DNA from: Actinomycetes bacterium
GTDB lineage: Bacteria; Actinomycetota; Actinomycetes; Nanopelagicales; Nanopelagicaceae
DNA: 64,000 bases
Assembly (NCBI GenBank): GCA_947383695.1
Contig: OX376642.1
Location: 868,001-932,000, forward strand
Reading direction: 5' to 3'
Shown: positions 1-64,000 of the stretch, piece after piece
Position numbering within the stretch: the first letter of the stretch is position 1
Layout: the number at the start of each line of letters is the position of its first letter
Position numbers and translations under genes: made by a program
Notes under the pieces: model-generated
Database searches by the model: none
Seen by the model: only the letters and a program-made list of their open reading frames with translations
Told to the model about the DNA's origin: nothing

Positions 1-995
1 GCGGGTGAATAACTAAACGCCGGTGGTGGCGGTGAAGCAAAGTCTGATGAGGCTGCAATACTGCCCCCTGTAACACGAGTGGACAGGACAGCTCCGTTAC
101 CCGTTAAATCAACTGCGTTTGAAGTAGTGGTATTGGTTTGCGGTTTTATCAATGCTAGAACGGTTCCACCGGATACAGTTGTCGAAAAATCATATGACGG
201 TGCAAATGCTGAGGTTCCATCGGTCGGATATAGAGCGACATTTGACAAACGCATTTGCCCGTAAAAGGCCTTACCCGAAGCGTTAGTACCAAAGGGGCCA
301 AGTTTGAAAATTCGTAATGGGTTCGAAGGTGCATTGATAGACGTAGCAGACTGGGCAACTTTGCCCCCAACAAAAGCTGTTAGGCGCGCATTGCCGCCAA
401 TTATTGATTTCTGAAGTGCTATGTGTGTCCATCCACCAGTTGGAAACTCCACCCTAGGGCATGCGGCTACGGTTGCTGAAGCATCGCAATAACGAAGCAC
501 GCCGTTTGCATTTGTCCGCATGTAGTGCGAACCGCCGACGCCCTCCACGCGATATAGCCGTTGATTCCAGCCCTCATAGGCGGTTGCTCCACCGCCACTT
601 TCAGGGATTGAGGCACCCGCAGCTACTTCAGCGCAACCTTGAGTCGACCCATTACCACCGGTGGCACTGTAACTGCTGTTTGTTGCGGCATCAGTTTTCA
701 CCCACGCCTCAAAGGTGTATGCGACATTTCCGGACAAAGCCAGCTCACTAGGGATATCCAATGTCAAATAATTATTACCCGTTCCACATTGACCGCCATA
801 GTTGCTGCCTGAAGTGATGGAAATACTTCCAGGGTTAGAGTTGTTAGCCGATGCTGTTGGCAAATTTTGTGGCGCAGTTATTCCAACAACCGGCAAAATG
901 AGTGATCCCAATAGCGCGGCAACTACAACTCGCGCCACGTTTACGCGCAAAGTCCGCTGTATCTGCTTGATATCTAAAGAAAACAAGTTACGCAC
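1..995 (-). CDS. Secreted LamG/concanavalin-like protein, C-terminus off the window
   Basis: This reading frame is open from a GTG at 995 to the left edge (331 residues seen, no stop), so it is 3'-partial. An AAGGGG ribosome site lies 4-5 bases before the GTG. Residues 1 to about 42 form a signal peptide (basic stretch RTLRVNVAR, then a hydrophobic core). The mature part has a beta-rich, Cys-containing region with FEAWVK near its start and GGWTHIAL further on, typical of laminin-G/concanavalin-like (LamG-type) domains. It ends in a PPPP-containing linker, so more domains probably follow outside the window. The likely role is an exported carbohydrate-binding or surface protein; the ligand is unknown. 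It is divergent from the TetR gene at 1138. Its leader resembles that of the large protein at 11672-15214. Confidence 0.72.
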   Translation of the reverse strand, partial: MRNLFSLDIKQIQRTLRVNVARVVVAALLGSLILPVVGITAPQNLPTASANNSNPGSISITSGSNYGGQCGTGNNYLTLDIPSELALSGNVAYTFEAWVKTDAATNSSYSATGGNGSTQGCAEVAAGASIPESGGGATAYEGWNQRLYRVEGVGGSHYMRTNANGVLRYCDASATVAACPRVEFPTGGWTHIALQKSIIGGNARLTAFVGGKVAQSATSINAPSNPLRIFKLGPFGTNASGKAFYGQMRLSNVALYPTDGTSAFAPSYDFSTTVSGGTVLALIKPQTNTTTSNAVDLTGNGAVLSTRVTGGSIAASSDFASPPPPAFSYSP

Positions 996-1056
996 GAGAC
1001 CCCTTGTGTTAAAGAATGGATTATGTATTCAATCTTGAGAAAGTATGCCATAAATG

Positions 1057-1067
1057 AGAGGTAGCAC
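1057..1067. promoter_or_regulatory. Shared 11-bp motif AGAGGTRGCAC, copy 1
   Basis: AGAGGTAGCAC lies between the divergent LamG-protein gene and TetR gene. It is 62 bases from the GTG of the secreted gene and about 70 from the TetR start. The same motif with one change sits at 15275-15285 in the matching place of the paralogous cassette. It could be a TetR operator or a promoter element of the secreted gene. This is inference from position and repetition. Confidence 0.45.
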
Positions 1068-1124
1068 CAGTCTTAGAATCTGCTTTCAAGTGTCGGGCTC
1101 TACCCCAATGGTGTGGGTCGGTTC

Positions 1125-1130
1125 TACACT
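1125..1130 (+). promoter_or_regulatory. -10 element TACACT, TetR gene
   Basis: TACACT ends 7 bases before the ATG at 1138. This fits the leaderless pattern seen throughout the window and supports that start over the upstream ATG at 1054. No clear -35 is seen. Confidence 0.5.
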
Positions 1131-1137
1131 TAGACCC

Positions 1138-1788
1138 ATGGCATCCAAAAAGCAGGCGGCTCAAGCCCCTGGTGGTAGACAAGCTGCCTATAGCGCCAGA
1201 AATCGCGCTGCCTTAATCAAGGTCGCCCAAGAGGTTTTAGCTGAAGTAGGGCCGAGTGCCACTATCGAACAATTATCAGCCCACGCCCAGGTCTCCCCGA
1301 CAACTATCTATAAATACTTTGCCAATAAAGAGGTGCTTTTCTCCGAGGCGTTCAGCCAGATGTGGGAGGAATGGATCCATTGGTCCAACGAAACAAGATC
1401 TCCAGGTGAACCTCTTGAGACAGTGTTAGACGCTGGGCGCAAACTCTTTCGGATCAAGCAGCATGATCCGATCCTTGCCGAAGTTCTGCACAATGTTGTG
1501 AGGGATCCGCAATTTGCAATGAATGCGGTCCAAGGGGAAGCAGATCGAGTATTTAAAACCTTGGCCAAAATGGGGGCCGTCAAGAGTGAAGACCTAGAGG
1601 AGAGATTGATTATCTGGAAGCACATCTACACGGGTATCTGTATTTCTCTCTATGGCACGAAGGAAATCTCCCCTGAGGAAGCTGATCTAGCTTTCGGAAT
1701 TGGACTGTCGGTCTGGGGTATTAGTGAGGCAAAAGCGAAGAAGATTATTTCGCGGCCACTTACATTTCCGCTTCATGCAATAAAGTAA
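1138..1788 (+). CDS. TetR family transcriptional regulator
   Basis: This is a 216-residue DNA-binding regulator. After a short polar tail it has the TetR N-terminal helix-turn-helix (about residues 20-65), including the recognition-helix stretch VSPTTIYKYFANKEVLF. The rest is a variable helical ligand/dimer domain. The ATG at 1138 is preferred over 1054 because the -10 box TACACT lies 7 bases before it and the extra N-terminus has no TetR character. It is divergent from the secreted LamG protein, so that gene is the natural target. It is a paralogue of the regulator at 15359-16003: same length class, same helix-turn-helix, similar C-termini (GIS-x-AKAKK). The effector is unknown. Confidence 0.85.
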   Translation: MASKKQAAQAPGGRQAAYSARNRAALIKVAQEVLAEVGPSATIEQLSAHAQVSPTTIYKYFANKEVLFSEAFSQMWEEWIHWSNETRSPGEPLETVLDAGRKLFRIKQHDPILAEVLHNVVRDPQFAMNAVQGEADRVFKTLAKMGAVKSEDLEERLIIWKHIYTGICISLYGTKEISPEEADLAFGIGLSVWGISEAKAKKIISRPLTFPLHAIK

Positions 1789-1808
1789 AAACGACTTTCA
1801 GAAACTCT

Positions 1809-2162
1809 TTACTCCCCGTTGGAGCGGTCTTCCCAACGCTTTTCCATGCGAGCGCTCAAGTTGCCACGCGCACGAGGGGCCTTCTTTGGGCCACGTACCT
1901 GAGGAGAGATGCTGGAGATTGCGCTGATTACTCCGGTCAGGGCGATGATGAAGCCCAGGATTCCGATCGGGGTAATTTGAGCGATGAGGCCGCCAAACAA
2001 GGTAGCCAATCCCAATAGCAGTAAGCCTGCACCGACCATGATGCGGTTTCGAGAGGGCGAGGTTGGCGTAGCTGAAAGAGCTGAAACTAGGCGTGGATCC
2101 TCAGTTAAAAGGGCAGCCTCCATCTCTTCAAGTAGGCGTTTTTCGCGATCTGATAGTGGCAC
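1809..2162 (-). CDS. DUF3040 domain membrane protein
   Basis: This 117-residue protein has the DUF3040 layout common in actinobacteria. It starts with a charged segment with the pattern LSDREKRLLEEME, followed by two transmembrane helices (about residues 40-60 and 66-86) and a basic tail. The function of the family is unknown. The GTG start has TATTGT exactly six bases upstream, a leaderless arrangement. It converges with the TetR gene and precedes dinB on the opposite side, a neighbourhood also seen in other actinobacteria (known of the family, not computed here). Confidence 0.85.
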   Translation of the reverse strand: MPLSDREKRLLEEMEAALLTEDPRLVSALSATPTSPSRNRIMVGAGLLLLGLATLFGGLIAQITPIGILGFIIALTGVISAISSISPQVRGPKKAPRARGNLSARMEKRWEDRSNGE

Positions 2163-2168
2163 AGGCTC

Positions 2169-2174
2169 ACAATA
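2169..2174 (-). promoter_or_regulatory. -10 element TATTGT, DUF3040 gene
   Basis: On the minus strand TATTGT is followed by six bases and then the GTG start at 2162. This implies a transcript beginning at or near the start codon. Confidence 0.5.
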
Positions 2175-2206
2175 GAACAGATTGTGTGTGCCCGCTACTT
2201 CTTTTC

Positions 2207-3403
2207 CTACTCTTCAGAATCTTCTGAGGAAGGTTTAATCAAGCGTGCAGGTCGCACGGAACCATGGCCAAAACGCTCGCGGGCTTTATCCATCGCCCCT
2301 TCCGCCTCACGCCACCCCTTTTCGCGCTCACCCAAGATCATCTGAACAGGTGCTCCTTCGCTTAAGTTTTCAAGGGATACACCTACTAGACGCAAACGTG
2401 CACGATCGATGCGCAGCCCTTGGTACAAACCCCTAACAACTTCATACACATCGTGAGTACTGTCGATTGGAAGCGGCAAAGTCTTTGAACGATTGATCGT
2501 TGAAAAGTCTCCGAAGCGAACCTTGATTGAAATCGTCTTGGCGAACAATCCTTTGTCACGCAATCTAGATGTTGCGCGCTCGCACAGCCGCAGGTATTCG
2601 CGCAGAATTTCTTCAGGGTTATCTAAATCAGTTGGAAATGTTTCGGCAGCGCTAATGCTTTTTTCAGCATCTTGCGGTGCAACATCGCGGTAATCGCGAC
2701 CCCACGCAAGTTCATGCAATGTGCTGCCAGCTGCTTCTCCGACAGCACGAATTAAAGTTGTGCGCGGAAGCTTTGCGATGTCCTCAATTGTGCGCAGACC
2801 TAATCGTTCTAAAACTTCAGCTGTCTTTGGTCCTACTCCCCACATCGCAGATATTGGCAGTGGATGTAGAAATTCAAGAATTCGGTCGCTAGTAATTTCC
2901 AGCATTCCGTTGGGTTTGCAATGTGTGGATGCAAGCTTTGCAATGAACTTAGATGGTGCGATTCCAACTGAACAAGTAATTCCTTCTTGCGCTTCAACCT
3001 TTGCACGAATTGCAGCTGCGATCTCGCGACCCGTACCAAGCAACTTCTTTGCACCAGTTACATCCAGAAAAGCCTCATCAACAGATATCGGTTCAACGTT
3101 AGGAGTAAAGCTTTCAAAGATCTCCATGATGTGCCCAGATACCTCTTGGTAGCGCGCCATATCAACGGGTAAAAAGATTGCATGCGGTGCTAGTCGACGT
3201 GCTTGTCCGACTGGCATTGCAGAGTGAATACCAAATTTGCGCGCTTCGTAATTTGCTGCAGATACAACGCCACGTGTACCCATTCCGATTACAACCGCTT
3301 TACCTTTTAATTCGGGATTGTCTTTTTCGGCAACCGATGCGAAGAAAGCATCCATATCAACATGCAGAATGGTTGCCTGGGTTGGCTTCTCATCCGTTGT
3401 CAT
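2207..3403 (-). CDS. dinB: DNA polymerase IV (Y-family translesion polymerase)
   Basis: This 398-residue Y-family polymerase copies past damaged bases. The palm metal ligands are all visible: D16 and D18 in HVDMDAFF, and D109/E110 in SVDEAFLD. It is therefore predicted to be catalytically active, unlike the degenerate ImuB proteins that accompany DnaE2 in many bacteria. The helix-hairpin-helix and little-finger domains follow, with a possible clamp-binding QMIL motif and a short acidic tail. The ATG overlaps the dnaE2 stop in an ATGA arrangement, so it is the last gene of a three-gene operon led by the LexA box at 6936. Confidence 0.95.
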   Translation of the reverse strand: MTTDEKPTQATILHVDMDAFFASVAEKDNPELKGKAVVIGMGTRGVVSAANYEARKFGIHSAMPVGQARRLAPHAIFLPVDMARYQEVSGHIMEIFESFTPNVEPISVDEAFLDVTGAKKLLGTGREIAAAIRAKVEAQEGITCSVGIAPSKFIAKLASTHCKPNGMLEITSDRILEFLHPLPISAMWGVGPKTAEVLERLGLRTIEDIAKLPRTTLIRAVGEAAGSTLHELAWGRDYRDVAPQDAEKSISAAETFPTDLDNPEEILREYLRLCERATSRLRDKGLFAKTISIKVRFGDFSTINRSKTLPLPIDSTHDVYEVVRGLYQGLRIDRARLRLVGVSLENLSEGAPVQMILGEREKGWREAEGAMDKARERFGHGSVRPARLIKPSSEDSEE

Positions 3404-6400
3404 ATTGCGAGCGTACTTTGTTTAGCGCTCCAACTTTCGTAAGCGGCACGTAAATCCCAAGCCCCTGTAGCCCTGATAGAGATGCCTCTGGCACCTGTGC
3501 GACGGGTGACGCCCCGAACCAGTAGTAGCGATGTCGAATACAAAACATTGGCGTACTCACTTTGAACATCGGTAAAGAAAGTTGAATCGCTGCACCCATA
3601 TCCATCATCAAGGGTCAGGAAGATGACACGTTTACCCGAACGTACCGGTGGTGTCTGCATCGCTACCTTGATCCCTGCAACCAAGACCGATGACTGTGAT
3701 CGCTGTTTCAGCAAATCACTAGAGCGAACCGCACCAATTGCGTTAAGGAACTCGCCATAAAACTCGATCATGTGGCGGGACATATCAATCCCTAAGCGAT
3801 CGATCTCATGCTTCACACTTTCCGATGCGGTCATCGCAGGCAAGCCGCTACTTATCAACGCCGGTGGTTCAAACCCTAAGTTCATCTGCGCGCCAGAGAC
3901 GGCAGCGCTTGGTGATTTTTGTAGATCGGAAAAATGCAGCAACAGATCTCGACGGTTGACATCAGCATGCAAGGAATCAAAACCACCTGTAAGAATCAAA
4001 CTTTCAGTAACTGGAGTGCTGCAACCAGATCTGCGAACAAAATCATTTAAATCGATGTAAGGGCGGCCGGCGATAATTGATTGCACTTCCCCATCACTGA
4101 TTCCGCTAACCGTTGATAAGGCGATGCGGATCGCGTTGCCATGATCTTCCACTCGATACACCGCATCAGATGCGTTGACATCAATGGGGGCAATAGTGAT
4201 TCCCATCTGTCGTGCCTCATCCACAATTAAACGTTTGGGATACATGCCGGGATCATGGGTTAAAACACCTGCAAGAAATGCTGCCGGGTAATGGGTCTTG
4301 AGCCATGCCGATTGATAGGTAGGCAGCGCAAAAGCTGCAGCATGTGCTTTGCAAAAACCAAAGGATGCAAAGGCGCGCAGTACATCCCAGATCTCTTGAA
4401 TAATTGGCAGCTCATACCCCTTGGCCGTTGCTGCAGGAAAGAACCAATCGCAGACCTCTTGTTGACCTGCGCGATCCCCCAAGGATCTGCGTTTTTCATC
4501 CGCCGTTGCTAATGAAACCCCGGTCATCGTTGCGATGATCTGAATAACCTGTTCATGGAAGACAACAACGCCTTCGGTATGGGCCAAAATCTCATATAAA
4601 TCAGGGTGAATTATCTGCGCTGGGCTCCACCCATGACGCGCTTTAAGAAATGGCGTGATCATGTCGCTCTTAACCGGCCCTGGTCTAAAGAGTGAAATAT
4701 CAATAATTAAATCGGTAAAGGTTTTGGGCGCAAGCTTTCCAACAAGTTCGCGTTGTCCTGGACTTTCAACCTGAAAGATTCCAAGGGTTCTGGTGGATTG
4801 AATTAACTCGTAGGTTGCTGTGTCATCCAATGGAACGGTATCAATATCAATGACCTCTTGATGAACCCGTTCAATCTCTTTCATTGAGTAAGCAATAGTT
4901 GATTGCATACGAACACCCAAGACATCTAGCTTCAATAAGCCAACCGCTTCAACATCATCCTTATCAAAGGCGACCATGGGATAACCGCCTGCGCTGCTCA
5001 TCAATGGTGCGCGATCTAGAAAACCACCATCGGATAAAACAATCGCACATGGATGCATTGCAAGGTGGCGTGGCAAACCATCTAGGCGTTGTGCCATCTC
5101 AATTGTTGCCGCCATTAATGGCGTAGATGTATTCATGCGTCGAAGTTCGGGCAGAGATTCCAAGGTTGCTGCAATATTGCGGGCACGAACATGTGGCATG
5201 GATTTGGCCAACATGTCGATCTCCATGCCGGGTAAGCCAAGGGCTGCTCCTGCATCACGGATCGCATGGCGTGCACGATAGGTATCGACCATTGCTACAA
5301 CTGCGCACCGTGATTGATTAGTAGGCGATCCCCAATCACTATCGCCATACCTTTTAAAGACCATGTCATAAATTTCAAGACGTCTTGCAGATTCCACATC
5401 GATATCAATATCCGGCAAAGCTCTGCGCAGCGGAGAACAAAAACGCTCCATCAATAAACCATGTTGCATGGGATCTACACCTGAGATTCCAAGTAAGTGA
5501 CAGATCAAGGAACCCGCACCGCTGCCACGAGCTGCAACACGGATTCCGGCATCTCTTGCCATATCTGAAATATCTGCAACTGTTAAAAAGTATGACTCGT
5601 AACCAAGGGTTGCAACCGTTGCGAGTTCATCATCTAAACGTGCACGTGCTTTGCTGATCTGATCGCTGCTGTTATATCGCCAGTTGATTCCAGCTTCGCT
5701 GCGAGAACGCAGCAAGGCACGCATCTCTTGTGCGGTATTTACCCCTACAACATGGGGCTCAGGCAGGTGAGCTCCCCCTAAACCGATGTCGCGCTGAGGT
5801 GACAACAAAGAACGTTCTGCCCATTCGCGGGTTGTCTTTAACAGTGCACGCGGTGTTCGTTCTCCTGCAGCGCGTGCGATTTCAGCAGCCAGCGAAATCA
5901 TCTCATCACTAGATTTCAAAAATCCTTCAGCGTTACGTCGTTCAATGTGGCGATCATGCAATGGCACTAGCTGTCGCACACAATCTAAAACATCTGCCAC
6001 CGGACCATCGGTTCGATCCTTCATGCGAACAGCGTTAGTGATAACTGCATCAATATCATTGTCGCGAGCAAAGATTAAGGATCGTGCTGCATGTTCAGTA
6101 GAACGCGGACCGCGACCTGCGACCAGGTGTGAAACACATTCGATAGCGTTGTTAGCAAATAGATCACGGGTTTGATTAAAGATATGCAGCGCTTGATCAA
6201 AGCGGTGGTTTTGTATCGCATCGCTGATAGGTGATTCAGGGCCATGCATCGCATAAACATTGGTGCTGTAATTACTGAACTGTTGTAAAAAATCTAAGGT
6301 CAAAACTGGAACACGGGTATCGCTGGTCATTGTTAGCGATGTCATCAATCTGCACAGCGAGCGCCATCCCCCATCGCTATGCGCCAACAAGGTGATGCGA

Positions 6401-6627
6401 CCTTTACTGTCACCCAGGTCAATGGCACAGTTGACTCCGATGATGGGTGCGATTCCATAATCAACACAGCTTTGAGTAAAACGGATGGCACCAGCCAACC
6501 CATCACGATCTGTTAACGCGAGCGCCGGCATTTCAAACTCGGCTGCACGTTGAACTAGATCGTGGGGTTGCGTGGTTCCATATTTCAATGAGTACCCACT
6601 GGCAACATTGAGGTGAATAAAACTCAT
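3400..6627 (-). CDS. dnaE2: Error-prone DNA polymerase, DnaE2/ImuC type
   Basis: This 1075-residue C-family polymerase is the alpha-subunit type used in damage-induced mutagenesis. It has an N-terminal PHP domain, a palm with the catalytic PDIDID at 405-410, fingers, a helix-hairpin-helix region and an OB-fold near the C-terminus. The length fits DnaE2, not the longer replicative DnaE1. In the first PHP metal motif the second position is Asn (H5, N7), so that metal site is probably impaired. It is coupled by 4-base overlaps to the DUF6504 gene upstream and dinB downstream, under the LexA box. Assignment to DnaE2 rests on length, context and the SOS box. Confidence 0.9.
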   Translation of the reverse strand: MSFIHLNVASGYSLKYGTTQPHDLVQRAAEFEMPALALTDRDGLAGAIRFTQSCVDYGIAPIIGVNCAIDLGDSKGRITLLAHSDGGWRSLCRLMTSLTMTSDTRVPVLTLDFLQQFSNYSTNVYAMHGPESPISDAIQNHRFDQALHIFNQTRDLFANNAIECVSHLVAGRGPRSTEHAARSLIFARDNDIDAVITNAVRMKDRTDGPVADVLDCVRQLVPLHDRHIERRNAEGFLKSSDEMISLAAEIARAAGERTPRALLKTTREWAERSLLSPQRDIGLGGAHLPEPHVVGVNTAQEMRALLRSRSEAGINWRYNSSDQISKARARLDDELATVATLGYESYFLTVADISDMARDAGIRVAARGSGAGSLICHLLGISGVDPMQHGLLMERFCSPLRRALPDIDIDVESARRLEIYDMVFKRYGDSDWGSPTNQSRCAVVAMVDTYRARHAIRDAGAALGLPGMEIDMLAKSMPHVRARNIAATLESLPELRRMNTSTPLMAATIEMAQRLDGLPRHLAMHPCAIVLSDGGFLDRAPLMSSAGGYPMVAFDKDDVEAVGLLKLDVLGVRMQSTIAYSMKEIERVHQEVIDIDTVPLDDTATYELIQSTRTLGIFQVESPGQRELVGKLAPKTFTDLIIDISLFRPGPVKSDMITPFLKARHGWSPAQIIHPDLYEILAHTEGVVVFHEQVIQIIATMTGVSLATADEKRRSLGDRAGQQEVCDWFFPAATAKGYELPIIQEIWDVLRAFASFGFCKAHAAAFALPTYQSAWLKTHYPAAFLAGVLTHDPGMYPKRLIVDEARQMGITIAPIDVNASDAVYRVEDHGNAIRIALSTVSGISDGEVQSIIAGRPYIDLNDFVRRSGCSTPVTESLILTGGFDSLHADVNRRDLLLHFSDLQKSPSAAVSGAQMNLGFEPPALISSGLPAMTASESVKHEIDRLGIDMSRHMIEFYGEFLNAIGAVRSSDLLKQRSQSSVLVAGIKVAMQTPPVRSGKRVIFLTLDDGYGCSDSTFFTDVQSEYANVLYSTSLLLVRGVTRRTGARGISIRATGAWDLRAAYESWSAKQSTLAI

Positions 6628-6905
6628 ACGTTACGGATAATCCACTGACCCGTTACTTCATCACGTTCGAGTTCAAAGGTTGTTAACGCACCGATAGGTG
6701 CCGCCTCTACCCTCCACACAGCTCGTGCTTGATCATCAGGGCGATACTTTCCATCGCTGATCCGATTCCACCAACCACCTGCTTCACACCATCGCGACAA
6801 CACCGCATGGATGCGAAACCGTTTTCCTTTGTAGGTGAACTCGATAGGAGTTGTTGCGCCATCGATAGTGACATCGAGGGCGGGGTTAACCTGCGTGGCT
6901 GACAT
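6624..6905 (-). CDS. DUF6504 family protein of the SOS polymerase operon
   Basis: This 93-residue soluble protein is of the DUF6504 type, found in actinobacteria beside DnaE2/DinB genes. It has a Trp-rich centre (GGWWN) and ends in a stretch like that of other members; no enzyme motif is visible. It is the first gene of the operon, with the LexA box 31 bases before its ATG. Its stop overlaps the dnaE2 start by 4 bases. Position suggests an accessory factor for translesion synthesis, perhaps in place of ImuA. This is inference. Confidence 0.75.
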   Translation of the reverse strand: MSATQVNPALDVTIDGATTPIEFTYKGKRFRIHAVLSRWCEAGGWWNRISDGKYRPDDQARAVWRVEAAPIGALTTFELERDEVTGQWIIRNV

Positions 6906-6935
6906 TTTCGGGTGGACCTTTCACAGCTGTGGGTA

Positions 6936-6953
6936 TTCGAACAGATGTTCGAA
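6936..6953. promoter_or_regulatory. LexA (SOS) box
   Basis: TTCGAACAGATGTTCGAA: two symmetric 7-base arms around AGAT. It matches the actinobacterial/Bacillus-type LexA consensus TCGAAC-N4-GTTCGA at every conserved position. It lies 31 bases upstream of the DUF6504 start and should repress the DUF6504-dnaE2-dinB operon until DNA damage. Confidence 0.93.
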
Positions 6954-7008
6954 AAATAGCCCTCACCACCGACAAATAGCAAGCCGCTGAGCGTGTCGTG
7001 GCTAAAAT

Positions 7009-7026
7009 TAGTTGAAATTTCAACTA
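7009..7026. promoter_or_regulatory. 18-bp perfect palindrome before the DoxX gene
   Basis: TAGTTGAAATTTCAACTA reads identically on both strands. It overlaps or abuts a possible -10 box TATTAT (7025-7030) and lies about 45 bases before the DoxX ATG. Size and symmetry fit the operator of a dimeric winged-helix repressor such as a MarR-family protein. DoxX-type genes in other bacteria are often under such thiol- or quinone-sensing repressors. The regulator is not in the window. Confidence 0.6.
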
Positions 7027-7071
7027 TTATTACTCGGTAAGTTCAATCAACCAAAATTTCAAGGAGTCTCA

Positions 7072-7497
7072 ATGGACATCGTCCTCATCATCGGCCGCGT
7101 GCTATTTGCACTGATCTTCATCTCTTCAGGCGTTTCACACCTCACCAAGCTTGAGGCAATGACTGGCTACGCCAAGTACAAGAAGGTTCCAGCAGCAAAG
7201 TTCAGTGTGGTCCTATCTGGTCTCATGATCCTCGTCGGTGGTCTCTACATCGCATTTGGTGTCTACGCAGATCTAGGCGCATTACTTATCGCTCTATTCC
7301 TACTGCCAGCAGCGTTCATGATGCACGCATTTTGGAAGGAAACAGATGCAACAGCTAAGCAAAATGAGTCAATCGGATTCTTCAAGGATCTATCACTCGC
7401 TGGCGCTGCATTGATCATCTTCGCACTGATCGCAAGCGGAACAGTGGCGGATGCAGACTTCGGTCCATCAATCGCACTTTCATTCTTCAATAAATAA
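7072..7497 (+). CDS. DoxX family membrane protein
   Basis: This 141-residue integral membrane protein has four predicted helices. It opens with the DoxX-type GRVLFALIFISSGVSHL and contains GYAKYKKVP, a pattern of the family. DoxX proteins are linked to quinone, thiol or sulfur redox stress, but a precise activity here cannot be read from sequence. The ATG at 7072 has an ideal AAGGAG site (7061-7066); upstream in-frame TTG starts lack one. It is transcribed alone, between a palindromic operator and a strong terminator. Confidence 0.85.
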   Translation: MDIVLIIGRVLFALIFISSGVSHLTKLEAMTGYAKYKKVPAAKFSVVLSGLMILVGGLYIAFGVYADLGALLIALFLLPAAFMMHAFWKETDATAKQNESIGFFKDLSLAGAALIIFALIASGTVADADFGPSIALSFFNK

Positions 7498-7508
7498 TTA
7501 CAAGTAAG

Positions 7509-7543
7509 AAAAGCCCGTCGGTTTCATACCGGCGGGCTTTTTT
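7509..7543 (+). terminator. Rho-independent terminator after DoxX
   Basis: The stem AAGCCCGTCGG / CCGGCGGGCTT has one G-T pair and a loop of about 6 bases. It is followed by a run of seven T. It ends the DoxX transcript. Confidence 0.93.
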
Positions 7544-7559
7544 GTACCATGATTAGCCA

Positions 7560-8306
7560 ATGGAAATCATCAGCGGATTACTAGCAGGTGGTTTCATCGG
7601 CGCAGTTTTAGGATTTATCGGTGCAGGTGGAGCGATGCTCTCTGTACCAATCCTGCTATACATCTTTGACTTCACCCCTCAGGCTGCAACTACCGCAGCT
7701 ATCGCCGTTGTCTTAACCGCAGCGATTTCAGGGTTGCTTCCCAAGATCAAGAGCAAGGAGGTTCTCTTTAAAGAGGCCTCTGTTATCTGGTCATTAGGAC
7801 TGGTTACCAATATTGGTTTTTCCATCATCGCTCACCGCTTAAGTGATTCAGTAATCACCACCGGCTTTGCCCTTGTTCTTCTATCAGCAGGAACAGCGAT
7901 GTTAATTAAGCCTGTTGCGGGCACTGAAAAGAAGATTCCTATTATCTGGCTAGTTGTTATGTCATTGGTAATCGGTTCGATGACTGGCTTGTTTGGAATC
8001 GGTGGCGGCTTTCTGGCAATTCCCGTTCTTGTTCTCTTCTTTAAAGTCCCACAAGGAAAAGCTGCAGGTACTTCACTTGCAATCATTGCAATTAACTCAA
8101 TCACCGCATTCTTTGGTCACTATCAAAATTGGTCAGAGGTTACGTGGACGGTGCCGATCGCAATGTCTATTGGCGCTGTAATTGTTGCTCGTTTTGCCTC
8201 TATCAAGAGCGGCCAAATGAACGCCACTATCCTGCGAAAGAGCTTTGCTTTCTTGCTGTACTCGATTGCGGTATTTACCCTGCTTGAAACCTGGGTTATT
8301 GCTTAA
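7560..8306 (+). CDS. TSUP family (TauE/SafE-like) transporter
   Basis: This 248-residue permease has about eight hydrophobic helices and the two TSUP repeats. Each repeat carries a glycine-rich first helix: GAVLGFIGAGGAMLSVP near the N-terminus and GLFGIGGGFLAIPVL in the middle. The family exports or imports sulfite, sulfonates or related small anions; the substrate is not determinable here. Its 3' end overlaps the convergent MFS gene by 11 bases. CATGAT lies six bases before the ATG, a weak leaderless-type -10. Confidence 0.88.
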   Translation: MEIISGLLAGGFIGAVLGFIGAGGAMLSVPILLYIFDFTPQAATTAAIAVVLTAAISGLLPKIKSKEVLFKEASVIWSLGLVTNIGFSIIAHRLSDSVITTGFALVLLSAGTAMLIKPVAGTEKKIPIIWLVVMSLVIGSMTGLFGIGGGFLAIPVLVLFFKVPQGKAAGTSLAIIAINSITAFFGHYQNWSEVTWTVPIAMSIGAVIVARFASIKSGQMNATILRKSFAFLLYSIAVFTLLETWVIA

Positions 8307-9510
8307 TCGAACGCACCTTGATGTATTTAGATTGCAAGCCAACCACCATATAGAGCAGGACCGGGAAGGCAAAAGCAATCGGCAGAGAAGTCACTTCGGC
8401 AATTAATCCAATGATTGTTGGTCCGCCAAAGTAAGCAGCGATTGCAATTAATCCCACGCGAGCCAAACCAACAGATGGTGCGATTCCAGGAATCGATGCC
8501 GCTGCAAGGTTAAAGGCTGGGAAGAATGGTCCCATTCCAAAACCTGCTGCACCAAAACCTAAACAGACAATTATTAAACCTGCGGTTGGATAAGAATCCG
8601 AGATAGACATTCCAACCAATAGCCCAATCCCCCATAAGCCACCACCAAAGTAGCCACCGTACTTAACTGTGTTTACATGGCCCCACTTTTCAAATGCACG
8701 ATCACCCAACAAACGGCTGGCAATCATCGCTAAAGAAAATGTTGTTGCAGCTGCCGCATTTAATCCCTTGCCGATACCCATGTGATCCTGCAGCAGAATT
8801 CCGCTCCACTCATAAGCGCCACCTTCGGGAATTAAGGAGCACATCAATCCAATTCCGAGCGCCCATAAAATCAAAGACTCTTTACCAAAAAGTTTGACCT
8901 TGCCTGCATCATCTTTTCCAGGTTCACCCAAGTGACCATCATGTTCTGGTGGAAGCAGGTAGTGAGCAATAAATTGGAAAACAAACAATCCAACAACTGC
9001 GATTGCGATTAAGTTATCGCGAGGAGAAACTAAGTTAGCGATTAACCCGCCCACTAAGGTCGCAGCAAATGCGCCGATGCTCCAGAAGCCATGGAAGCTA
9101 GACATCCATCGTCCTTGCGTATGCTTTTCAATCTCAACCGCCTGACCATTTATCGCAATGTCCATGAAGGAGACATTAAAACCGGTGATAAACAATCCCA
9201 AGAGCAAGATCTGCACGCTATCTGCCATTCCAACTACAAAAACACCTAGTGGCAATAACACACCAGAAATACGGACAACTATCTTTGATGAGAATGAATG
9301 AACAACTCTGCCTGCGATCTGTGCGCCAGGAATCGATCCCACAGTGCTTGCTAAGAGAACTAAACCAAACTGACCGTCACTAAGACCCAATGAATTCTTG
9401 ATCTCTGGAATACGAGGAATCCATGCAAGTCCTAGAAAGCCCAGAAAGAAGAATGAGGCGTAAATTGCATTACGGGCTCGAATTCCAAGAGCATATAAAT
9501 CAGTTGTCAT
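8296..9510 (-). CDS. MFS transporter
   Basis: This 404-residue protein has twelve predicted transmembrane helices and the look of sugar/drug-type major facilitator permeases. It has an early GFLGLAWIPRIPEIKN segment and the helix 2 motif QFGLVLLASTVGSIPGAQIAGRVV. No substrate-specific motif is recognised. It is divergent from the SulP gene with 50 bases between starts, and its 3' end overlaps the TSUP gene. Confidence 0.88.
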   Translation of the reverse strand: MTTDLYALGIRARNAIYASFFFLGFLGLAWIPRIPEIKNSLGLSDGQFGLVLLASTVGSIPGAQIAGRVVHSFSSKIVVRISGVLLPLGVFVVGMADSVQILLLGLFITGFNVSFMDIAINGQAVEIEKHTQGRWMSSFHGFWSIGAFAATLVGGLIANLVSPRDNLIAIAVVGLFVFQFIAHYLLPPEHDGHLGEPGKDDAGKVKLFGKESLILWALGIGLMCSLIPEGGAYEWSGILLQDHMGIGKGLNAAAATTFSLAMIASRLLGDRAFEKWGHVNTVKYGGYFGGGLWGIGLLVGMSISDSYPTAGLIIVCLGFGAAGFGMGPFFPAFNLAAASIPGIAPSVGLARVGLIAIAAYFGGPTIIGLIAEVTSLPIAFAFPVLLYMVVGLQSKYIKVRSIKQ

Positions 9511-9526
9511 AGAGTGATAACGGTAA

Positions 9527-9555
9527 CTGACAATGACTCAATAGACTCTTACAAT
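9527..9555 (+). promoter_or_regulatory. SigA-type promoter of the SulP operon
   Basis: CTGACA (9527-9532), a 17-base spacer and TACAAT (9550-9555) are followed five bases later by the ATG at 9561. It is the best complete -35/-10 pair seen among the leaderless-type starts here. Confidence 0.7.
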
Positions 9556-9560
9556 CAACT

Positions 9561-10811
9561 ATGTTCTTTTCGTTTTGGCCTCATCTCAACGAATTCTCAA
9601 GAACCCGTAAAGATTTAACCTCTGACTTGATCGCTGGAATTACCGTTGCGATTGTTGCCCTTCCATTGGCTATTGGCTTTGGCATCACCTCTGGAATGTC
9701 TGCAGCAGCTGGATTAACCACTGCAATCATCGCTGGATTCTTAGCTGCACTGTTCGGTGGCTCTAAATTCCAGGTAAGTGGCCCAACTGGTGCGATGACA
9801 GTCATCTTGATCCCAGTAATTCAAAAGTATGGACCAGAGGCAATCCCCGCTCTTGGCGTCATGGCAGCTGTCATGGTTGTACTGATGGCTATATTTAAAT
9901 TAGGCGCAATCATCAATCGAGTTCCTTGGGCCGTGGTTGAAGGATTCACCGTCGGAATCGCGCTGGTGATCTCTCTTCAACAGATTCCTTTAGCCCTTGG
10001 AATCGTTAAAGGTGAGGGTGATAAATCATTACCGGTTGCTTGGCACACCATTCAAAACGCTCTCGATGCTGGGCTCAACACCACTTCGCTACTTGTTGTT
10101 GCCTCCACTTTGATTATTAAATTTAACTTTCCACGCTTTGCTAAATCCCTTCCTTTTCACATCCCAGCAAGCTTTGTTTCACTCTTAATCATCTCCTTGC
10201 TTGTGAAAATCTTTTCAATTGATGTTGTCACAATCGGAGCCATCCCCCGCAGCATCGGCACGTATCAAACTCCAACATTTAGTGACTTCAACAATCTGCT
10301 TGTACCGGCTCTATGGATCGCACTACTTGCTGCGGTTGAATCGCTATTGTCTGCACGCGTCGCCGATGGAATGGCAAAGGAAGAAAAACACTTCGAACCC
10401 AACAGAGAACTCTTTGGACAAGGCGTAGCAACCCTTGCCGCATCAGTGATGGGTGGAATGCCTGCAACTGGCGCAATTGCACGCACAAGCGTCAACGTGA
10501 GATCTCATGCAAAATCACGGTTAGCCTCGATCTTCCATGCACTTGTCTTACTGCTCATCGCGCTTATAGCCGCACCTCTTGTCAGCTACATCCCAACCGC
10601 TGCAATTGCCGGAGTTCTCTTGGGTACTAGTTACAGAATCCTGAACCCTTCATCAATTATGGAATCGCTGCGAACAACTAAACCAGAAGCTGCAACTTTG
10701 CTCGTAACAGCGGTATCTGTCCTAGCAATTGACCTTATTTGGGGAATGGCTATCGGTATCGCACTTCATTTAATTCTGGGACGCATTAAAGTTGGCACAT
10801 GGAAGGCGTAA
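9561..10811 (+). CDS. SulP family anion transporter lacking a STAS domain
   Basis: This 416-residue permease of the SulP/SLC26 family moves sulfate, bicarbonate or related anions. The signature region ALPLAIGFGITSG is near residue 35, and FQVSGPTGAMTV near residue 72 matches the substrate-site helix. The chain stops right after the last transmembrane helix (IGIALHLILGRIKVG), so the cytoplasmic STAS domain of about 100 residues found in most members is missing. The reading frame ends naturally and the next gene begins within its last 13 bases. The ion cannot be told from sequence. Confidence 0.9.
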   Translation: MFFSFWPHLNEFSRTRKDLTSDLIAGITVAIVALPLAIGFGITSGMSAAAGLTTAIIAGFLAALFGGSKFQVSGPTGAMTVILIPVIQKYGPEAIPALGVMAAVMVVLMAIFKLGAIINRVPWAVVEGFTVGIALVISLQQIPLALGIVKGEGDKSLPVAWHTIQNALDAGLNTTSLLVVASTLIIKFNFPRFAKSLPFHIPASFVSLLIISLLVKIFSIDVVTIGAIPRSIGTYQTPTFSDFNNLLVPALWIALLAAVESLLSARVADGMAKEEKHFEPNRELFGQGVATLAASVMGGMPATGAIARTSVNVRSHAKSRLASIFHALVLLLIALIAAPLVSYIPTAAIAGVLLGTSYRILNPSSIMESLRTTKPEAATLLVTAVSVLAIDLIWGMAIGIALHLILGRIKVGTWKA

Positions 10812-11284
10812 AGGAAAAGGCTGCGGTCAAGCGAGTAATCGCCGCCCTTGCCGAGCACGGACTAACCGGTGAAGTACACGTCCTTTCAGATAGCGCACGC
10901 ACAGCTCAAGAAGCAGCCTCTGCATTAGGTATTGAAGTTGCTCAGATCGCATCATCCCTAATCTTCAAACTCCCAGATGACTCGCCTCTATTGATTATTA
11001 CCAGTGGTCGTCACCGCGTAGATACAGTATTAGTTGCAAAGAATTTAGGTATCGAAAAACTCGGACGGGTAGATGCAGATTACGTGAAGGAAAAGTCAGG
11101 GTTTTCAATTGGTGGAGTGGCCCCCATTGGTTGGGTCTCCCCCGCGACGATTCTAATTGATCAAGCATTAAATGACTACGAGGTTGTTTGGGCGGCAGCT
11201 GGCCACCCTCATGCGGTCTATCCCACAACATTTGCCGAATTAATTGAATGCACAGGTGCTCAACCAATGATTGTCGGCGATTGA
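10799..11284 (+). CDS. YbaK/ProX-type aminoacyl-tRNA deacylase
   Basis: This 161-residue protein has the YbaK/EbsC fold. It shows the conserved core IASSLIFK, a VL-VAKNLG-like segment and GFSIGGVAPIGW, the hallmark loop of the family. Members hydrolyse mischarged Cys- or Ala-tRNA in trans; which one applies here is not clear. It overlaps the SulP gene by 13 bases and precedes the VOC gene by 2 bases, so the three are probably co-transcribed without an obvious functional link. Confidence 0.88.
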   Translation: MEGVKEKAAVKRVIAALAEHGLTGEVHVLSDSARTAQEAASALGIEVAQIASSLIFKLPDDSPLLIITSGRHRVDTVLVAKNLGIEKLGRVDADYVKEKSGFSIGGVAPIGWVSPATILIDQALNDYEVVWAAAGHPHAVYPTTFAELIECTGAQPMIVGD

Positions 11285-11286
11285 TC

Positions 11287-11670
11287 GTGAACACCTTGGG
11301 CATGATCGCAATTGTGATTGATGACTACGACACTGCCATTTCACATTATGTAGGTGAGCTTGGCTTCACTTTGATCGAAGATAAGGAAATGACTCCTGAA
11401 AAAAGATGGGTAGTCATTGCACCAAGCGAAGCGGGAGCAAGAATCCTTTTGGCAAAAGCTGCTAACGATCAACAAAAAGCAGCAATTGGAAATTCAACAG
11501 GCGGTCGCGTTGGATTCTTTATGTATACGACCAACTTTAATGAAACTTATGAAACGTATAGCTCTAGAGGGATCGAATTCATCGAAACTCCTCGCCAAGA
11601 GGCGTACGGACAGGTTGTTGTATTCAAGGACAAGTACGGCAATAAGTGGGATTTAATCGAAAGTAAGTGA
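11287..11670 (+). CDS. VOC (glyoxalase/bleomycin-resistance fold) protein
   Basis: This 127-residue protein has one vicinal-oxygen-chelate unit. It shows the early pattern IAIVIDDYDTAISHYVGELGF, a central beta region, and the end VVFKDKYGNKWDLIE typical of the family. The substrate is unknown. The GTG at 11287, two bases after the ybaK stop, is chosen because the VOC fold begins a few residues later; an upstream start would run deep inside ybaK. It converges with the large surface-protein gene, leaving one base between the stops. Confidence 0.85.
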   Translation: MNTLGMIAIVIDDYDTAISHYVGELGFTLIEDKEMTPEKRWVVIAPSEAGARILLAKAANDQQKAAIGNSTGGRVGFFMYTTNFNETYETYSSRGIEFIETPRQEAYGQVVVFKDKYGNKWDLIESK

Positions 11671-11671
11671 A

Positions 11672-14600
11672 TTACTTCGCGTAAATCTCCACTCGTCGAT
11701 TTTTGGCCAAGTCAGATGCCGTAGTCCCCGTTGCCGCAGGTTTTCTTGATGCATACCAACCGATAACTATGTTCTTTCCCTTCAATAGTGGACGAAGATA
11801 ATTTGCAACCGCCTTCGCGCGATACTGTGACAACGCGGTGTTGTTTACTCCACCGCGACTGTCTGTGTGTCCATAAACAAGAACCTTCTTAATTTGCTGT
11901 GCATTGATCTGTAAAGCAAGCGCCTTCAAAGTAATTTTTGTTGAGGCGTTCAATACATACGAACCAGTGGCCATATATATAGTCCCGACTTTCTTCATTT
12001 CAGGGGTCGGCTGAACATTTACCGCAGGAATTGTTGGCGTCGGTGTTGGCGTAGGCGTCGGTGTTGGCGTAGGCGTCGGTGTTGGCGTTACTACAGCCTT
12101 CACCGCAACTGGATAGATCGAGATTCCAGCAGCTTCAAGGGCATCTAGGTACTGCTTATGTGCCAATTCTTTTTCAAGAACTCGATTTGTTGCAGCATCT
12201 GCCAATTCCTTCTTCCAAAGGTTTGATGCCGCGGTGTAGGCCTTTTGATAAGTCAGTGAAGCCGCAAGAATGTCTTTCGAAGTTTTCGATGAACCAACAC
12301 CTGCATTCTTAACTGTTAGCAATCGTGCGAACTCAAGGTCTTTCTTTGTATAGGCATCCTGGCGATCCTTGTAGTACTTGGCATCTGCCGCCTCGTTAGC
12401 GTTCTTTTTTACAAGAGAATAGCTAGCCATATCTGCTGAGTTCAATGAGTATGACGTCGTGGAGAGATTCTCTTGCCCAACTTCGACCTGACAAGTAAGG
12501 GTTGAATTCAAATATGAATCGCTATTGGCAAATGAAACTCTTTCGATGACACTTTTAATTGAATCGATAACTTTGCCATTAACCAGAAGTGAAAACACCT
12601 GAGTCGTTAACTTGGGAGTCTCTTCAGTTCGACCTTCACGAAGGAACACATACTTACCAATTTCACAGTAATAACTCTTGTCGTCCCGTGAAATCTTGGG
12701 TGCTGAGATAGTTTTAAGCGTAGATGGAGGTGGCCCCGTAACAACAACTGGGGCTGGAGTAGGTGCAGGAGGGGCAACGACCGGAATTGCCGTCCATTGT
12801 GCATACAAAGTTATATTGCTCGTGACTCCAGGACTATAAGGAAATACCAAGATGCTTCCACCTGTGGCTGCAGCAAACCAGCCATTGTAGGTGTATCCAC
12901 TGCGTGTGGGATTCGATCCTGGAGCAGTTACCGATTCTCCAGAGATAAATGAACCATCGCTAATTGAGCTACCACCCTGTGAATTAAAGGTCACCGAGTA
13001 AGTCATTTTGGGAGTGACTGAACTTGTTGCAGTTGACGAATCAGATGTTCCCGCTGAGTTCGTAGCAGTAACCGTGAATGTGTATGCCGTGTTAACTGTC
13101 AGACCTGTGACGGTTATCGGTGAATTGGCGGAAGATGCAGTAATTCCGCCTGGACTCGAAGTTGCCGTGTAATTCGTGATTGTTGCGCCACGGTTATTTA
13201 CTGGCGCAGAAAAACTGACTGTGACGGTTTGTGAATCAATAACCGTTCCAATGCCAATCGTTGGAGCATCTGGTCGACCCGCGGCAAACGGTGTTACCGA
13301 ATTCGAAGCAGATGATGCCGCACCAGATCCCGCACCATTTGTTGCTGCAATTGTGAATGTGTAACTCTGGCCTTGCACAAATGTTCCAGTTACGGCCATT
13401 GGTGATGTTGTTCCAGAGTATGTCAGTGCAATTGAAGGTGATGACGAAACTGAGTATGAAGTAATCGATGACCCATTGTTTGCGGGAGCAGTAAATGGGA
13501 TTGAAACAGTTGTTGCATTTGAAGATGTAACGCTGCCGATTATTACCGCCGCTGGCGAGGCTGCTGCGTATGGCGTTATTGAATTCGAAGAACTAGATGA
13601 AGAGCTAGGTCCTGCACCATTAGTTGCGGTCATCGAGAATGTGTACGCCTGACCTTGAACAAAAGTTCCACTATATGTAAGCGGATTAGCAGTTGCAGCT
13701 GAAGTTAATGTTAAAGAAACAGAAGGTGATGAAGTGGTCGTATACCCAGTGATTGCTGAACCATTGATCGCACCTGCTGTGTATGGGATTGAAACGGTTG
13801 TGATGCTAGAGCTAGTCGCTGTTCCCATAGTTGGCGCGGCTGCCACTGAATATGGAGTGACATTTGCGCTTCCTGAAGCGGCACTAGTGCCAGACGCATT
13901 CGCTGCAGTTACTGAAACTGTATAGTTAGATCCGCCACTAAGTCCAGAGATTGAACATGTCGATGCCGGCCAAGAAGTTGTACATGTGGCTCCCCCGGGT
14001 GAAGCAGTCGCGGTATAGGTCGTGAATCCAGCCAATGAAGGAGCAAGCCAAGAAATAGTTGCTGCCGAGTTTCCTGCAACCGCTTGAACTCTTGTTGGTG
14101 GAAAAGGTGCACTACTTCCGGCGACTCTTTCTATGTAACCCCAAGGATGATAAGCATAGATATTGCCTGCTGCATCGATACTCACGCCTTCACGATCTGA
14201 GTTGTATGGCCAGTAACTAATCACCGCACCAGTCGAACTGTATTTTGTCAAAATTGGCCACCAAGAGGTTCCACCTTCGATGACGATTGTCTGCGCTATA
14301 TACAAATTCCCTTCTGCATCAAAGGCCATTGGTCCATTTGCATAGGTGTTCGCAAATCCTGTAAGTGAATTAGTGGCAAGATTGACAAAGTAAGTTTTTG
14401 AACCAGATCCTCCAGTGGCACAGTTAAAGTACAAAACATCTGACGGGCTCATTACGATGTGTCCAAATGTCGTACATGTATTCGAAAGCGTAGAACCTGC
14501 AATTAATACTGTTTGAGCTATATTCGGAGAGACTTGTAATATCTTTACTACCTTATTTTGACTTCCTAGGCCATTGCTTGATGTTGTGCTTTGAACAAGA

Positions 14601-15214
14601 TAAATACTCCCCTGGCTATCCAAAGTTAATTTGGAACCACCTAATGTCGAATATCGACTTAATGAGTTTATGGATGGAGTCAATGACGTATCCCACGTAT
14701 AAAGTCCGTTAAACGCGACTATCAATAGTAGGTTGGTATCTAGCCAAGCCACATTAAAGGCAGTTCCTGATCCTGCATTGTTAAATACATTACTCCCCGC
14801 CAAAACATTTACCGATGGCGTAGTTGCGCAACCACCTCCCGAAGTTCCGTACTTTGGTTCGATAACTACGGAGGTTCCTGCGGCATTAGGTACGACTTTT
14901 ACAAGGCAGTTTCCATTTTGCATTCCCCAGCCATTTCCTGCATCGTCAAAAACCATTTGTGTTGGCCCGCCAGTTGCGCCTGTTATTAATCGTGTCCAGG
15001 TGTTACTTGAAGGCGTTACGCCAACGAAGGGAATGGTCTGGGGATCGTTTGAGGCTGGAACTGGGCCAGCAGCTAGCGCTGGCGTCATCGAAATCTGAAT
15101 CAGAGAAGCGAGGATCGCTCCCAAAATCAGACGGCATACATTTAAACGTGCTCTACTCATGTAGCTGCTTTTTATTACACTTAGCCATGCAAACTCTTTG
15201 GTTGAAAAGCACAC
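11672..15214 (-). CDS. Large secreted modular protein: propeller-like, FN3, InlB B-repeat, OmpA
   Basis: This 1180-residue exported protein starts at a GTG with an AAAGGA site six bases upstream. An N-terminal signal peptide (about residues 20-49, ending ALAAG) is followed by a repetitive beta region (about 50-365, NHL/propeller-like). Four fibronectin-III-like modules follow (about 366-735), each closing in TPY/TPF/TPK-type motifs. Next come an InlB B-repeat (about 736-808), a Pro/Ala linker, a Lys-rich helical region, a Thr-Pro linker (about 1045-1065) and an OmpA-like domain. The OmpA domain carries GHTDSRGG and a LS-x-YRA-x-V stretch, residues that bind peptidoglycan. It is predicted to be a wall-anchored adhesin or recognition protein in a single-membrane cell. 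It is divergent from a TetR gene. Confidence 0.85.
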   Translation of the reverse strand: MCFSTKEFAWLSVIKSSYMSRARLNVCRLILGAILASLIQISMTPALAAGPVPASNDPQTIPFVGVTPSSNTWTRLITGATGGPTQMVFDDAGNGWGMQNGNCLVKVVPNAAGTSVVIEPKYGTSGGGCATTPSVNVLAGSNVFNNAGSGTAFNVAWLDTNLLLIVAFNGLYTWDTSLTPSINSLSRYSTLGGSKLTLDSQGSIYLVQSTTSSNGLGSQNKVVKILQVSPNIAQTVLIAGSTLSNTCTTFGHIVMSPSDVLYFNCATGGSGSKTYFVNLATNSLTGFANTYANGPMAFDAEGNLYIAQTIVIEGGTSWWPILTKYSSTGAVISYWPYNSDREGVSIDAAGNIYAYHPWGYIERVAGSSAPFPPTRVQAVAGNSAATISWLAPSLAGFTTYTATASPGGATCTTSWPASTCSISGLSGGSNYTVSVTAANASGTSAASGSANVTPYSVAAAPTMGTATSSSITTVSIPYTAGAINGSAITGYTTTSSPSVSLTLTSAATANPLTYSGTFVQGQAYTFSMTATNGAGPSSSSSSSNSITPYAAASPAAVIIGSVTSSNATTVSIPFTAPANNGSSITSYSVSSSPSIALTYSGTTSPMAVTGTFVQGQSYTFTIAATNGAGSGAASSASNSVTPFAAGRPDAPTIGIGTVIDSQTVTVSFSAPVNNRGATITNYTATSSPGGITASSANSPITVTGLTVNTAYTFTVTATNSAGTSDSSTATSSVTPKMTYSVTFNSQGGSSISDGSFISGESVTAPGSNPTRSGYTYNGWFAAATGGSILVFPYSPGVTSNITLYAQWTAIPVVAPPAPTPAPVVVTGPPPSTLKTISAPKISRDDKSYYCEIGKYVFLREGRTEETPKLTTQVFSLLVNGKVIDSIKSVIERVSFANSDSYLNSTLTCQVEVGQENLSTTSYSLNSADMASYSLVKKNANEAADAKYYKDRQDAYTKKDLEFARLLTVKNAGVGSSKTSKDILAASLTYQKAYTAASNLWKKELADAATNRVLEKELAHKQYLDALEAAGISIYPVAVKAVVTPTPTPTPTPTPTPTPTPTIPAVNVQPTPEMKKVGTIYMATGSYVLNASTKITLKALALQINAQQIKKVLVYGHTDSRGGVNNTALSQYRAKAVANYLRPLLKGKNIVIGWYASRKPAATGTTASDLAKNRRVEIYAK
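12033..12088. repeat. 18-bp tandem repeat encoding the Thr-Pro linker
   Basis: The unit GTTGGCGTAGGCGTCGGT is present in two perfect copies (12045-12080) with partial copies on both sides. On the minus strand it encodes alternating Thr-Pro before the OmpA domain. Such a repeat can vary in copy number and so change the linker length. Confidence 0.9.
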
Positions 15215-15274
15215 GTTTTGTCCTTTGAAAATGATCAGAAATGGATAGTGAATAAAAGAATAGCATTCGTTTAT

Positions 15275-15285
15275 AGAGGTGGCAC
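15275..15285. promoter_or_regulatory. Shared 11-bp motif AGAGGTRGCAC, copy 2
   Basis: AGAGGTGGCAC lies 61 bases from the GTG of the large secreted protein. Copy 1 at 1057-1067 lies 62 bases from the GTG of its paralogue. A possible -10 box for the secreted gene (TATTCT on the minus strand) lies just downstream. It is a candidate regulator-binding or promoter element. Confidence 0.45.
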
Positions 15286-15346
15286 TCTTTTATAGGATAC
15301 GATTTCCGTTGTCAGGGGAACCTTCAATTTTCAGCCAATCGAGGTC

Positions 15347-15352
15347 TAAACT
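15347..15352 (+). promoter_or_regulatory. -10 element TAAACT, second TetR gene
   Basis: TAAACT is followed by exactly six bases and a GTG at 15359. That favours 15359 over the GTG at 15353, which would touch the box. Confidence 0.5.
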
Positions 15353-15358
15353 GTGTTT

Positions 15359-16003
15359 GTGCCCACGAGAAAGAAGCCGACGCCCCCAAATGCTGGGCGT
15401 AAAAGCGCCTATGTAGCGCGTAATCGGGCTGCTCTCCTGCGTGCGAGTCAGAGGGTCTTGGCTGAGATTGGGCCTGAGGCGAGCATTGATCAGTTTGCCG
15501 AGGCGGCTGAGGTTTCGGTTTCTACTATTTATAAGCATTTCGAGAACAAAGAGGCGTTGATCGAGGCCGCAAATCTCGGAGCCTTCCATGATTGGGAAGA
15601 GTGGGCTGATGCCTTCGTCAAGGAGACTGAGGATCCATTAGAAGAATTGATCCTGCCTATGCGTTTGTTCCTGCGCCTAAAGAAAACCCACCCGTTATAT
15701 GCAGCGATGTCAGCACGTAACTTGGCTGATCTTCCTAAGTACTTCCATGGCACCGAGGAAGGTTTAGTTGAACACATCGATGAGCTGATGAAGAAGAAGA
15801 TTATTGAGATCGAATCCCCTGCAATCCGCATTCGCAGTATCTCAGCCTGCATTCTTGCTGGTCTTGCTGATCAATTGCTCAACCCTGCAGCCAAAGAGTC
15901 AGATGCAGATGCAACTGTTGAGGTTATCTTGTCGATTCTAGGAATTTCACCTGCAAAGGCAAAGAAGTTGGCTCATGGGCCAATGCCTGATTTAACCAAA
16001 TGA
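15359..16003 (+). CDS. TetR family transcriptional regulator
   Basis: This is a 214-residue regulator with a TetR helix-turn-helix (about residues 18-62, containing VSVSTIYKHFENKEAL) and a helical effector domain. It is a paralogue of the regulator at 1138-1788. The GTG at 15359 is chosen from the -10 spacing; the GTG at 15353 is also in frame and would add two residues. Its stop overlaps the CrtA-like start in an ATGA, so the regulator is translated together with the first carotenoid gene. It is divergent from the large surface protein. It may control either side or both. The ligand is unknown. Confidence 0.87.
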   Translation: MPTRKKPTPPNAGRKSAYVARNRAALLRASQRVLAEIGPEASIDQFAEAAEVSVSTIYKHFENKEALIEAANLGAFHDWEEWADAFVKETEDPLEELILPMRLFLRLKKTHPLYAAMSARNLADLPKYFHGTEEGLVEHIDELMKKKIIEIESPAIRIRSISACILAGLADQLLNPAAKESDADATVEVILSILGISPAKAKKLAHGPMPDLTK

Positions 16004-16650
16004 TAGTTGCTTACTTCTGGACTATTAAGTCTTCTCGGGTGCTGAATGCAATAGTCGCAATGGGCTTTGATCGTTTTTTTTTGATGGCAGATAAGAATGT
16101 TTCATTCCATAAATCATTAGGTACAGGCAAGGGTGAAACCTTTACGCCTACAGATGCCAATGCATTGCAGTGGGGTTTAGTTGCTGTGGTTGAAGATATT
16201 GCAAAGTTTGATTCATCTGCTGTGGTGAAGCGTTGGCGCAAGGGTTCTGTCTCTGAGTTTCGTGCGGTGTTGGAACCGATTTCATCTCATGGCAAATGGG
16301 CGGGTAAAGAACCTTTTGTTGCAACCGCTAAAGATTGGGATGGGCAGGTTGCTGCAATTACTCGTGCACGTATTAAGTGGAGTCAGAACTTTAGATTTTG
16401 GAGTTCGGTGCCACCTGTAACGGTTTCATTGAAATCCGCACCTGGCTTGGTTGCAGCCATTGGAATAGGTGAAGCACCTATTGGGCTTCAGGGAACTTTT
16501 TCGCTGTGGGAGTCTGCCGCTGCGATTCGAGATTTTGCATACAAGGGCGCAGCGCATCAAAAGGCGATTGCGGATACATCGACCTACAACTGGTATTCAG
16601 AGGAGCTTTTCGCTCGATTTGCTGTGCGTGAAGTACGCGGGTCTTTGTAG
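16000..16650 (+). CDS. CrtA-like spheroidene monooxygenase family protein
   Basis: This 216-residue protein carries the conserved blocks of the CrtA family: LGTGKGETFTP, the QWGLVAV region, GIGEAPIGLQGTFSLWES, and FAYKGAAH followed by WYSEELFARF. In purple bacteria CrtA puts keto groups at C-2 of acyclic carotenoids. Here it heads a carotenoid gene run together with CruF, a glycosyltransferase and a CrtD-like desaturase, so a similar oxygenation of the psi end is likely. The exact substrate is inference. It overlaps the TetR gene by 4 bases. Confidence 0.82.
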   Translation: MIVAYFWTIKSSRVLNAIVAMGFDRFFLMADKNVSFHKSLGTGKGETFTPTDANALQWGLVAVVEDIAKFDSSAVVKRWRKGSVSEFRAVLEPISSHGKWAGKEPFVATAKDWDGQVAAITRARIKWSQNFRFWSSVPPVTVSLKSAPGLVAAIGIGEAPIGLQGTFSLWESAAAIRDFAYKGAAHQKAIADTSTYNWYSEELFARFAVREVRGSL

Positions 16651-16689
16651 TAACTGTCTTATATAAATGGAATAAGGCAGACTTAACCT

Positions 16690-17493
16690 ATGTCCATTCG
16701 CCATTACACACCCCGTCGTCGGGCTAGAGGTGGCGCATCTCCCCTGCTGATCAAGGTAATGGGTGTTGCACTTGGCGCAGCAATTTTGATGCAGATCGCA
16801 TATCCATTAGTAGATGGCACAGCGCTGCAGGTCATCACGATTACATCTGTTTATCTAGCAGCTCTTGCAATGTTCCTTCATGGAGTTGCAGCCTTTGGAG
16901 CGCGTTACGGGTGGAGTCTGCTTGGTATCACTCTTGTCTTTGGATTTTTAATTGAGCAAATCGGAGTAACAACTAGCTGGCCATTTGGTGAGTACACATA
17001 CTCGTCAACATTGGGTCCAAAGTTATTTAGTGTTCCATTAGTTGTGCCATTTGCTTGGGTGATGATCGCTCATCCATGTTTAGTTGCAGCACGCCGAATT
17101 GGTAAGTCATGGGTGTTCTTGTATGGAGCATTGCTTATGACGGCATGGGATCTTTTCTTAGATCCACTTATGGTGACCGCTGGTCGTTGGACATGGGTTG
17201 TTTCAGGTGCACATGTTCCGTTCCAACCTGAGATTCCGTTGTCTAATACATTTGGTTGGTTGTTGTCATCAATAGCGCTCATGACGATTCTGCACTTTTC
17301 AACTCCACGTGATCGCCGCAAGGTGGGTGGATCACTGATTGCAGCTGATGTCATGTTGTTCTGGACCTTATTTTCAGGGGTTGTCGGAAATCTCTTCTTC
17401 TTTGGTCGCCCAGGTATCGCTCTGTTTTCTGGAGCAATCCTTGGCCTCCTCTTAACTCCGTACTTCTTTAATCGATGGGTCGGAAGACCGTAA
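16690..17493 (+). CDS. cruF: Carotenoid 1,2-hydratase, CruF type
   Basis: This 267-residue integral membrane protein has about seven helices. It has the CruF/DUF422 signature regions WPFGEYTYSSTLGPKLFSVPLVVPFAW, AWDLFLDPLMV and IPLSNTFGWLL (given as separate short blocks of one chain). The family adds water to the psi end of carotenoids, producing a tertiary 1-hydroxyl group that can then be glycosylated. It sits 39 bases after the CrtA-like gene and 7 bases before the GT2 gene, the usual CruF-CruG pairing. CAGACT lies six bases before the ATG and may give it its own promoter. Confidence 0.86.
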   Translation: MSIRHYTPRRRARGGASPLLIKVMGVALGAAILMQIAYPLVDGTALQVITITSVYLAALAMFLHGVAAFGARYGWSLLGITLVFGFLIEQIGVTTSWPFGEYTYSSTLGPKLFSVPLVVPFAWVMIAHPCLVAARRIGKSWVFLYGALLMTAWDLFLDPLMVTAGRWTWVVSGAHVPFQPEIPLSNTFGWLLSSIALMTILHFSTPRDRRKVGGSLIAADVMLFWTLFSGVVGNLFFFGRPGIALFSGAILGLLLTPYFFNRWVGRP

Positions 17494-17500
17494 AGCCTTG

Positions 17501-18565
17501 ATGATTCTCTTTTTTCTGCTTCCTCTTATATTGCTGACAATCGCGGCTGTTAACTTTGTGCAAATCCGCACACCTAAAGCTATTTCTGAACTGCAGGACT
17601 CTGTCGGCGTTGTTGTTCCTATGCGTAATGAGATCGAGAATGTTGAAGGGATAGTTGCGACCCTGTCAGCACAAGATGGCCCTTTTCACTTTTACCTCTT
17701 AGATGACAACTCTGAGGATTCAACCTTTGAATTATTACAACGATTTACCGCAGGTGACACACGCTTTACTGTAATCAAAGGTGCGCACTTGGCTGATGGT
17801 TGGATCGGAAAGACCTGGGCCCTGCAGCAATTATTTGAGGCAAGTAATGAAGAGGTTTTGGTTTCAATAGATGCTGATGTGCGATTAACAAATGATGCGA
17901 TCAACAAAGCGGTAACGCTGATGCATGGTGCTCGCTTGGATTTTGTCTCGCCCTATCCTCGTCAGATCGCGCAGAGTTTTGCTGAGCGTTTGATTCAACC
18001 GTTGCTCCAATGGTCCTGGCTTACAACTGTGCCGCTTCGCTTTGCCGAAGGTGCGCGTATGAAATCAATGGCGGTAGCAAATGGTCAGTTCTTTGTTGTT
18101 AGACGTTCTGCATTGGATTCTGTGGGTGGATACCAATCCGTAAAACATGCCGTAATCGATGATGTTTTCTTGGCGCGAGCATTGATGGCGAGCGGTGCTT
18201 CAGGAACAGTGATCAATGGATCAGATATTGCTGAGACTCGAATGTATGCATCATGGAGCGAGATTGAAGCAGGTTACGGAAAGTCCTTGAATAAAGCTTT
18301 TGGTTCGCTGATTGGTGCAAGCTTTGTCATTTCATTTCTCTTTGCAACCAGTCTCGCCCCATTAATTCTAGGCCTACTCGGTAATCCGTACGGCTGGCTG
18401 GGTTTTGCAGCGATTGTCGGTACGCGAGTATTGAGCGCCATCAAGAGTCGTGGACACGTTCTAGATAGTGTGTTGCATCCGATATCTATCGTTGCGCTGA
18501 TTTACCTGATTGTTTACTCATACTTAGTGCGCAAAACAGTGATGTGGAAAGGTCGCACAGTATGA
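17501..18565 (+). CDS. Family 2 glycosyltransferase, CruG-like
   Basis: This 354-residue membrane-associated GT2 has an N-terminal helix and a GT-A catalytic region. That region has VVVPMRNE, the DDNSEDST nucleotide-binding stretch and the SIDADVRL DxD motif. Two to three C-terminal helices follow. Position between CruF and a CrtD-like gene points to a carotenoid glycosyltransferase of the CruG type, acting on the hydroxyl made by CruF. ATG 17501 and the preceding TTG 17498 are both possible starts. The stop overlaps the next ATG (ATGA). Confidence 0.83.
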   Translation: MILFFLLPLILLTIAAVNFVQIRTPKAISELQDSVGVVVPMRNEIENVEGIVATLSAQDGPFHFYLLDDNSEDSTFELLQRFTAGDTRFTVIKGAHLADGWIGKTWALQQLFEASNEEVLVSIDADVRLTNDAINKAVTLMHGARLDFVSPYPRQIAQSFAERLIQPLLQWSWLTTVPLRFAEGARMKSMAVANGQFFVVRRSALDSVGGYQSVKHAVIDDVFLARALMASGASGTVINGSDIAETRMYASWSEIEAGYGKSLNKAFGSLIGASFVISFLFATSLAPLILGLLGNPYGWLGFAAIVGTRVLSAIKSRGHVLDSVLHPISIVALIYLIVYSYLVRKTVMWKGRTV

Positions 18566-20058
18566 AGATCGTGGTGATCGGTGCAGGTATGGGCGGTATG
18601 ACCGCTGCTGCACGTTTGTCACGTGGCGGTCACGAAGTTGTTCTGTATGAAGCATCAGATCAAGTTGGCGGAAAATGTCGTACCGAATGGATTGGCAAGG
18701 TTGCATTTGATACCGGTCCATCATTGCTGACCCTGCCCGCTGTCTATAAGGATTTCTTTCAACGTACCGGTAAGCCAATGGGATTGGTATGTCCTATTGA
18801 ATCTGTTGATCCATCCTTTGATTACCGTTTCGCCGATGGCAGCAATGTGAAGTTTTCAAATCTGTCTCGTAAAAAGACCCTGGATGCAATCACTGAATCC
18901 TTTGGTGCAGAGAGTGCATCCCAATGGGATCGCATTATGAAACGTGCTGAGCGTATGTGGGATGTAAGTCGTGGTCCCTTTATTGAATCTGAGTTGAAAT
19001 CACCATTGTCACTAATCAGGCGAATAACTTTTCTGCGGGATTTGAAGATTATTGCGCCGTGGAAAACTCTGCGTGTTCATGCAGATGAGATTGTGAAGGA
19101 TCAGCATCTTCGCTACATCATGGATCGATATGCAACATATAGCGGTTCAGATCCACGCAAAGCACCTGCGGTGTTATCTACTATCGCATTTGTTGAGGAG
19201 AGTTTTGGTGCTTGGCATGTGAAGGGTGGCCTTGGCCAGCTCCCTGAAAAGGTGTACCAACGCGCTGTAGATGTTGGTGTTACTTTTCATCTGAACTCCC
19301 CCGTTGCAGCTATCTCCACCAAAGGTAAGAAGGCCACAGGTGTAATCCTTGCTGATGGAACCGTGGTTGAAGCAGATGCTATTGTGGCAAATGCCGATGC
19401 TTCCTTGGTCTATAACAAGTTAATCAAGGGCCATAAGCGAACCCTGAAGAAGGCCCGTAAAAACATTGAAAAGGCTGATGTTTCAGTTGCCGGATTCTGC
19501 TTGTTGCTAGGTATGCGCAAAGATGCAGAACAGGTACTTAACCACCACACAATATTGTTTCCTGACAATTACGATGCAGAATTTGATGCGATCTTTACAG
19601 ATGCCAAGCCTGTCGAAAAGCCAACGATCTATATCTGCGCTCCACAAGATCCAGCTATGAGTAAGGATGAAACCCTAGAAGGCTGGTTTGTTCTAGTAAA
19701 CGCTCCTACCCATGGTCAGTTTGATTGGAGCGATAAAGAGTTTGCTCGAAATTATGCCAATACGATTATTGATCAAATCGAAGCGCGTGGGATTTCTGTT
19801 CGAGATCGCTTAGAGTCTTTAACAATTAGAACACCTGCAGATCTGGAAGCTGCAGTTCATGCACCAGGTGGTGCAATTTATGGAACTTCAAGCAATGGTG
19901 CCCGTGCTGCATTTATGCGTGCGAAGAACCGTTCTCCCATTAAAGGTTTGTATTTAGTCGGAGGTTCGGCTCACCCAGGTGGTGGATTACCTCTTGTTGG
20001 AATTAGTGGAGATTTAGTTACTGAAGCAATTGGCTACGAGAAAAACGCACGACACTAA
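18562..20058 (+). CDS. CrtI/CrtD-family carotenoid desaturase
   Basis: This 498-residue FAD-dependent enzyme begins with a Rossmann motif (VVIGAGMGGMTAAARL). It also has the family patterns GGKCRTE and FDTGPSLLTLP, and a C-terminal GGSAHPGGGLPLVGISG. The second desaturase (22584) sits with crtB and is the better phytoene desaturase. This one, linked to CruF and CrtA-like genes, is more likely a CrtD-type 3,4-desaturase of hydroxylated carotenoids. That split is inference. Its ATG overlaps the GT2 stop, and its 3' end overlaps the opposite-strand phosphotransferase by 41 bases. Confidence 0.85.
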   Translation: MKIVVIGAGMGGMTAAARLSRGGHEVVLYEASDQVGGKCRTEWIGKVAFDTGPSLLTLPAVYKDFFQRTGKPMGLVCPIESVDPSFDYRFADGSNVKFSNLSRKKTLDAITESFGAESASQWDRIMKRAERMWDVSRGPFIESELKSPLSLIRRITFLRDLKIIAPWKTLRVHADEIVKDQHLRYIMDRYATYSGSDPRKAPAVLSTIAFVEESFGAWHVKGGLGQLPEKVYQRAVDVGVTFHLNSPVAAISTKGKKATGVILADGTVVEADAIVANADASLVYNKLIKGHKRTLKKARKNIEKADVSVAGFCLLLGMRKDAEQVLNHHTILFPDNYDAEFDAIFTDAKPVEKPTIYICAPQDPAMSKDETLEGWFVLVNAPTHGQFDWSDKEFARNYANTIIDQIEARGISVRDRLESLTIRTPADLEAAVHAPGGAIYGTSSNGARAAFMRAKNRSPIKGLYLVGGSAHPGGGLPLVGISGDLVTEAIGYEKNARH

Positions 20059-20644
20059 TAAAGCTGTAGCACTGAATCGCAAAGAAAATCATTGAAAGTA
20101 CTGTTACACCTGGAAGTCCTACAAGATCCAATACCAAGATAATAAATATGTAGCTTGCTCGCATTGGACGTTCAGCGGGAGTAACTACACCTAGGTCGCT
20201 TACACCCAATGAGATCAACTTTGTTCGCGCATACTCTTGGAACGCTGCAACGCTCCACAGAGCGATCGGGATCCACGCTGGAACGCCGATCACATACAGG
20301 GTGTAGAACCACAGCGCTTCACTAATTCGATCTACAACTGAATCAAGGGTTGCGCCCCATTTACTGTCTCGCTGCTGGAATATCGCAACGCTTCCATCGA
20401 TTCCATCGCAAAATAGAGAGAAAACTAGGAAACCAATAGACCACCAGGTCTGAGCCGTTAACGCGGTGCCAACAGCACCTAACAAACCTAAGTAGGTAAG
20501 TGCGTTAGGAGAAATGCGAAGCAAGGTGCAGATCAAACCAAAACGATAAGAAATGTTCAGCCACGCACCGACGATGCCCTTTGTTTCAGCATCGCTATGC
20601 AAAGAACTCCACTTTGCCTTGAACTCTTGGTTACTGAGCATCAT
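20018..20644 (-). CDS. CDP-alcohol phosphatidyltransferase family protein
   Basis: This 208-residue membrane enzyme is predicted to transfer a phosphatidyl or phospho-alcohol group from a CDP-activated donor. The catalytic pattern is visible at D80, D83-G84, A87, G97, D101 and D105. The Arg that usually follows A87 is Ile here, a deviation from the textbook motif that may mark an unusual substrate. About five hydrophobic helices surround it. It overlaps the end of metF by 14 bases and is co-transcribed with it. The substrate is unknown. Confidence 0.82.
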   Translation of the reverse strand: MMLSNQEFKAKWSSLHSDAETKGIVGAWLNISYRFGLICTLLRISPNALTYLGLLGAVGTALTAQTWWSIGFLVFSLFCDGIDGSVAIFQQRDSKWGATLDSVVDRISEALWFYTLYVIGVPAWIPIALWSVAAFQEYARTKLISLGVSDLGVVTPAERPMRASYIFIILVLDLVGLPGVTVLSMIFFAIQCYSFISVVRFSRSQLLQ

Positions 20645-21485
20645 TGAGCTTTCTGTAGATTTCTTGGGTAGCTGTCGAGCTATTCATTGTGTAAAAGTGT
20701 AGGCCTGGTGCACCAGCGGCTAATAGATCTCTGCAGAGTGATGTTGCTATCTCTACGCCCAGCGCACGCACAGCGTGCGGATCATTTTCAACCTTCGCAA
20801 AAGCATCAGCGATGTGGCGTGGAATTGGGGTTCCACCAAGTTCAGCCATGCGATGAAGCAACTTAACGTTGGTTACGGGCAGGATGCCAGGAATGATTAC
20901 CAACCTTGATCCTCGTGTCGCAAGTGCTTCAACTAATTGGGTGTACTGCTTTACTTCAAAGAAAAATTGAGTGGTCGCAAAGGTTGCTCCAAGTTCTTCT
21001 TTGCGAATAAGTACATCTACATCTTTATCAAAGTCTCCGTTAGATGCAGGGTGGCCATCTGGAAATGCAGCAACTCCAATTGTGAAGCCACCAAACTCGT
21101 CAGCTAATTGAACTAATTCATCCGCATGATTGAAACCACCTGGTGTTGGAGTCCATGGCGCACTTGGTCCTCCAGTTGGATCTCCACGCAACGCCAAAAT
21201 ACTTGTGATTCCTGCTTCTTTATAACTGTGCAAAATTGCGATCAATTCATCACGAGTAGATCCAACACATGTCAGGTGAGCAACAGTTGAAATACCTGTC
21301 CGCTTAGTAATTTCTTGAGCGATTCGAATTGAGCGATCTCTGGTCGAGCCACCTGCGCCATATGTAACGGAGACAAAGTCGGGGGCGATTGATTTAAGCC
21401 CTTCAATGGCAGCCCACAGCCGTTCTTCACCCTCAACATCCTTTGGAGGGAAGAACTCGAATGAATACGAAGTGCGGAGTACCAC
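20631..21485 (-). CDS. metF: Methylenetetrahydrofolate reductase
   Basis: This 284-residue TIM-barrel flavoenzyme reduces 5,10-methylene-THF to 5-methyl-THF for methionine synthesis. It has the N-terminal SFEFFPPK, then FVSVTYGAGGSTRD and LALRGDPTG, which are all signatures of the family. The GTG at 21485 is the only in-frame start, since a TAA lies a few codons upstream. TACCCT lies six bases before it, so the mRNA is probably leaderless. It is divergent from the GGPP synthase gene with 22 bases between start codons. Confidence 0.93.
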   Translation of the reverse strand: MVLRTSYSFEFFPPKDVEGEERLWAAIEGLKSIAPDFVSVTYGAGGSTRDRSIRIAQEITKRTGISTVAHLTCVGSTRDELIAILHSYKEAGITSILALRGDPTGGPSAPWTPTPGGFNHADELVQLADEFGGFTIGVAAFPDGHPASNGDFDKDVDVLIRKEELGATFATTQFFFEVKQYTQLVEALATRGSRLVIIPGILPVTNVKLLHRMAELGGTPIPRHIADAFAKVENDPHAVRALGVEIATSLCRDLLAAGAPGLHFYTMNSSTATQEIYRKLNDAQ

Positions 21486-21491
21486 GGAGTG

Positions 21492-21501
21492 AGGGTACCG
21501 T
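21492..21501. promoter_or_regulatory. Overlapping divergent -10 boxes, metF / GGPP synthase
   Basis: On the plus strand TACCGT (21496-21501) lies six bases before the GTG at 21508. On the minus strand TACCCT (21497-21492) lies six bases before the GTG at 21485. The boxes share the TA at 21496-21497 within GGTACC. Polymerase could not occupy both at once, so the two genes may be mutually exclusive in initiation. No good -35 is seen for either. Confidence 0.5.
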
Positions 21502-21507
21502 TACCGC

Positions 21508-22584
21508 GTGAGTTCAGAGCCGAAGGCAACATTAAAGAGCGTGCGAAGCGCCGTTGAAGAAGAGCTAAGCATCTTCCTCAACCGCGAAAGCGCATATCTG
21601 AATTCGATCTCATCAGATTTATCACCCGTATCAGATGCCCTGACCTCCTTCTTATTAGATAGTGGAAAGCGACTTCGCCCACTGTTTGCCTATGCTGGAT
21701 TTGCAGCTGCCGGTGGAGCAATCGAAAAATCAACTACCCGTGCAATGGCCGCTCTTGAGTTACTGCAAGCATGCGCGTTGATTCATGATGATTTGATGGA
21801 TGGATCAGATACACGCAGAGGTAAGCCATCTATTCATCGTCACTTTGAATCTATTCATGTGCAGGATCAACTAGATGGATTTGCGCCTCAATATGGATTA
21901 TCTGCTGCGGTCTTGCTTGGCGATCTTGCACTTGTGTGGTCTGATCAAATGATTAACAGCGCTGGCTTATCCACTGAACAGTACGCGCGAATGATTCCTT
22001 TGTATAATGAGATGCGTGTTGAGTTAATGGCTGGACAGTTCTTGGACATTCATGAACAAACTCAAAAAGACACCAGCACAGACCGTTCGATGAAGATTGC
22101 ACGATACAAATCGGGTAAATACACCATTGAACGTCCACTGCATTTGGGTGCTGCTATCAGCGCAAAGCCAAGTAGTGAAATATTTGCCGCGCTGTCTGCA
22201 TATGGCCTGCCATTAGGTGAAGCTTTCCAACTTCGCGATGATCTATTGGGTGTCTTTGGAGATCCATCAGTTACCGGCAAGCCTGCAGGTGATGATCTTC
22301 GTGAAGGTAAGCGCACTGTGTTAATTGCATTGACACATGAACGCCAATCCCCTGCACAGGCTGAAACATGTAAGAAGTACTTTGGTCGCGCAGATCTTGA
22401 TGCTCAGGGTGTTGCTATTTTGCAAGAAATCATTGAATCCACCGGTGCGCGGGCCGAGCTTGAATCAACTATTGAAAAACTAACTGATGCTGCTTTACAT
22501 GCAGCTGAGTCATCACTTTTCACCAACGATGGAAGAGCTTTGCTCGTCGAGCTAGCTAACATCGCAACTAAAAGGAGTGCTTAA
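21508..22584 (+). CDS. crtE: Geranylgeranyl diphosphate synthase (polyprenyl synthetase)
   Basis: This 358-residue trans-prenyltransferase condenses isopentenyl diphosphate units into C20 (or similar) diphosphate for carotenoids. The first Asp-rich motif is DDLMD at 94-98. The second region is DDLLGVFGD from 244. The KRLRP substrate-binding stretch is near residue 54. It resembles the IdsA/GGPP synthases of actinobacteria. It is the first gene of a crtE-crtI-crtB operon, with a 1-base overlap to crtI. The start is GTG with a -10 box six bases before it. Chain length is inferred from the neighbours. Confidence 0.9.
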   Translation: MSSEPKATLKSVRSAVEEELSIFLNRESAYLNSISSDLSPVSDALTSFLLDSGKRLRPLFAYAGFAAAGGAIEKSTTRAMAALELLQACALIHDDLMDGSDTRRGKPSIHRHFESIHVQDQLDGFAPQYGLSAAVLLGDLALVWSDQMINSAGLSTEQYARMIPLYNEMRVELMAGQFLDIHEQTQKDTSTDRSMKIARYKSGKYTIERPLHLGAAISAKPSSEIFAALSAYGLPLGEAFQLRDDLLGVFGDPSVTGKPAGDDLREGKRTVLIALTHERQSPAQAETCKKYFGRADLDAQGVAILQEIIESTGARAELESTIEKLTDAALHAAESSLFTNDGRALLVELANIATKRSA

Positions 22585-24068
22585 TGCCTGCTCGCGTCAA
22601 AGGACCCACAGATCATGTCGTCATCGTTGGAGCGGGTTACGCCGGCTTAAGCGCTGCGCTGCGTCTGGCAGGTGCTGGCCGCAAGGTAACTGTTATTGAA
22701 CGAGAATCTGTTCCAGGCGGACGAAGCGGTTTGTTGAAAAAGGATGGGTACTCATTTGATACCGGTCCAACTGTTTTGACTATGCCTTCACTTATTCAAG
22801 ATGCATTTAGTTGCGTCGGAGAAGATATGAAGGACTGGGTTGAACTGATGCCAGTTTCACCTTTATACCGTGCTTACTACGCAGATGGATCGCAACTAGA
22901 TGTCCATGCAAATACCAAGCAAATGGAAGCTGAAATTGCAGAGAAGATCAGCCCTGAAGAGGCAGCTGGTTACGCACGCTATGTAGATTTTGTAACTAAG
23001 TTATACAAGTACGAGATGAATGACTTCATCGACAGAAATATCGATTCACCACTTAATTTGTTGACACCTAACCTTGCCCGTCTTATCGCGTTGGGTGGCT
23101 TCCGCCGTCTGTCACCAAAGGTCAATCAGTTTATGAAGGATCCACGTCTTCAGAAGGTGTACTCATTCCAGGCTATGTATGCAGGTGTTAGTCCGCAACA
23201 GGCGTTAGCAATTTATGCGGTCATCGCATACATGGACTCAGTCAATGGGGTGTTCTTCCCTAAGGGTGGAATGCATGCAGTTCCTCGTGCGATGGCTGCA
23301 GCTGCAGAAAAACATGGAGTTGAATTTAAGTACAACACAACTGTTACAAAGGTAGATGTTCACAACGGTCGCGCAAAGGCGGTCATCACAGAGGACGGTC
23401 AACGCATCGAGTGCGATGCAATTATCTTGAACCCAGATCTTCCTGTTGCTTGGCGAGATTTGCTGGGCAAAACTCCGCTTTCAGTTAAGCGCCTGAACTA
23501 TTCGCCATCATGTGTAACTATGTTGGTTGGTTCATCAAAGAAGTATGACTTTGCCGCCCACCACAACATTCACTTTGGTGAATCATGGGATGGCGTCTTT
23601 GATGAATTAATCAAGCAAAAGAAGCTCATGAGCGACCCAAGTGTGTTAGTAACAATTCCTTCGATGGATGATCCATCACTTGCGCCAGAGGGAAAGCATT
23701 CATATTACGTACTGTTTCCAACCCCTAACTTGGATGCAGATATTGATTGGACCAAGCAGGCAAAGCCGTATCGCGATCACATGGTTGAGATCTTGGAGCA
23801 ACGTGGGTACACAGGCTTTGGCGATGCGATTGAGACTGAAGTTTTAACAACTCCACTTGATTGGCAGGCACAAGGCATGGAAGCTGGTGCACCATTTGCC
23901 AGCGCACACACCTTCTTCCAAACGGGTCCATTTAGACCACGCAATATGGCAGCTGGTATTGAAAATGTTGTCTTTGCTGGTTCTGGAACTCAACCAGGTG
24001 TTGGCGTTCCGATGGTTTTGATCTCCGGTCGACTTGCTGCAGAACGTATTGTGGGACCAGTTAAATAA
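22584..24068 (+). CDS. crtI: Phytoene desaturase
   Basis: This 494-residue FAD enzyme desaturates phytoene towards lycopene. It has the dinucleotide-binding motif VVIVGAGYAGLSAALRLAGAG, then GGRSG and FDTGPTVLTMP, and a C-terminal GSGTQPGVGVPMVLISG. These are the bacterial CrtI signatures. It lies directly between GGPP synthase and crtB (TAATG overlap, then 0 bases), the standard core of a carotenoid pathway. It differs clearly from the CrtD-like paralogue at 18562. Confidence 0.93.
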   Translation: MPARVKGPTDHVVIVGAGYAGLSAALRLAGAGRKVTVIERESVPGGRSGLLKKDGYSFDTGPTVLTMPSLIQDAFSCVGEDMKDWVELMPVSPLYRAYYADGSQLDVHANTKQMEAEIAEKISPEEAAGYARYVDFVTKLYKYEMNDFIDRNIDSPLNLLTPNLARLIALGGFRRLSPKVNQFMKDPRLQKVYSFQAMYAGVSPQQALAIYAVIAYMDSVNGVFFPKGGMHAVPRAMAAAAEKHGVEFKYNTTVTKVDVHNGRAKAVITEDGQRIECDAIILNPDLPVAWRDLLGKTPLSVKRLNYSPSCVTMLVGSSKKYDFAAHHNIHFGESWDGVFDELIKQKKLMSDPSVLVTIPSMDDPSLAPEGKHSYYVLFPTPNLDADIDWTKQAKPYRDHMVEILEQRGYTGFGDAIETEVLTTPLDWQAQGMEAGAPFASAHTFFQTGPFRPRNMAAGIENVVFAGSGTQPGVGVPMVLISGRLAAERIVGPVK

Positions 24069-24971
24069 ATGGATGAGTTAACCGCTGCAGGGATTACAGA
24101 TCCCAATCTTCGTGCATCGTATGAAGAGTGCAAGCGGCTTAACGCCTTGCATGGAAAGACTTATTACTTAGCAACCTTGTTGTTGCCCAAAGCAAAACGT
24201 CCCTTTGTTCATGCACTGTATGGATTTGCGCGTTATGCAGATGAGATCGTTGATGATTTAGCCTCAGAGCTAAGCGTTGAAGAAAAAGCTGAAGTACTGA
24301 GCACATGGGGCAATGGAGTTCTGGCAGATCTTAAAAAAGGAACCAGCCAGGATCATGTGGGTCGCGCCTTAATCGATACCGTCAATCGTTTTGATATCCC
24401 CCACGAGCACTTTGAAGCTTTCTTACATTCGATGACGATGGATTTAACTATTCAAGAGTATGAAAGTTATGAAGATTTAATTGAATATGTGTATGGCTCA
24501 GCAGCTGTAATTGGTTTAGAGATGGTTCCTATTTTGGGACCGCTACACACTGATGCCTTTGAAGCCGCCAAAAAGCTTGGTATCGCCTTCCAATTAGCTA
24601 ACTTCATTCGCGATGTGGATGAGGATCTGGATCGCGGACGTGTATACCTGCCGCTCAAGGAGTTAGGTCAGTTTGGTGTAACCCGCGAAATGCTAGAAGA
24701 ACGTGTTTTAACCCCAGAAATTATTGAAGCTCTGAAGTTCCAAATCGCACGTGTTCGCCAATTGCAAGCAGAAGCAGCACCTGGGATAAAGATGCTGGAA
24801 GCATCAAGTCGTCCATGTATTGAAGCTGCAAGTACCTTGTACTGCGGAATTGTTGATGAGGTTGAAAAGATTGGTTATGACATCTTCAATCACCGAGCAA
24901 AGACATCTACAGCTAGAAGAATTCGTGTTGCAGGTGCTGCATTTGTTAAGCGCCAACTGATTTCACGCTAA
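24069..24971 (+). CDS. crtB: Phytoene synthase
   Basis: This 300-residue squalene/phytoene synthase family enzyme joins two GGPP molecules into phytoene. Two metal-binding motifs are visible: RYADEIVDD (D58, D62, D63) and the second, FQLANFIRDVDEDLDRGRVYLP-like (written in full only as the short block NFIRDVDED). Both are needed for the Mg-dependent reaction. The ATG follows the crtI stop directly. A TPP riboswitch begins within about 6-10 bases after its stop. Confidence 0.95.
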   Translation: MDELTAAGITDPNLRASYEECKRLNALHGKTYYLATLLLPKAKRPFVHALYGFARYADEIVDDLASELSVEEKAEVLSTWGNGVLADLKKGTSQDHVGRALIDTVNRFDIPHEHFEAFLHSMTMDLTIQEYESYEDLIEYVYGSAAVIGLEMVPILGPLHTDAFEAAKKLGIAFQLANFIRDVDEDLDRGRVYLPLKELGQFGVTREMLEERVLTPEIIEALKFQIARVRQLQAEAAPGIKMLEASSRPCIEAASTLYCGIVDEVEKIGYDIFNHRAKTSTARRIRVAGAAFVKRQLISR

Positions 24972-24976
24972 AGTAA

Positions 24977-25060
24977 CAACTACGGGAGCCCACAAGGCTG
25001 AGAGGGTCTGAAATTCAGACCGACCGATTGACCCATCCGGTAATGCGGATGCGGAAAGGA
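24977..25060 (+). promoter_or_regulatory. TPP riboswitch (THI element)
   Basis: The element shows the conserved blocks of the thiamine pyrophosphate aptamer: a CGGGAGCC start, GGCTGAGAGGGTC, a GACC...CGATTGACCC region and CATCCGGTAATGCGGATG. The 3' strand runs into the ribosome site (AAAGGA) seven bases before the ATG of the PnuT-like gene. This points to control of translation initiation by thiamine pyrophosphate. It starts only a few bases after the crtB stop, so its transcript must come from upstream. Confidence 0.9.
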
Positions 25061-25067
25061 TTTAACT

Positions 25068-25643
25068 ATGTCATCCATCGTTTTTACAGCCTGGGGCTAC
25101 GAAGTCTCAATTCTGGAATTCTGCGCAGCGATTACATCATTTGTTGGTGTGTACCTGGGAACAACTGGCAAGCAAATCACATGGCCTTGGTGGGCGCTCA
25201 GTAGCTACTTGTATGGAGTCTTTTTCTATCAAGTTGATCTCTTTGCAAGTGCGGTTCTGCAAATAGTTTTCATTATTGCCGCAGTGTACGGTTCAAGAGG
25301 TTGGGCACCGACAGGTGCGGTTCCTGGAAGAGTTTCAAATCGCAATCGTGGTTTTATCGCGATAGCTGTTGTTGTGAGTGTTGCGGCTTTAACACCAGTC
25401 TTAGCAAATTTAGGAGCAGCAGCCACGTGGACTGATGCTTTCTTGCTGATCGGTAGTTTGGTTGCACAAATCATGATGGTCTATGAGAAGTATGAATCAT
25501 GGATTGTGTGGTTAATTGTTGATTTAGCTGGAACTATTCAATACGCATTACTTGGATACTGGTTTACCGCTGTGCTGTACGGAATGTTTACAGTTATTGC
25601 AGTGATCGGTTGGAAACGTTGGAATGACTCTCTTAGCCATTGA
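25068..25643 (+). CDS. pnuT: PnuT-like thiamine transporter (PnuC family)
   Basis: This 191-residue membrane protein has about seven helices and the PnuC-family patterns NxxG/WPWWALSSYLYGVFFYQ near the N-terminus and WIVWLIVDLAGTIQYALLGYWFTAVLYG-type end (short blocks WIVWLIVD and GYWFTAVLYG). PnuC members carry vitamins by facilitated diffusion. The TPP riboswitch in front makes thiamine the likely substrate, hence PnuT. Its last 20 bases overlap the kinase-like gene. Confidence 0.88.
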   Translation: MSSIVFTAWGYEVSILEFCAAITSFVGVYLGTTGKQITWPWWALSSYLYGVFFYQVDLFASAVLQIVFIIAAVYGSRGWAPTGAVPGRVSNRNRGFIAIAVVVSVAALTPVLANLGAAATWTDAFLLIGSLVAQIMMVYEKYESWIVWLIVDLAGTIQYALLGYWFTAVLYGMFTVIAVIGWKRWNDSLSH

Positions 25644-26115
25644 TGGACCAGCCGGTGCGGGTAAGACAACACTGGCGGCCAAGTTCGAGGCTGAGTACTC
25701 AGCGCACTCAACTGTTCGTGTGATCCATATGGATGATTTGTATAACGGTTGGGAAAACGCTCTCGGTAACGCCTTGATGGAGATTCTGGATCGCATTACT
25801 TCCGCACATCTTGCCGGTCGTGAATGCACAATCAAGATCTTTAACTGGCATTTAATGAAGTTTGATCGTGAAGAGATTGTTAAACCTACCGATTACTTAA
25901 TCATCGAAGGTGTTGGCGCTGCCCAAGCAATTGTGCGAGAAGCAGGTGCTATTACCTATTGGTTAGATATTGATGCCGAAACTGGTTTGCAGCGAGTACT
26001 AGCTCGCGATGGCGCGCATCTTGAACAGCAAATGCGCCAATGGCAGATTGAACAATCAATTCACTTTAATACCGACCAAACGAGAGAAAACTGCGAGTTT
26101 AAACTCACTTCATAA
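25624..26115 (+). CDS. Small P-loop kinase, uridine kinase-like
   Basis: This 163-residue protein opens with a Walker A loop (DGPAGAGKTT, residues 7-16). It then has HMDDLYNGW, like the second acidic motif of uridine/phosphoribulokinase-type enzymes, and LIIEGVGA, a Walker B-like strand. The fold is that of small-molecule kinases. The substrate is unknown; overlap with the thiamine transporter hints at, but does not prove, a vitamin or nucleoside substrate trapped by phosphorylation. Confidence 0.75.
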   Translation: MTLLAIDGPAGAGKTTLAAKFEAEYSAHSTVRVIHMDDLYNGWENALGNALMEILDRITSAHLAGRECTIKIFNWHLMKFDREEIVKPTDYLIIEGVGAAQAIVREAGAITYWLDIDAETGLQRVLARDGAHLEQQMRQWQIEQSIHFNTDQTRENCEFKLTS

Positions 26116-26159
26116 GGTTTTTTGGGCGCGCCCTTGGGTCTTGCGCAAGGCGGGCTCCA

Positions 26160-26165
26160 TAAAAT
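26160..26165 (+). promoter_or_regulatory. -10 element TAAAAT, kinase gene
   Basis: TAAAAT is followed by six bases and the ATG at 26172, so the mRNA should be leaderless. A 10-bp palindrome CTTGCGCAAG (26140-26149) sits about where a -35 would be. Confidence 0.55.
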
Positions 26166-26171
26166 CTGCAC

Positions 26172-28070
26172 ATGTCTGATCTGACCGGAGAGCTCATTGA
26201 TGGGCGCTACCAATTACTGCGTCAGGTAGCCAATGGTGGAATGGCTTCGATCTATGAAGCAATTGATACTCGACTTGATAGAAAAGTTGCGGTCAAAATT
26301 ATGCACTCTCATCTTGCCCAAGATGAAGCATTTGTATCTCGCTTCATCAAGGAGGCAAAAGCTGCGGCAGCTTTGTCCCACCCCAACATTGTTGCGGTGC
26401 AGGATCAAGGGTGGAATCAAAGCGGAGTTCCTGCAGTCTTTTTAGTAATGGAGCTGATTGAGGGACACACTCTTCGTGAATATCTCAATGAACGTGGCAG
26501 ATTTGAGATCAAGGATGCGATTAATTATTTAACGCCGATACTCAGCGCCTTGGCTGCTGCACATGCTCTAGGAATTGTGCATCGTGACATCAAGCCAGAA
26601 AACATTTTGATCTCTAAAGAAGGCCGAATCAAGATCGCAGATTTTGGATTAGCCCGAGGCGAACTCATTGGTTCCACCATGACAGCTGAATCAAGTGTGA
26701 TTTTAGGAAGCGTTTCCTACCTATCCCCCGAGCAAGTGCAACGTGGAGTAGCTGATTCACGCAGCGATGTGTACGCGGCAGGCATCGTTGCTTACGAGAT
26801 GCTGACTGGAGAAAAACCATTTTCAGCAGAGTCACCAATCCAAATCGCGTACATGCATGTCAATGAAGAGATTCCGCGCCTTCGCAGCAAGCGTAAAGAT
26901 GTCCCTCAAGCCTTAGATGATTTGATCGCAAGCTCAACGGCGAAAAACCCTGATGAACGTCCACGTACCGCAGGCGATTTCTTAGAGAAGTTACAGCAGA
27001 TACAAATTGATTTAGATCCACGTAAGAATCAAATGGATCTTGGGTTAGATCTTCCAGTTGAGCCAATCCGCGAGAAGGCTCGCAAGAAGGTTAAAGAGGT
27101 TGCACCGGTCGAAATCACCGCTCCAGTTGTAGAAACAACCAAAGAGATTCGCCGCAAAGAGGAGAAAAAGCAGCGCGCAAGCAAGCGGGTTCGTCGTAAC
27201 CGCAAAGTTGCCTTGGTTCTTGCCGTTGTTTTAGGTGTGGGCGGTTGGTGGACCTTGGTCGGTCCAGGATCACGTGTTGTTGTTCCATCTGTAGTTGGTG
27301 GAAGTTTTGATGAAGCGGTCAGCGTTATTTCACCGTTGGGATTAAACGCAGTTGTTGTTGAAAATAGATTTGATGAGGAAATCCCTAAGGGAAAGATCAT
27401 CGAAAGTATTCCATCTGGTGGCGGCAAGGTTGATGCAGGTGGCTCCGTTAAGTTAATTGTTTCTAAGGGTCCCGAGCGTTACGCGATCCCGATGACAACA
27501 GGATTAACACCAGAGGCTGCACAAGTTGCAATCAAAAAGTCTCCACTTGTAGTGGGAACAATTACCGAAGTATTTAACTCCGATATTCCAAAGGGTTTTG
27601 TTATCTCAACTTCACCTGCATCGGGAACATCTGTAAAGCGTGACACAAAAGTAAATGTGTTGGTATCAAAGGGAATTGAACAGGTCGCACTTGCTTCTTA
27701 TCTTGGAAAGAGTGGCGAGCAGGCACTGAATGAGTTAACTGAGGCTGGCTTTACCGTTGAAGCCGGATATGCCTTTAATGAAACCGTTCCAGAGCTTGCA
27801 GTTATTTCACAAAATCCCGCAGGTGGAGCTTCTGCAAATAAGGGTGGCAAGGTTTCCATCTTGATCTCAAAGGGACCTCGTTATACATATATTCCAAAGA
27901 CTGTTATTACCATGGAAGCAAATGCTGCAAAAGAGATGCTTGAATCCCTTGGTTTAAAGGTCAAGGTTGTAACAATTGGAAATAACAAGAAAAAGGTTGT
28001 TAAGAAAGTTTCACCTGTGGTCAACACCAAGGTAAAACGTGGCAGCTTGGTGACGATTACCGTAGGGTAA
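26172..28070 (+). CDS. Ser/Thr protein kinase with PASTA domains (PknL/PknB type)
   Basis: This 632-residue membrane kinase has a Hanks-type catalytic domain at about residues 12-275. The lysine is K42 in VAVKIM, the catalytic loop is HRDIKPEN, and the magnesium motif is DFGLARG. A Lys/Arg-rich juxtamembrane stretch and one helix follow (about 345-365). Four PASTA repeats lie outside the cell (about 370-632). PASTA domains bind muropeptides or lipid II, so it probably senses wall synthesis. The order metF, prenyl synthase, kinase, class II DAHP synthase parallels the mycobacterial region of pknL, which favours PknL over PknB. Confidence 0.92.
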   Translation: MSDLTGELIDGRYQLLRQVANGGMASIYEAIDTRLDRKVAVKIMHSHLAQDEAFVSRFIKEAKAAAALSHPNIVAVQDQGWNQSGVPAVFLVMELIEGHTLREYLNERGRFEIKDAINYLTPILSALAAAHALGIVHRDIKPENILISKEGRIKIADFGLARGELIGSTMTAESSVILGSVSYLSPEQVQRGVADSRSDVYAAGIVAYEMLTGEKPFSAESPIQIAYMHVNEEIPRLRSKRKDVPQALDDLIASSTAKNPDERPRTAGDFLEKLQQIQIDLDPRKNQMDLGLDLPVEPIREKARKKVKEVAPVEITAPVVETTKEIRRKEEKKQRASKRVRRNRKVALVLAVVLGVGGWWTLVGPGSRVVVPSVVGGSFDEAVSVISPLGLNAVVVENRFDEEIPKGKIIESIPSGGGKVDAGGSVKLIVSKGPERYAIPMTTGLTPEAAQVAIKKSPLVVGTITEVFNSDIPKGFVISTSPASGTSVKRDTKVNVLVSKGIEQVALASYLGKSGEQALNELTEAGFTVEAGYAFNETVPELAVISQNPAGGASANKGGKVSILISKGPRYTYIPKTVITMEANAAKEMLESLGLKVKVVTIGNNKKKVVKKVSPVVNTKVKRGSLVTITVG

Positions 28071-28074
28071 GCCA

Positions 28075-28938
28075 ATGCCCACACCAGTTAAAAAACCTCG
28101 TATCGGTGCCCACACCCCTACTACTGGTGGAATGGCGAAACGATCAATCGCTTACGCACAAGAAATCGGCGCAGAAGCGATTCAAGTTTTTGCATCAAGT
28201 CCCCGAACATGGGCGATGCCAGAGGCAAAACTAGAGCTAGATGAAGCATTTAAGATCAAGGCAGCTGAGCTTGATATCGAAAGTTATGTTCACGCTCCCT
28301 TTTTAATTAACTTAGGCTCTCCAACAGAGGCAACTTACTTAAACTCTTTAGCCTCTACTAAGTATTCATTACAGCGCGGCGCAGATATTGGCGCACTAGG
28401 CGTAGTAATCCACACAGGTTCAGCTGTAGATGTTAACCATGTAGAAAAAGCATGGAAGCAGATCCATGAAGGCATGATGCCTATCCTGAATGCACTTGGT
28501 GATGATGCTCCGTACTTGTTATTAGAGCCAACAGCGGGCCAAGGTCAAAGTTTGGTGAAAAAGTTAGATGATCTCGAAATGTATTTGAAAGCACTGGAAT
28601 ACCACCCAAAGGTTGGCATCTGTCTAGATACCTGCCATGTATTTGCTGCAGGACATGACATCTCAGTGAAAGGTGGCATGACAGCGACAATTGATTTGCT
28701 AGTCGAAATCGCAGGAATCGAACGTTTCCAATTGGTCCATGCCAATGATTCGATGGATGTATGCGGTGCGCTAAAGGATCGCCACCAAAATATTGGAGAT
28801 GGTCACATCGGTGTTGATCCATTTAAGGAGCTGCTATCCCACCCAGCGGTTGCTAATGCACCATTAATTCTTGAAACACCAGGTATGGAGCCAGAACATG
28901 GCAAGGAAGTTGCGTTGCTGAAGAAGTTGCGCGGCTAA
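28075..28938 (+). CDS. nfo: Endonuclease IV (AP endonuclease)
   Basis: This 287-residue TIM-barrel enzyme cuts DNA at abasic sites. Family blocks are IGAHTPTTGG, IQVFASSPRTW, YVHAPFLINLGSP, LLLEPTAGQG, ICLDTCHVFAAGHD and HANDSMD. They contain the His, Glu and Asp ligands of the three-zinc site. It is 4 bases after the kinase gene and overlaps the EamA transporter start (TAATG). Confidence 0.95.
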   Translation: MPTPVKKPRIGAHTPTTGGMAKRSIAYAQEIGAEAIQVFASSPRTWAMPEAKLELDEAFKIKAAELDIESYVHAPFLINLGSPTEATYLNSLASTKYSLQRGADIGALGVVIHTGSAVDVNHVEKAWKQIHEGMMPILNALGDDAPYLLLEPTAGQGQSLVKKLDDLEMYLKALEYHPKVGICLDTCHVFAAGHDISVKGGMTATIDLLVEIAGIERFQLVHANDSMDVCGALKDRHQNIGDGHIGVDPFKELLSHPAVANAPLILETPGMEPEHGKEVALLKKLRG

Positions 28939-29801
28939 TGTCTGCTCGTCATCAGTTTCAATTAAAGCTGGCACCATGGGCTTTATTGTCTGTTGCGGCA
29001 GCATGGGGCTTTGCCTTCGTAGTCATGAAGGATGCGATTGAGCGTCAAACTGTAAACAATTTTCTCTTCAGCAGATTCGCAGTGGCCGTAATTGTCATGC
29101 TTGCGATTCGCCCTCAGTGCGTTAAGTACTTTAATAAGGACTTACTTGTACGAGGTTCTGCTGCAGGTTTATTTCTAGGTGGCGGATACATCCTGCAAAC
29201 ACTTGGGCTAGAACGCACTGGCGCAGCAATTACCGGCTTTATTACTGGTTTATATGTTGTCTTCACTCCGCTGATTGCCGCGGTAGTTCTGAAAGCTCGT
29301 ATCACCAAGTTAACGTGGATGTGTGTTGGTATTGCAACAGTTGGTTTGGCTTTGCTTTCCTTGCAAGGGTGGTCAATTGGATTTGGTGAATTACTCGTCC
29401 TAGGAAGTGCATTTGGTTTTGGTGCTCACATTATTGCTCTAGGAAAGTGGAGCAACGGTCGTGACGCCTATGCGATGACAGTTGTTCAGTTGACCGCCTG
29501 TGCAATTATGTCTGGAATTGCTTCAATCTTTGAAGGTGGCTATCAAATGCCTCCAGATGGTGGTGTTTGGGCGACTGTCATCTTTACTGCCGTTATCTGT
29601 ACCGCGGTCGCATTTGTTATTCAAACCTGGTCCCAAGCTCATATGACCACAACAAAGGTTGCGGTCATCTTGACGATGGAAGTTGTTTTTGCGGCGGTAT
29701 TTGCAATTGTATTCGGCGGAGAGACTCTTACCCTTCAGAAAGCCTTAGGCGGTCTGCTTGTTCTTGTGGCTATGTTTGTCATTGTGACCAAGGAATCGTG
29801 A
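28938..29801 (+). CDS. EamA/DMT family transporter
   Basis: This 287-residue protein has ten predicted membrane helices and two EamA halves (AAWGFAFVVMK near the N-terminus; GGETLTLQKALGGLLVL at the end). Drug/metabolite exporters of this type carry amino acids or other small molecules; the substrate is unknown. It overlaps the nfo stop by 1 base and is followed after 11 bases by threonine aldolase. Threonine or a related amino acid is a conceivable but unproven substrate. Confidence 0.88.
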   Translation: MSARHQFQLKLAPWALLSVAAAWGFAFVVMKDAIERQTVNNFLFSRFAVAVIVMLAIRPQCVKYFNKDLLVRGSAAGLFLGGGYILQTLGLERTGAAITGFITGLYVVFTPLIAAVVLKARITKLTWMCVGIATVGLALLSLQGWSIGFGELLVLGSAFGFGAHIIALGKWSNGRDAYAMTVVQLTACAIMSGIASIFEGGYQMPPDGGVWATVIFTAVICTAVAFVIQTWSQAHMTTTKVAVILTMEVVFAAVFAIVFGGETLTLQKALGGLLVLVAMFVIVTKES

Positions 29802-29812
29802 GAAAATAAGCC

Positions 29813-30847
29813 ATGGCAATTGACCTTCGAAGTGACACAGTAACCCGTCCATCAGCTGCAATGCGTGAAGCGATCGCTAACGCACCAGTGGGCGATGATG
29901 TTTACAGTGATGATCCGACGGTTAACTCACTTGAAGAGCGCGTTGCCGCAATGTTTGGCAAGGAAGCTGGTTTGTTTACTCCAACTGGATCACTTGCAAA
30001 TCAATTAGCTATTCGCATGTTGGTAGCACCCGGCGAAGAGTTAATCGCAGAAACCAACAGCCACATTGTCCGCGCAGAGCTAGGTGCAGCAGCAGTATTC
30101 AGCGGAATTACTACTCGTACATTCCCAGCAAAGAATGGCTTGCTTAAAGCTGCAGATGCCCTTGAAATTGCCCGCCCTAACAGCGGTCCTTACCTGGTTT
30201 CGACAACTGCTATTGCTGTTGAGAACACCCACAATTTTGGTGGCGGAACTGTTCAACCGATTGCAGAGATTGCAGCCTTGCGTAAAGGTGCAGATGATCT
30301 TGGCGTTGCTTTGCACTTAGATGGTGCACGTATTTGGAACGCACATGTTGCATCTGGCGTCGCATTTACTGAGTACGGAAAGTACTTCGACACGATCTCT
30401 GTCTGTTTATCAAAGGGGTTAGGCGCTCCAGTTGGTTCTGTAATGCTTTCTACTAAGGAACGTGTTGCAAAGGCACGTGTGTGGCGCAAGCGATACGGAG
30501 CTGGAATGCGCCAAATTGGTTTATTGGCAGCTGGAGCGCATTACGCACTGGATAACAATATTGATCGACTATCTGAAGATCACCGTCGTGCTCAAGAACT
30601 TGCGAAAGCGATTTCCGCTGTTGATTCATCACTGATTGACCCAACAACGGTTCATACAAATATCGTTGGCTTAGATCTTGCAGCTCTTCCGATTACCGCC
30701 GCTGAACTTGCTGCTCGTTGTAAGGATGCAGGTCTCTGGATTAGCGCACTTGGTCCAAAGTATGCACGCCTAGTTACTCATTTAGATTTTGATGATGCTC
30801 AATGTGCAGAGGCGATTGAAATTTTAAAGAAAGCCCTCATGGCTTAA
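29813..30847 (+). CDS. ltaE: Low-specificity L-threonine aldolase
   Basis: This 344-residue PLP enzyme splits threonine/allo-threonine into glycine and acetaldehyde. It begins with DLRSDTVTRPS, has GDDVYSDDPTVNSLEE, and has the PLP lysine in VCLSKGLGAPVGS. All are marks of the GLY1/LtaE family. Its end overlaps the convergent ogt gene by 24 bases. Confidence 0.92.
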   Translation: MAIDLRSDTVTRPSAAMREAIANAPVGDDVYSDDPTVNSLEERVAAMFGKEAGLFTPTGSLANQLAIRMLVAPGEELIAETNSHIVRAELGAAAVFSGITTRTFPAKNGLLKAADALEIARPNSGPYLVSTTAIAVENTHNFGGGTVQPIAEIAALRKGADDLGVALHLDGARIWNAHVASGVAFTEYGKYFDTISVCLSKGLGAPVGSVMLSTKERVAKARVWRKRYGAGMRQIGLLAAGAHYALDNNIDRLSEDHRRAQELAKAISAVDSSLIDPTTVHTNIVGLDLAALPITAAELAARCKDAGLWISALGPKYARLVTHLDFDDAQCAEAIEILKKALMA

Positions 30848-31297
30848 GAGCCACTGCTTCTTATCTACACCGTACGCGTAATTTCCTAGCGCTCCCCCGG
30901 TTTTTACAACGCGGTGGCAAGGAACAACAAGCATGATCGCATTGTTTGCACATGCACTTCCAGCTGCGCGAACCGCTGCAGGGCTGCCAGCTTTTTCTGC
31001 TAAATCAGAATACGACCAGGTTTTTCCTGGTGCGATCTTGCGCATCGCTTTCCAAGCAGCTTGTGAAAAGGCAGCCCCAGGTTGGCGAACCTTGATTCCA
31101 TTAAGAGCTGTGAGATCACCATCAAAGTAATCACTAATCAGATCAGAGATCACAGGGATTGATTTAACAATCTTCACATCTTTGCCTGCTTTGAAAGCAG
31201 AAACTGTTGAAAGATTTGCACCGATCAGAATTTGATCATCGGCAAGTAAGTTGAGTGTGCCTACAGGGGTCTTGTGAGAAGTAATGAAAAGTGGCAC
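30824..31297 (-). CDS. ogt: Methylated-DNA-protein-cysteine methyltransferase
   Basis: This 157-residue suicide repair protein removes alkyl groups from O6-guanine. The active cysteine is C127 in PCHRV, preceded by the helix-turn-helix region with AVRAAGSACANN containing the Arg finger. The GTG start at 31297 has TAATTT six bases upstream, overlapping the aroG stop. It is an Ogt-type protein without an AdaA domain. Confidence 0.94.
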   Translation of the reverse strand: MPLFITSHKTPVGTLNLLADDQILIGANLSTVSAFKAGKDVKIVKSIPVISDLISDYFDGDLTALNGIKVRQPGAAFSQAAWKAMRKIAPGKTWSYSDLAEKAGSPAAVRAAGSACANNAIMLVVPCHRVVKTGGALGNYAYGVDKKQWLLSHEGFL

Positions 31298-31303
31298 GCG
31301 CTA

Positions 31304-31309
31304 AAATTA
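31304..31309 (-). promoter_or_regulatory. -10 element TAATTT, ogt
   Basis: TAATTT on the minus strand is followed by six bases and the ogt GTG. The box covers the stop codon of aroG, so ogt has a promoter of its own inside the end of the upstream gene. Confidence 0.5.
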
Positions 31310-32665
31310 GCGATCGCGCAACATTTCAGCAACTAAGAAGGCAAGCTCCAGGGATTGAGCGTGATTAAGACGTGGATCACACGCTGTTTCATACCGTGAA
31401 GCAAGATCCTCATGTGAAATCTCTTCGCCGCCGCCAACACACTCCGTGACATCATCACCAGTTAATTCAATATGGACACCACCAGGATGCGTTCCCAATG
31501 ATTTATGAACTTCGAAGAAGCCCTTTACCTCATCCATAACATCATCAAAGCTGCGGGTCTTGTAACCAGTTGGTGCCTCGTAGGTGTTTCCATGCATTGG
31601 ATCGCACACCCATAGAACCTTGGCGCCCGATTTTGTAACGCCATCAACTAGCGCCGGCAAGATCTCGCGGATGTTCTTTGCACCCATACGTGTGATAAAT
31701 GTGATTCGCCCAGGCTCGCGATTTGGATCTAACTTGTCGATGAGAGCAAGTGCATCCTCTACCGTTGATTTAGGTCCAAGTTTGATTCCGATTGGATTGC
31801 GAACCTTTGAAGCAAAATCAACATGTGCACCATCTAGTTGGCGTGTGCGCTCACCGATCCAGATGAAGTGACCAGAAACATCGTATGCGTCGCCGGTACG
31901 TGAATCGATACGGGTTAAAGCCTTTTCGTACTCCATGATTAACGCTTCATGGCTGGCAAAGAAATCAACTGATTTAAAGCTTTCAGGATCTACTCCTGCA
32001 GATTTCATAAAGGCTAACGCGCGGCCAATCTCGTTAGCCATCTTCTCGTAGCGATCGCCAACCTTTGAATCGCGGATAAAGCCCTTGTTCCATTCATGAA
32101 CCTGGCGAAGATCTGCAAAACCACCTTGAGTAAATGCGCGAACTAAGTTAAGGGTTGCGGCAGATGTGTTGTACACGCGAACCAAACGATGTGGATCTGG
32201 TGTACGAGCAGCCTCTGTAAATTCAATATCGTTGACTGCATCTCCGCGGTAGGCAGGAAGCTTTACATCCCCACGGGTTTCAAAATCACTTGAACGAGGC
32301 TTTGCAAACTGCCCCGCCATACGACCAACCTTGATTACCGGAAGGCTTGAGTAGTACTGCAATACAGCAGCCATTTGAAGAATAGTTTTAATACGGTTTC
32401 TAATTGAATCTGCGGTAGCCGATGCAAATGTTTCTGCACAATCGCCACCTTGTAACCAAAATGCTTTTCCTTCGGCAGCGAGCGCAATTCGAGCTTTGAG
32501 ATCATCGCACTCACCAGCAAAGACCAATGGAGGTAACGCTTTAAGCTCTGCTACCGCTGCCTTTACTTGTGGACCATCTGGTCCACCTGGCCATGTTGGT
32601 TGCTGGGCAGCAACAAGGCCAGGTGTGAACAGAGTGTCTAACTTAGTGCTCGAATTCGAGTTCAT
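31307..32665 (-). CDS. aroG: Class II DAHP synthase
   Basis: This 452-residue plant/actinobacterial-type 3-deoxy-D-arabino-heptulosonate 7-phosphate synthase is the first enzyme of the shikimate pathway. Marks of class II enzymes are seen: FAGECDDLKARIALAAEGKAF-like start (short block FAGECDD), LQGGDCAETF, GRMAGQFAKPRS, WVCDPMHGNT and GGVHIELTGDDVTEC. Start ATG 32665 has TACACT six bases upstream. In mycobacteria this gene also lies near pknL. Confidence 0.95.
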   Translation of the reverse strand: MNSNSSTKLDTLFTPGLVAAQQPTWPGGPDGPQVKAAVAELKALPPLVFAGECDDLKARIALAAEGKAFWLQGGDCAETFASATADSIRNRIKTILQMAAVLQYYSSLPVIKVGRMAGQFAKPRSSDFETRGDVKLPAYRGDAVNDIEFTEAARTPDPHRLVRVYNTSAATLNLVRAFTQGGFADLRQVHEWNKGFIRDSKVGDRYEKMANEIGRALAFMKSAGVDPESFKSVDFFASHEALIMEYEKALTRIDSRTGDAYDVSGHFIWIGERTRQLDGAHVDFASKVRNPIGIKLGPKSTVEDALALIDKLDPNREPGRITFITRMGAKNIREILPALVDGVTKSGAKVLWVCDPMHGNTYEAPTGYKTRSFDDVMDEVKGFFEVHKSLGTHPGGVHIELTGDDVTECVGGGEEISHEDLASRYETACDPRLNHAQSLELAFLVAEMLRDR

Positions 32666-32671
32666 TGGAGA

Positions 32672-32677
32672 AGTGTA
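32672..32677 (-). promoter_or_regulatory. -10 element TACACT, aroG
   Basis: TACACT, six bases (TCTCCA), then the ATG. This implies a leaderless aroG transcript. Confidence 0.55.
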
Positions 32678-32706
32678 GGGAGTTCAAAGGTCATTGCGCG
32701 GGGCAA

Positions 32707-33732
32707 TTATCCGAAGAAGATCTCTGATTCCTTGTATAGCTCTAGAGGAACTGTCTTTAGCTTCTCAGTTGCTGTTGCTAGCGGCACACGAGCGATATTT
32801 GTGCCGTGAAGTGCAACCATCTTGCCCCAGTCACCTTCATGAGCAGCTGTAATCGCATGGAGACCGAAGCGAGTAGCCAAGACACGGTCAAATGCTGTTG
32901 GAGTTCCACCACGCTGGATGTGTCCCAATACAGATGTACGTGCTTCCTTGCCTGTCTTCTCTTCAATCTGACCAGCTAGCCAGTCACCGATACCTGAAAG
33001 CTTCACGTGACCAAATGAGTCAAGGGTCTGATCCTTAACAACCATGTCACCATCTTGAGGAATTGCACCCTCGGCGATAACGATGATTGGTGCGTAGTGA
33101 GACTTGAAACGAGACTCAACCCATTCACAGACCTTGTCGACAGAGAACTTCTGCTCTGGAATCAAGATACATGTCGCGCCGCCTGCAAGACCTGAGTGAA
33201 GAGCGATCCAACCTGCGTGACGGCCCATAACTTCTACGATCAATGCGCGGTGATGTGATTCAGCTGTTGTGTGCAGACGGTCAATTGCCTCAACTGCGAT
33301 GTTTACAGATGTATCAAAACCAAATGTGTAATCGGTGTTGTTGAGATCATTATCGATCGTCTTTGGAACACCAATCACCTTGACACCAAGCGCATCAAGC
33401 TTTGTTGCAACACCAAGAGTGTCTTCTCCACCAATTGCGATCAACGCATCGATGCCAGCCTTCTCAAGGTTTTCCTTAATCTTTTCTACGCCACCCTCGA
33501 TCTTGAAAGGGTTGGTACGTGATGAACCAAGAATGGTTCCGCCGCGAGGCAAGATTCCACGTGTTGTTTCGATGTTCAACGGCATGGTTAGACCCTCTAG
33601 AGGTCCCTTCCATCCATCACGGAAACCAACAAACTCGTGACCGTACTCTTTTACACCTTTACGAACTACAGCGCGGATAACCGCGTTAAGACCAGGGCAA
33701 TCTCCGCCGCCAGTGAGGACACCAATACGCAT
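32707..33732 (-). CDS. pfp: 6-phosphofructokinase with PPi-type active-site residues
   Basis: This 341-residue PfkA-family enzyme phosphorylates fructose 6-phosphate. The phosphoryl-donor loop reads GGEDT with D104, and the catalytic strand reads PKTIDND with K124. In ATP-dependent enzymes these positions are Gly; Asp104 and Lys124 are the known marks of pyrophosphate-dependent enzymes such as that of Amycolatopsis methanolica. PPi use is therefore predicted, making the step reversible. The ATG has a GGAG site six bases upstream. It is divergent from xylulokinase. Confidence 0.88.
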   Translation of the reverse strand: MRIGVLTGGGDCPGLNAVIRAVVRKGVKEYGHEFVGFRDGWKGPLEGLTMPLNIETTRGILPRGGTILGSSRTNPFKIEGGVEKIKENLEKAGIDALIAIGGEDTLGVATKLDALGVKVIGVPKTIDNDLNNTDYTFGFDTSVNIAVEAIDRLHTTAESHHRALIVEVMGRHAGWIALHSGLAGGATCILIPEQKFSVDKVCEWVESRFKSHYAPIIVIAEGAIPQDGDMVVKDQTLDSFGHVKLSGIGDWLAGQIEEKTGKEARTSVLGHIQRGGTPTAFDRVLATRFGLHAITAAHEGDWGKMVALHGTNIARVPLATATEKLKTVPLELYKESEIFFG

Positions 33733-33814
33733 GATTTACTCCAACAATTTTATTGTTTGATTGAGTGGCTCAAATACTTTCCGCCACCTGTGGTCAACGC
33801 TGACTGGCACAGTC

Positions 33815-33820
33815 TAGCCT
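33815..33820 (+). promoter_or_regulatory. -10 element TAGCCT, xylB
   Basis: TAGCCT, six bases, then the ATG at 33827: a leaderless arrangement. Confidence 0.5.
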
Positions 33821-33826
33821 TGCCCC

Positions 33827-35233
33827 ATGGCTAATCGACAACTCATCGCCGGCGTGGATTCCTCAACCCAATCTGTGAAGGTAGTTATTCGCGATGCCCA
33901 CACAGGTGAGTTAGTGCGCCAAGGACGTGCCTCCCACCCCGATGGCACCGAGGTTGATCCGGCACATTGGCTGACTGGATTACATGCCGCCTTTGCAGAT
34001 GCTGGCGGAGTAGATGATGTCGAAGCGATTTCTATTGCAGGACAGCAACATGGAATGGTCGCAATTGATGCGAACGGTGAAGTAATTAGAAAAGCACTGT
34101 TGTGGAATGACACACGCTCTGCAAAAGAGGCCGATGATCTCAACCGCGAGGTTGGCGGTGATCAAGAGATTGCGCGAAAAGTTGGATCAAAGTTGGTCGC
34201 ATCCTTTACCGCATCCAAGGTTCGTTGGATGGCAGATCATGAGCCTGAAAACGCAGCTCGCGTTGCATCCATCGCTCTGCCCCACGATTGGTTGTCATGG
34301 CAGCTACAAGGTGGCAAGGATTTATCAAAATTATTTACCGATCGCAGCGATGCTTCGGGAACTGGTTACTTTGATCCCAGCACATCTCATTACCGCGAAG
34401 ACATTGTTCGCCTTGCCCTTCGACATGATCAAGAGCTAACCCTTCCAAAGATTATTCAGCCAGCTCAATTTGGCGGGACAACCCTTTCTGGAATTCCAAT
34501 CGCAGCAGGTGCCGGTGATAACGCGGGAGCTGCATTGGGATTGCAAGCACAACCTGGAGATGTGATTGTTTCTTTGGGAACAAGTGGAACCGCATTTGCT
34601 GTTTCGGACACTCCAACTCATGATGCAAGTGGCGCGGTTGCAGGTTTTGCTGATGCAACAGGGCGATACCTGCCATTGGTGTGCACACTGAACGCCGCAC
34701 GCATTTTGGATGCAGCGTGCAGAATATTAGGAAAAAACCATGATGAGGTTGCACAACTTGCATTAGCTGCAAAGCCTGGTGCTAATGGATTAACACTTCT
34801 TCCTTACTTTGAAGGTGAAAGAACACCTAACCGTCCTAAGGCCACTGGTGTCTTTGCCGGAATGAATTTGAACAACTCAAATCAAGAGGATATTGCTCGT
34901 GCAATGGTTGAAGGAATGCTTGCGGGATTGGCAGATGCTGTTGATGCTTTAATTGCTCTAGGTGTTGGTGTTAATCGCATTTTGCTCATTGGTGGTGCAG
35001 CAAAAAACCCTGCAGTTCCTGTAATTGCTAGCGCATTGTTTGGTCGCGAAGTTTTAGTTCCACCAGCCGGTGAATACGTTGCAGATGGTGCAGCTAAGCA
35101 AGCCGCATGGGCCCTACTTGGTGAGATGCCAACCTGGAATTTAGGAGAAGTTACTCATCACAAGAGTGTTGCAACACCAGATGTAATGGCTCGGTACAAA
35201 GATCTAAAGGGCAATACAGAAAACTGGAGTTAG
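33827..35233 (+). CDS. xylB: Xylulokinase
   Basis: This 468-residue FGGY-family sugar kinase has the N-terminal ATPase motif [12 protein letters not shown], the xylulokinase-specific [11 protein letters not shown] and LLWNDTRS. It also has [11 protein letters not shown] and [10 protein letters not shown] in the middle, and [15 protein letters not shown] near the end. It feeds D-xylulose 5-phosphate to the pentose pathway. No xylose isomerase or transporter is seen in the window. It converges with glgC (4-base overlap). Confidence 0.92.
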
Positions 35234-36453
35234 ACGGTAACGCGAACACCCTTACCGACAATAACAATTCCGCCTTCGCTGACTGTGAAACGTTGGCGAT
35301 CCCGCTCTAAATCAACACCGATCTGTGCACCTGGATCTACAACCACGCTCTTATCAAGAATTGCTTTGCGAATGATCGCCTTTTCGCCGATGCGAACATT
35401 AGGCATCAACACTGTGCCTTCAACGATGGCTGCTTTTCCAACTGAAACATCGTAAGAAACTACGGATCCATGCAGGATTCCACCAGAAACAATTGAACCG
35501 GCTCCAACGATTGAATCATGTGCGGCTCCCCCTTCGCTGAACTTGGCAGGAGGCAGTGATGGCGGATTAGTTAACAAAGGCCATTCACGGTTGTATAAAT
35601 TAAAGATTGGGTGAACAGAGACTAAATCCATATGTGCGTCGTAGTACGCATCGATTGAACCCACATCACGCCAGTAACCCTTATCGCGCGCTGTTTCTCC
35701 AGGCACAACATTGTTAGCAAAGTCGTAGACCATCGCCTGACCTTGTGAAGTGAGGTAAGGAATGATGTTTCCACCAAGATCATGTCGCGATTCAATATCT
35801 TCTGAGTCAAGTATCAGCGCTTCTTCCATCACATCACGCTTAAAGATGTAGTTACCCATTGATACTAGTGAAAGCTCTGGATGACCTGGCATTGCAGGAG
35901 GATTAGCAGGCTTTTCATGAAAAGCCTTAATGGTGATTCCATCATCAGCTAATTCGATAACACCAAATTCGTGTGCTTCAGATCGTGGCATACGAATCGC
36001 TGCAACTGTTACGCCAGCACCTGAATCAACATGTTGCTGGAACATCTGCATTGGATCCATGCGATATACGTGATCTGCACCAAAAACTAAAACATGCTTT
36101 GGATCTTCATCATGAATCAAATTGAAGTTTTGCAAGATCGCATCGGCACTACCTGTGTACCACCGTGGTCCTAAACGCTGTTGCGCAGGAACTGGGGTGA
36201 TGTAATTTCCAAGTAATGAGGACATACGCCAAGTTGTCGTGATGTGGCGGTCCAGTGAGTGAGATTTGTACTGAGTCAGCACAGCGATCTTGAGCATGTT
36301 GGCATTTGCAAGGTTAGATAAAACAAAATCAATCAAACGATATGAGCCACCAAATGGAACTGCGGGCTTGGCGCGATCTGCTGTCAGCGGCATTAAGCGC
36401 TTTCCTTCGCCACCAGCAAGAACGATGCTGAGCGGAAGTTGCAGTTTGGCCAT
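35230..36453 (-). CDS. glgC: Glucose-1-phosphate adenylyltransferase
   Basis: This 407-residue enzyme makes ADP-glucose for glycogen. The nucleotide loop [23 protein letters not shown] is represented by its short parts GGEGKRL and [18 protein letters not shown] and FHEKP are also visible. The C-terminal part has left-handed beta-helix hexapeptides. It is divergent from glgA, as in other actinobacteria. Start ATG has TATCGT six bases upstream. Confidence 0.95.
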
Positions 36454-36459
36454 GTCTTA

Positions 36460-36465
36460 ACGATA
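36460..36465 (-). promoter_or_regulatory. -10 element TATCGT, glgC
   Basis: TATCGT on the minus strand, six bases, then the ATG at 36453. Confidence 0.5.
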
Positions 36466-36503
36466 GCCTTTCACCCTTGTCGAAGGAAGAGGAATACAAA
36501 GAT

Positions 36504-37664
36504 ATGACCGCGTTAAAGGTTGGAATCGTTACCAAGGAGTGGCCGCCGGCCATTTATGGTGGCGCTGGAGTCCATGTCCTCCAACTAACGCAAGCCCTTC
36601 GCACAATCAAGGATGTTCATGTCGATGTCCACTGCTTTGGTGGCAAACGAGATGATGCTTTTGGTTACTCATTGCCTGATGGTTTTGCAGATGCAAATCC
36701 AGCGGTTCAAGCTTTAGCGATAGATCTTGAGATGGCAACACATCTTGGACATGTTGATGTTGTTCACTCACACACTTGGTATGCAAACATGGCAGGACAT
36801 GTTGCCGCGCTTCAGCATGGAATTCCCCATATCGTCAGCGCGCACTCTCTTGAACCATTACGTCCTTGGAAATCAGAACAGCTCGGTGGCGGCTATCGCA
36901 TTTCATCATGGGCCGAAAAGACCGCCTACGAAGCAGCAAGTGCAATCATCGCAGTTAGTGATGGAATGCGTGCAGATGTTTTGAAGGCATACCCTGCTAT
37001 TGATCCAGCAAAGGTTGTCACTATTCGAAACGGTGTGGACACCAATAAGTTTGCTGCTAACCATGATGCATCTGTTCCGGAAAGTTTTGGAATTAATGGG
37101 CCGTATGCAATCTTTGTAGGTCGCATTACCCGTCAAAAGGGTTTGGCGCATTTACTACGTGCTTGGAAGGATGTTCCAGCTGAATTTGGTTTGGTACTAG
37201 CTGCCGGAAGTCCAGATGAAGAAGGTATCGGCAATGAAGTGGCCGCATTAATTGCCGAACTTCAATCAACCCGCAGCAATGTGTGGTGGATTAAGGAGAT
37301 GCTCCCCCACGATCAGTTAACTGCAATGTTAACGGCGGCGGATTTATTCATCTGTCCTTCAATTTATGAACCACTTGGAATTGTGAATTTGGAAGCGATG
37401 GGCTGCGAAACCGCGGTTTTGGGCTCACGTGTAGGAGGAATCCCAGAAGTTGTTGCCGATAAGGAAACTGGTGAGCTTGTTGATTACAACGGTGAAGCCG
37501 CTCCCTTTGAAAAAGCTTTAACTGAGTCCATTACTCGTTTAATGTCTCAACCAGATTTGCTCAAGAGGTATGGCGCTGCAGGTCGCGCGCGTGCTCAAAA
37601 ACTATTTGGATGGGATGCCGTTGCAGCGTTGACTGTAGATCTCTACCGCCGTGTGATTGCGTAA
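36504..37664 (+). CDS. glgA: Glycogen synthase, actinobacterial GT4 type
   Basis: This 386-residue glycosyltransferase has the N-terminal KEWPPAIYGGAGVHV glycine loop. It then has HSHTWYANMAGH, the donor-site FVGRITRQKG, and the E-x7-E region in CPSIYEPLGIVNLEAMGCE. These fit the actinobacterial GlgA/GlgM group, which builds alpha-glucan or maltose-1-phosphate from ADP-glucose; which product cannot be decided here. ATG 36504 is chosen over an upstream TTG because it has a purine-rich ribosome site (AAGAGGAA) and the conserved start follows at once. Confidence 0.9.
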   Translation: MTALKVGIVTKEWPPAIYGGAGVHVLQLTQALRTIKDVHVDVHCFGGKRDDAFGYSLPDGFADANPAVQALAIDLEMATHLGHVDVVHSHTWYANMAGHVAALQHGIPHIVSAHSLEPLRPWKSEQLGGGYRISSWAEKTAYEAASAIIAVSDGMRADVLKAYPAIDPAKVVTIRNGVDTNKFAANHDASVPESFGINGPYAIFVGRITRQKGLAHLLRAWKDVPAEFGLVLAAGSPDEEGIGNEVAALIAELQSTRSNVWWIKEMLPHDQLTAMLTAADLFICPSIYEPLGIVNLEAMGCETAVLGSRVGGIPEVVADKETGELVDYNGEAAPFEKALTESITRLMSQPDLLKRYGAAGRARAQKLFGWDAVAALTVDLYRRVIA

Positions 37665-38537
37665 ATGAGTCGTAAATCGCTGTTCCACTTTGTTTTGGTT
37701 GGAATTTTATGGGGAATTCCTTACCTTCTGATGAAGGTAGCGGTTGAAGATTTTCCACCTGCCGCAGTAGTTGCTGGCCGCACCTTGATTGGTGCCTCTA
37801 TTTTGATTCCCGTTGCTGTCTATCGCAAAAAGTTTAAAGGCGCGGTCTTGGGCTTTAAGTTTGTTGCTTTCTACGCACTTATGGAGATGATCGGTCCATG
37901 GATCTTGATTACAACGGCAGAACAAAAGATTAATTCTGGGCTTGCTGGTTTGTTAGTTTCTACCGTTCCAATCTTTGCAACCATCATTACCTCTTTGCGC
38001 GGAGATCATTCAGTGTGGCAGTTCAATCGAATTGTTGGAATCGTCGTTGGATTCTTTGGCTTGATCCTGGTTGTTGGTATTGAAAGCCTTACTGGAACCA
38101 GCGATCCACTTTCAATTGCGATGGTAATTCTGGCTTCAATGGGTTACGCCTATGCGGTAATCATGGTGACCTCTAACCTGCCGTTAGTAGATGGCATTGC
38201 GATTAACGGTCTTGCCATGGCGCTGACAACAATCTTCTGGGCACCGGTAGCTATCGCTCAGTGGCCAGCTAGTATTTCAATGGATTCAGCGTTGTCGCTG
38301 ATTGCGCTAGGAGTATTCAGCACAGCCTTTGCATTTATCTTGTTCTTTAAGGTTATGGATGAGATTGGACCAGCACGCGGTTCACTAGTTACTTACTTGA
38401 ACACAGCAGTTGCTGTGGTTCTAGGAGTAATTATTTTGAAGGAGCCTTTGACTGCGGGAATCATCATTGGATTGCCGCTTGTGTTAGTAGGTTCATATCT
38501 TGCAAGCAGGAAGAGCCAGGAAAAAGCGGTTAGTTAA
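37665..38537 (+). CDS. EamA/DMT family transporter
   Basis: This 290-residue protein has ten hydrophobic helices in two EamA repeats (ILWGIPYLLMKVA at the start; AVVLGVIILKEPLTAG near the end). The ATG follows the glgA stop with no gap, so the two are co-transcribed. Substrate unknown. It is a different subgroup from the transporter at 28938. Its end overlaps era by 4 bases. Confidence 0.87.
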   Translation: MSRKSLFHFVLVGILWGIPYLLMKVAVEDFPPAAVVAGRTLIGASILIPVAVYRKKFKGAVLGFKFVAFYALMEMIGPWILITTAEQKINSGLAGLLVSTVPIFATIITSLRGDHSVWQFNRIVGIVVGFFGLILVVGIESLTGTSDPLSIAMVILASMGYAYAVIMVTSNLPLVDGIAINGLAMALTTIFWAPVAIAQWPASISMDSALSLIALGVFSTAFAFILFFKVMDEIGPARGSLVTYLNTAVAVVLGVIILKEPLTAGIIIGLPLVLVGSYLASRKSQEKAVS

Positions 38538-39454
38538 GCCTTCTCGCCAAACCCTAACTTTGCTAGCAACTTTGGATCTTTCTGCCACTCCTTTGAAACC
38601 TTAATGTGAAGCCCAAGGAAAATTTTTGCAGCAAGTGCGCGCTCTATATCTGCACGTGCGCGAATTCCGATCTCCTTTAAGCGAGCTCCCTGGTGTCCCA
38701 ACAAAATAGCGCGTTGGGTATCCCGCTCTACGTGAATCGTTGCGTGAACATCGAAAAATGGGCGTGAACCCTTTTCCTCTCGCTCACCGAATTCATCAAT
38801 AGTCACAACGATTGAGTGCGGAAGCTCTTCTCGAACATCTTGCAGTGCTGCTTCACGGATGAACTCGCAGATCAACTGCTCAATTGCTTGATCACTTGTT
38901 GTTCCCTCTGGGTAGTACTGAGGGCCTGCCGGAAGGTTCTTGCCAATAAGTTCATTGAGCAGATCTACCTGATCATGAATTGCAGCTGAGACCGGAATGA
39001 TTTCATCCCAGACAAAACCTTCAGCGATCTTCATGATGCCAAGCAAGCGAACCGCTAGCTTTTCCTTTGAAATCAAATCTGTCTTTGTAATAACTGCAAA
39101 CTTCTTCGCTTTGGGGTGCTTAGCAATTTCTTGTGCAATGAAGGTATCACCAGCGCCAGATGTTTCATCAGCCGGAATGCACATGATCACGATGTCGACC
39201 GAGTCCATGCTTTGATCTACAACTTGATTCAGACGCTGACCCAATAAAGTCTTTGGCTTATGAACACCTGGTGTATCTACAAGCACCGCTTGGAATTCGG
39301 GGCGGTGAACAATGCCGCGGATCGCTGTGCGAGTTGTGTTGGGATGATGAGAAGTAATTGCGATCTTGCTACCAACTAAAGCGTTAATCAAGGTTGATTT
39401 ACCAACGTTAGGGCGGCCAACAATGGCTACAAAGCCCGAACGGAAATCACTCAT
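38534..39454 (-). CDS. era: GTPase Era
   Basis: This 306-residue GTPase matures the 30S subunit by binding the 3' end of 16S rRNA. G1 GRPNVGKS is at 13-20; G3 DTPGVHKPK and G4 TKTD follow. A C-terminal KH domain contains ILLGHQGARLKEIG. It is downstream of dprA by 15 bases. In many actinobacteria era sits elsewhere with ybeY, so this position next to dprA is worth noting. Confidence 0.94.
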   Translation of the reverse strand: MSDFRSGFVAIVGRPNVGKSTLINALVGSKIAITSHHPNTTRTAIRGIVHRPEFQAVLVDTPGVHKPKTLLGQRLNQVVDQSMDSVDIVIMCIPADETSGAGDTFIAQEIAKHPKAKKFAVITKTDLISKEKLAVRLLGIMKIAEGFVWDEIIPVSAAIHDQVDLLNELIGKNLPAGPQYYPEGTTSDQAIEQLICEFIREAALQDVREELPHSIVVTIDEFGEREEKGSRPFFDVHATIHVERDTQRAILLGHQGARLKEIGIRARADIERALAAKIFLGLHIKVSKEWQKDPKLLAKLGFGEKA

Positions 39455-39469
39455 AGCCTTATTCTCTCA

Positions 39470-40327
39470 TCAATTGGCGCCAACAAACTCCACAGCATCT
39501 GCGACAGATGTAACGATCTCTGCAGCTCTTTCTCCAATTAAGCGATGACACCCTTCGCTTGTCGGAGAAGTAATAGGTCCTGGAATCGCCATAACGGGTC
39601 GAAAGATCTCCGCCGCATCACGTGCTGTTCGCAATGATCCACTTCGAAAGGCAGCTTCAACCACAAGGGTTGCTTTAGAAAGAGCGGCGATCAAACGGTT
39701 TCGGGTTAAGAATCGATTGGGAAGTGCTTTGTGCCCCGGCATGAACTCTGTAACCATCGCACCAGATTCGCAGATTTCAGCAAACAATCTGGTGTTACCT
39801 GCTGGATAGTTAATATCAATGCCAGATGCAACAACCGCAACCGTTACCCCTTCGGCAATCAATGCACCTTTATGTGCATAGGAATCAATTCCGTAAGCTC
39901 CCCCGCTAACAATTGCCCATTCACGATCTGCAAAACCTGCAGCAAACTCACCGGCAATTCTTGCTCCATACGATGTTGGATTACGTGTTCCCACTATCGC
40001 CAATGATGGCTGGTGTAGTGCGTTGATATTTCCTTTAAGGATTAAACCAATAGGAGGAGCTGCAAGATCATTCAGCTGTTCAGGCCAATCCTCATCATCT
40101 GGCGTGATCAAGCGTGCGTAGTGTTTATCTATTTCAGTCAGGATTTTGTCACCATTGGTTTCGCGCAGATTAGTAATCAACTTTTCATACTTAATCGGGT
40201 CATATCCACCGTTTAGTAACTTGTTGTACACCGCGAGTGCGCCGTGAGTTGAGATCTCTGCACACCAGAAGGTATGACCGCCTTCGACAATGCTAAACAA
40301 ACAAGCACGTGCCAACTTTTCATTCAT
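39470..40327 (-). CDS. dprA: DNA-processing protein DprA
   Basis: This 285-residue Rossmann-like protein loads RecA on incoming single-stranded DNA during transformation. It has VGTRNPTSYGARIAGEFA, IVSGGAYGIDSYAHKGAL (short blocks GTRNPTSYG and SGGAYGID) and a middle NRLIAALSKATLVVEA, all typical. The C-terminal winged-helix seen in some members is short or absent. It follows comM with a 4-base overlap (yraN-comM-dprA), a standard actinobacterial order. Confidence 0.93.
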   Translation of the reverse strand: MNEKLARACLFSIVEGGHTFWCAEISTHGALAVYNKLLNGGYDPIKYEKLITNLRETNGDKILTEIDKHYARLITPDDEDWPEQLNDLAAPPIGLILKGNINALHQPSLAIVGTRNPTSYGARIAGEFAAGFADREWAIVSGGAYGIDSYAHKGALIAEGVTVAVVASGIDINYPAGNTRLFAEICESGAMVTEFMPGHKALPNRFLTRNRLIAALSKATLVVEAAFRSGSLRTARDAAEIFRPVMAIPGPITSPTSEGCHRLIGERAAEIVTSVADAVEFVGAN

Positions 40328-41844
40328 GCTTCGACCTTGCCTCTCATGGCATGTGCGGCTTCAACATCCTGCATCGTTGGAACGGGATGTCCATGCAAAT
40401 CAGCAAAACTCCATGAGGTTCGAATGATTTTATGAAGTCCTCGGGCTGTGATCTGCTCTCTGTCTAATTCATCATGCAGAAAGTTCATCGCCTTTCGTTC
40501 TGGTTGAAAGGTAGATCGCAAGGCACGGGCTGGAATCTGCGAGTTCAAACTCCATCCCATTCCGGCGAATCGTTTTTCAGCAACTGCGCGAGCAGCGATC
40601 ACACGTTGTCTGATTGCTTCACTGGTTTCACCAAGTTCATTACGAGCCATATCTACCCGTCCAACAGGCTCAACTTGAACTCGCAAATCAATGCGATCCA
40701 TTAACGGCCCTGAAAGTTTTCCTAAGTACCGGCGTACTTGTTGCGATGTGCAGGTGCAGTTACGACCACGACCAATGAACTTGCCACATGGACATGGATT
40801 AGCAGCTAACACCAGCAGAAACTGAGCGGGAAAGGTTAGATTTCCAACGCTTCTGGCGATAGTTACAGTGCCTGATTCCAGCGGTTGTCGTAAGGAATCT
40901 AAAACTCCAGGGCCACATTCGGGGGCTTCATCAATAAAGAGAACACCGTAATGTGCAAGAGAACATGCACCTGGCTTAATTACATGCGAACCTCCCCCGA
41001 CCATTGCTATGCGTGTTGTTGTGTGATGTGGAGAAACTATGGGTGCAAGCAATGACAGTGGTGAACGTTGAGTCAATGTGCCTGCAATAGAATGAACCGC
41101 AGTTACCTCTAACGCTTGTTCAATAGATAACGCCGGCATGATCGTTGGAATTCTTTCGGCGATCATTGTTTTTCCTGCTCCGGGTGGGCCGATCAACAAG
41201 ATGTGGTGACCACCAATTGCTGCTATCTCGGCCGCTAAACGCGCAGCTGATTGCCCTGCAACATCTGCAAAATCCAATCGCGTATCGGTTTGCTCCCATT
41301 GCAGGTCAATCTCTTGAACAACTTCACGCTCGCCTGTGCGTAGCCAACGCAACACTTGTTTGAGATGCTCCATTGGAACAACGGTCATTGATTGCATTAA
41401 CTGTGCTTCTTCAAAGTTAGCTGCGGGAACAACTGCGGTACGAACTCCTGCTTTGTACGCCGCCATTAATGCAGGCAGGACTCCACGTACAGAACGGATC
41501 CGTCCATCTAGTGAAAGTTCTCCTAGAAAAAGGATGTCAGCAATCTTTTCTCGCGGAACGGTGTCATGGGCAGATAACAGTGCAATACAGATTGCAAGAT
41601 CGAAACTGGAACCACTCTTGGGTAACCATGCCGGTGACAAAGAAACCGTTACTTTGCGATTGGGCCAGACCTCTGCGCAATTAACAATTGCACTCCGCAC
41701 GCGATCACGAGATTCGGATAACGCAGCATCAGGTAACCCAAGTAACGCATAACCCGGTAAACCATCTGCAATATCAACTTCAATTGTTACTAGGTGGCCC
41801 TCTAAACCTTGCAAGGCTACTGAATGTGTCAACGCAAGAGTCAT
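40324..41844 (-). CDS. comM: YifB/ComM family Mg-chelatase-like AAA+ ATPase
   Basis: This 506-residue protein has an N-terminal Lon-type/ribosomal S5-like region. An AAA+ domain follows with Walker A IGPPGAGKT and Walker B LFIDEAPE, and a zinc-like cluster CPCGKFIGRGRNCTC. A C-terminal Mg-chelatase lid completes it. ComM is a hexameric helicase that helps branch migration in natural transformation. Together with DprA it suggests a retained transformation or recombination route. Overlaps of 4 bases link it to yraN and dprA. Confidence 0.93.
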   Translation of the reverse strand: MTLALTHSVALQGLEGHLVTIEVDIADGLPGYALLGLPDAALSESRDRVRSAIVNCAEVWPNRKVTVSLSPAWLPKSGSSFDLAICIALLSAHDTVPREKIADILFLGELSLDGRIRSVRGVLPALMAAYKAGVRTAVVPAANFEEAQLMQSMTVVPMEHLKQVLRWLRTGEREVVQEIDLQWEQTDTRLDFADVAGQSAARLAAEIAAIGGHHILLIGPPGAGKTMIAERIPTIMPALSIEQALEVTAVHSIAGTLTQRSPLSLLAPIVSPHHTTTRIAMVGGGSHVIKPGACSLAHYGVLFIDEAPECGPGVLDSLRQPLESGTVTIARSVGNLTFPAQFLLVLAANPCPCGKFIGRGRNCTCTSQQVRRYLGKLSGPLMDRIDLRVQVEPVGRVDMARNELGETSEAIRQRVIAARAVAEKRFAGMGWSLNSQIPARALRSTFQPERKAMNFLHDELDREQITARGLHKIIRTSWSFADLHGHPVPTMQDVEAAHAMRGKVEA

Positions 41845-42206
41845 AGCAACTTCTCGCGGTATTCAATAGAAAGCCTTCCATCTGGCTCCACTAAAACCGC
41901 TGCACCATCGATTTGATAATCGCACCCTAAACATCCATGTGTAGCTAGCCAGGCAAGAGCTAAACGTTGCATCCGATGGGCTTTATCCCGATTGATCGCT
42001 TCGAAGGGATGGCCAAATGCGACTGAACTTCGAGTTTTAACCTCCACAAATGAAAAGATTCCAGTGGGATTAAGAGCGACGATATCTATTTCGCCTTCTC
42101 GTATCCGCCAATTTCTTTCGATTACTTCGCAATCACGTTCGATTAGATACTGAGCAACCGCTTCTTCGCCAAGCGCACCAATACTTTGATTATTCTTTGT
42201 CTTCAT
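41841..42206 (-). CDS. yraN: UPF0102 (YraN) family protein
   Basis: This 121-residue protein has a PD-(D/E)xK nuclease-like fold. It has GEEAVAQYL, NWRIREGEIDIVA and FVEVKTRS, the complete catalytic signature of the family. Cellular role is unclear. It lies between rnhB and comM, as in most actinobacteria. Confidence 0.92.
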   Translation of the reverse strand: MKTKNNQSIGALGEEAVAQYLIERDCEVIERNWRIREGEIDIVALNPTGIFSFVEVKTRSSVAFGHPFEAINRDKAHRMQRLALAWLATHGCLGCDYQIDGAAVLVEPDGRLSIEYREKLL

Positions 42207-42254
42207 GATCAGAGAGGATAAATACCCCGATCATGCGCAGGTGTTTTGCTGAAC

Positions 42255-42863
42255 TTACTTGTGGATTAGGGCAGCAATATTGGCAAAGGATCGACGATGT
42301 TGTGCACACGGTCCATGCTCATTCAGCGCCTTTGTGTGTGTACCTGTTATGTACCCCTTGTGACCAGCAAAGCCATACAGCGGAAATTCATTGTCCATCT
42401 CGCGCATGATGCGATCACGAGTTACCTTTGCAATTACCGACGCTGCGCTAATCGAAACAACAACTTGATCGCCTTTCCAGACGGCAAGGTTTGGAACACC
42501 TAAACCTTCGATCGCATATCCATCAGTTAAAACATAGGCGGGTTCAACACTTAATCCCTGAACAGCACGGCGCATTCCATCTAAATTAGCTGCGTGCACA
42601 CCACGTGAATCAACTTCGCTGGCAGGAACTATGACAATACTGACAGATGCAGCGACCTGATGGATTAAATCAAAAACCGCATCACGCTTATTTTCAGGGA
42701 TCTCTTTTGAATCGCGCACTACTGCAAGCTCTGCTGCAAATGGATCGTTGAGAACAACTGAAGCGATAACAAGAGGGCCTGCACATGCTCCACGACCTGC
42801 TTCATCAACACCTGCAATCGGAGAGATTCCCGCATTAGTTAAAAGCTGTTCGATAACCTTCAT
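42255..42863 (-). CDS. rnhB: Ribonuclease HII
   Basis: This 202-residue enzyme removes ribonucleotides from DNA. It has the N-terminal GVDEAGRGACAGPLV (D20, E21 bind metal), then RDSKEIPENKRD, and the ISAASVIAKVTRDRIM block with further catalytic residues. It lies 4 bases after lepB. Confidence 0.96.
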   Translation of the reverse strand: MKVIEQLLTNAGISPIAGVDEAGRGACAGPLVIASVVLNDPFAAELAVVRDSKEIPENKRDAVFDLIHQVAASVSIVIVPASEVDSRGVHAANLDGMRRAVQGLSVEPAYVLTDGYAIEGLGVPNLAVWKGDQVVVSISAASVIAKVTRDRIMREMDNEFPLYGFAGHKGYITGTHTKALNEHGPCAQHRRSFANIAALIHK

Positions 42864-42867
42864 AAGG

Positions 42868-43524
42868 TTACTTATTTAATACATCAACTCTTGGAATATA
42901 TGTGATGTTCTTAAATGGCCAGATGACTCCAACTACTCGCCCGCTCACCTTTGATTCAGGAACAAAGCCCTTATTTATATCCTCTTGGTGGTAGCGAGAA
43001 TCTGCACTTGCTCCACGGTGATCTCCCATTACCCATAACTTGCCCTTGGGAACGGTGACATCAAAGTTCATTTCTGATGGCTTATTGCCAGCAAAGATAT
43101 AAGGCTCGGTAACTTCAACGTCGTTGATAGTTAAGTTGCCATCTTTAGTACAGCAAACAATATGGTCGCCGCCTACGCCAATGACGCGCTTAACTAAGTA
43201 CTGCTTTGCAGGGTTGGGAAGAACTCCAACAGTTACAAGTGCGCTCTTAGCCTTTGCCACATACTTGTTTGTTGAGTAATCAACGATCTCTGGAAGCCAA
43301 TTGTTTGGATCGCGGAATACAACGACATCGCCGCGCTTAATATTGTCGGAGACAAATGGAATCTTGTTGACTGCAACACGATCCTTGATTTGAAGTGTGT
43401 TTTCCATTGATCCGGATGGAATAAAGAAAAACTGCACTAAGAAAGTCTTGATAAATAAAGAGACAACGAGTGCGACAACAACGAGGACTGGGAGCTCCTT
43501 AAGGAGCGATCCCTTATTGCGCAT
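42868..43524 (-). CDS. lepB: Signal peptidase I
   Basis: This 218-residue membrane protease removes signal peptides from Sec and Tat substrates. One N-terminal helix (about 10-30) is followed by the catalytic serine S39 in PSGSMENTL and the catalytic lysine in KRVIGVGGD. The later block MGDHRGASADSRY is also diagnostic. It lies between rplS and rnhB. Several predicted exported proteins in this window are its likely substrates. Confidence 0.95.
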   Translation of the reverse strand: MRNKGSLLKELPVLVVVALVVSLFIKTFLVQFFFIPSGSMENTLQIKDRVAVNKIPFVSDNIKRGDVVVFRDPNNWLPEIVDYSTNKYVAKAKSALVTVGVLPNPAKQYLVKRVIGVGGDHIVCCTKDGNLTINDVEVTEPYIFAGNKPSEMNFDVTVPKGKLWVMGDHRGASADSRYHQEDINKGFVPESKVSGRVVGVIWPFKNITYIPRVDVLNK

Positions 43525-43532
43525 TGGAAGAA

Positions 43533-44093
43533 TTATTCAGCTTTTGGAGCTTCAGCGGCTTCTTCAGCAGCTGGTGCATCAACAACTGCTTCAGGTGCAT
43601 CCACAACATCTGCAGTCGCAACTTCAGCTGGAACCTCTGCCACAGCAACCTCTGCTACTGGCTCGGACGCTACAACCGCTTCAACAACAGGCTCAGGAAT
43701 AACTACTGGTTCTGGAGTTGAAAGAATTCCATCGCCGTAACCTTCGACGCCATCGCGCTTTTCGCGAATCTTTGCAGCCTTACCGCGGAGATCGCGTAGG
43801 TAGTACAGCTTGGCGCGACGTACTTCGCCCTTCTTTACTAGCTCAATCTTTTCAATCACTGGAGTGTGAACTGGGAATGTACGCTCAACACCAACGCCGT
43901 ATGAAACCTTACGGATTGTGAAAGTCTCGCGAACTCCATCACCTTGGCGACGGATTACAACACCCTGGAAAACCTGAAGACGGCTCTTGTTACCTTCGAT
44001 AACGCGAACATGGATCTTGAGCTCATCACCAGCGCGGAACTGTGGGATGTCTTTGCGCAGCGATGCTGCATCTACGGCGTCAAGAATGTTCAT
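43533..44093 (-). CDS. rplS: Ribosomal protein bL19 with a long acidic tail
   Basis: This 186-residue protein contains a complete bL19 (about residues 1-113: [44 protein letters not shown]). About 73 further residues follow, rich in Val, Ala, Pro and Glu. The usual length is about 115. The tail is acidic and low in complexity, unlike the basic core. It is the first gene of the lepB-rnhB operon and has an AAAAGGA ribosome site. Confidence 0.95.
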
Positions 44094-44200
44094 ATTCGGA
44101 TCCTTTTGTCATTTCTATTAAGCACGCGCTTTGGCGGTGCAGACTGCGTATTGTGCCATAGCCACGCTCAGAACCGTAAATCGGCCTCTAGCGCTCAGCC

Positions 44201-44965
44201 TCACTCTGGGATCTGAGCGTTGAGCGCCTCAAAGAGGTGGGGGCCACCGGCGACGGTCAAATTGAGCCCATGCCAGGCACGGGTGGTCACAACCGCTCCC
44301 GCTTCACGGGCGATCAGCTCTGCGGCAGCTAGATCCCATTCATGCAACCCAGTTTCAAAGTACCCATCAACCAAACCTGTTGCTACATGGCAGATATCGG
44401 CAGCTGCAGACCCAATTCGACGAAGATCTCGAATCTGTGGAAGCAAGATATTCACAATCTTTAACTGCTCAATTCGGTCTTTAACATCGTATGCAAAGCC
44501 CGATGAAAGTAATGCGCGATTGAGTTCAACCGGATCATTGCAAGCGATTTTCACATCATTGAGGAATGCTCCCCCACCTTTGCTTGCATGCCAGGTTGAG
44601 TTAACAGTTGGTGAATGAACAACTCCGACCAATGTTCCACTGTCATCTTTAGCAGCGATGCTGATCGCCCATCCAGGTAATCCGTAAAAGTAATTAACTG
44701 TCCCATCTACTGGATCGATGACCCAAGTGACCCCACTTTTGCTGGCACGTGATGTTCCCTCTTCTCCGATAATTCCATCATCGGGACGTGCAGCCAAAAT
44801 ACTTTCAACAATCAACTTTTCACTTGCATGATCCATTTGGGTTGCAATATCAATTGCAGTTGATTTAACTGTTAAATCCCATGAAGCGGGACGATCGACC
44901 AACAAATCTCCAGCTTGACGCGCAATCTTTAATGCAAGTTGAAGTAGCTCATTGGTATCTGTCAT
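44201..44965 (-). CDS. suhB: Inositol monophosphatase family protein
   Basis: This 254-residue Mg-dependent sugar phosphatase has DPVDGTVNYFYGLPGWAIS, the first metal signature, and WDLAAAELIAREAGA, the second. The GEEG motif is present in DGIIGEEGTS. Substrates may be inositol phosphate, histidinol phosphate or FBP-like compounds; the exact one is not decided. Start ATG has TAGACT six bases upstream. Confidence 0.9.
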   Translation of the reverse strand: MTDTNELLQLALKIARQAGDLLVDRPASWDLTVKSTAIDIATQMDHASEKLIVESILAARPDDGIIGEEGTSRASKSGVTWVIDPVDGTVNYFYGLPGWAISIAAKDDSGTLVGVVHSPTVNSTWHASKGGGAFLNDVKIACNDPVELNRALLSSGFAYDVKDRIEQLKIVNILLPQIRDLRRIGSAAADICHVATGLVDGYFETGLHEWDLAAAELIAREAGAVVTTRAWHGLNLTVAGGPHLFEALNAQIPE

Positions 44966-44971
44966 AACCGC

Positions 44972-44992
44972 AGTCTAATGGCGGGATAGACT
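44972..44992. promoter_or_regulatory. Divergent -10 boxes AGTCTA-N9-TAGACT
   Basis: The minus-strand box TAGACT (44977-44972) is six bases before the suhB ATG. The plus-strand box TAGACT (44987-44992) is seven before the MFS ATG at 45000. Together they form a perfect inverted repeat of 6 bases with a 9-base centre. Confidence 0.55.
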
Positions 44993-44999
44993 CTTGCCT

Positions 45000-46241
45000 A
45001 TGTTCTCAGGCTACTTAACGCTATTTAGAACCCCTGGAGCGCTGAAATTTTCAATCCCTGGCGTAATTGCGCGAATGCCTATTTCGATGGATTCACTTGC
45101 ACTTATTTTCATAGTGGTTGCAGTCAGTGATTCTTATGCGATTGCAGGTGCTTTGAGTGCAACAGCATCGGTAGTTATGGCCCTGGCAACACCACATTGG
45201 TCAAGGGTTGCAGATCGCATAGGTCAAAGTGCAATGCTGGTCAGAGTTATTCCCGTCAAGGTTATTGCCTTTTGTGCTTTTACAGTCTTGGTGCTGAATG
45301 AAACACCTGTGTGGAGCTGGTTTGTATCCATCATTATCGCTGAAGCATTTTCTGTAAATACTGGCGGACTTGTTCGTCGACGTTGGTTACATATTTTGAG
45401 TCCTGATAAGACAACTACCGCAGAGGATGAACAAGATCGTCATCTGGTAAACACCGCTTACTCCTTTGAAGCGTTGATGGATGAGGTTGTCTTTATCCTT
45501 GGACCAATCATCGTCACCGCATGTGCAACATCTATCTCTCCTGCTGCGGGCATCATTTCAGGAATCATCTTTGTGGCAATTGGTTTTCCATTATTTATTA
45601 TGGCCAAAGAGACGGAGCCACCTGCTAACCCAAAGCGAATCGTCGATCCACATCCTGCTGTTATTCGAAACAAGCAGGTGCAAGCGGTGGTTCTTCCCAC
45701 AACATTATTGGGCGGTTTCTTCGGATCTATCGCAATTGTGACCGTTGCCTTTGCTGAGTTCCGCGGCCAAGAAGCGCAATCTGGAATCCTGCTAGCAATT
45801 TGGGCGGCTGGTAGTGCAGTTGCCGCTGTTATCAACGGGGTCATTAAATGGAAGTTAACAAGTGCGGCTCGCTTCTTAATCTTTCTCATTGCGTTAACTG
45901 TTCTTTCGATTCCGATGTTGTTTGCACATTCAATTCCTTGGCTAGCGGTTGCACTCTTCTTTAACGGTTTTGCGATCGCTCCCCTTGTTATTAATGCTTA
46001 CGGTGTTGCAGAAGGTGCGGTTCCGCCAGATCAAATCACTGAAACTTTGACCTGGGTCGTTGCAGGTATGCCTATGGGCGGTGCAATTTCTAGTGCGCTA
46101 TCTGGCCAAATCATCGACCGTTTTGGTGCAGACATCGCATTTTGGGTACCTCTGGGATTCATGATCGCGGCATGTGCAGCCACACTTCCGTATTTCCAGA
46201 CTTATAAGGGGCTTATCGGCTACCCTCGTGCTCGTGACTGA
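45000..46241 (+). CDS. MFS transporter
   Basis: This 413-residue permease has twelve helices and an MFS pattern (TASVVMALATPHWSRVADRIGQ near helix 2-3, represented by the block HWSRVADRIGQ). The substrate is unknown. ATG 45000 is preferred over TTG 44994 from the -10 spacing. Its last 8 bases overlap the sepH GTG start, which couples it to sepH. Confidence 0.87.
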   Translation: MFSGYLTLFRTPGALKFSIPGVIARMPISMDSLALIFIVVAVSDSYAIAGALSATASVVMALATPHWSRVADRIGQSAMLVRVIPVKVIAFCAFTVLVLNETPVWSWFVSIIIAEAFSVNTGGLVRRRWLHILSPDKTTTAEDEQDRHLVNTAYSFEALMDEVVFILGPIIVTACATSISPAAGIISGIIFVAIGFPLFIMAKETEPPANPKRIVDPHPAVIRNKQVQAVVLPTTLLGGFFGSIAIVTVAFAEFRGQEAQSGILLAIWAAGSAVAAVINGVIKWKLTSAARFLIFLIALTVLSIPMLFAHSIPWLAVALFFNGFAIAPLVINAYGVAEGAVPPDQITETLTWVVAGMPMGGAISSALSGQIIDRFGADIAFWVPLGFMIAACAATLPYFQTYKGLIGYPRARD

Positions 46242-47067
46242 GCTACGACTTAATGGAAAGACCGAAGATGGTCTCTACCTTTCATTGCATGACAATGATG
46301 GACAGGAATTTACTGTTCGAGTTTCAGACACATTGCGCGCAACTGTAAATCAGCAACGTTTGATGGCGGTTCCAGCTAGTGATGAGCCAAGTATTTCAAT
46401 TAAAGAGATTCAGCGATTGTTGCGTGCAGGTCAAACTGCAGAACAAATCGCTCGCGAAAATGACACAACAATTGAAAAGGTTGAACGTTTCGCAGGACCA
46501 ATTCTCTCTGAACGCATTTACATTATTGATCAAGCGCAGCAAATTGCGATCCGCAAAGAAGGCGGCCGCGATGCAGTTACTTTGCTCGGAGTTGTTATCT
46601 CACGTTTAGCACCACGCAACATCGATTCATCTGAACTTTCCTGGGACACCTGGCGTCTTGAAGATGGAACGTGGACTATTGAACTTCACTATCCAAATAC
46701 TTCTGGTGTCGGAATTGCGCAGTGGAGCTTTGATGCAACTCTTCGCTCCGTAACATCTATGGATGAGAATGCGCGTTGGATGATGGGTGATGAGCCTGCT
46801 CCTCGCCAACTTCCAACCGCCGCTCTTATCCCCACCGAGACTTCTCACCCCTCCGAGCGCCGCATCATCGATGTGTACAGCGAGTTCCGCAAGGAAGATC
46901 TTCAGGATGAGATTGAAGAAGAGATCGAACCAATTCGCGAGGTTCCACGCTTAGCTGTTATTCGCGAAGAGCCAGATGATGAGGCATCACGAGATGGAAT
47001 CACTGCACGTGCAAAGGTTCCAAGCTGGGATGAAATCATGTTTGGGATCAAGCCAGAAGACAAGTAG
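46234..47067 (+). CDS. sepH: Septation protein SepH
   Basis: This 277-residue actinobacterial cell-division protein stimulates FtsZ assembly. It begins with TELRLNGKTEDGLYLSLHD and contains a helix-turn-helix-like segment (about residues 55-86, SIKEIQRLLRAGQTAEQIA). The C-terminal half is acidic and low in complexity. The GTG at 46234 is chosen because all known members start with this conserved stretch. It overlaps the MFS gene and abuts the convergent phosphodiesterase gene. Confidence 0.92.
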   Translation: MTELRLNGKTEDGLYLSLHDNDGQEFTVRVSDTLRATVNQQRLMAVPASDEPSISIKEIQRLLRAGQTAEQIARENDTTIEKVERFAGPILSERIYIIDQAQQIAIRKEGGRDAVTLLGVVISRLAPRNIDSSELSWDTWRLEDGTWTIELHYPNTSGVGIAQWSFDATLRSVTSMDENARWMMGDEPAPRQLPTAALIPTETSHPSERRIIDVYSEFRKEDLQDEIEEEIEPIREVPRLAVIREEPDDEASRDGITARAKVPSWDEIMFGIKPEDK

Positions 47068-48168
47068 CTAGCTCAGCGTTGTTGTAAGTAATCCAACCTG
47101 AGATTCAATGTCAGTATCTGAACCGTGATGTCCAACCATTGCACCTTCTTTATCTGCACGTTCTGGATCTAATAAAACCAATCCCCCACGAGCAATTGCA
47201 ATTACCTCACCCATTCGATCAACGGCATCAGCGCTCAACTGCGCACCAAATAGATCGCTAGAAATAGCTTGTTCGCGGGTTAGTACCAATGCTTTTTCCT
47301 GCAAATACTGTTGCCACAATGATGCGGCATCGATTCGTGCTTGCGCTGAATCATTCTCTAAATACAGGTGGCGAGCACGTGGTTCTCCAGCAATAACACT
47401 GACGCCGGTTAGCAACGGATTGTCCTGACCAATGATGATCTTTTCCTCAACATTAATCATCCCGTGATCAGAGGTCACCCAGATACGGGTTCCCTTTGGT
47501 ACTTCCTTCATTAACTGCGAAACCATTTGATCAATTGCAGAAAGTGCCGCAATCCACTTATCGCTGCCGACGCCATCGGAATGTCCAGCATTATCTAAAT
47601 CATTGACATACAAGTAAACAAAGGATGGCGTTTTCTGCAGAGCTTGCTTAGTTTCGCTGACTAAATCCGCAACTACATTTGCGCCTTTGTACTCTGCCCC
47701 GCGAAATACCGCTCGGGTGAATCCAGAGTTTTCATAACGTTTGGCAGCAACATGTGTTACTGAGATTCCAACGTTAGCTGCGCGTTGAAAAAGAGTTTCA
47801 ACTGGTTGCCAGTTTTCTGGATCTACACGTTCATCCCATTTCAAAGCATTGAGCAATCGCCCACCACTTCGCGGAACTTGAACTGTGTATCCCAACATTC
47901 CATGCACACCCGGAAGTTCGCCCGTTGTTAACGTTGCAAGTGAGGTCGCTGTTGTTGAAGGAAATGATGTCTGCACTAAACCATGATTAAACATCCGGCT
48001 CATTGTTGGCATTACATCTGCATACTGTGACAAGGTGTCAAAGCCAAAGCCATCAATGAGAAATAAAAGCTCACGTCCCATAGGCGATTGACCGACCGCT
48101 AAGTGATCAACGGCACTGTCCAACCCGAGGGATGAAAAGATAGATGGAGTTATCTGGGACAAATGCAC
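47068..48168 (-). CDS. Alkaline phosphatase/nucleotide pyrophosphatase superfamily protein
   Basis: This 366-residue type I phosphodiesterase-like enzyme shows the first metal motif (LIDGFGFDTL) and the nucleophile loop TSFPSTTATSLATLTTG. It then has YVNDLDNAGHSDG and TSDHGMINV with the remaining metal ligands. The substrate could be a nucleotide or phospholipid ester. In actinobacteria it commonly lies beside sepH. No signal peptide is seen, so it is probably cytoplasmic. GTG start. Confidence 0.88.
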   Translation of the reverse strand: MHLSQITPSIFSSLGLDSAVDHLAVGQSPMGRELLFLIDGFGFDTLSQYADVMPTMSRMFNHGLVQTSFPSTTATSLATLTTGELPGVHGMLGYTVQVPRSGGRLLNALKWDERVDPENWQPVETLFQRAANVGISVTHVAAKRYENSGFTRAVFRGAEYKGANVVADLVSETKQALQKTPSFVYLYVNDLDNAGHSDGVGSDKWIAALSAIDQMVSQLMKEVPKGTRIWVTSDHGMINVEEKIIIGQDNPLLTGVSVIAGEPRARHLYLENDSAQARIDAASLWQQYLQEKALVLTREQAISSDLFGAQLSADAVDRMGEVIAIARGGLVLLDPERADKEGAMVGHHGSDTDIESQVGLLTTTLS

Positions 48169-48194
48169 GTGCTTATCTTCCCACGAGTGTGCAC

Positions 48195-48200
48195 TAGAGT
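48195..48200 (+). promoter_or_regulatory. -10 element TAGAGT, psuG
   Basis: TAGAGT, six bases, then the ATG at 48207. This selects 48207 over an in-frame TTG two codons earlier. Confidence 0.55.
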
Positions 48201-48206
48201 TTGGCT

Positions 48207-49109
48207 ATGGAAAAAGCGATCAAGTTATCTGCTGAAGTTGCCAATGCGCTCAAGGCTGGAAAGCCTGTAGTTGCCCTGGAATCAACCATCATCAGCCATG
48301 GATTGCCACGTCCTTCAAATCTTGAGGTCGCCCTCGAGTGCGAACGAATTGTTCGTGATGCAGGCGCAGTTCCTGCAACCATCGCATTGCTTGATGGAAA
48401 GATTTTGGTCGGATTAGAACGATCTGAGCTTGAAGCGATTGCAAACCGTGATGATATTTCCAAGGCATCTATCCGCGATCTTGCGATCATCGTTGCGCAA
48501 GGCAAAAGCGCTGCGACAACTGTTGCTGCAACTGCGCACATTGCAGCACTTGCTGGAATTCATGTCTTTGCAACTGGCGGTCTTGGTGGAGTTCACCGCG
48601 GTGCCAATGAATCCTTTGATGAGTCTGCAGATTTAACAGCCCTTGCCAATGTCGATATGACCATGATCTGTGCGGGTGTGAAATCAATTTTGGATGTTCC
48701 AGCAACTCTAGAGCGTCTAGAAACTTTGGCGATCAGCCTTGTTGGATACAAGACAACAGCTTTTCCTGGTTTCTACCTCACCGACTCTGGTTACACACTT
48801 GAACACCGAGTTGATACTCCTGAAGAGATTGCAGCGATCATCAAGGCGCGCAAAGATGTTGGCACTTTGAGTAAAGCACTGGTCGTTGCAAACCCAGTTG
48901 TGAAGGAGATGAATAAGTCTCTGCATGATGAGATTTTGAAATCTGGTTTGGAAAAGGCTGAAAAGCAAGGCGTGACTGGTAAGGCTGTAACTCCATTTTT
49001 GCTAGAGCATTTCCACACAACCTCTAAAGGTGAATCCTTAGCCATCAACACTGAAATCATTAAAGCGAACTGTTTACTCGGTGCGCAGATTGCTGTGGCG
49101 CTTCAATGA
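48207..49109 (+). CDS. psuG: Pseudouridine-5'-phosphate glycosidase
   Basis: This 300-residue enzyme splits pseudouridine 5'-phosphate into uracil and ribose 5-phosphate. It has VALESTIISHGLPRP, VFATGGLGGVHRGA and VGYKTTAFPGFY, all diagnostic. It overlaps the downstream PfkB kinase by 4 bases; the two together form the pseudouridine breakdown pathway for salvaging modified nucleosides from RNA. Confidence 0.95.
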   Translation: MEKAIKLSAEVANALKAGKPVVALESTIISHGLPRPSNLEVALECERIVRDAGAVPATIALLDGKILVGLERSELEAIANRDDISKASIRDLAIIVAQGKSAATTVAATAHIAALAGIHVFATGGLGGVHRGANESFDESADLTALANVDMTMICAGVKSILDVPATLERLETLAISLVGYKTTAFPGFYLTDSGYTLEHRVDTPEEIAAIIKARKDVGTLSKALVVANPVVKEMNKSLHDEILKSGLEKAEKQGVTGKAVTPFLLEHFHTTSKGESLAINTEIIKANCLLGAQIAVALQ

Positions 49110-49987
49110 AAAAGATTTTGTGTATCGGCGATTTAGCACTCGATGTAATTTCACAGCTGAAAGAGCCGATCAACTACGGAAATGACACCGCCAGCAGAAT
49201 TTCCAGCCACCCTGGTGGACAGGCTGCAAATGTTGCAACCTGGATAACCCGCACTAATTCAAAGGCGCATTTAGTAGCTCGTACAGGTAATGATCCTGTT
49301 GGTTTTGCCTTGATTTCAGATCTCGATAAGTACGGCGTAGAACACCTCAATTTGATGCATAGTGGACGCCCAACAGGTGTTGTCGTAATTTTGGTTGATG
49401 CCAATGGTGAGCGAACAATGTTTCCGGACAACGGTGCAAACGCAGATCTTGAAGCATCAGATCTACCACCACTAGATGATGTCGATGGTGTGTACTTATC
49501 TGGTTACGCACTCCTTGATTTCCGCAGTCGTGACGCTGTTCTTGCGATGATCAAAAAGATCAAAGCGGCAGGAAAGCCAATCTTCTTTGACCCAACAACA
49601 ACTGGTGCGATGAAGATCGTTAGCCGTGAAGAGGTCTTGTCATGGGTTTCGATGATGGATGGAATCCTTCTCAATAGCGAAGAAGCTTTGTATCTCGGAG
49701 ATTCAAAAGATGTTGTGACCGCTGAAGAAAATCTTGCTCAGCACACACCACTTGTTGTCATTAAGTTGGGTTCAAAGGGTGCAATGGCGATCAATGGCAC
49801 CGATACAGCCAAGGTCTCAGCGGTTACTACCAATGTTGTCGATACAACTGGTGCTGGTGACTCCTTTGCTGCTGGATTTATTCCGAAGTGGCTGGAAACA
49901 AGTGATCTCACTGCAGCACTTTCAGCCGGAGCTGCATTGGCTGCAAAGTGTGTTTCATCAGTTGGGGCGCGCCCTCCCCTAAATTAA
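49106..49987 (+). CDS. psuK: PfkB family kinase, probable pseudouridine kinase
   Basis: This 293-residue ribokinase-fold protein has an N-terminal GDLALDVI, then HPGGQAANVATW, and the ATP/anion-hole motif TTGAGDSFAAGF with the catalytic Asp. Coupling to psuG indicates pseudouridine as substrate. Other nucleosides or sugars cannot be ruled out from the sequence. Confidence 0.86.
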   Translation: MKKILCIGDLALDVISQLKEPINYGNDTASRISSHPGGQAANVATWITRTNSKAHLVARTGNDPVGFALISDLDKYGVEHLNLMHSGRPTGVVVILVDANGERTMFPDNGANADLEASDLPPLDDVDGVYLSGYALLDFRSRDAVLAMIKKIKAAGKPIFFDPTTTGAMKIVSREEVLSWVSMMDGILLNSEEALYLGDSKDVVTAEENLAQHTPLVVIKLGSKGAMAINGTDTAKVSAVTTNVVDTTGAGDSFAAGFIPKWLETSDLTAALSAGAALAAKCVSSVGARPPLN

Positions 49988-50000
49988 GGCTGACTCTTGG

Positions 50001-50006
50001 CAGAAT
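50001..50006 (+). promoter_or_regulatory. -10 element CAGAAT, parC
   Basis: CAGAAT, six bases, then the ATG at 50013; a leaderless arrangement with C in the first position. Confidence 0.45.
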
Positions 50007-50012
50007 GCCCCA

Positions 50013-51545
50013 ATGGCAACTGCGAAGACTCCCGCGAAATCTGCGGCAAAGGGTAAGAAACCTGCTGGACCAAAGCCCGGCGAGTACCCAGGAAAGATCG
50101 TTGACATCGATGTTTCCAAAGAGGTTTCAGAATCATTTCTTGAATATGCATACTCAGTTATTTACTCACGTGCTCTTCCTGATGCACGTGATGGTTTAAA
50201 GCCTGTTCACCGTCGCATCCTTCATCAGATGGCAGATATGGGTCTTCGCCCAGAGCGCGGACATGTAAAGAGTGCACGTGTTGTTGGTGAAGTAATGGGT
50301 AAGTTGCACCCGCACGGAGATGGCGCAATTTACGATGCATTAGTTCGTATGGCGCAGAGTTTTTCAATGGGTCTGCCATTAATTGATGGCCACGGAAACT
50401 TTGGTTCGTTAGATGCAGGTCCTGCAGCGATGCGTTACACCGAGGCACGTTTAGCACCAGCTGCAATGTCGATGGTTGCTGAAGCTGATGAAGACACCGT
50501 TGATTTTGGTCCAAATTATGATGGCCAGCTTTCTGAGCCAATTGTTTTGCCCGCTGCATATCCCAACCTGCTAGTAAATGGTGGTTCTGGAATCGCTGTT
50601 GGTATGGCAACCAATATGGCACCTCACAACTTGAGCGAGGTCATCGCTGCGACAAAGTTTCTAATTGATAACCCATCTGCAACTGTTAAGCAGTTAATGA
50701 AGTTTGTTCCAGGTCCAGATTTCCCAACAGGTGGCGAGATCGTCGGACTCGATGGTGTTCGCGAGGCGTACTCAACAGGTAAGGGATCCTTCAAGGTTCG
50801 TGCAACTGTTGAGATTGAAAAGGTAACTTCTCGCAAGATGGGTATCGTCATCAAGGAGCTTCCATACACAATCGGACCTGAAAAGGTTGTTGAACGCATT
50901 GCAGCACTTGTTAAGGCAAAGAAGATTCAGGGCATCAGCGACATCATCGATCTTTCAGATGGTCAGACAGGTACCAATGTTGTTATTGAGATCAAAAATG
51001 GCTTTGAGCCTGAAGAGGTTCTGGAAAAGCTGTACGCATTGACTCCTATGGAGGATGCATTTGCGATAAACGCAGTTGCCTTGGTCAAGGGCCGTCCACA
51101 AACCCTAGGTCTTAAGGAGCTGCTACGAGTATTTATCGATCACCGTATCGAAGTTGTTCGTCGTCGTTCAGAGTTCCGCAAGGCAAAGGCTGAAGCGCGT
51201 TTAGGTCTTGTTGATGGTTTGCTCAAAGCGATTATTGATATCGACAAGGTCATCAAGATTATTCGCGGTAGCGATGATGCAGCGGCTGCAAAAGATAAGT
51301 TGATTAAGGACTTTAAACTCAATGATGAGCAAGCAACCTACATCTTGGATATGCCGCTTCGTCGTTTGACCAAGATGAGCAAGATTGAACTCGAAACTGA
51401 GCAAAAGGAACTGAAAAGCACAATCGCTGAGCTAACAAAGTTGCTCAAGAGCGAGGATGCAATCAAGGCTCAAGTTTCTGATGAGTTAACTGCGGTTGGA
51501 AAGTCCTATGCAACACCTCGTCGTACGCGAATTGGTGCTGCTTAA
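50013..51545 (+). CDS. parC: Topoisomerase IV subunit A without C-terminal domain
   Basis: This 510-residue protein is the DNA cleavage/religation subunit. A Lys/Ala/Pro-rich tail of about 28 residues is followed by the winged-helix region (GHVKSARVVGEVMGKLHPHGD), the active tyrosine Y142 in AMRYTEARL, the tower and the coiled-coil gate ending in SYATPRRTRIGAA. Usual GyrA/ParC proteins continue for about 300 more residues as a beta-pinwheel that wraps or recognises DNA. Here the chain ends at the domain border and the next gene starts 21 bases later. There is no GyrA box. It pairs with parE at 53178. Confidence 0.93.
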   Translation: MATAKTPAKSAAKGKKPAGPKPGEYPGKIVDIDVSKEVSESFLEYAYSVIYSRALPDARDGLKPVHRRILHQMADMGLRPERGHVKSARVVGEVMGKLHPHGDGAIYDALVRMAQSFSMGLPLIDGHGNFGSLDAGPAAMRYTEARLAPAAMSMVAEADEDTVDFGPNYDGQLSEPIVLPAAYPNLLVNGGSGIAVGMATNMAPHNLSEVIAATKFLIDNPSATVKQLMKFVPGPDFPTGGEIVGLDGVREAYSTGKGSFKVRATVEIEKVTSRKMGIVIKELPYTIGPEKVVERIAALVKAKKIQGISDIIDLSDGQTGTNVVIEIKNGFEPEEVLEKLYALTPMEDAFAINAVALVKGRPQTLGLKELLRVFIDHRIEVVRRRSEFRKAKAEARLGLVDGLLKAIIDIDKVIKIIRGSDDAAAAKDKLIKDFKLNDEQATYILDMPLRRLTKMSKIELETEQKELKSTIAELTKLLKSEDAIKAQVSDELTAVGKSYATPRRTRIGAA

Positions 51546-51555
51546 CCTCTCCCGA

Positions 51556-51561
51556 TAGAGT
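51556..51561 (+). promoter_or_regulatory. -10 element TAGAGT, ABC-F gene
   Basis: TAGAGT, five bases, then the GTG at 51567. It lies in the gap after parC. Confidence 0.5.
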
Positions 51562-51566
51562 TCGGT

Positions 51567-53165
51567 GTGATTTCAACCCAAGCGCTCGAATTACGTGCAG
51601 GTGCTCGCCTTCTTGTTAAGGGCGTAACTGTTCGTATTAACAGCGGCGACCGTATTGGTTTTGTTGGTCGTAATGGTGCTGGCAAATCAACCCTTGCAAA
51701 GGTCCTGGCTGGTGAAACTATGCCTGCAGGTGGTGCGGTAAATCGCACCGGAAAGATTGGTTACCTTCCGCAGGATCCTCGTACTGGTGATGAACCAGGC
51801 ACAGTGATTGATCGAATTTTATCTGCCCGTGATTTAGATCAGATCGCAGCACGTATGCGTTCTGTTGAAGAGGAAATGGCAACCGCCCAAGATGAGGCGT
51901 TGGAAAAAGCGATGGATCGCTACACACGTGTTGAAGCAGAGTTCTCAGCAGCTGGTGGTTATGCAGCAACAGCAGAGGCAGAGGCTATTGCTACATCGCT
52001 AGGTGTTGCTGAAGCTGTCTTTGGAAATGAACTATCTACTCTTTCTGGTGGTCAGCGTCGCCGCATCGAATTAGCTCGCATCCTCTTTAGCGGTGCTGAA
52101 ACCCTTTTACTGGATGAGCCAACTAACCACTTGGATGCTGACTCCATTATGTGGCTGCGCGAATTCTTATCTAAGTACTCAGGTGGTTTGGTCATCATCT
52201 CTCACGATGTGAACTTGATCGAGACCGTTGTTAATAAGGTGTTCTACTTGGATGCCAACCGTAACTGCATCGATGTATACAACCTCGGGTGGAAGGCTTA
52301 CCTGTTGCAACGTGAACAGGATGAGCACCGCCGTAAGAAGGAGCGTGCTAACGCAGAAAAGCGTGCAGAGATTTTGCAGAAGCAGGGCGAAAAGATGCGT
52401 GCAAAGGCATCGAAGGCAACAGCTGCACAAGGCATGTTGCGTCGTGCTGAAAAACTTCGTAGCGGTCTTGATGATGTTCGAGTCGCCGACAAGGTTGCAA
52501 AGCTGCGCTTTCCTACCCCTGCCCCATGTGGCAAGACTCCGCTTTCTGGTGAAGAGCTTTCAAAGAACTACGGCTCTCTTGAAATCTTTACCGATGTTTC
52601 ATGTGTAATTGATAAGGGTTCACGTGTTGTAATCCTTGGACTTAACGGTGCCGGAAAGACAACTCTGCTTCGTATTTTGGCTGGCGAACTTGAATCAGAT
52701 ACTGGAAAAGTTGAACATGGTCATGGTTTAAAGATTGGTTACTACGCCCAGGAGCATGAATCACTGGATTTTGAACGCACCATTTTAGAAAACATGATGT
52801 CTGCCACCCCTGATATTCGTGAACCTGAAGCTCGTAATACCTTGGGTTCATTCCTGTTTGTTGGCGATGATGTTCATAAGCCGGTAAAGGTTTTATCTGG
52901 TGGAGAAAGAACCCGTTTAGCGTTAGCAGTTTTGGTTGTATCTGCTGCAAATGTTTTGCTACTGGATGAGCCAACTAACAACTTAGATCCTGCATCTCGT
53001 GCTGAAATTCTTGGCGCACTTGCTGAGTACCAAGGCTCAGTCATCATGGTTTCTCACGATGAAGGTGCGGTTCAGGCACTTAAGCCAGAGCGTGTGATCT
53101 TGTTGCCAGATGGCGATGAGGATTTGTGGAAAGAGGAGTACTTCGACTTAGTTGCTATTGACTAG
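51567..53165 (+). CDS. ABC-F family ATPase
   Basis: This 532-residue soluble protein has two ABC domains and no membrane part. Walker A motifs are VGRNGAGKST and LGLNGAGKTT; signatures are TLSGGQRRRIELA and VLSGGERTRLALA; Walker B/DEPTN motifs appear twice (LLLDEPTNHLD, LLLDEPTNNLD). A charged inter-domain linker (about 235-310) is present. ABC-F proteins act on the ribosome, as translation factors or antibiotic protection proteins. The subgroup is not determined. It lies between parC and parE. Confidence 0.92.
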   Translation: MISTQALELRAGARLLVKGVTVRINSGDRIGFVGRNGAGKSTLAKVLAGETMPAGGAVNRTGKIGYLPQDPRTGDEPGTVIDRILSARDLDQIAARMRSVEEEMATAQDEALEKAMDRYTRVEAEFSAAGGYAATAEAEAIATSLGVAEAVFGNELSTLSGGQRRRIELARILFSGAETLLLDEPTNHLDADSIMWLREFLSKYSGGLVIISHDVNLIETVVNKVFYLDANRNCIDVYNLGWKAYLLQREQDEHRRKKERANAEKRAEILQKQGEKMRAKASKATAAQGMLRRAEKLRSGLDDVRVADKVAKLRFPTPAPCGKTPLSGEELSKNYGSLEIFTDVSCVIDKGSRVVILGLNGAGKTTLLRILAGELESDTGKVEHGHGLKIGYYAQEHESLDFERTILENMMSATPDIREPEARNTLGSFLFVGDDVHKPVKVLSGGERTRLALAVLVVSAANVLLLDEPTNNLDPASRAEILGALAEYQGSVIMVSHDEGAVQALKPERVILLPDGDEDLWKEEYFDLVAID

Positions 53166-53177
53166 CGTTGAATTAAC

Positions 53178-55259
53178 TTAAGCGTCGATGTGATCGCGGT
53201 CGATCTCCGCGTTAGCAATAAATTCCTTACGTGGTGCAACATCGCTACCCATCAACAGTTCAAACATCGCCTCCGATGCCGCTGCATCTGAAACGGTAAT
53301 ACGGCGCAAGGTACGAGCATCTGGATCCATTGTGGTCTCGCGGAGCTGATCTGCATCCATTTCGCCAAGGCCTTTGTAACGCTGAATAGGCTCCTTCCAG
53401 CGCTTGCCCTCTTTCTTAAGCTCTGCAGTTACCTTCTTCATCTCATCATCACTGTAGGTGTAGATGTAATTGCCCTTCTTGCCTCCCCCGCCAACAACTT
53501 CGATGCGGTGCAGAGGTGGAATCGCAGCAAATACGCGGCCTGAATCAATTAATGGACGCATGTAGCGATACATAAGGGTCAGTAGTAAACAACGAATGTG
53601 CGCACCATCAACATCAGCATCTGACATCAAGATAATGCGGCCGTAACGAGCCTCATCTAATTCAAAGGATTTTCCAGAGCCTGCACCGATTACCTGAATA
53701 ATCGATCCACATTCCTTATCTTCAAGCATCTGTGACAGTGATGCCTTTTGTACATTCAAAATCTTTCCGCGAATCGGCAGAATTGCTTGGAACTCGCTGT
53801 TGCGCGCAGCCTTGGTTGTTCCAAGTGCTGAGTCACCTTCTACGATAAATAGCTCAGTACGTGTTACATCCTCTGAGCGGCAATCTGAGAGCTTTGTAGG
53901 AAGCGATGATGACTCAAGTGCGTTCTTGCGACGTTGTAGATCCTTGTGCGCACGTGCACTAATACGTGTACGAGATGCTGCTGCGATCTTTTCAAGAACA
54001 AGGCGACCGTTGGCTTTATCGATGCGCTTAGAAGTATTGAAGTACTCCTTCATCTTGTCAGCGACAACAGCAGAAACAATTCGAGTTGCAGCAGCTGTTC
54101 CGAGAACTTCCTTAGTCTGTCCTTCAAACTGTGGCTCAGACATACGAACAGTTACTACCGCGGTCAAACCTTCAAGCACATCATCCTTGATGACATCGAT
54201 CTCTTTGTTTGCCAAGGTCTTCGTCGAACGAAGTGCTTCGTTAACAACCTTAACCAATGCTTTTTCAAAACCAACAACGTGGGTTCCACCCTTAGGGGTA
54301 GCAATAATGTTTACAAATGAGCGCTGGGTGGTCTCAAAACCATTGCCCCACTTCATCGCGATATCAACCTCCATATCGCGCTCAACCTCAGTTGAAACCA
54401 TATGGCCCTTGTCATCGAGAACAGGAACTGTCTCCTGGTAATGACCAGTACCGTAAATACGGATGACATCACCAACAGGTTCATCTGGTTGCAGGTAATT
54501 ACAGTATTCAGTAATTCCGCTCTTGTGGAAGAAGGTCTCTGTTGTCTTTGCTTTGGTGCGATTGTCATTAACAATCAGAGTCAAACCTGGAACTAGATAC
54601 GAGGTCTGACGTGCACGAGCGTAAATATCTTCTAGATCTAACTCTGCTTCCTTAAGGAAGATCTGGCGATCACTCCACCACTTAATACGTGTTCCGGTGA
54701 TCTTGGATGAAATCTTTCCGATTACACGCAAACCTGATTTCGCTTCAAATGGAGCCTTAGGACCATCGCCATCAAAGATTCCTGCAGCACCACGTTGGAA
54801 TGACATCCAATAAATCTTGCCATCGCGATCTACTTCAACATCTAAACGTGAAGCAAGTGCGTTAACCACTGATGCACCAACACCGTGCAAACCACCAGAG
54901 GCTGCATATGATCCGCCGCCAAACTTTCCACCAGCATGTAGCTTGGTCAAAACAACTTCAACACCTGTTAAACCAGTCTTTGGTTCCTTATCAACTGGAA
55001 TACCGCGACCATCATCATGGACTTCAACAGATCCATCTGATTCAAGATTGATTTCGATCTTCTTGCAATGACCTGCAAGCGCCTCATCAACTGAGTTATC
55101 AATAATTTCCCACAAGCAGTGCATGAGGCCACGTGAATCGGTCGAACCGATATACATACCTGGGCGTTTGCGGACCGCATCAAGGCCTTCGAGAACCGCT
55201 AAATCTTTTGCGGTATAGCTATCTTGCGAAGGGGTCGCAACTGCATCTTTCTCGGCCAT
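53178..55259 (-). CDS. parE: DNA topoisomerase IV subunit B
   Basis: This 693-residue ATPase subunit has GHKL motifs (EIIDNSVDEALAG, DDGRGIPVD, GGLHGVGASVVNAL). The TOPRIM part has FIVEGDSALGTTK and LMSDADVDGAHIR, and the end has QRYKGLGEMDADQL. The ATG at 55259 is preferred over an upstream start at 55310, which adds a basic non-conserved stretch. ParE and SigA with DUF7455 between them is a conserved actinobacterial neighbourhood. Confidence 0.94.
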   Translation of the reverse strand: MAEKDAVATPSQDSYTAKDLAVLEGLDAVRKRPGMYIGSTDSRGLMHCLWEIIDNSVDEALAGHCKKIEINLESDGSVEVHDDGRGIPVDKEPKTGLTGVEVVLTKLHAGGKFGGGSYAASGGLHGVGASVVNALASRLDVEVDRDGKIYWMSFQRGAAGIFDGDGPKAPFEAKSGLRVIGKISSKITGTRIKWWSDRQIFLKEAELDLEDIYARARQTSYLVPGLTLIVNDNRTKAKTTETFFHKSGITEYCNYLQPDEPVGDVIRIYGTGHYQETVPVLDDKGHMVSTEVERDMEVDIAMKWGNGFETTQRSFVNIIATPKGGTHVVGFEKALVKVVNEALRSTKTLANKEIDVIKDDVLEGLTAVVTVRMSEPQFEGQTKEVLGTAAATRIVSAVVADKMKEYFNTSKRIDKANGRLVLEKIAAASRTRISARAHKDLQRRKNALESSSLPTKLSDCRSEDVTRTELFIVEGDSALGTTKAARNSEFQAILPIRGKILNVQKASLSQMLEDKECGSIIQVIGAGSGKSFELDEARYGRIILMSDADVDGAHIRCLLLTLMYRYMRPLIDSGRVFAAIPPLHRIEVVGGGGKKGNYIYTYSDDEMKKVTAELKKEGKRWKEPIQRYKGLGEMDADQLRETTMDPDARTLRRITVSDAAASEAMFELLMGSDVAPRKEFIANAEIDRDHIDA

Positions 55260-55346
55260 GGGGCGAAAGATTATCCGCCTCACCCTATTTTTCAGCGTAA
55301 GCGCGCCCAAAAAGCTCTCAGATATTGGGATTTGTCGACTCTCAGT

Positions 55347-55388
55347 GTTAATTCAGCGTTAATTCGTGAAATTAAATGAATATTAACG
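55347..55388. promoter_or_regulatory. AT-rich region with GTTAATTC repeats
   Basis: GTTAATTC occurs at 55347-55354 and 55358-55365, 11 bases apart (one helical turn). A related inverted stretch GAATATTAAC follows around 55378-55388. The region lies between the divergent parE and DUF7455 genes, in the longest intergenic gap of the window. It could hold regulator sites; no promoter is clear. Confidence 0.35.
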
Positions 55389-55471
55389 AGCGGGGAATAA
55401 ATAAATGTGGTTTCCTGTTCCATAGAAGGAAGTAAGAAGTAACGGCACTCGGAGAGAATAAGGGAAGCGAA

Positions 55472-55684
55472 ATGACAGAACAGTTGTTGCTTGAATCAGT
55501 ACCTCTTAACGCCCTCGATCGCTGCGATCGTTGCGGAGCACAGGCTTATGTGCGCGCAGTGCTACTTAATGGCGGAGAGCTTATGTTCTGTGCTCACCAC
55601 GGCAAGGAATACGCTGAAAAGCTAAAGCCTATTGCTGCAAAGATTCAAGATGAGACTGAAAAGTTAATCGAATCTAGTAATTAA
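55472..55684 (+). CDS. DUF7455 small zinc-ribbon-like protein
   Basis: This 70-residue protein has RCDRCGAQAYV in the middle and FCAHHGKEY after it. The CxxC and CxHH pairs could bind one zinc. Such proteins lie next to sigA/parE in many actinobacteria; the function is unknown. Ribosome site AAGGGAAG precedes the ATG. Its last 4 bases overlap the convergent CDGSH gene. Confidence 0.85.
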   Translation: MTEQLLLESVPLNALDRCDRCGAQAYVRAVLLNGGELMFCAHHGKEYAEKLKPIAAKIQDETEKLIESSN

Positions 55685-55872
55685 TCTTTTTTATCGAGAA
55701 AGCCCTTATGCGAACCATCGCAGAAGGGCTTTTCTTGTGAGTGGCCACAGCCGCAAAACTTTGGGTTTTCAATTGTCTCAATGACATTGCCTTCAGAATC
55801 AACAATGTCCACCGTTCCAGTTAAGCGAATTGATCCGCTCTTTGGATTAATGAAAACCTTTGGATTGCTCAC
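55681..55872 (-). CDS. CDGSH iron-sulfur domain protein
   Basis: This 63-residue protein carries one CDGSH motif: C40, C42, C51 and H55 in CGCGHSQEKPFCDGSH. These ligands hold a redox-active, labile 2Fe-2S cluster. The partner is unknown. It is 9 bases from the end of sigA upstream on the same strand, so it may share the sigA transcript. Confidence 0.93.
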   Translation of the reverse strand: MSNPKVFINPKSGSIRLTGTVDIVDSEGNVIETIENPKFCGCGHSQEKPFCDGSHKGFLDKKD

Positions 55873-55881
55873 AATTATCTC

Positions 55882-57612
55882 TTAATCGAGATAGTCGCGA
55901 AGAACCTGGCTACGTGATGGGTGACGAAGCTTTGACATTGTCTTTGATTCAATCTGACGAATACGTTCACGAGTAACTCCGTAAACCTTTCCGATCTCAT
56001 CAAGTGTCTTTGGCTGTCCATCAGTTAAACCAAATCGCATTGCAACTACGCCAGCTTCGCGCTCCGACAAGGTGTCGAGAACTGAGTGCAACTGCTCTTG
56101 CAGCAATGTGAATGAAACCGCATCAGCTGGAACAACGGCTTCAGAGTCTTCAATCAAATCACCGAACTCTGAATCTCCTTCTTCACCTAGTGGTGTGTGA
56201 AGTGAGATTGGCTCGCGACCGTACTTCTGAACCTCGACAACCTTTTCAGGTGTCATATCAAGTTCTTTCGCTAGCTCTTCAGGGGTCGGTTCGCGACCAA
56301 GATCCTGAAGCATCTGGCGCTGTACACGTGCCAACTTATTAATAACTTCAACCATGTGAACCGGAATACGGATCGTTCGAGCCTGGTCAGCCATCGCACG
56401 GGTAATCGCCTGACGGATCCACCAGGTTGCATATGTCGAGAACTTGTAACCCTTTGTGTAGTCGAACTTCTCAACGGCACGGATAAGGCCCAAGTTACCT
56501 TCCTGGATCAAGTCCAAGAACAACATTCCACGACCGGTGTAACGCTTTGCAAGAGATACAACCAAACGAAGGTTTGCTTCGAGCAGGTGATTCTTTGCGC
56601 GCTTTCCATCTTCAACAAGCCATTCAAGTTCGCGCTTGTACTTCTTATCTAACTTCTTTTCATGCTTCAATTTTTCTTCTGCAAAAAGACCAACTTCTAC
56701 ACGTGTTGCAAGCTCTACTTCAAGCTCAGCATTAAGCAGCGCAACGCGGCCAATCTGCTTTAAATAATCCTTAACAGGGTCTGCTGTTGCTCCTGCTGTC
56801 ATAACTGTCTGCGCAGGTGCATCATCTTCTTCAGAAGCCTTTAATGTAAAGGCGTTTTCCTCATTGCCTTGATTTGCATCTTCTGCAGAAAGATCTACGA
56901 CACGTGGTTGATTTCCCTTTTCCTCTTCTTCGCCATCGATAATTTCGACAACTTCTTTGATCAGGGTTTCTACATCTTCGAGTTCAACCTCTTCAAGTTC
57001 AACCTCTTCTCCATCAATCTTTGTAACAATCGCCTTACCGGTCTTTGCATCAACCTTTGGTGCAGCAACAGTCTTAACAGGTTCTGGCTTTGGAGCAATG
57101 AGTTCGTACTCGGCCTTCTTAAGAATTCGTGAAGGTGAACCAAGTCCGCTCTTGCGAAGCTTTTCAATTAATACTGGAACCTCAGTTGCGAGCGCACGAG
57201 CCTCATCAACTAAATCCTTGTCAGCCTTCTTTGGAATTCGATTAATTGATGTAACGCCACGAGAATCAAGTTCAGCAAGAACCTCATTTTGGCGAAGCAC
57301 CGCATTCTTGGCATCAACAATCTGTTGAACATCCTTGGCGGTTAAATCCTTCTTTAACTCAACCTTCTTTGCGGGTGCAGCCTTCTTAACAGGCGCTGCT
57401 GCTTTCTTCGCAGGAGCTGCTTTTTTAACAGCGGCTTTCTTGACGGGCGCAGCTTTCTTTGCAGGTGCGGCCTTTTTAACTGCGGCTTTCTTTACTGGTG
57501 CTGCTTTTTTCGCAGGTGCGGCTTTTTTTACAACAGCTTTCTTCGCTGGTGCTTCTTTCTTCGATGAAGTTTTTGCTTTCACCTTGTTTTTGAGCGCACT
57601 AAATACAGCCAC
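55882..57612 (-). CDS. sigA: Primary sigma factor (SigA/HrdB)
   Basis: This 576-residue housekeeping sigma factor has region 1.2 ([15 protein letters not shown]), region 2 ([13 protein letters not shown], binding the -10), region 3, and region 4 helix-turn-helix ([14 protein letters not shown]). Residues about 20-87 are almost only Lys, Ala, Pro and Val in repeats, histone-H1-like. A glutamate-rich stretch follows at about 200-245. The GTG start has an AAAGGA site six bases upstream. It is downstream of metX and has its own promoter. Confidence 0.95.
57352..57555. repeat. Lys/Ala/Pro repeats in the SigA N-terminus
   Basis: The DNA encodes tandem 17-residue units of [17 protein letters not shown] (residues 31-47 and 48-64, identical), flanked by degenerate units. 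Together they form a basic tail of about 68 residues. Confidence 0.85.
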
Positions 57613-57630
57613 AATTGTCCTTTGATTTAT

Positions 57631-57648
57631 TTCAGCGAAGCCGCTGAA
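57631..57648. promoter_or_regulatory. Hairpin in the sigA 5' leader
   Basis: TTCAGCGAAGCCGCTGAA is a 7-bp perfect stem with a 4-base loop. It lies between the sigA -10 box and the ribosome site. There is no T-run, so it is not a terminator. It may affect stability or translation of sigA mRNA. Confidence 0.5.
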
Positions 57649-57659
57649 GCGATGGCTAT

Positions 57660-57665
57660 ATTATA
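57660..57665 (-). promoter_or_regulatory. -10 element TATAAT, sigA
   Basis: A perfect TATAAT on the minus strand about 48 bases before the sigA GTG. No good -35 is seen. It gives a leader of about 40 bases containing the hairpin. Confidence 0.6.
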
Positions 57666-57700
57666 ATTTGTCCACAGGGGTAAATGCACATCCAAAAGGC

Positions 57701-58774
57701 CTATTTGGCCAGATTTAAAGCCTCTCTGATCACATTTCCCACACTCTCAACCTCTACTAGAAAGCCGTCATGCCCAAATGGGCTGGAAATGGTCACCAAA
57801 GGCGCTGCAGCTGGGGCTAATTCAGCGATCTCAGCCTGCAGGCGGACTGGAAAGAGTCGATCTGTATCAATAGATACAGCAACCACCGGAACCTTGATGG
57901 TGGCCAGAGCTGCGGCAACTCCCCCGCGATCACGGCCAATATCGTGGCTATTCATCGCCTCTGTTAGGGCGATGTAGGTGTTGGCATCAAAGCGCTGAGC
58001 TAACTTGTTGGCCTGATGATCCAGATATGACTCAACGGCGTAACGACCGGTGTCATCGCCCTGCATCTGGCGACCAAAGCGGATATCCATCTCAGCTTCA
58101 GTTCTATATGTCAGATGTGCGATGCGGCGAGCGATTCCCATTCCCTCATCGGGGCCGATCTCTTGCTCGTAATAATCACCCTTGTTGAAATGTGGATCGG
58201 ATTTAATGGCACGAATTTGAATTGATGCGGTTCCGATTTGATCACCGGTTGCAACAGCTGAGGATCCAATGGTGCAGATTGCGCCAACACGATCAGGCAG
58301 TTGTACCGCCCACTCCAGTGCACGCATTCCACCTAAGGACGGACCAACTGCAAGTTTGTACTTTTCAATTCCAATCGCATCGGTAAATGCAACCTCGGCA
58401 TTAACCATGTCGCGAATAGTTAGTGCAGGAAAACGTGATCCCCATCTTTTTCCATCAGGTGCAATCGATGACGGTCCCGTTGATCCCTGACAACCGCCGA
58501 TGACATTAGGGCAGACCACAAAGTACTTATCTGTATCAAAGGGCAATCCCGGACCAACCATTGATGGCCACCATCCAGGGACATCGGACCAACCGGTCAT
58601 CGCATGATTTACTAAAATCGCATTATCTTTTGCAGCGTTTAATGTGCCCCATGTTTGATACGCGATAGTGACATCGGGAAGTGTTTCGCCATTTTCAAGA
58701 AGGAGAAAACCGATCTTGATGAACTTGCGTTCACCCGGATCATCTGTTTCTAGCCATGCACCTGTTGCCGTCAA
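57701..58774 (-). CDS. metX: Homoserine O-acetyltransferase
   Basis: This 357-residue alpha/beta hydrolase activates homoserine for methionine synthesis. It has AYQTWGTLN, NHAMTGWSDVPGWW, and the nucleophile S146 in GPSLGGMRALEW. The late acid/His region is IDTDRLFP and PFGHDGFL. The start is TTG with an AAGGA site five bases upstream. The SAM-IV riboswitch upstream confirms the methionine role. No metY partner is in the window. Confidence 0.93.
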   Translation of the reverse strand: MTATGAWLETDDPGERKFIKIGFLLLENGETLPDVTIAYQTWGTLNAAKDNAILVNHAMTGWSDVPGWWPSMVGPGLPFDTDKYFVVCPNVIGGCQGSTGPSSIAPDGKRWGSRFPALTIRDMVNAEVAFTDAIGIEKYKLAVGPSLGGMRALEWAVQLPDRVGAICTIGSSAVATGDQIGTASIQIRAIKSDPHFNKGDYYEQEIGPDEGMGIARRIAHLTYRTEAEMDIRFGRQMQGDDTGRYAVESYLDHQANKLAQRFDANTYIALTEAMNSHDIGRDRGGVAAALATIKVPVVAVSIDTDRLFPVRLQAEIAELAPAAAPLVTISSPFGHDGFLVEVESVGNVIREALNLAK

Positions 58775-58792
58775 TTAAAATCCTTCACCTGC

Positions 58793-58893
58793 GCTTGTCG
58801 CCGAAGCGACCTGTTCGTCACCCGGAGCACCCCGCCGCGGTGGAGGGTTGCCGCCTACTAAGCCGGGGCTAATACGTAGGACTCGTGAACGGT
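58793..58893 (-). promoter_or_regulatory. SAM-IV riboswitch
   Basis: Read on the minus strand, it has TTCACGAG, then AGCCCCGGCTT, GGCGGCAACCCTCC, GCGGGGTGCTCCGGGTGACGAAC and AGGTCGC (short blocks of one element). These are the conserved parts of the actinobacterial SAM-IV aptamer. It ends in a UUCG-capped hairpin (GTCGCTTCGGCGAC), about 20 bases before the metX start. High SAM should lower metX expression. Confidence 0.88.
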
Positions 58894-58906
58894 GGAATTC
58901 TAGCGA

Positions 58907-59455
58907 CTAGTACTCAAAAATCCCAGCGGTCACCTTGGGGTGCAGCTCTACCCGCATTGCAGCAAAAGCGGCGGCGGGCCAGCCTGATCCAAAGACTCTG
59001 CGCAACAAAAGTGTTAACGAGTACTTGGGATCATCTGCTGTTGCTCGATCTAATGCGCGGTAGGCAAGCTCGCTATCGCCTCGTTCGTAGGCCAAGGTCG
59101 CAAATAAACAAGCAACGGGTGCGACAAATCCTGTGGGTGCAACCCGCAACAGATACAGCCACATATTCCAGTAGATATCAAAGGTCTTAGCGTTGTGAGT
59201 TCCTAATGCAAAATCCCGAACTTGAATATCCATTAAGCGGCCCAACACCTGCGACACAAGTTCGATATCGCATTGATACCCACGATCTGCAAACTGCATC
59301 GATAGATCAATTACTGCGGTCGCACCATCACGTTGCAAAAGATTGAGATCATCCATATCGGGACGCAGTGCAAAGGTATTCACACTTTCAATGAACTCAG
59401 GATCTGTAGATAGTGGAAGTGGGGTGATGCTGACATACATATTTTCAGTGGTCAT
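58907..59455 (-). CDS. DUF4192-like protein, short
   Basis: This 182-residue soluble protein has a C-terminal part resembling DUF4192 (ACLFATLAYERGDSELAYRALDRA followed by a PKYSLTLLLRRVFGSGWP stretch, given as short blocks LAYERGDSELAYRALDRA and SLTLLLRRVFGSGWP). Family members are usually nearly twice as long, so the N-terminal half seems reduced. The function is unknown. An AAAGGA site precedes the ATG. It lies 5 bases after the PKD-protein gene. Confidence 0.6.
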   Translation of the reverse strand: MTTENMYVSITPLPLSTDPEFIESVNTFALRPDMDDLNLLQRDGATAVIDLSMQFADRGYQCDIELVSQVLGRLMDIQVRDFALGTHNAKTFDIYWNMWLYLLRVAPTGFVAPVACLFATLAYERGDSELAYRALDRATADDPKYSLTLLLRRVFGSGWPAAAFAAMRVELHPKVTAGIFEY

Positions 59456-59460
59456 GAGAT

Positions 59461-60192
59461 TTATCCTTTGCGTGTGATGAAGTGGGTAGGTGCTTGTACG
59501 ACTGTTATCTCTGCAGATGAATACTTTTGAACTGTGCCTGTCACCGCTCTTACTTGAGCGTTATGGCTGTACTCGCCATTCCATGATGTAAGTAGTGAAA
59601 CTACATACGTGCCTGGCTGTGAATAAATGTGGCGGATCGACCCTGAGGGATATGGGCCGCCATTGTCTGTTGTTGAGTAAAAAGTTCCATCTCCAAAACT
59701 CCAGGTAAATGAAGGTCGCAGCGCTACATCGACAACCTCACCGATGATGTCGACCCGCGATTGAAAAAGTGATGGAAGATCGCACCAGAAATACACCGGA
59801 ACATTGATAAGCGGTTCAAATCCCGGTTGATAAGCAACTCCTGCAGTTGGAACTAATTGAGTGAGACGATCACTGAGATTGACTCGGGTACTTGTTTTCT
59901 TAATCCGTGGTTTATAGGTGCGTTTGATTACAGGCTTTTTAACAACGGGTTTAGCTGCGACCGGCGGGAAGAACAAAGGCCTGACACTTGGTTTTGGTGA
60001 GGGTTTCACCGTTGTTTTCTTCGGTGCCTGACTGATGCTCTTTTTCGCAGTTGTAGCGCCTTTGCGGGCTTCGATAATTATCTGGTCGTTATCTGTGTAG
60101 ACATTGATGCAGGCTTTTTCTGCACATGGATCAGCGACAGCTAATGGTGGAAATGCGAGGGCAAGTGTGAGTATCACTATGAGGGCGACCAT
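59461..60192 (-). CDS. Secreted PKD-domain protein
   Basis: This 243-residue exported protein has a hydrophobic signal segment (LIVILTLALAFPPLAVA), then two Cys (CAEKAC). A Lys/Pro-rich linker (about 45-105) and a C-terminal PKD-like domain with WSFGDG and HIYSQPGTYVV follow. The ATG at 60192 is chosen because TATGGT lies seven bases before it; in-frame ATGs at 60204 and 60273 are alternatives, the last overlapping the NUDIX start. The basic linker suggests wall attachment. The ligand is unknown. Confidence 0.72.
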   Translation of the reverse strand: MVALIVILTLALAFPPLAVADPCAEKACINVYTDNDQIIIEARKGATTAKKSISQAPKKTTVKPSPKPSVRPLFFPPVAAKPVVKKPVIKRTYKPRIKKTSTRVNLSDRLTQLVPTAGVAYQPGFEPLINVPVYFWCDLPSLFQSRVDIIGEVVDVALRPSFTWSFGDGTFYSTTDNGGPYPSGSIRHIYSQPGTYVVSLLTSWNGEYSHNAQVRAVTGTVQKYSSAEITVVQAPTHFITRKG

Positions 60193-60271
60193 GTGCGGCA
60201 CCATAAATCGCCCCACAGACGGCGGTGCTACCCACTGCGCGAACTGTGGATAGTTGTGACAGGCTACGAAC

Positions 60272-60739
60272 ATGGCAGCGCGCGATGGTGATGGATGGGT
60301 GGAATGCGCCTGCGGAAATAAGCACTGGGGCCTTAATGGTGCAGCCGGAATAATGATTGTGCGGGGTCACGAAATCCTTTTGCAACATCGAGCACCGTGG
60401 GTACATAACGGCGACACCTGGGGCATTCCCGGTGGTGCCCGTGATTCTCATGAAACAACTATTGAAGGTGCATTTCGCGAAGCTATTGAAGAGACCGGAA
60501 TTGATACCGATTTGCTAACCCCGCTGCACACCTTTACCGATGATCATGGTGATTGGAAGTACGAAACCGTTATCGCCCAAGCTGCAACTGGATTAGTAGC
60601 TCACGAGGTAAATGATGAATCCCATGAAGTTCGTTGGGTAGATATTGAAAAAGTTGATGAACTGCCTTTGCATCCCAGCTTTGCAAAGTCCTGGCCTGAG
60701 CTAATGAAATTGCTTAATAACTTTATCGGCCCACGTTAA
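60272..60739 (+). CDS. NUDIX hydrolase
   Basis: This 155-residue protein contains the complete Nudix box: G-x5-E-x7-REA-x-EETGI starting at GGARDSHETTIEGAFREA. It hydrolyses a nucleoside diphosphate linked to another group; the substrate is unknown. A CACGNKHWG segment in the N-terminus could bind a metal. It converges with the ABC ATPase gene, overlapping it by 39 bases. Confidence 0.9.
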   Translation: MAARDGDGWVECACGNKHWGLNGAAGIMIVRGHEILLQHRAPWVHNGDTWGIPGGARDSHETTIEGAFREAIEETGIDTDLLTPLHTFTDDHGDWKYETVIAQAATGLVAHEVNDESHEVRWVDIEKVDELPLHPSFAKSWPELMKLLNNFIGPR

Positions 60740-61291
60740 TTCTGTTTCGGTGCTGTGTGCCACAACGACAACGGTGGTTCCCGTTTCGGCCAAGTTTTGC
60801 AATAAGGAAATGATTTTTCTACGACTATAAATATCCTGAGCGGCAAGTGGTTCATCGAGTAAAAGTACAGGTGTCTTTTGTGCGATCGCTTGAGCAATTG
60901 CGACTCGTTGAGCTTCTCCCCCAGACAAAGTTGTCACTAAGCGATCTGCAATTTCAGCAAGGCCCAGCGCATCAATGACGTGGGTTGAATCTCCTGCCAT
61001 TTCAATCATTTCTCGGACAGTAAAGCCCAGTGTAAAGCTTTGATTTTGAACCGCCATGGCTCGAATCGATGCCAAAGTGCTCGCAGAAGTAAGGATTGGA
61101 TGTAGATCATCAATGGTGATTGTTCCCTTGTCGGGTGCAATGTCTCCGGCGATTGCGGCTAATAAGGTTGATTTACCGCAGCCATTAGGGCCAACGATTA
61201 CAGTTATCGACCCTGCCGGTATTTGCTCTGAATAATCATAAATAATTTCGCGGCCATCGCGCACAATGGTGATCTCATCAATAGTAATCAT
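60701..61291 (-). CDS. ABC importer ATPase, heme/siderophore type, short
   Basis: This 196-residue ATPase has Walker A VGPNGCGKST, signature TLSGGEAQRVAIA, Walker B VLLLDEPLA, and H-loop VVAHST. FecE/HmuV/BtuD-type proteins are usually about 250-270 residues, so the C-terminal part is missing while all ATPase motifs are present. It overlaps the permease gene by 4 bases and forms an importer with the two genes upstream. Confidence 0.88.
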   Translation of the reverse strand: MITIDEITIVRDGREIIYDYSEQIPAGSITVIVGPNGCGKSTLLAAIAGDIAPDKGTITIDDLHPILTSASTLASIRAMAVQNQSFTLGFTVREMIEMAGDSTHVIDALGLAEIADRLVTTLSGGEAQRVAIAQAIAQKTPVLLLDEPLAAQDIYSRRKIISLLQNLAETGTTVVVVAHSTETELTWADKVIKQFH

Positions 61292-62259
61292 TGAGTTCTC
61301 CAGACATTGTTTTTGAAGGTTACTAATGCGATCAGTACTGGAGCACCTAATAACGCTGTTGCCAGACCGATGGGAAGTTCATTTGGCTGAGCGATGGTGC
61401 GTGAAAGAGTGTCGGCAACTACAACAATTAATCCACCGATGATTGCGCTGTGGGCGACTAGCCGGCGGTGGGACGGGCCGTAGATAAAGCGGGCGATGTG
61501 CGGGGCTGCTAAACCGATAAAGGCAATGGAGCCAACGGTGCTCACCGCACCACCAGCCAAGATCGATAAAGCAATCAAGGCAACGAGGCGAATTCTGGAA
61601 ACATTAACACCTAAGTGAAATGCGGTTGCATCACCAAGAGAAAGTCGATCAAGTGCAGGGGCAATTTTCCAAGCAATCGCAATACCAATAACAGTTGTGA
61701 GCGCAATACCGATGAGATTCTCAGAAGTAACGAGTGCGAGAGAACCAAAACTCCAGAATGAGATCGAACGAGCATCTGCACGAGAAACCATCGCCGCTGC
61801 AATTCCGACAAGAGAGGTAAAGATTGCAGAGACTGCAATTCCCACAATAATCAAGGTAAAGGAGGAAAGTGCACCACGAACCGCTGCCAATCTAAAGGTA
61901 AGAGATGTTGTCAGAAGTGCGCCAATAGTTCCGCAGGCAATTGCACCTAGTGATCCCACATCAACTAACCCTGAACTAATCGCAATGACTGCACCAAATG
62001 AGGCACCTGCTGCAGTGCCCAGAATTGCAGGCTCTGCAACCGCGTTATTGCAGGCACCTTGAGCCAATAAACCAGCCACACCTAAAGCGGCACCAACAAT
62101 TACCGCTGCCGTTACACGTGGAAATCTGATCTGCCACAAAATCTCATTGCTCCCTGGATTTACCAGTGCTGACCAAAAGGAATTGATCTGCGTTGCGCCA
62201 AGATATAAAGACAGGAGAAATGCAACAGCTAAGAGCACCGCTGGGAGCAACTTTCTCAT
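61288..62259 (-). CDS. FecCD/BtuC family ABC permease
   Basis: This 323-residue permease has nine to ten helices. It has WQIRFPRVTAAVIVGAALGVAG, GTAAGASFGA, and GLAAPHIARFIYGPSHR in the coupling region, all typical of iron-complex, heme and cobalamin permeases. It sits between the binding protein and ATPase with 4-base overlaps. Heme is the best guess from the binding protein. Confidence 0.92.
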   Translation of the reverse strand: MRKLLPAVLLAVAFLLSLYLGATQINSFWSALVNPGSNEILWQIRFPRVTAAVIVGAALGVAGLLAQGACNNAVAEPAILGTAAGASFGAVIAISSGLVDVGSLGAIACGTIGALLTTSLTFRLAAVRGALSSFTLIIVGIAVSAIFTSLVGIAAAMVSRADARSISFWSFGSLALVTSENLIGIALTTVIGIAIAWKIAPALDRLSLGDATAFHLGVNVSRIRLVALIALSILAGGAVSTVGSIAFIGLAAPHIARFIYGPSHRRLVAHSAIIGGLIVVVADTLSRTIAQPNELPIGLATALLGAPVLIALVTFKNNVWRTQ

Positions 62260-63158
62260 GGAGCAACCTTACTTATAGCGGTTGCTAAGGCTTGAACTAA
62301 GGCTGGAGTCCGCGGACCAAAGGAGAGCAGCAATGAATCATCCACATCGATCACCGCTGCATTTTTGCCAGCATTTGTTTGCGCTACTCCTGGAAGATTC
62401 AGTAAACCCTGAACTCCCCCGACAGATTCCAAACCTTTACTCATAACGAGAATGAGATCGGGATTAAGGGCTGCCAGACTTTCTGCGGTTAATGTATTGA
62501 ATGGTCGATCTAAATTTTGAGCTCCCACATCTACAGCACCTACCGCTTTTAATAATGAGTCTGCGCCAGATCCAGAGCCACCGATCAAATACACCGCTGA
62601 AGTTCCTCGTAAGTATAAAAAGGCGACTCGTGGAGAGTTGTTCACCCTTGAAGTTTTTAATGATGACTCCATTTGTTGAACCAGTAACTCTGCTTGTGCA
62701 TATGCGCCGACCGCCTTGCCGACCGCTCTGACCTTTGCAGGAAGATCGCTCAGGCTCCAACTTTCTGGTGTCTCAACTACAGGTATTCCAGCTTTTCTGA
62801 TTGTCTCAATCGCAGCCTTTGGACCAGTCGATGCATCAATGATTACTAGGTCAGGTTTAAGTCCAAGTACTTTTTCGGGTAACACCTGATGTCCAGATGT
62901 AACTATTGGAATATCGGATAGTGAATCTTCGGTACTAGAAATATCTCGACCCACCATGATTGATTGGCCGTTTAAGGATTGAATGATTTCAGCGACTCCG
63001 TTTGCTAAAACAATGACGCGTTGTGCTGTAAATGCGGTTGGTGCATCAAGTGAAATCGATCTCACATCATCCTGAGAAATTGTGTAACTGCTAACTGGGC
63101 GGTTATCGGCGCACCCTGATAACAGGGCAACAAGCGCGAAAATCACCACTTTTCTCAT
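62256..63158 (-). CDS. Substrate-binding lipoprotein, HmuT-like
   Basis: This 300-residue solute-binding protein of the helical-backbone type has a lipobox LLSGC (Cys16). Residues RVIVLANGVAEIIQSL and VLGLKPDLVIIDASTGPKAA match heme-binding HmuT-type proteins. The heme-versus-siderophore choice is inference. ATG 63158 has CACACT six bases upstream. It leads the three-gene importer operon. Confidence 0.85.
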   Translation of the reverse strand: MRKVVIFALVALLSGCADNRPVSSYTISQDDVRSISLDAPTAFTAQRVIVLANGVAEIIQSLNGQSIMVGRDISSTEDSLSDIPIVTSGHQVLPEKVLGLKPDLVIIDASTGPKAAIETIRKAGIPVVETPESWSLSDLPAKVRAVGKAVGAYAQAELLVQQMESSLKTSRVNNSPRVAFLYLRGTSAVYLIGGSGSGADSLLKAVGAVDVGAQNLDRPFNTLTAESLAALNPDLILVMSKGLESVGGVQGLLNLPGVAQTNAGKNAAVIDVDDSLLLSFGPRTPALVQALATAISKVAP

Positions 63159-63164
63159 GGGTGC

Positions 63165-63170
63165 AGTGTG
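63165..63170 (-). promoter_or_regulatory. -10 element CACACT, importer operon
   Basis: CACACT on the minus strand, six bases, then the ATG of the binding protein. Confidence 0.4.
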
Positions 63171-63183
63171 CCAAAACTTTCTA

Positions 63184-63206
63184 CGACAGAGATCTGTGTC
63201 CTGTCG
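63184..63206. promoter_or_regulatory. Inverted repeat CGACAG-N11-CTGTCG
   Basis: Perfect 6-base arms around an 11-base centre that itself contains AGATCT. It lies between the divergent importer operon and the secreted-protein gene, upstream of both -10 boxes. It is a candidate operator for an iron- or heme-responsive regulator acting on both sides. Confidence 0.45.
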
Positions 63207-63230
63207 GATAAGTGTTTTTAAGGGCGGATT

Positions 63231-63236
63231 TACAGT
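63231..63236 (+). promoter_or_regulatory. -10 element TACAGT, secreted protein gene
   Basis: TACAGT, six bases, then the ATG at 63243. Confidence 0.55.
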
Positions 63237-63242
63237 ACTCAG

Positions 63243-63716
63243 ATGAAGAAGATGTTGGCACTTGTTATGGCGATCGCTATTGCCTCAATGCCCTCATCTG
63301 CTGCGGCATCGATTAAAGGATCGCAGGGTCAGGTTTTAACGGTTTCAAAGAGTTCGGTGAGAAGCGGCTCGTTCGTTACGGTGAATGGAAAGTATTTTGA
63401 TGAAACTGTCGGAATTTACCTAGCCTTCTGTGTCATCCCACCCAAGGGACAAGCACCAACCCCCTGTGGTGGTGGCATTAACAAAGCTGGTCTTGGTGAA
63501 GCATCCTTTTGGATCTCATCCAATCCCCCACCGTATGCAGTTGGTTTAACGCAGGAGTTTTTACCTGGAGGACGATTTACTCAAAAGGTAAAGATCTCGA
63601 GGAAAATTGGAAAGTTTGATTGCACCAAGGTTAAGTGCGCAATCACAGTTCGTGCAGATCACTTGCGAAGCAATGATCGAAGTTCAGATCTATTTATTCC
63701 TATCACCATCAAATAA
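63243..63716 (+). CDS. Secreted Ig-like protein with two-cysteine motif
   Basis: This 157-residue exported protein has a signal peptide (residues 1-22, MKKMLALVMA ... AAAS). A beta-rich mature part follows with V-x-GKYFDETVGIYLAFC. The motif C63-V-x2-P-x-G-x2-P-x2-C75 is shared exactly with the next gene. A second Cys pair occurs near the end (DCTKVKCAI), with the look of neocarzinostatin-like folds (CTKVKCAITVRADH). It is divergent from the heme-type importer and may bind the same ligand. No known family is assigned with confidence. Confidence 0.72.
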   Translation: MKKMLALVMAIAIASMPSSAAASIKGSQGQVLTVSKSSVRSGSFVTVNGKYFDETVGIYLAFCVIPPKGQAPTPCGGGINKAGLGEASFWISSNPPPYAVGLTQEFLPGGRFTQKVKISRKIGKFDCTKVKCAITVRADHLRSNDRSSDLFIPITIK

Positions 63717-63724
63717 GGAGAAAA

Positions 63725-64000
63725 ATGAAGAAGCTCGTTCTTGTTGCATTAATTGGTTCACTGTTAGTCCCGGTATCAGCCCAAGCTGCAGAAACTAAGT
63801 TTGTCGGCGGACCTTTGACGAATCTTGAATCACAGGGAGCGACAATTAACATCATGCTCTCAAATGTCCCAGCAAAGGGTGGGCTCTACATTCAACAATG
63901 CGTTGAAGCACCGGCAGGATCTCGTCCCGCGGTATGTAATAAAGCGGTGGAGCTATGGATTTCTGACGCTCGTGGAGCTTCATTTTTACCCACTGACACT
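63725..64000 (+). CDS. Secreted two-cysteine protein, 3' end off the window
   Basis: This reading frame is open from ATG 63725 to the right edge (92 residues, no stop), so it is partial. A GGAG site lies just before the ATG. Signal peptide: MKKLVLVALIGSLLVPVSAQA. The mature part contains C59-V-x2-P-x-G-x2-P-x2-C71 with GLYIQQC before it, the same spacing as in the preceding gene (GIYLAFC). The two are tandem paralogues, 8 bases apart. The end of the protein is not visible. Confidence 0.75.
   Translation, partial: MKKLVLVALIGSLLVPVSAQAAETKFVGGPLTNLESQGATINIMLSNVPAKGGLYIQQCVEAPAGSRPAVCNKAVELWISDARGASFLPTDT

Follow-up and report, generated by a model that had tools for sequence, protein, structure and literature searches.

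The right end of the window raises the question of what two secreted-looking proteins with one and the same 13-residue, two-cysteine motif do beside a heme-type importer. The window is the whole stretch of DNA analysed, 64,000 nucleotides (G000:C1:868001-932000), and belongs to a host genome (G000) of 1.43 Mb in one contig. The two genes, NCS1 and NCS2, form a tandem which is divergent from the HmuT-HmuU-HmuV operon of the minus strand and faces, on its other side, a convergent TetR gene lying just past the right edge of the window (Table 1). The original prediction placed the pair back to back with the importer, which is the arrangement found, and allowed for more tandem copies past the right edge, where there are none, the gene after NCS2 being the convergent TetR. 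The reading favoured here, and held to be fairly probable, is that the pair takes part in heme uptake as secreted proteins of neocarzinostatin fold, which capture heme for HmuTUV independently of HtaA.

Table 1. Position of the importer genes, the NCS genes, their cysteine motifs and the intergenic dyad in the window.
Feature	Position	Strand	Remarks
HmuV-type ATPase (P0005)	60701..61291	-	196 aa; best NCBIfam match is a heme ABC transporter ATP-binding protein, under cut-off
HmuU-type permease (P0004)	61288..62259	-	FecCD family
HmuT-type heme-binding lipoprotein (P0003)	62256..63158	-	PDB matches, ligand residues
Dyad ACGACA-N13-TGTCGG	63183..63207		hmuT-NCS1 intergenic; putative shared operator/promoter element
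NCS1 (P0001)	63243..63716	+	157 aa, secreted-looking, neocarzinostatin-fold; homologues class-wide
NCS1 two-cysteine motif, Cys63-Cys75	63429..63467	+	First conserved Cys pair of the domain
NCS2 (P0002)	63725..64000, truncated by window edge	+	Secreted-looking; 318 aa in the genome
NCS2 two-cysteine motif, Cys59-Cys71	63899..63937	+	Pair not conserved among other NCS2

By eye, the N-termini of NCS1 and NCS2 are signal-peptide-like, a short positively charged segment being followed by hydrophobic residues and an AxA-type site, and NCS2 continues from a neocarzinostatin-like N-terminal domain into a beta-rich (Ig-like) C-terminal part. The motif letters are CVIPPKGQAPTPC in the NCS1 reading frame and CVEAPAGSRPAVC in the reading frame from 63725 (NCS2), and both fit C-V-x2-P-x-G-x2-P-x2-C exactly. 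The motif is common to the two proteins because they are homologous, with 34% identity between NCS1 and the N-terminal part of NCS2 (E 2e-12). The shared motif of the original prediction is present in the window's two proteins, and so are signal-peptide-like starts, but the exact motif as a family signature is rejected: only three of 40 NCS1 and one of 38 NCS2 proteins carry it, the window's own two counted. It represents the loop that the domain's first Cys pair encloses and is no ligand signature.

Conservation was read from two alignments. Alignment A1 contains 37 NCS1 rows, the window's own and 36 of the 39 fetched NCS1 loci, and leaves out L055 (a near-duplicate) and L068 and L069 (long); A2 contains 30 NCS2 rows and leaves out L039-L041, L042 (contig end), L055 (near-duplicate), L066, L071 and L072 (short single-domain second gene), and L068 and L069 (without NCS2). 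Both cysteine pairs of NCS1 are invariant (37/37), and so are Y59, W90, Y98, R137, D139, H140, R146 and D149, in 37 of 37 rows; a wider set has these eight residues in 15 of 15. The first cysteine pair of NCS2 is complete in 16 of 30 rows and has lost both Cys in 13; the His is retained in 25 of 30, and NCS2 may not bind heme and may assist instead. L068 and L069 show a longer NCS1 (296-303 aa) with a Pro/Thr/Ser-rich linker and extra residues, a separate NCS2 being not found in these two loci, and in L066, L071 and L072 the second gene encodes a 146-aa single-domain NCS2-type protein which does not have the C-terminal beta-rich part. G000 contains a third NCS paralogue (L033:9730-10236; G000:C1:1057259-1057672, minus strand), unlinked, about 125 kb off, with a degenerate and not the exact form of the motif. 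By eye, its neighbours are arsenate reductase-like and aquaporin-like genes, and no heme importer was recognised among the ORFs of the 19.5 kb around it.

Neocarzinostatin is the carrier protein of an antitumour antibiotic, and its fold is best known from the enediyne antibiotics and as a small-molecule carrier. The original prediction recognised no described family in the pair, and this has to be corrected: weak PF00960 matches, Foldseek and VIA-align make the neocarzinostatin fold recognisable. The AlphaFold (AF2) model of NCS1, with a mean pLDDT of 83.6, has the neocarzinostatin beta-sandwich. Foldseek with this model returns macromomycin and C-1027 at the top, the sole two at E < 0.001, and neocarzinostatin next, and VIA-align against macromomycin gives Z 11.4 and rmsd 2.2 with 100 aligned. 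The top ten VIA-align rows range from Z 9.1 to 11.4: nine are named members of the neocarzinostatin family and the tenth, 4jw3_A, is titled otherwise; the best unrelated row has Z 8.4, and apokedarcidin, a further family member, Z 6.6. For the whole NCS2 model, Foldseek returns mostly multi-Ig proteins along the full length, and neocarzinostatin entries start at rank 32. The predicted models are neocarzinostatin-like over NCS1 and over the N-terminal half of NCS2.

At the sequence level, the Pfam scan matched NCS1 and NCS2 with no family, PF00960 giving no match at E up to 1 and its gathering score not being reached, and the NCBIfam enediyne chromoprotein model matches NCS proteins weakly, far under its cut-off. 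PF00960 matches weakly 19 of 37 NCS1 homologues (best 1.8e-4) and two of 30 NCS2 homologues (best 3.5e-6), and two of eight class-level proteins scanned pass its cut-off of 25 bits (L118, 29.2; L106, 31.8). Two others of the eight, L111:9634-11139 and L117:9211-10035, show an NCS-like stretch by profile and no PF00960 match. NCS2 alone has no match among PDB sequences at E up to 5, and the only solved sequence relative found is ThiX (E 2.3e-7 and 3.1e-10, with profiles). That NCS1 and NCS2 are apoproteins for an enediyne or another bioactive chromophore, as the predicted fold and the chromoprotein model could suggest, is hardly credible, since NCS1 lies next to the heme-type importer in all 39 fetched family loci that have it and in 59 of 69 class genomes.

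The importer itself is heme-type by its binding protein, which the original prediction had rightly called HmuT-like. Its best PDB matches include solved heme-binding proteins (5gj3, E 1.7e-39; 5az3, E 3.4e-39), and its His90, Tyr182 and Arg184 correspond to His141, Tyr240 and Arg242 of Corynebacterium glutamicum HmuT, in which, according to PMC4926363, heme is ligated by His141 and Tyr240 with Arg242 as partner. Among the family HmuT proteins, Y182 and R184 are present in 39 of 39 and H90 in 36 (Met in three), and all three ligand residues are invariant in a class set of 21 rows. That the importer, together with its partners, handles another ligand, for instance cobalamin or a ferric siderophore, could be read from the best NCBIfam match of HmuU, which is BtuC, under cut-off, and from the many ligands that Peripla_BP_2 and FecCD span; it is quite improbable in view of these HmuT matches and conserved ligand residues, of the heme oxygenase and HtaA genes in homologous loci, and of the missing HemB and ferrochelatase matches in G000.

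Within the host's family, the freshwater Nanopelagicaceae (acI), strong NCS1 matches are found in 60 of 151 genomes and strong HmuT matches in 61, and 60 have both; in the sole genome with strong HmuT and without NCS1 (G114), the contig stops 5 bases beyond HmuT. The cuts between strong and weak were set by eye at gaps in the match lists: 65 genomes have any NCS1 match, five weak ones being dropped (E >= 7.5e-12: G004, G050, G051, G060, G126), and 70 have any HmuT match, nine being dropped (E 8e-11 or worse). Absence of co-occurrence with the importer in relatives was the result that would have told against the original prediction; all 60 NCS1 genomes have HmuT. Among the best 80 of 363 matches, NCS1 is present in 'Ca. 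Planktophila versatilis', 'Ca. Planktophila lacus' and strain IMCC25003 (L160). The loci of 40 relatives were fetched, 39 of them chosen for having NCS1. HmuT is the divergent neighbour in all 39 NCS1 loci, NCS2 is the next gene in 37 and TetR follows in 34. The 40th locus (L073) shows a lone NCS2-type paralogue and TetR, in a genome without HmuT match.

In G000 the block lies between a Nudix gene and a DinG gene, which also flank it in the fetched loci of genera g1 and g4 and in one locus labelled g2, and were not found beside it in the remaining fetched loci; the block therefore occupies different chromosomal sites in different genomes. The empty site was studied in 14 hand-picked genomes, the window's own and 13 block-less ones, of which G139 gave no DinG match. 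Nudix and DinG abut in 11 of the 12 block-less genomes having DinG, and thus the module behaves as a unit; in the twelfth, G003 (locus L213), only TetR is left between them. G003 has HemB and ferrochelatase, and its lone TetR gives the impression of a block that has lost its importer and NCS genes. Beside the block, positions 59461-60273 (minus strand) encode a fast-evolving, secreted-looking protein with 39-61% identity among relatives; in the loci showing both, DinG, on the other side of the block, is 78-85% identical.

The hmuT-NCS1 intergenic region comprises 84 bp, and its dyad is one mismatch from CCGACA-N13-TGTCGG. With at most one mismatch, CCGACA-N-TGTCGG occurs in 35 of 40 family intergenic regions, the window's own counted, against 0.14 expected in base shuffles, a comparison that is somewhat circular, as the consensus came from the same 40 regions, and to which kinship adds. 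The spacing is 13 in 32 of the 38 family regions with a dyad at up to two mismatches. The dyad came from counting shared 6-mers and 8-mers; a palindrome search region by region gave nothing consistent, and the near-palindrome of the window's own region was equalled by 7 of 100 shuffles. Genome-wide in G000, the pattern has two matches against three for the reversed control, the other match having a different spacing, so a wider regulon is not claimed. The dyad is not outstanding in 18 class-level loci: the best one, in L116 (one mismatch, spacing 12), lies within the hmuT match and is equalled by 3 of 100 shuffles, and each of the 17 others has at least 7 of 100 shuffles as good. TetR is not adjacent in five of the 39 family loci (L035, L038, L039, L040 and L042, one of them at a contig end), and these keep the dyad. 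The simplest reading is that the dyad would be an operator bound by the TetR encoded next to it; alternatively, it could stem from divergent -35 boxes that overlap.

The host appears, from its gene content, unable to make heme: neither HemB nor ferrochelatase (HemH) has a match in G000, each being matched in eight of 151 family genomes, and G000 has COX1 (heme-copper oxidase). Heme auxotrophy or dependence on outside heme is reported for Nanopelagicales or Planktophila in PMC10202952 and PMC12381374, and PMC7527133 states that a heme synthesis pathway has been recorded for none of the Nanopelagicales. The statement that no Nanopelagicales makes heme does not hold for all, since seven of the 151 family genomes match both HemB and ferrochelatase. 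All seven are without strong NCS1 and HmuT (Fisher p 0.04, kinship ignored). Of the 144 family genomes that do not have both heme enzymes, 84 show no strong NCS1. Many of the 84 are incomplete drafts, and the complete genomes G061 and G085 are among them. Many family genomes, these two included, have no HemB or ferrochelatase match and no such importer either, so the family must have some other way to obtain heme. The near-complete family genomes G061, G051 and G003, which do not have the block, still have COX1. This bears on the idea that NCS1 and NCS2 are respiratory accessory proteins like C. glutamicum ThiX, which draws on ThiX being the only solved relative found and is very improbable, given the absence of the block from these three COX1 genomes, the linkage of the NCS genes to HmuTUV and an NCS1 N-terminus that shows, by eye, no Cys for a lipobox.

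Across the class, the NCS1 profile search gives matches in 69 of 394 genomes, and HmuT lies within 1.6 kb of NCS1 in 59 of the 69. The family contributes 18 of its 19 NCS1 genomes to this count, and the rest of the class 41 of 50. The family exception is the lone paralogue of G051. The nine exceptions outside the family are G186, where NCS1 and HmuT lie on two contigs, each close to a contig end, three genomes of genus g35 (G188, G491, G284), with HmuT elsewhere and far from the NCS genes, and five genomes (G278, G257, G424, G350 and G345) which, like G051, show no HmuT at threshold; G278 contains NCS genes and TetR, the importer being absent within 17 kb. HmuT genomes without NCS1 number 61 of 124 in the class. 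In 20 class-level relatives, a hand-picked part of the 50 non-family NCS1 genomes, heme oxygenase is located within 5 kb of NCS1 in ten and elsewhere in four, and was not found in six; none of eight acI genomes has it, G000 included. Of 31 genomes scanned for HtaA, eight of them acI, 12 have it, and no acI genome is among the 12. G267 has two HtaA domains and a neocarzinostatin domain, both above cut-offs, in one protein, and in G294 and G240 the NCS and HtaA profiles match within one reading frame. L111:9634-11139 and L118:9600-13178 are single proteins uniting HtaA and neocarzinostatin-like domains, that of L111 having also a WxL-like end, under its cut-off.

Alternatively, NCS1 and NCS2 could be non-heme-binding surface adaptors, which dock hemoproteins or hold HmuT or the wall, HmuT alone taking the heme. 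NCS domains do occur in long multi-domain HtaA surface proteins, several with LPxTG-like ends (by eye), in which CR domains can supply the heme binding, and NCS2 has no invariant His and carries an extra beta-rich half. However, the scanned acI genomes have no HtaA (0/8) for an adaptor to serve, the polar and aromatic invariants of NCS1 (His, two Tyr and Trp) are kept in the class-level rows, and the fold is best known as a carrier of small molecules, so that the adaptor role is considered unlikely. Heme capture, as heme-capturing proteins of a reduced uptake system, the function first proposed for the pair, is the best supported reading, and the pair is tied to the importer in relatives.

The favoured model would run as follows. 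Outside the membrane, NCS1 and NCS2 would pick up heme, either free or from hemoproteins that have been released; the captured heme would be passed to the lipoprotein HmuT, and HmuUV would import it intact from HmuT, for the respiratory chain. The two proteins would hold the position of the corynebacterial HtaA/CR-domain hemophores, HtaA being absent here, and the importer and NCS genes would be under one shared dyad, most simply a TetR operator. The predicted fold, the co-occurrence, the absence as a unit, the links to HmuTUV, heme oxygenase and HtaA in relatives and the missing HemB and HemH matches form the computed support. From these we infer that NCS1 itself holds heme, perhaps via the invariant R-x-D-H (His140) and/or Tyr59/Tyr98, that NCS2 acts together with NCS1, that heme is transferred in the direction given, and that TetR and the operator are a pair. 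A wider reading, tentative and somewhat less probable than not, is that domains of the neocarzinostatin fold serve throughout the Actinomycetia as a type of extracellular heme capture in its own right, beside HtaA in large genomes and replacing it in heme-auxotrophic freshwater and other small-genome lineages; the enediyne apoproteins would then be offshoots of a family of heme carriers.

Among lake bacteria, 'Ca. Planktophila' and its relatives rank with the most abundant according to PMC7527133, which also calls for evidence of hemophore secretion or heme receptor binding. The block supplies candidate secreted heme catchers, an importer and a control element for Nanopelagicaceae, including IMCC25003. 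If heme capture holds true, a fold known mainly through enediyne antibiotics would gain a physiological role, and the Actinomycetia would have, in addition to HtaA, a second module for handling heme outside the cell.

Compared with known systems, NCS1 and NCS2 resemble the neocarzinostatin family (PF00960) in predicted fold (VIA Z 9-11), domain size and two Cys pairs, and differ from it in that both miss the Pfam family, adjoin a heme importer and show the invariant R-x-D-H...R..D. The HtaA/ChtA CR hemophores (PF04213) are secreted or surface proteins of heme uptake with HmuTUV, as proposed for NCS1 and NCS2, and in some large actinobacteria NCS and HtaA domains share a locus or a protein. CR domains are beta-sandwiches in which a Tyr binds heme, assisted by a His or another Tyr (PMC12494546). 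In contrast, the HtaA domain is matched neither in NCS1 and NCS2 nor elsewhere in G000, and a divergent HtaA as the identity of the pair is rejected. The C. glutamicum HmuTUV system shares with the window a binding protein, permease and ATPase in one operon and the heme ligand residues, and differs from it in the divergent NCS genes, the TetR neighbour and the absence of HtaA and heme oxygenase from G000. The heme cluster of Streptomyces atratus contains a heme oxygenase, HtaA-domain proteins and a heme ABC transporter, the same neighbour types as the class-level NCS1 loci, and the available part of its description names no neocarzinostatin-like protein (PMC10060970). ThiX (7qhm chain M) is similar in sequence across the domain, including the D-H and the second Cys pair. 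It is a lipoprotein of the C. glutamicum bcc-aa3 supercomplex, the soluble domain of which is missing from the resolved structure, and the available part of PMC8795186 gives it no assigned activity and does not make it a known heme carrier; the signal region of NCS1 shows no lipobox Cys by eye. CwpG of Actinoplanes missouriensis is a sortase-dependent cell-wall protein candidate with a neocarzinostatin-like domain, and PMC13251363 mentions neither heme nor HtaA. Among the best-ranked matches of a search of the freely accessible literature, the neocarzinostatin fold is nowhere tied to HtaA or heme uptake. NCS1 and NCS2 are a real, conserved component of actinobacterial heme-uptake loci, and they probably work like an HtaA hemophore, share the neocarzinostatin fold by prediction and do not belong to the HtaA family by sequence.
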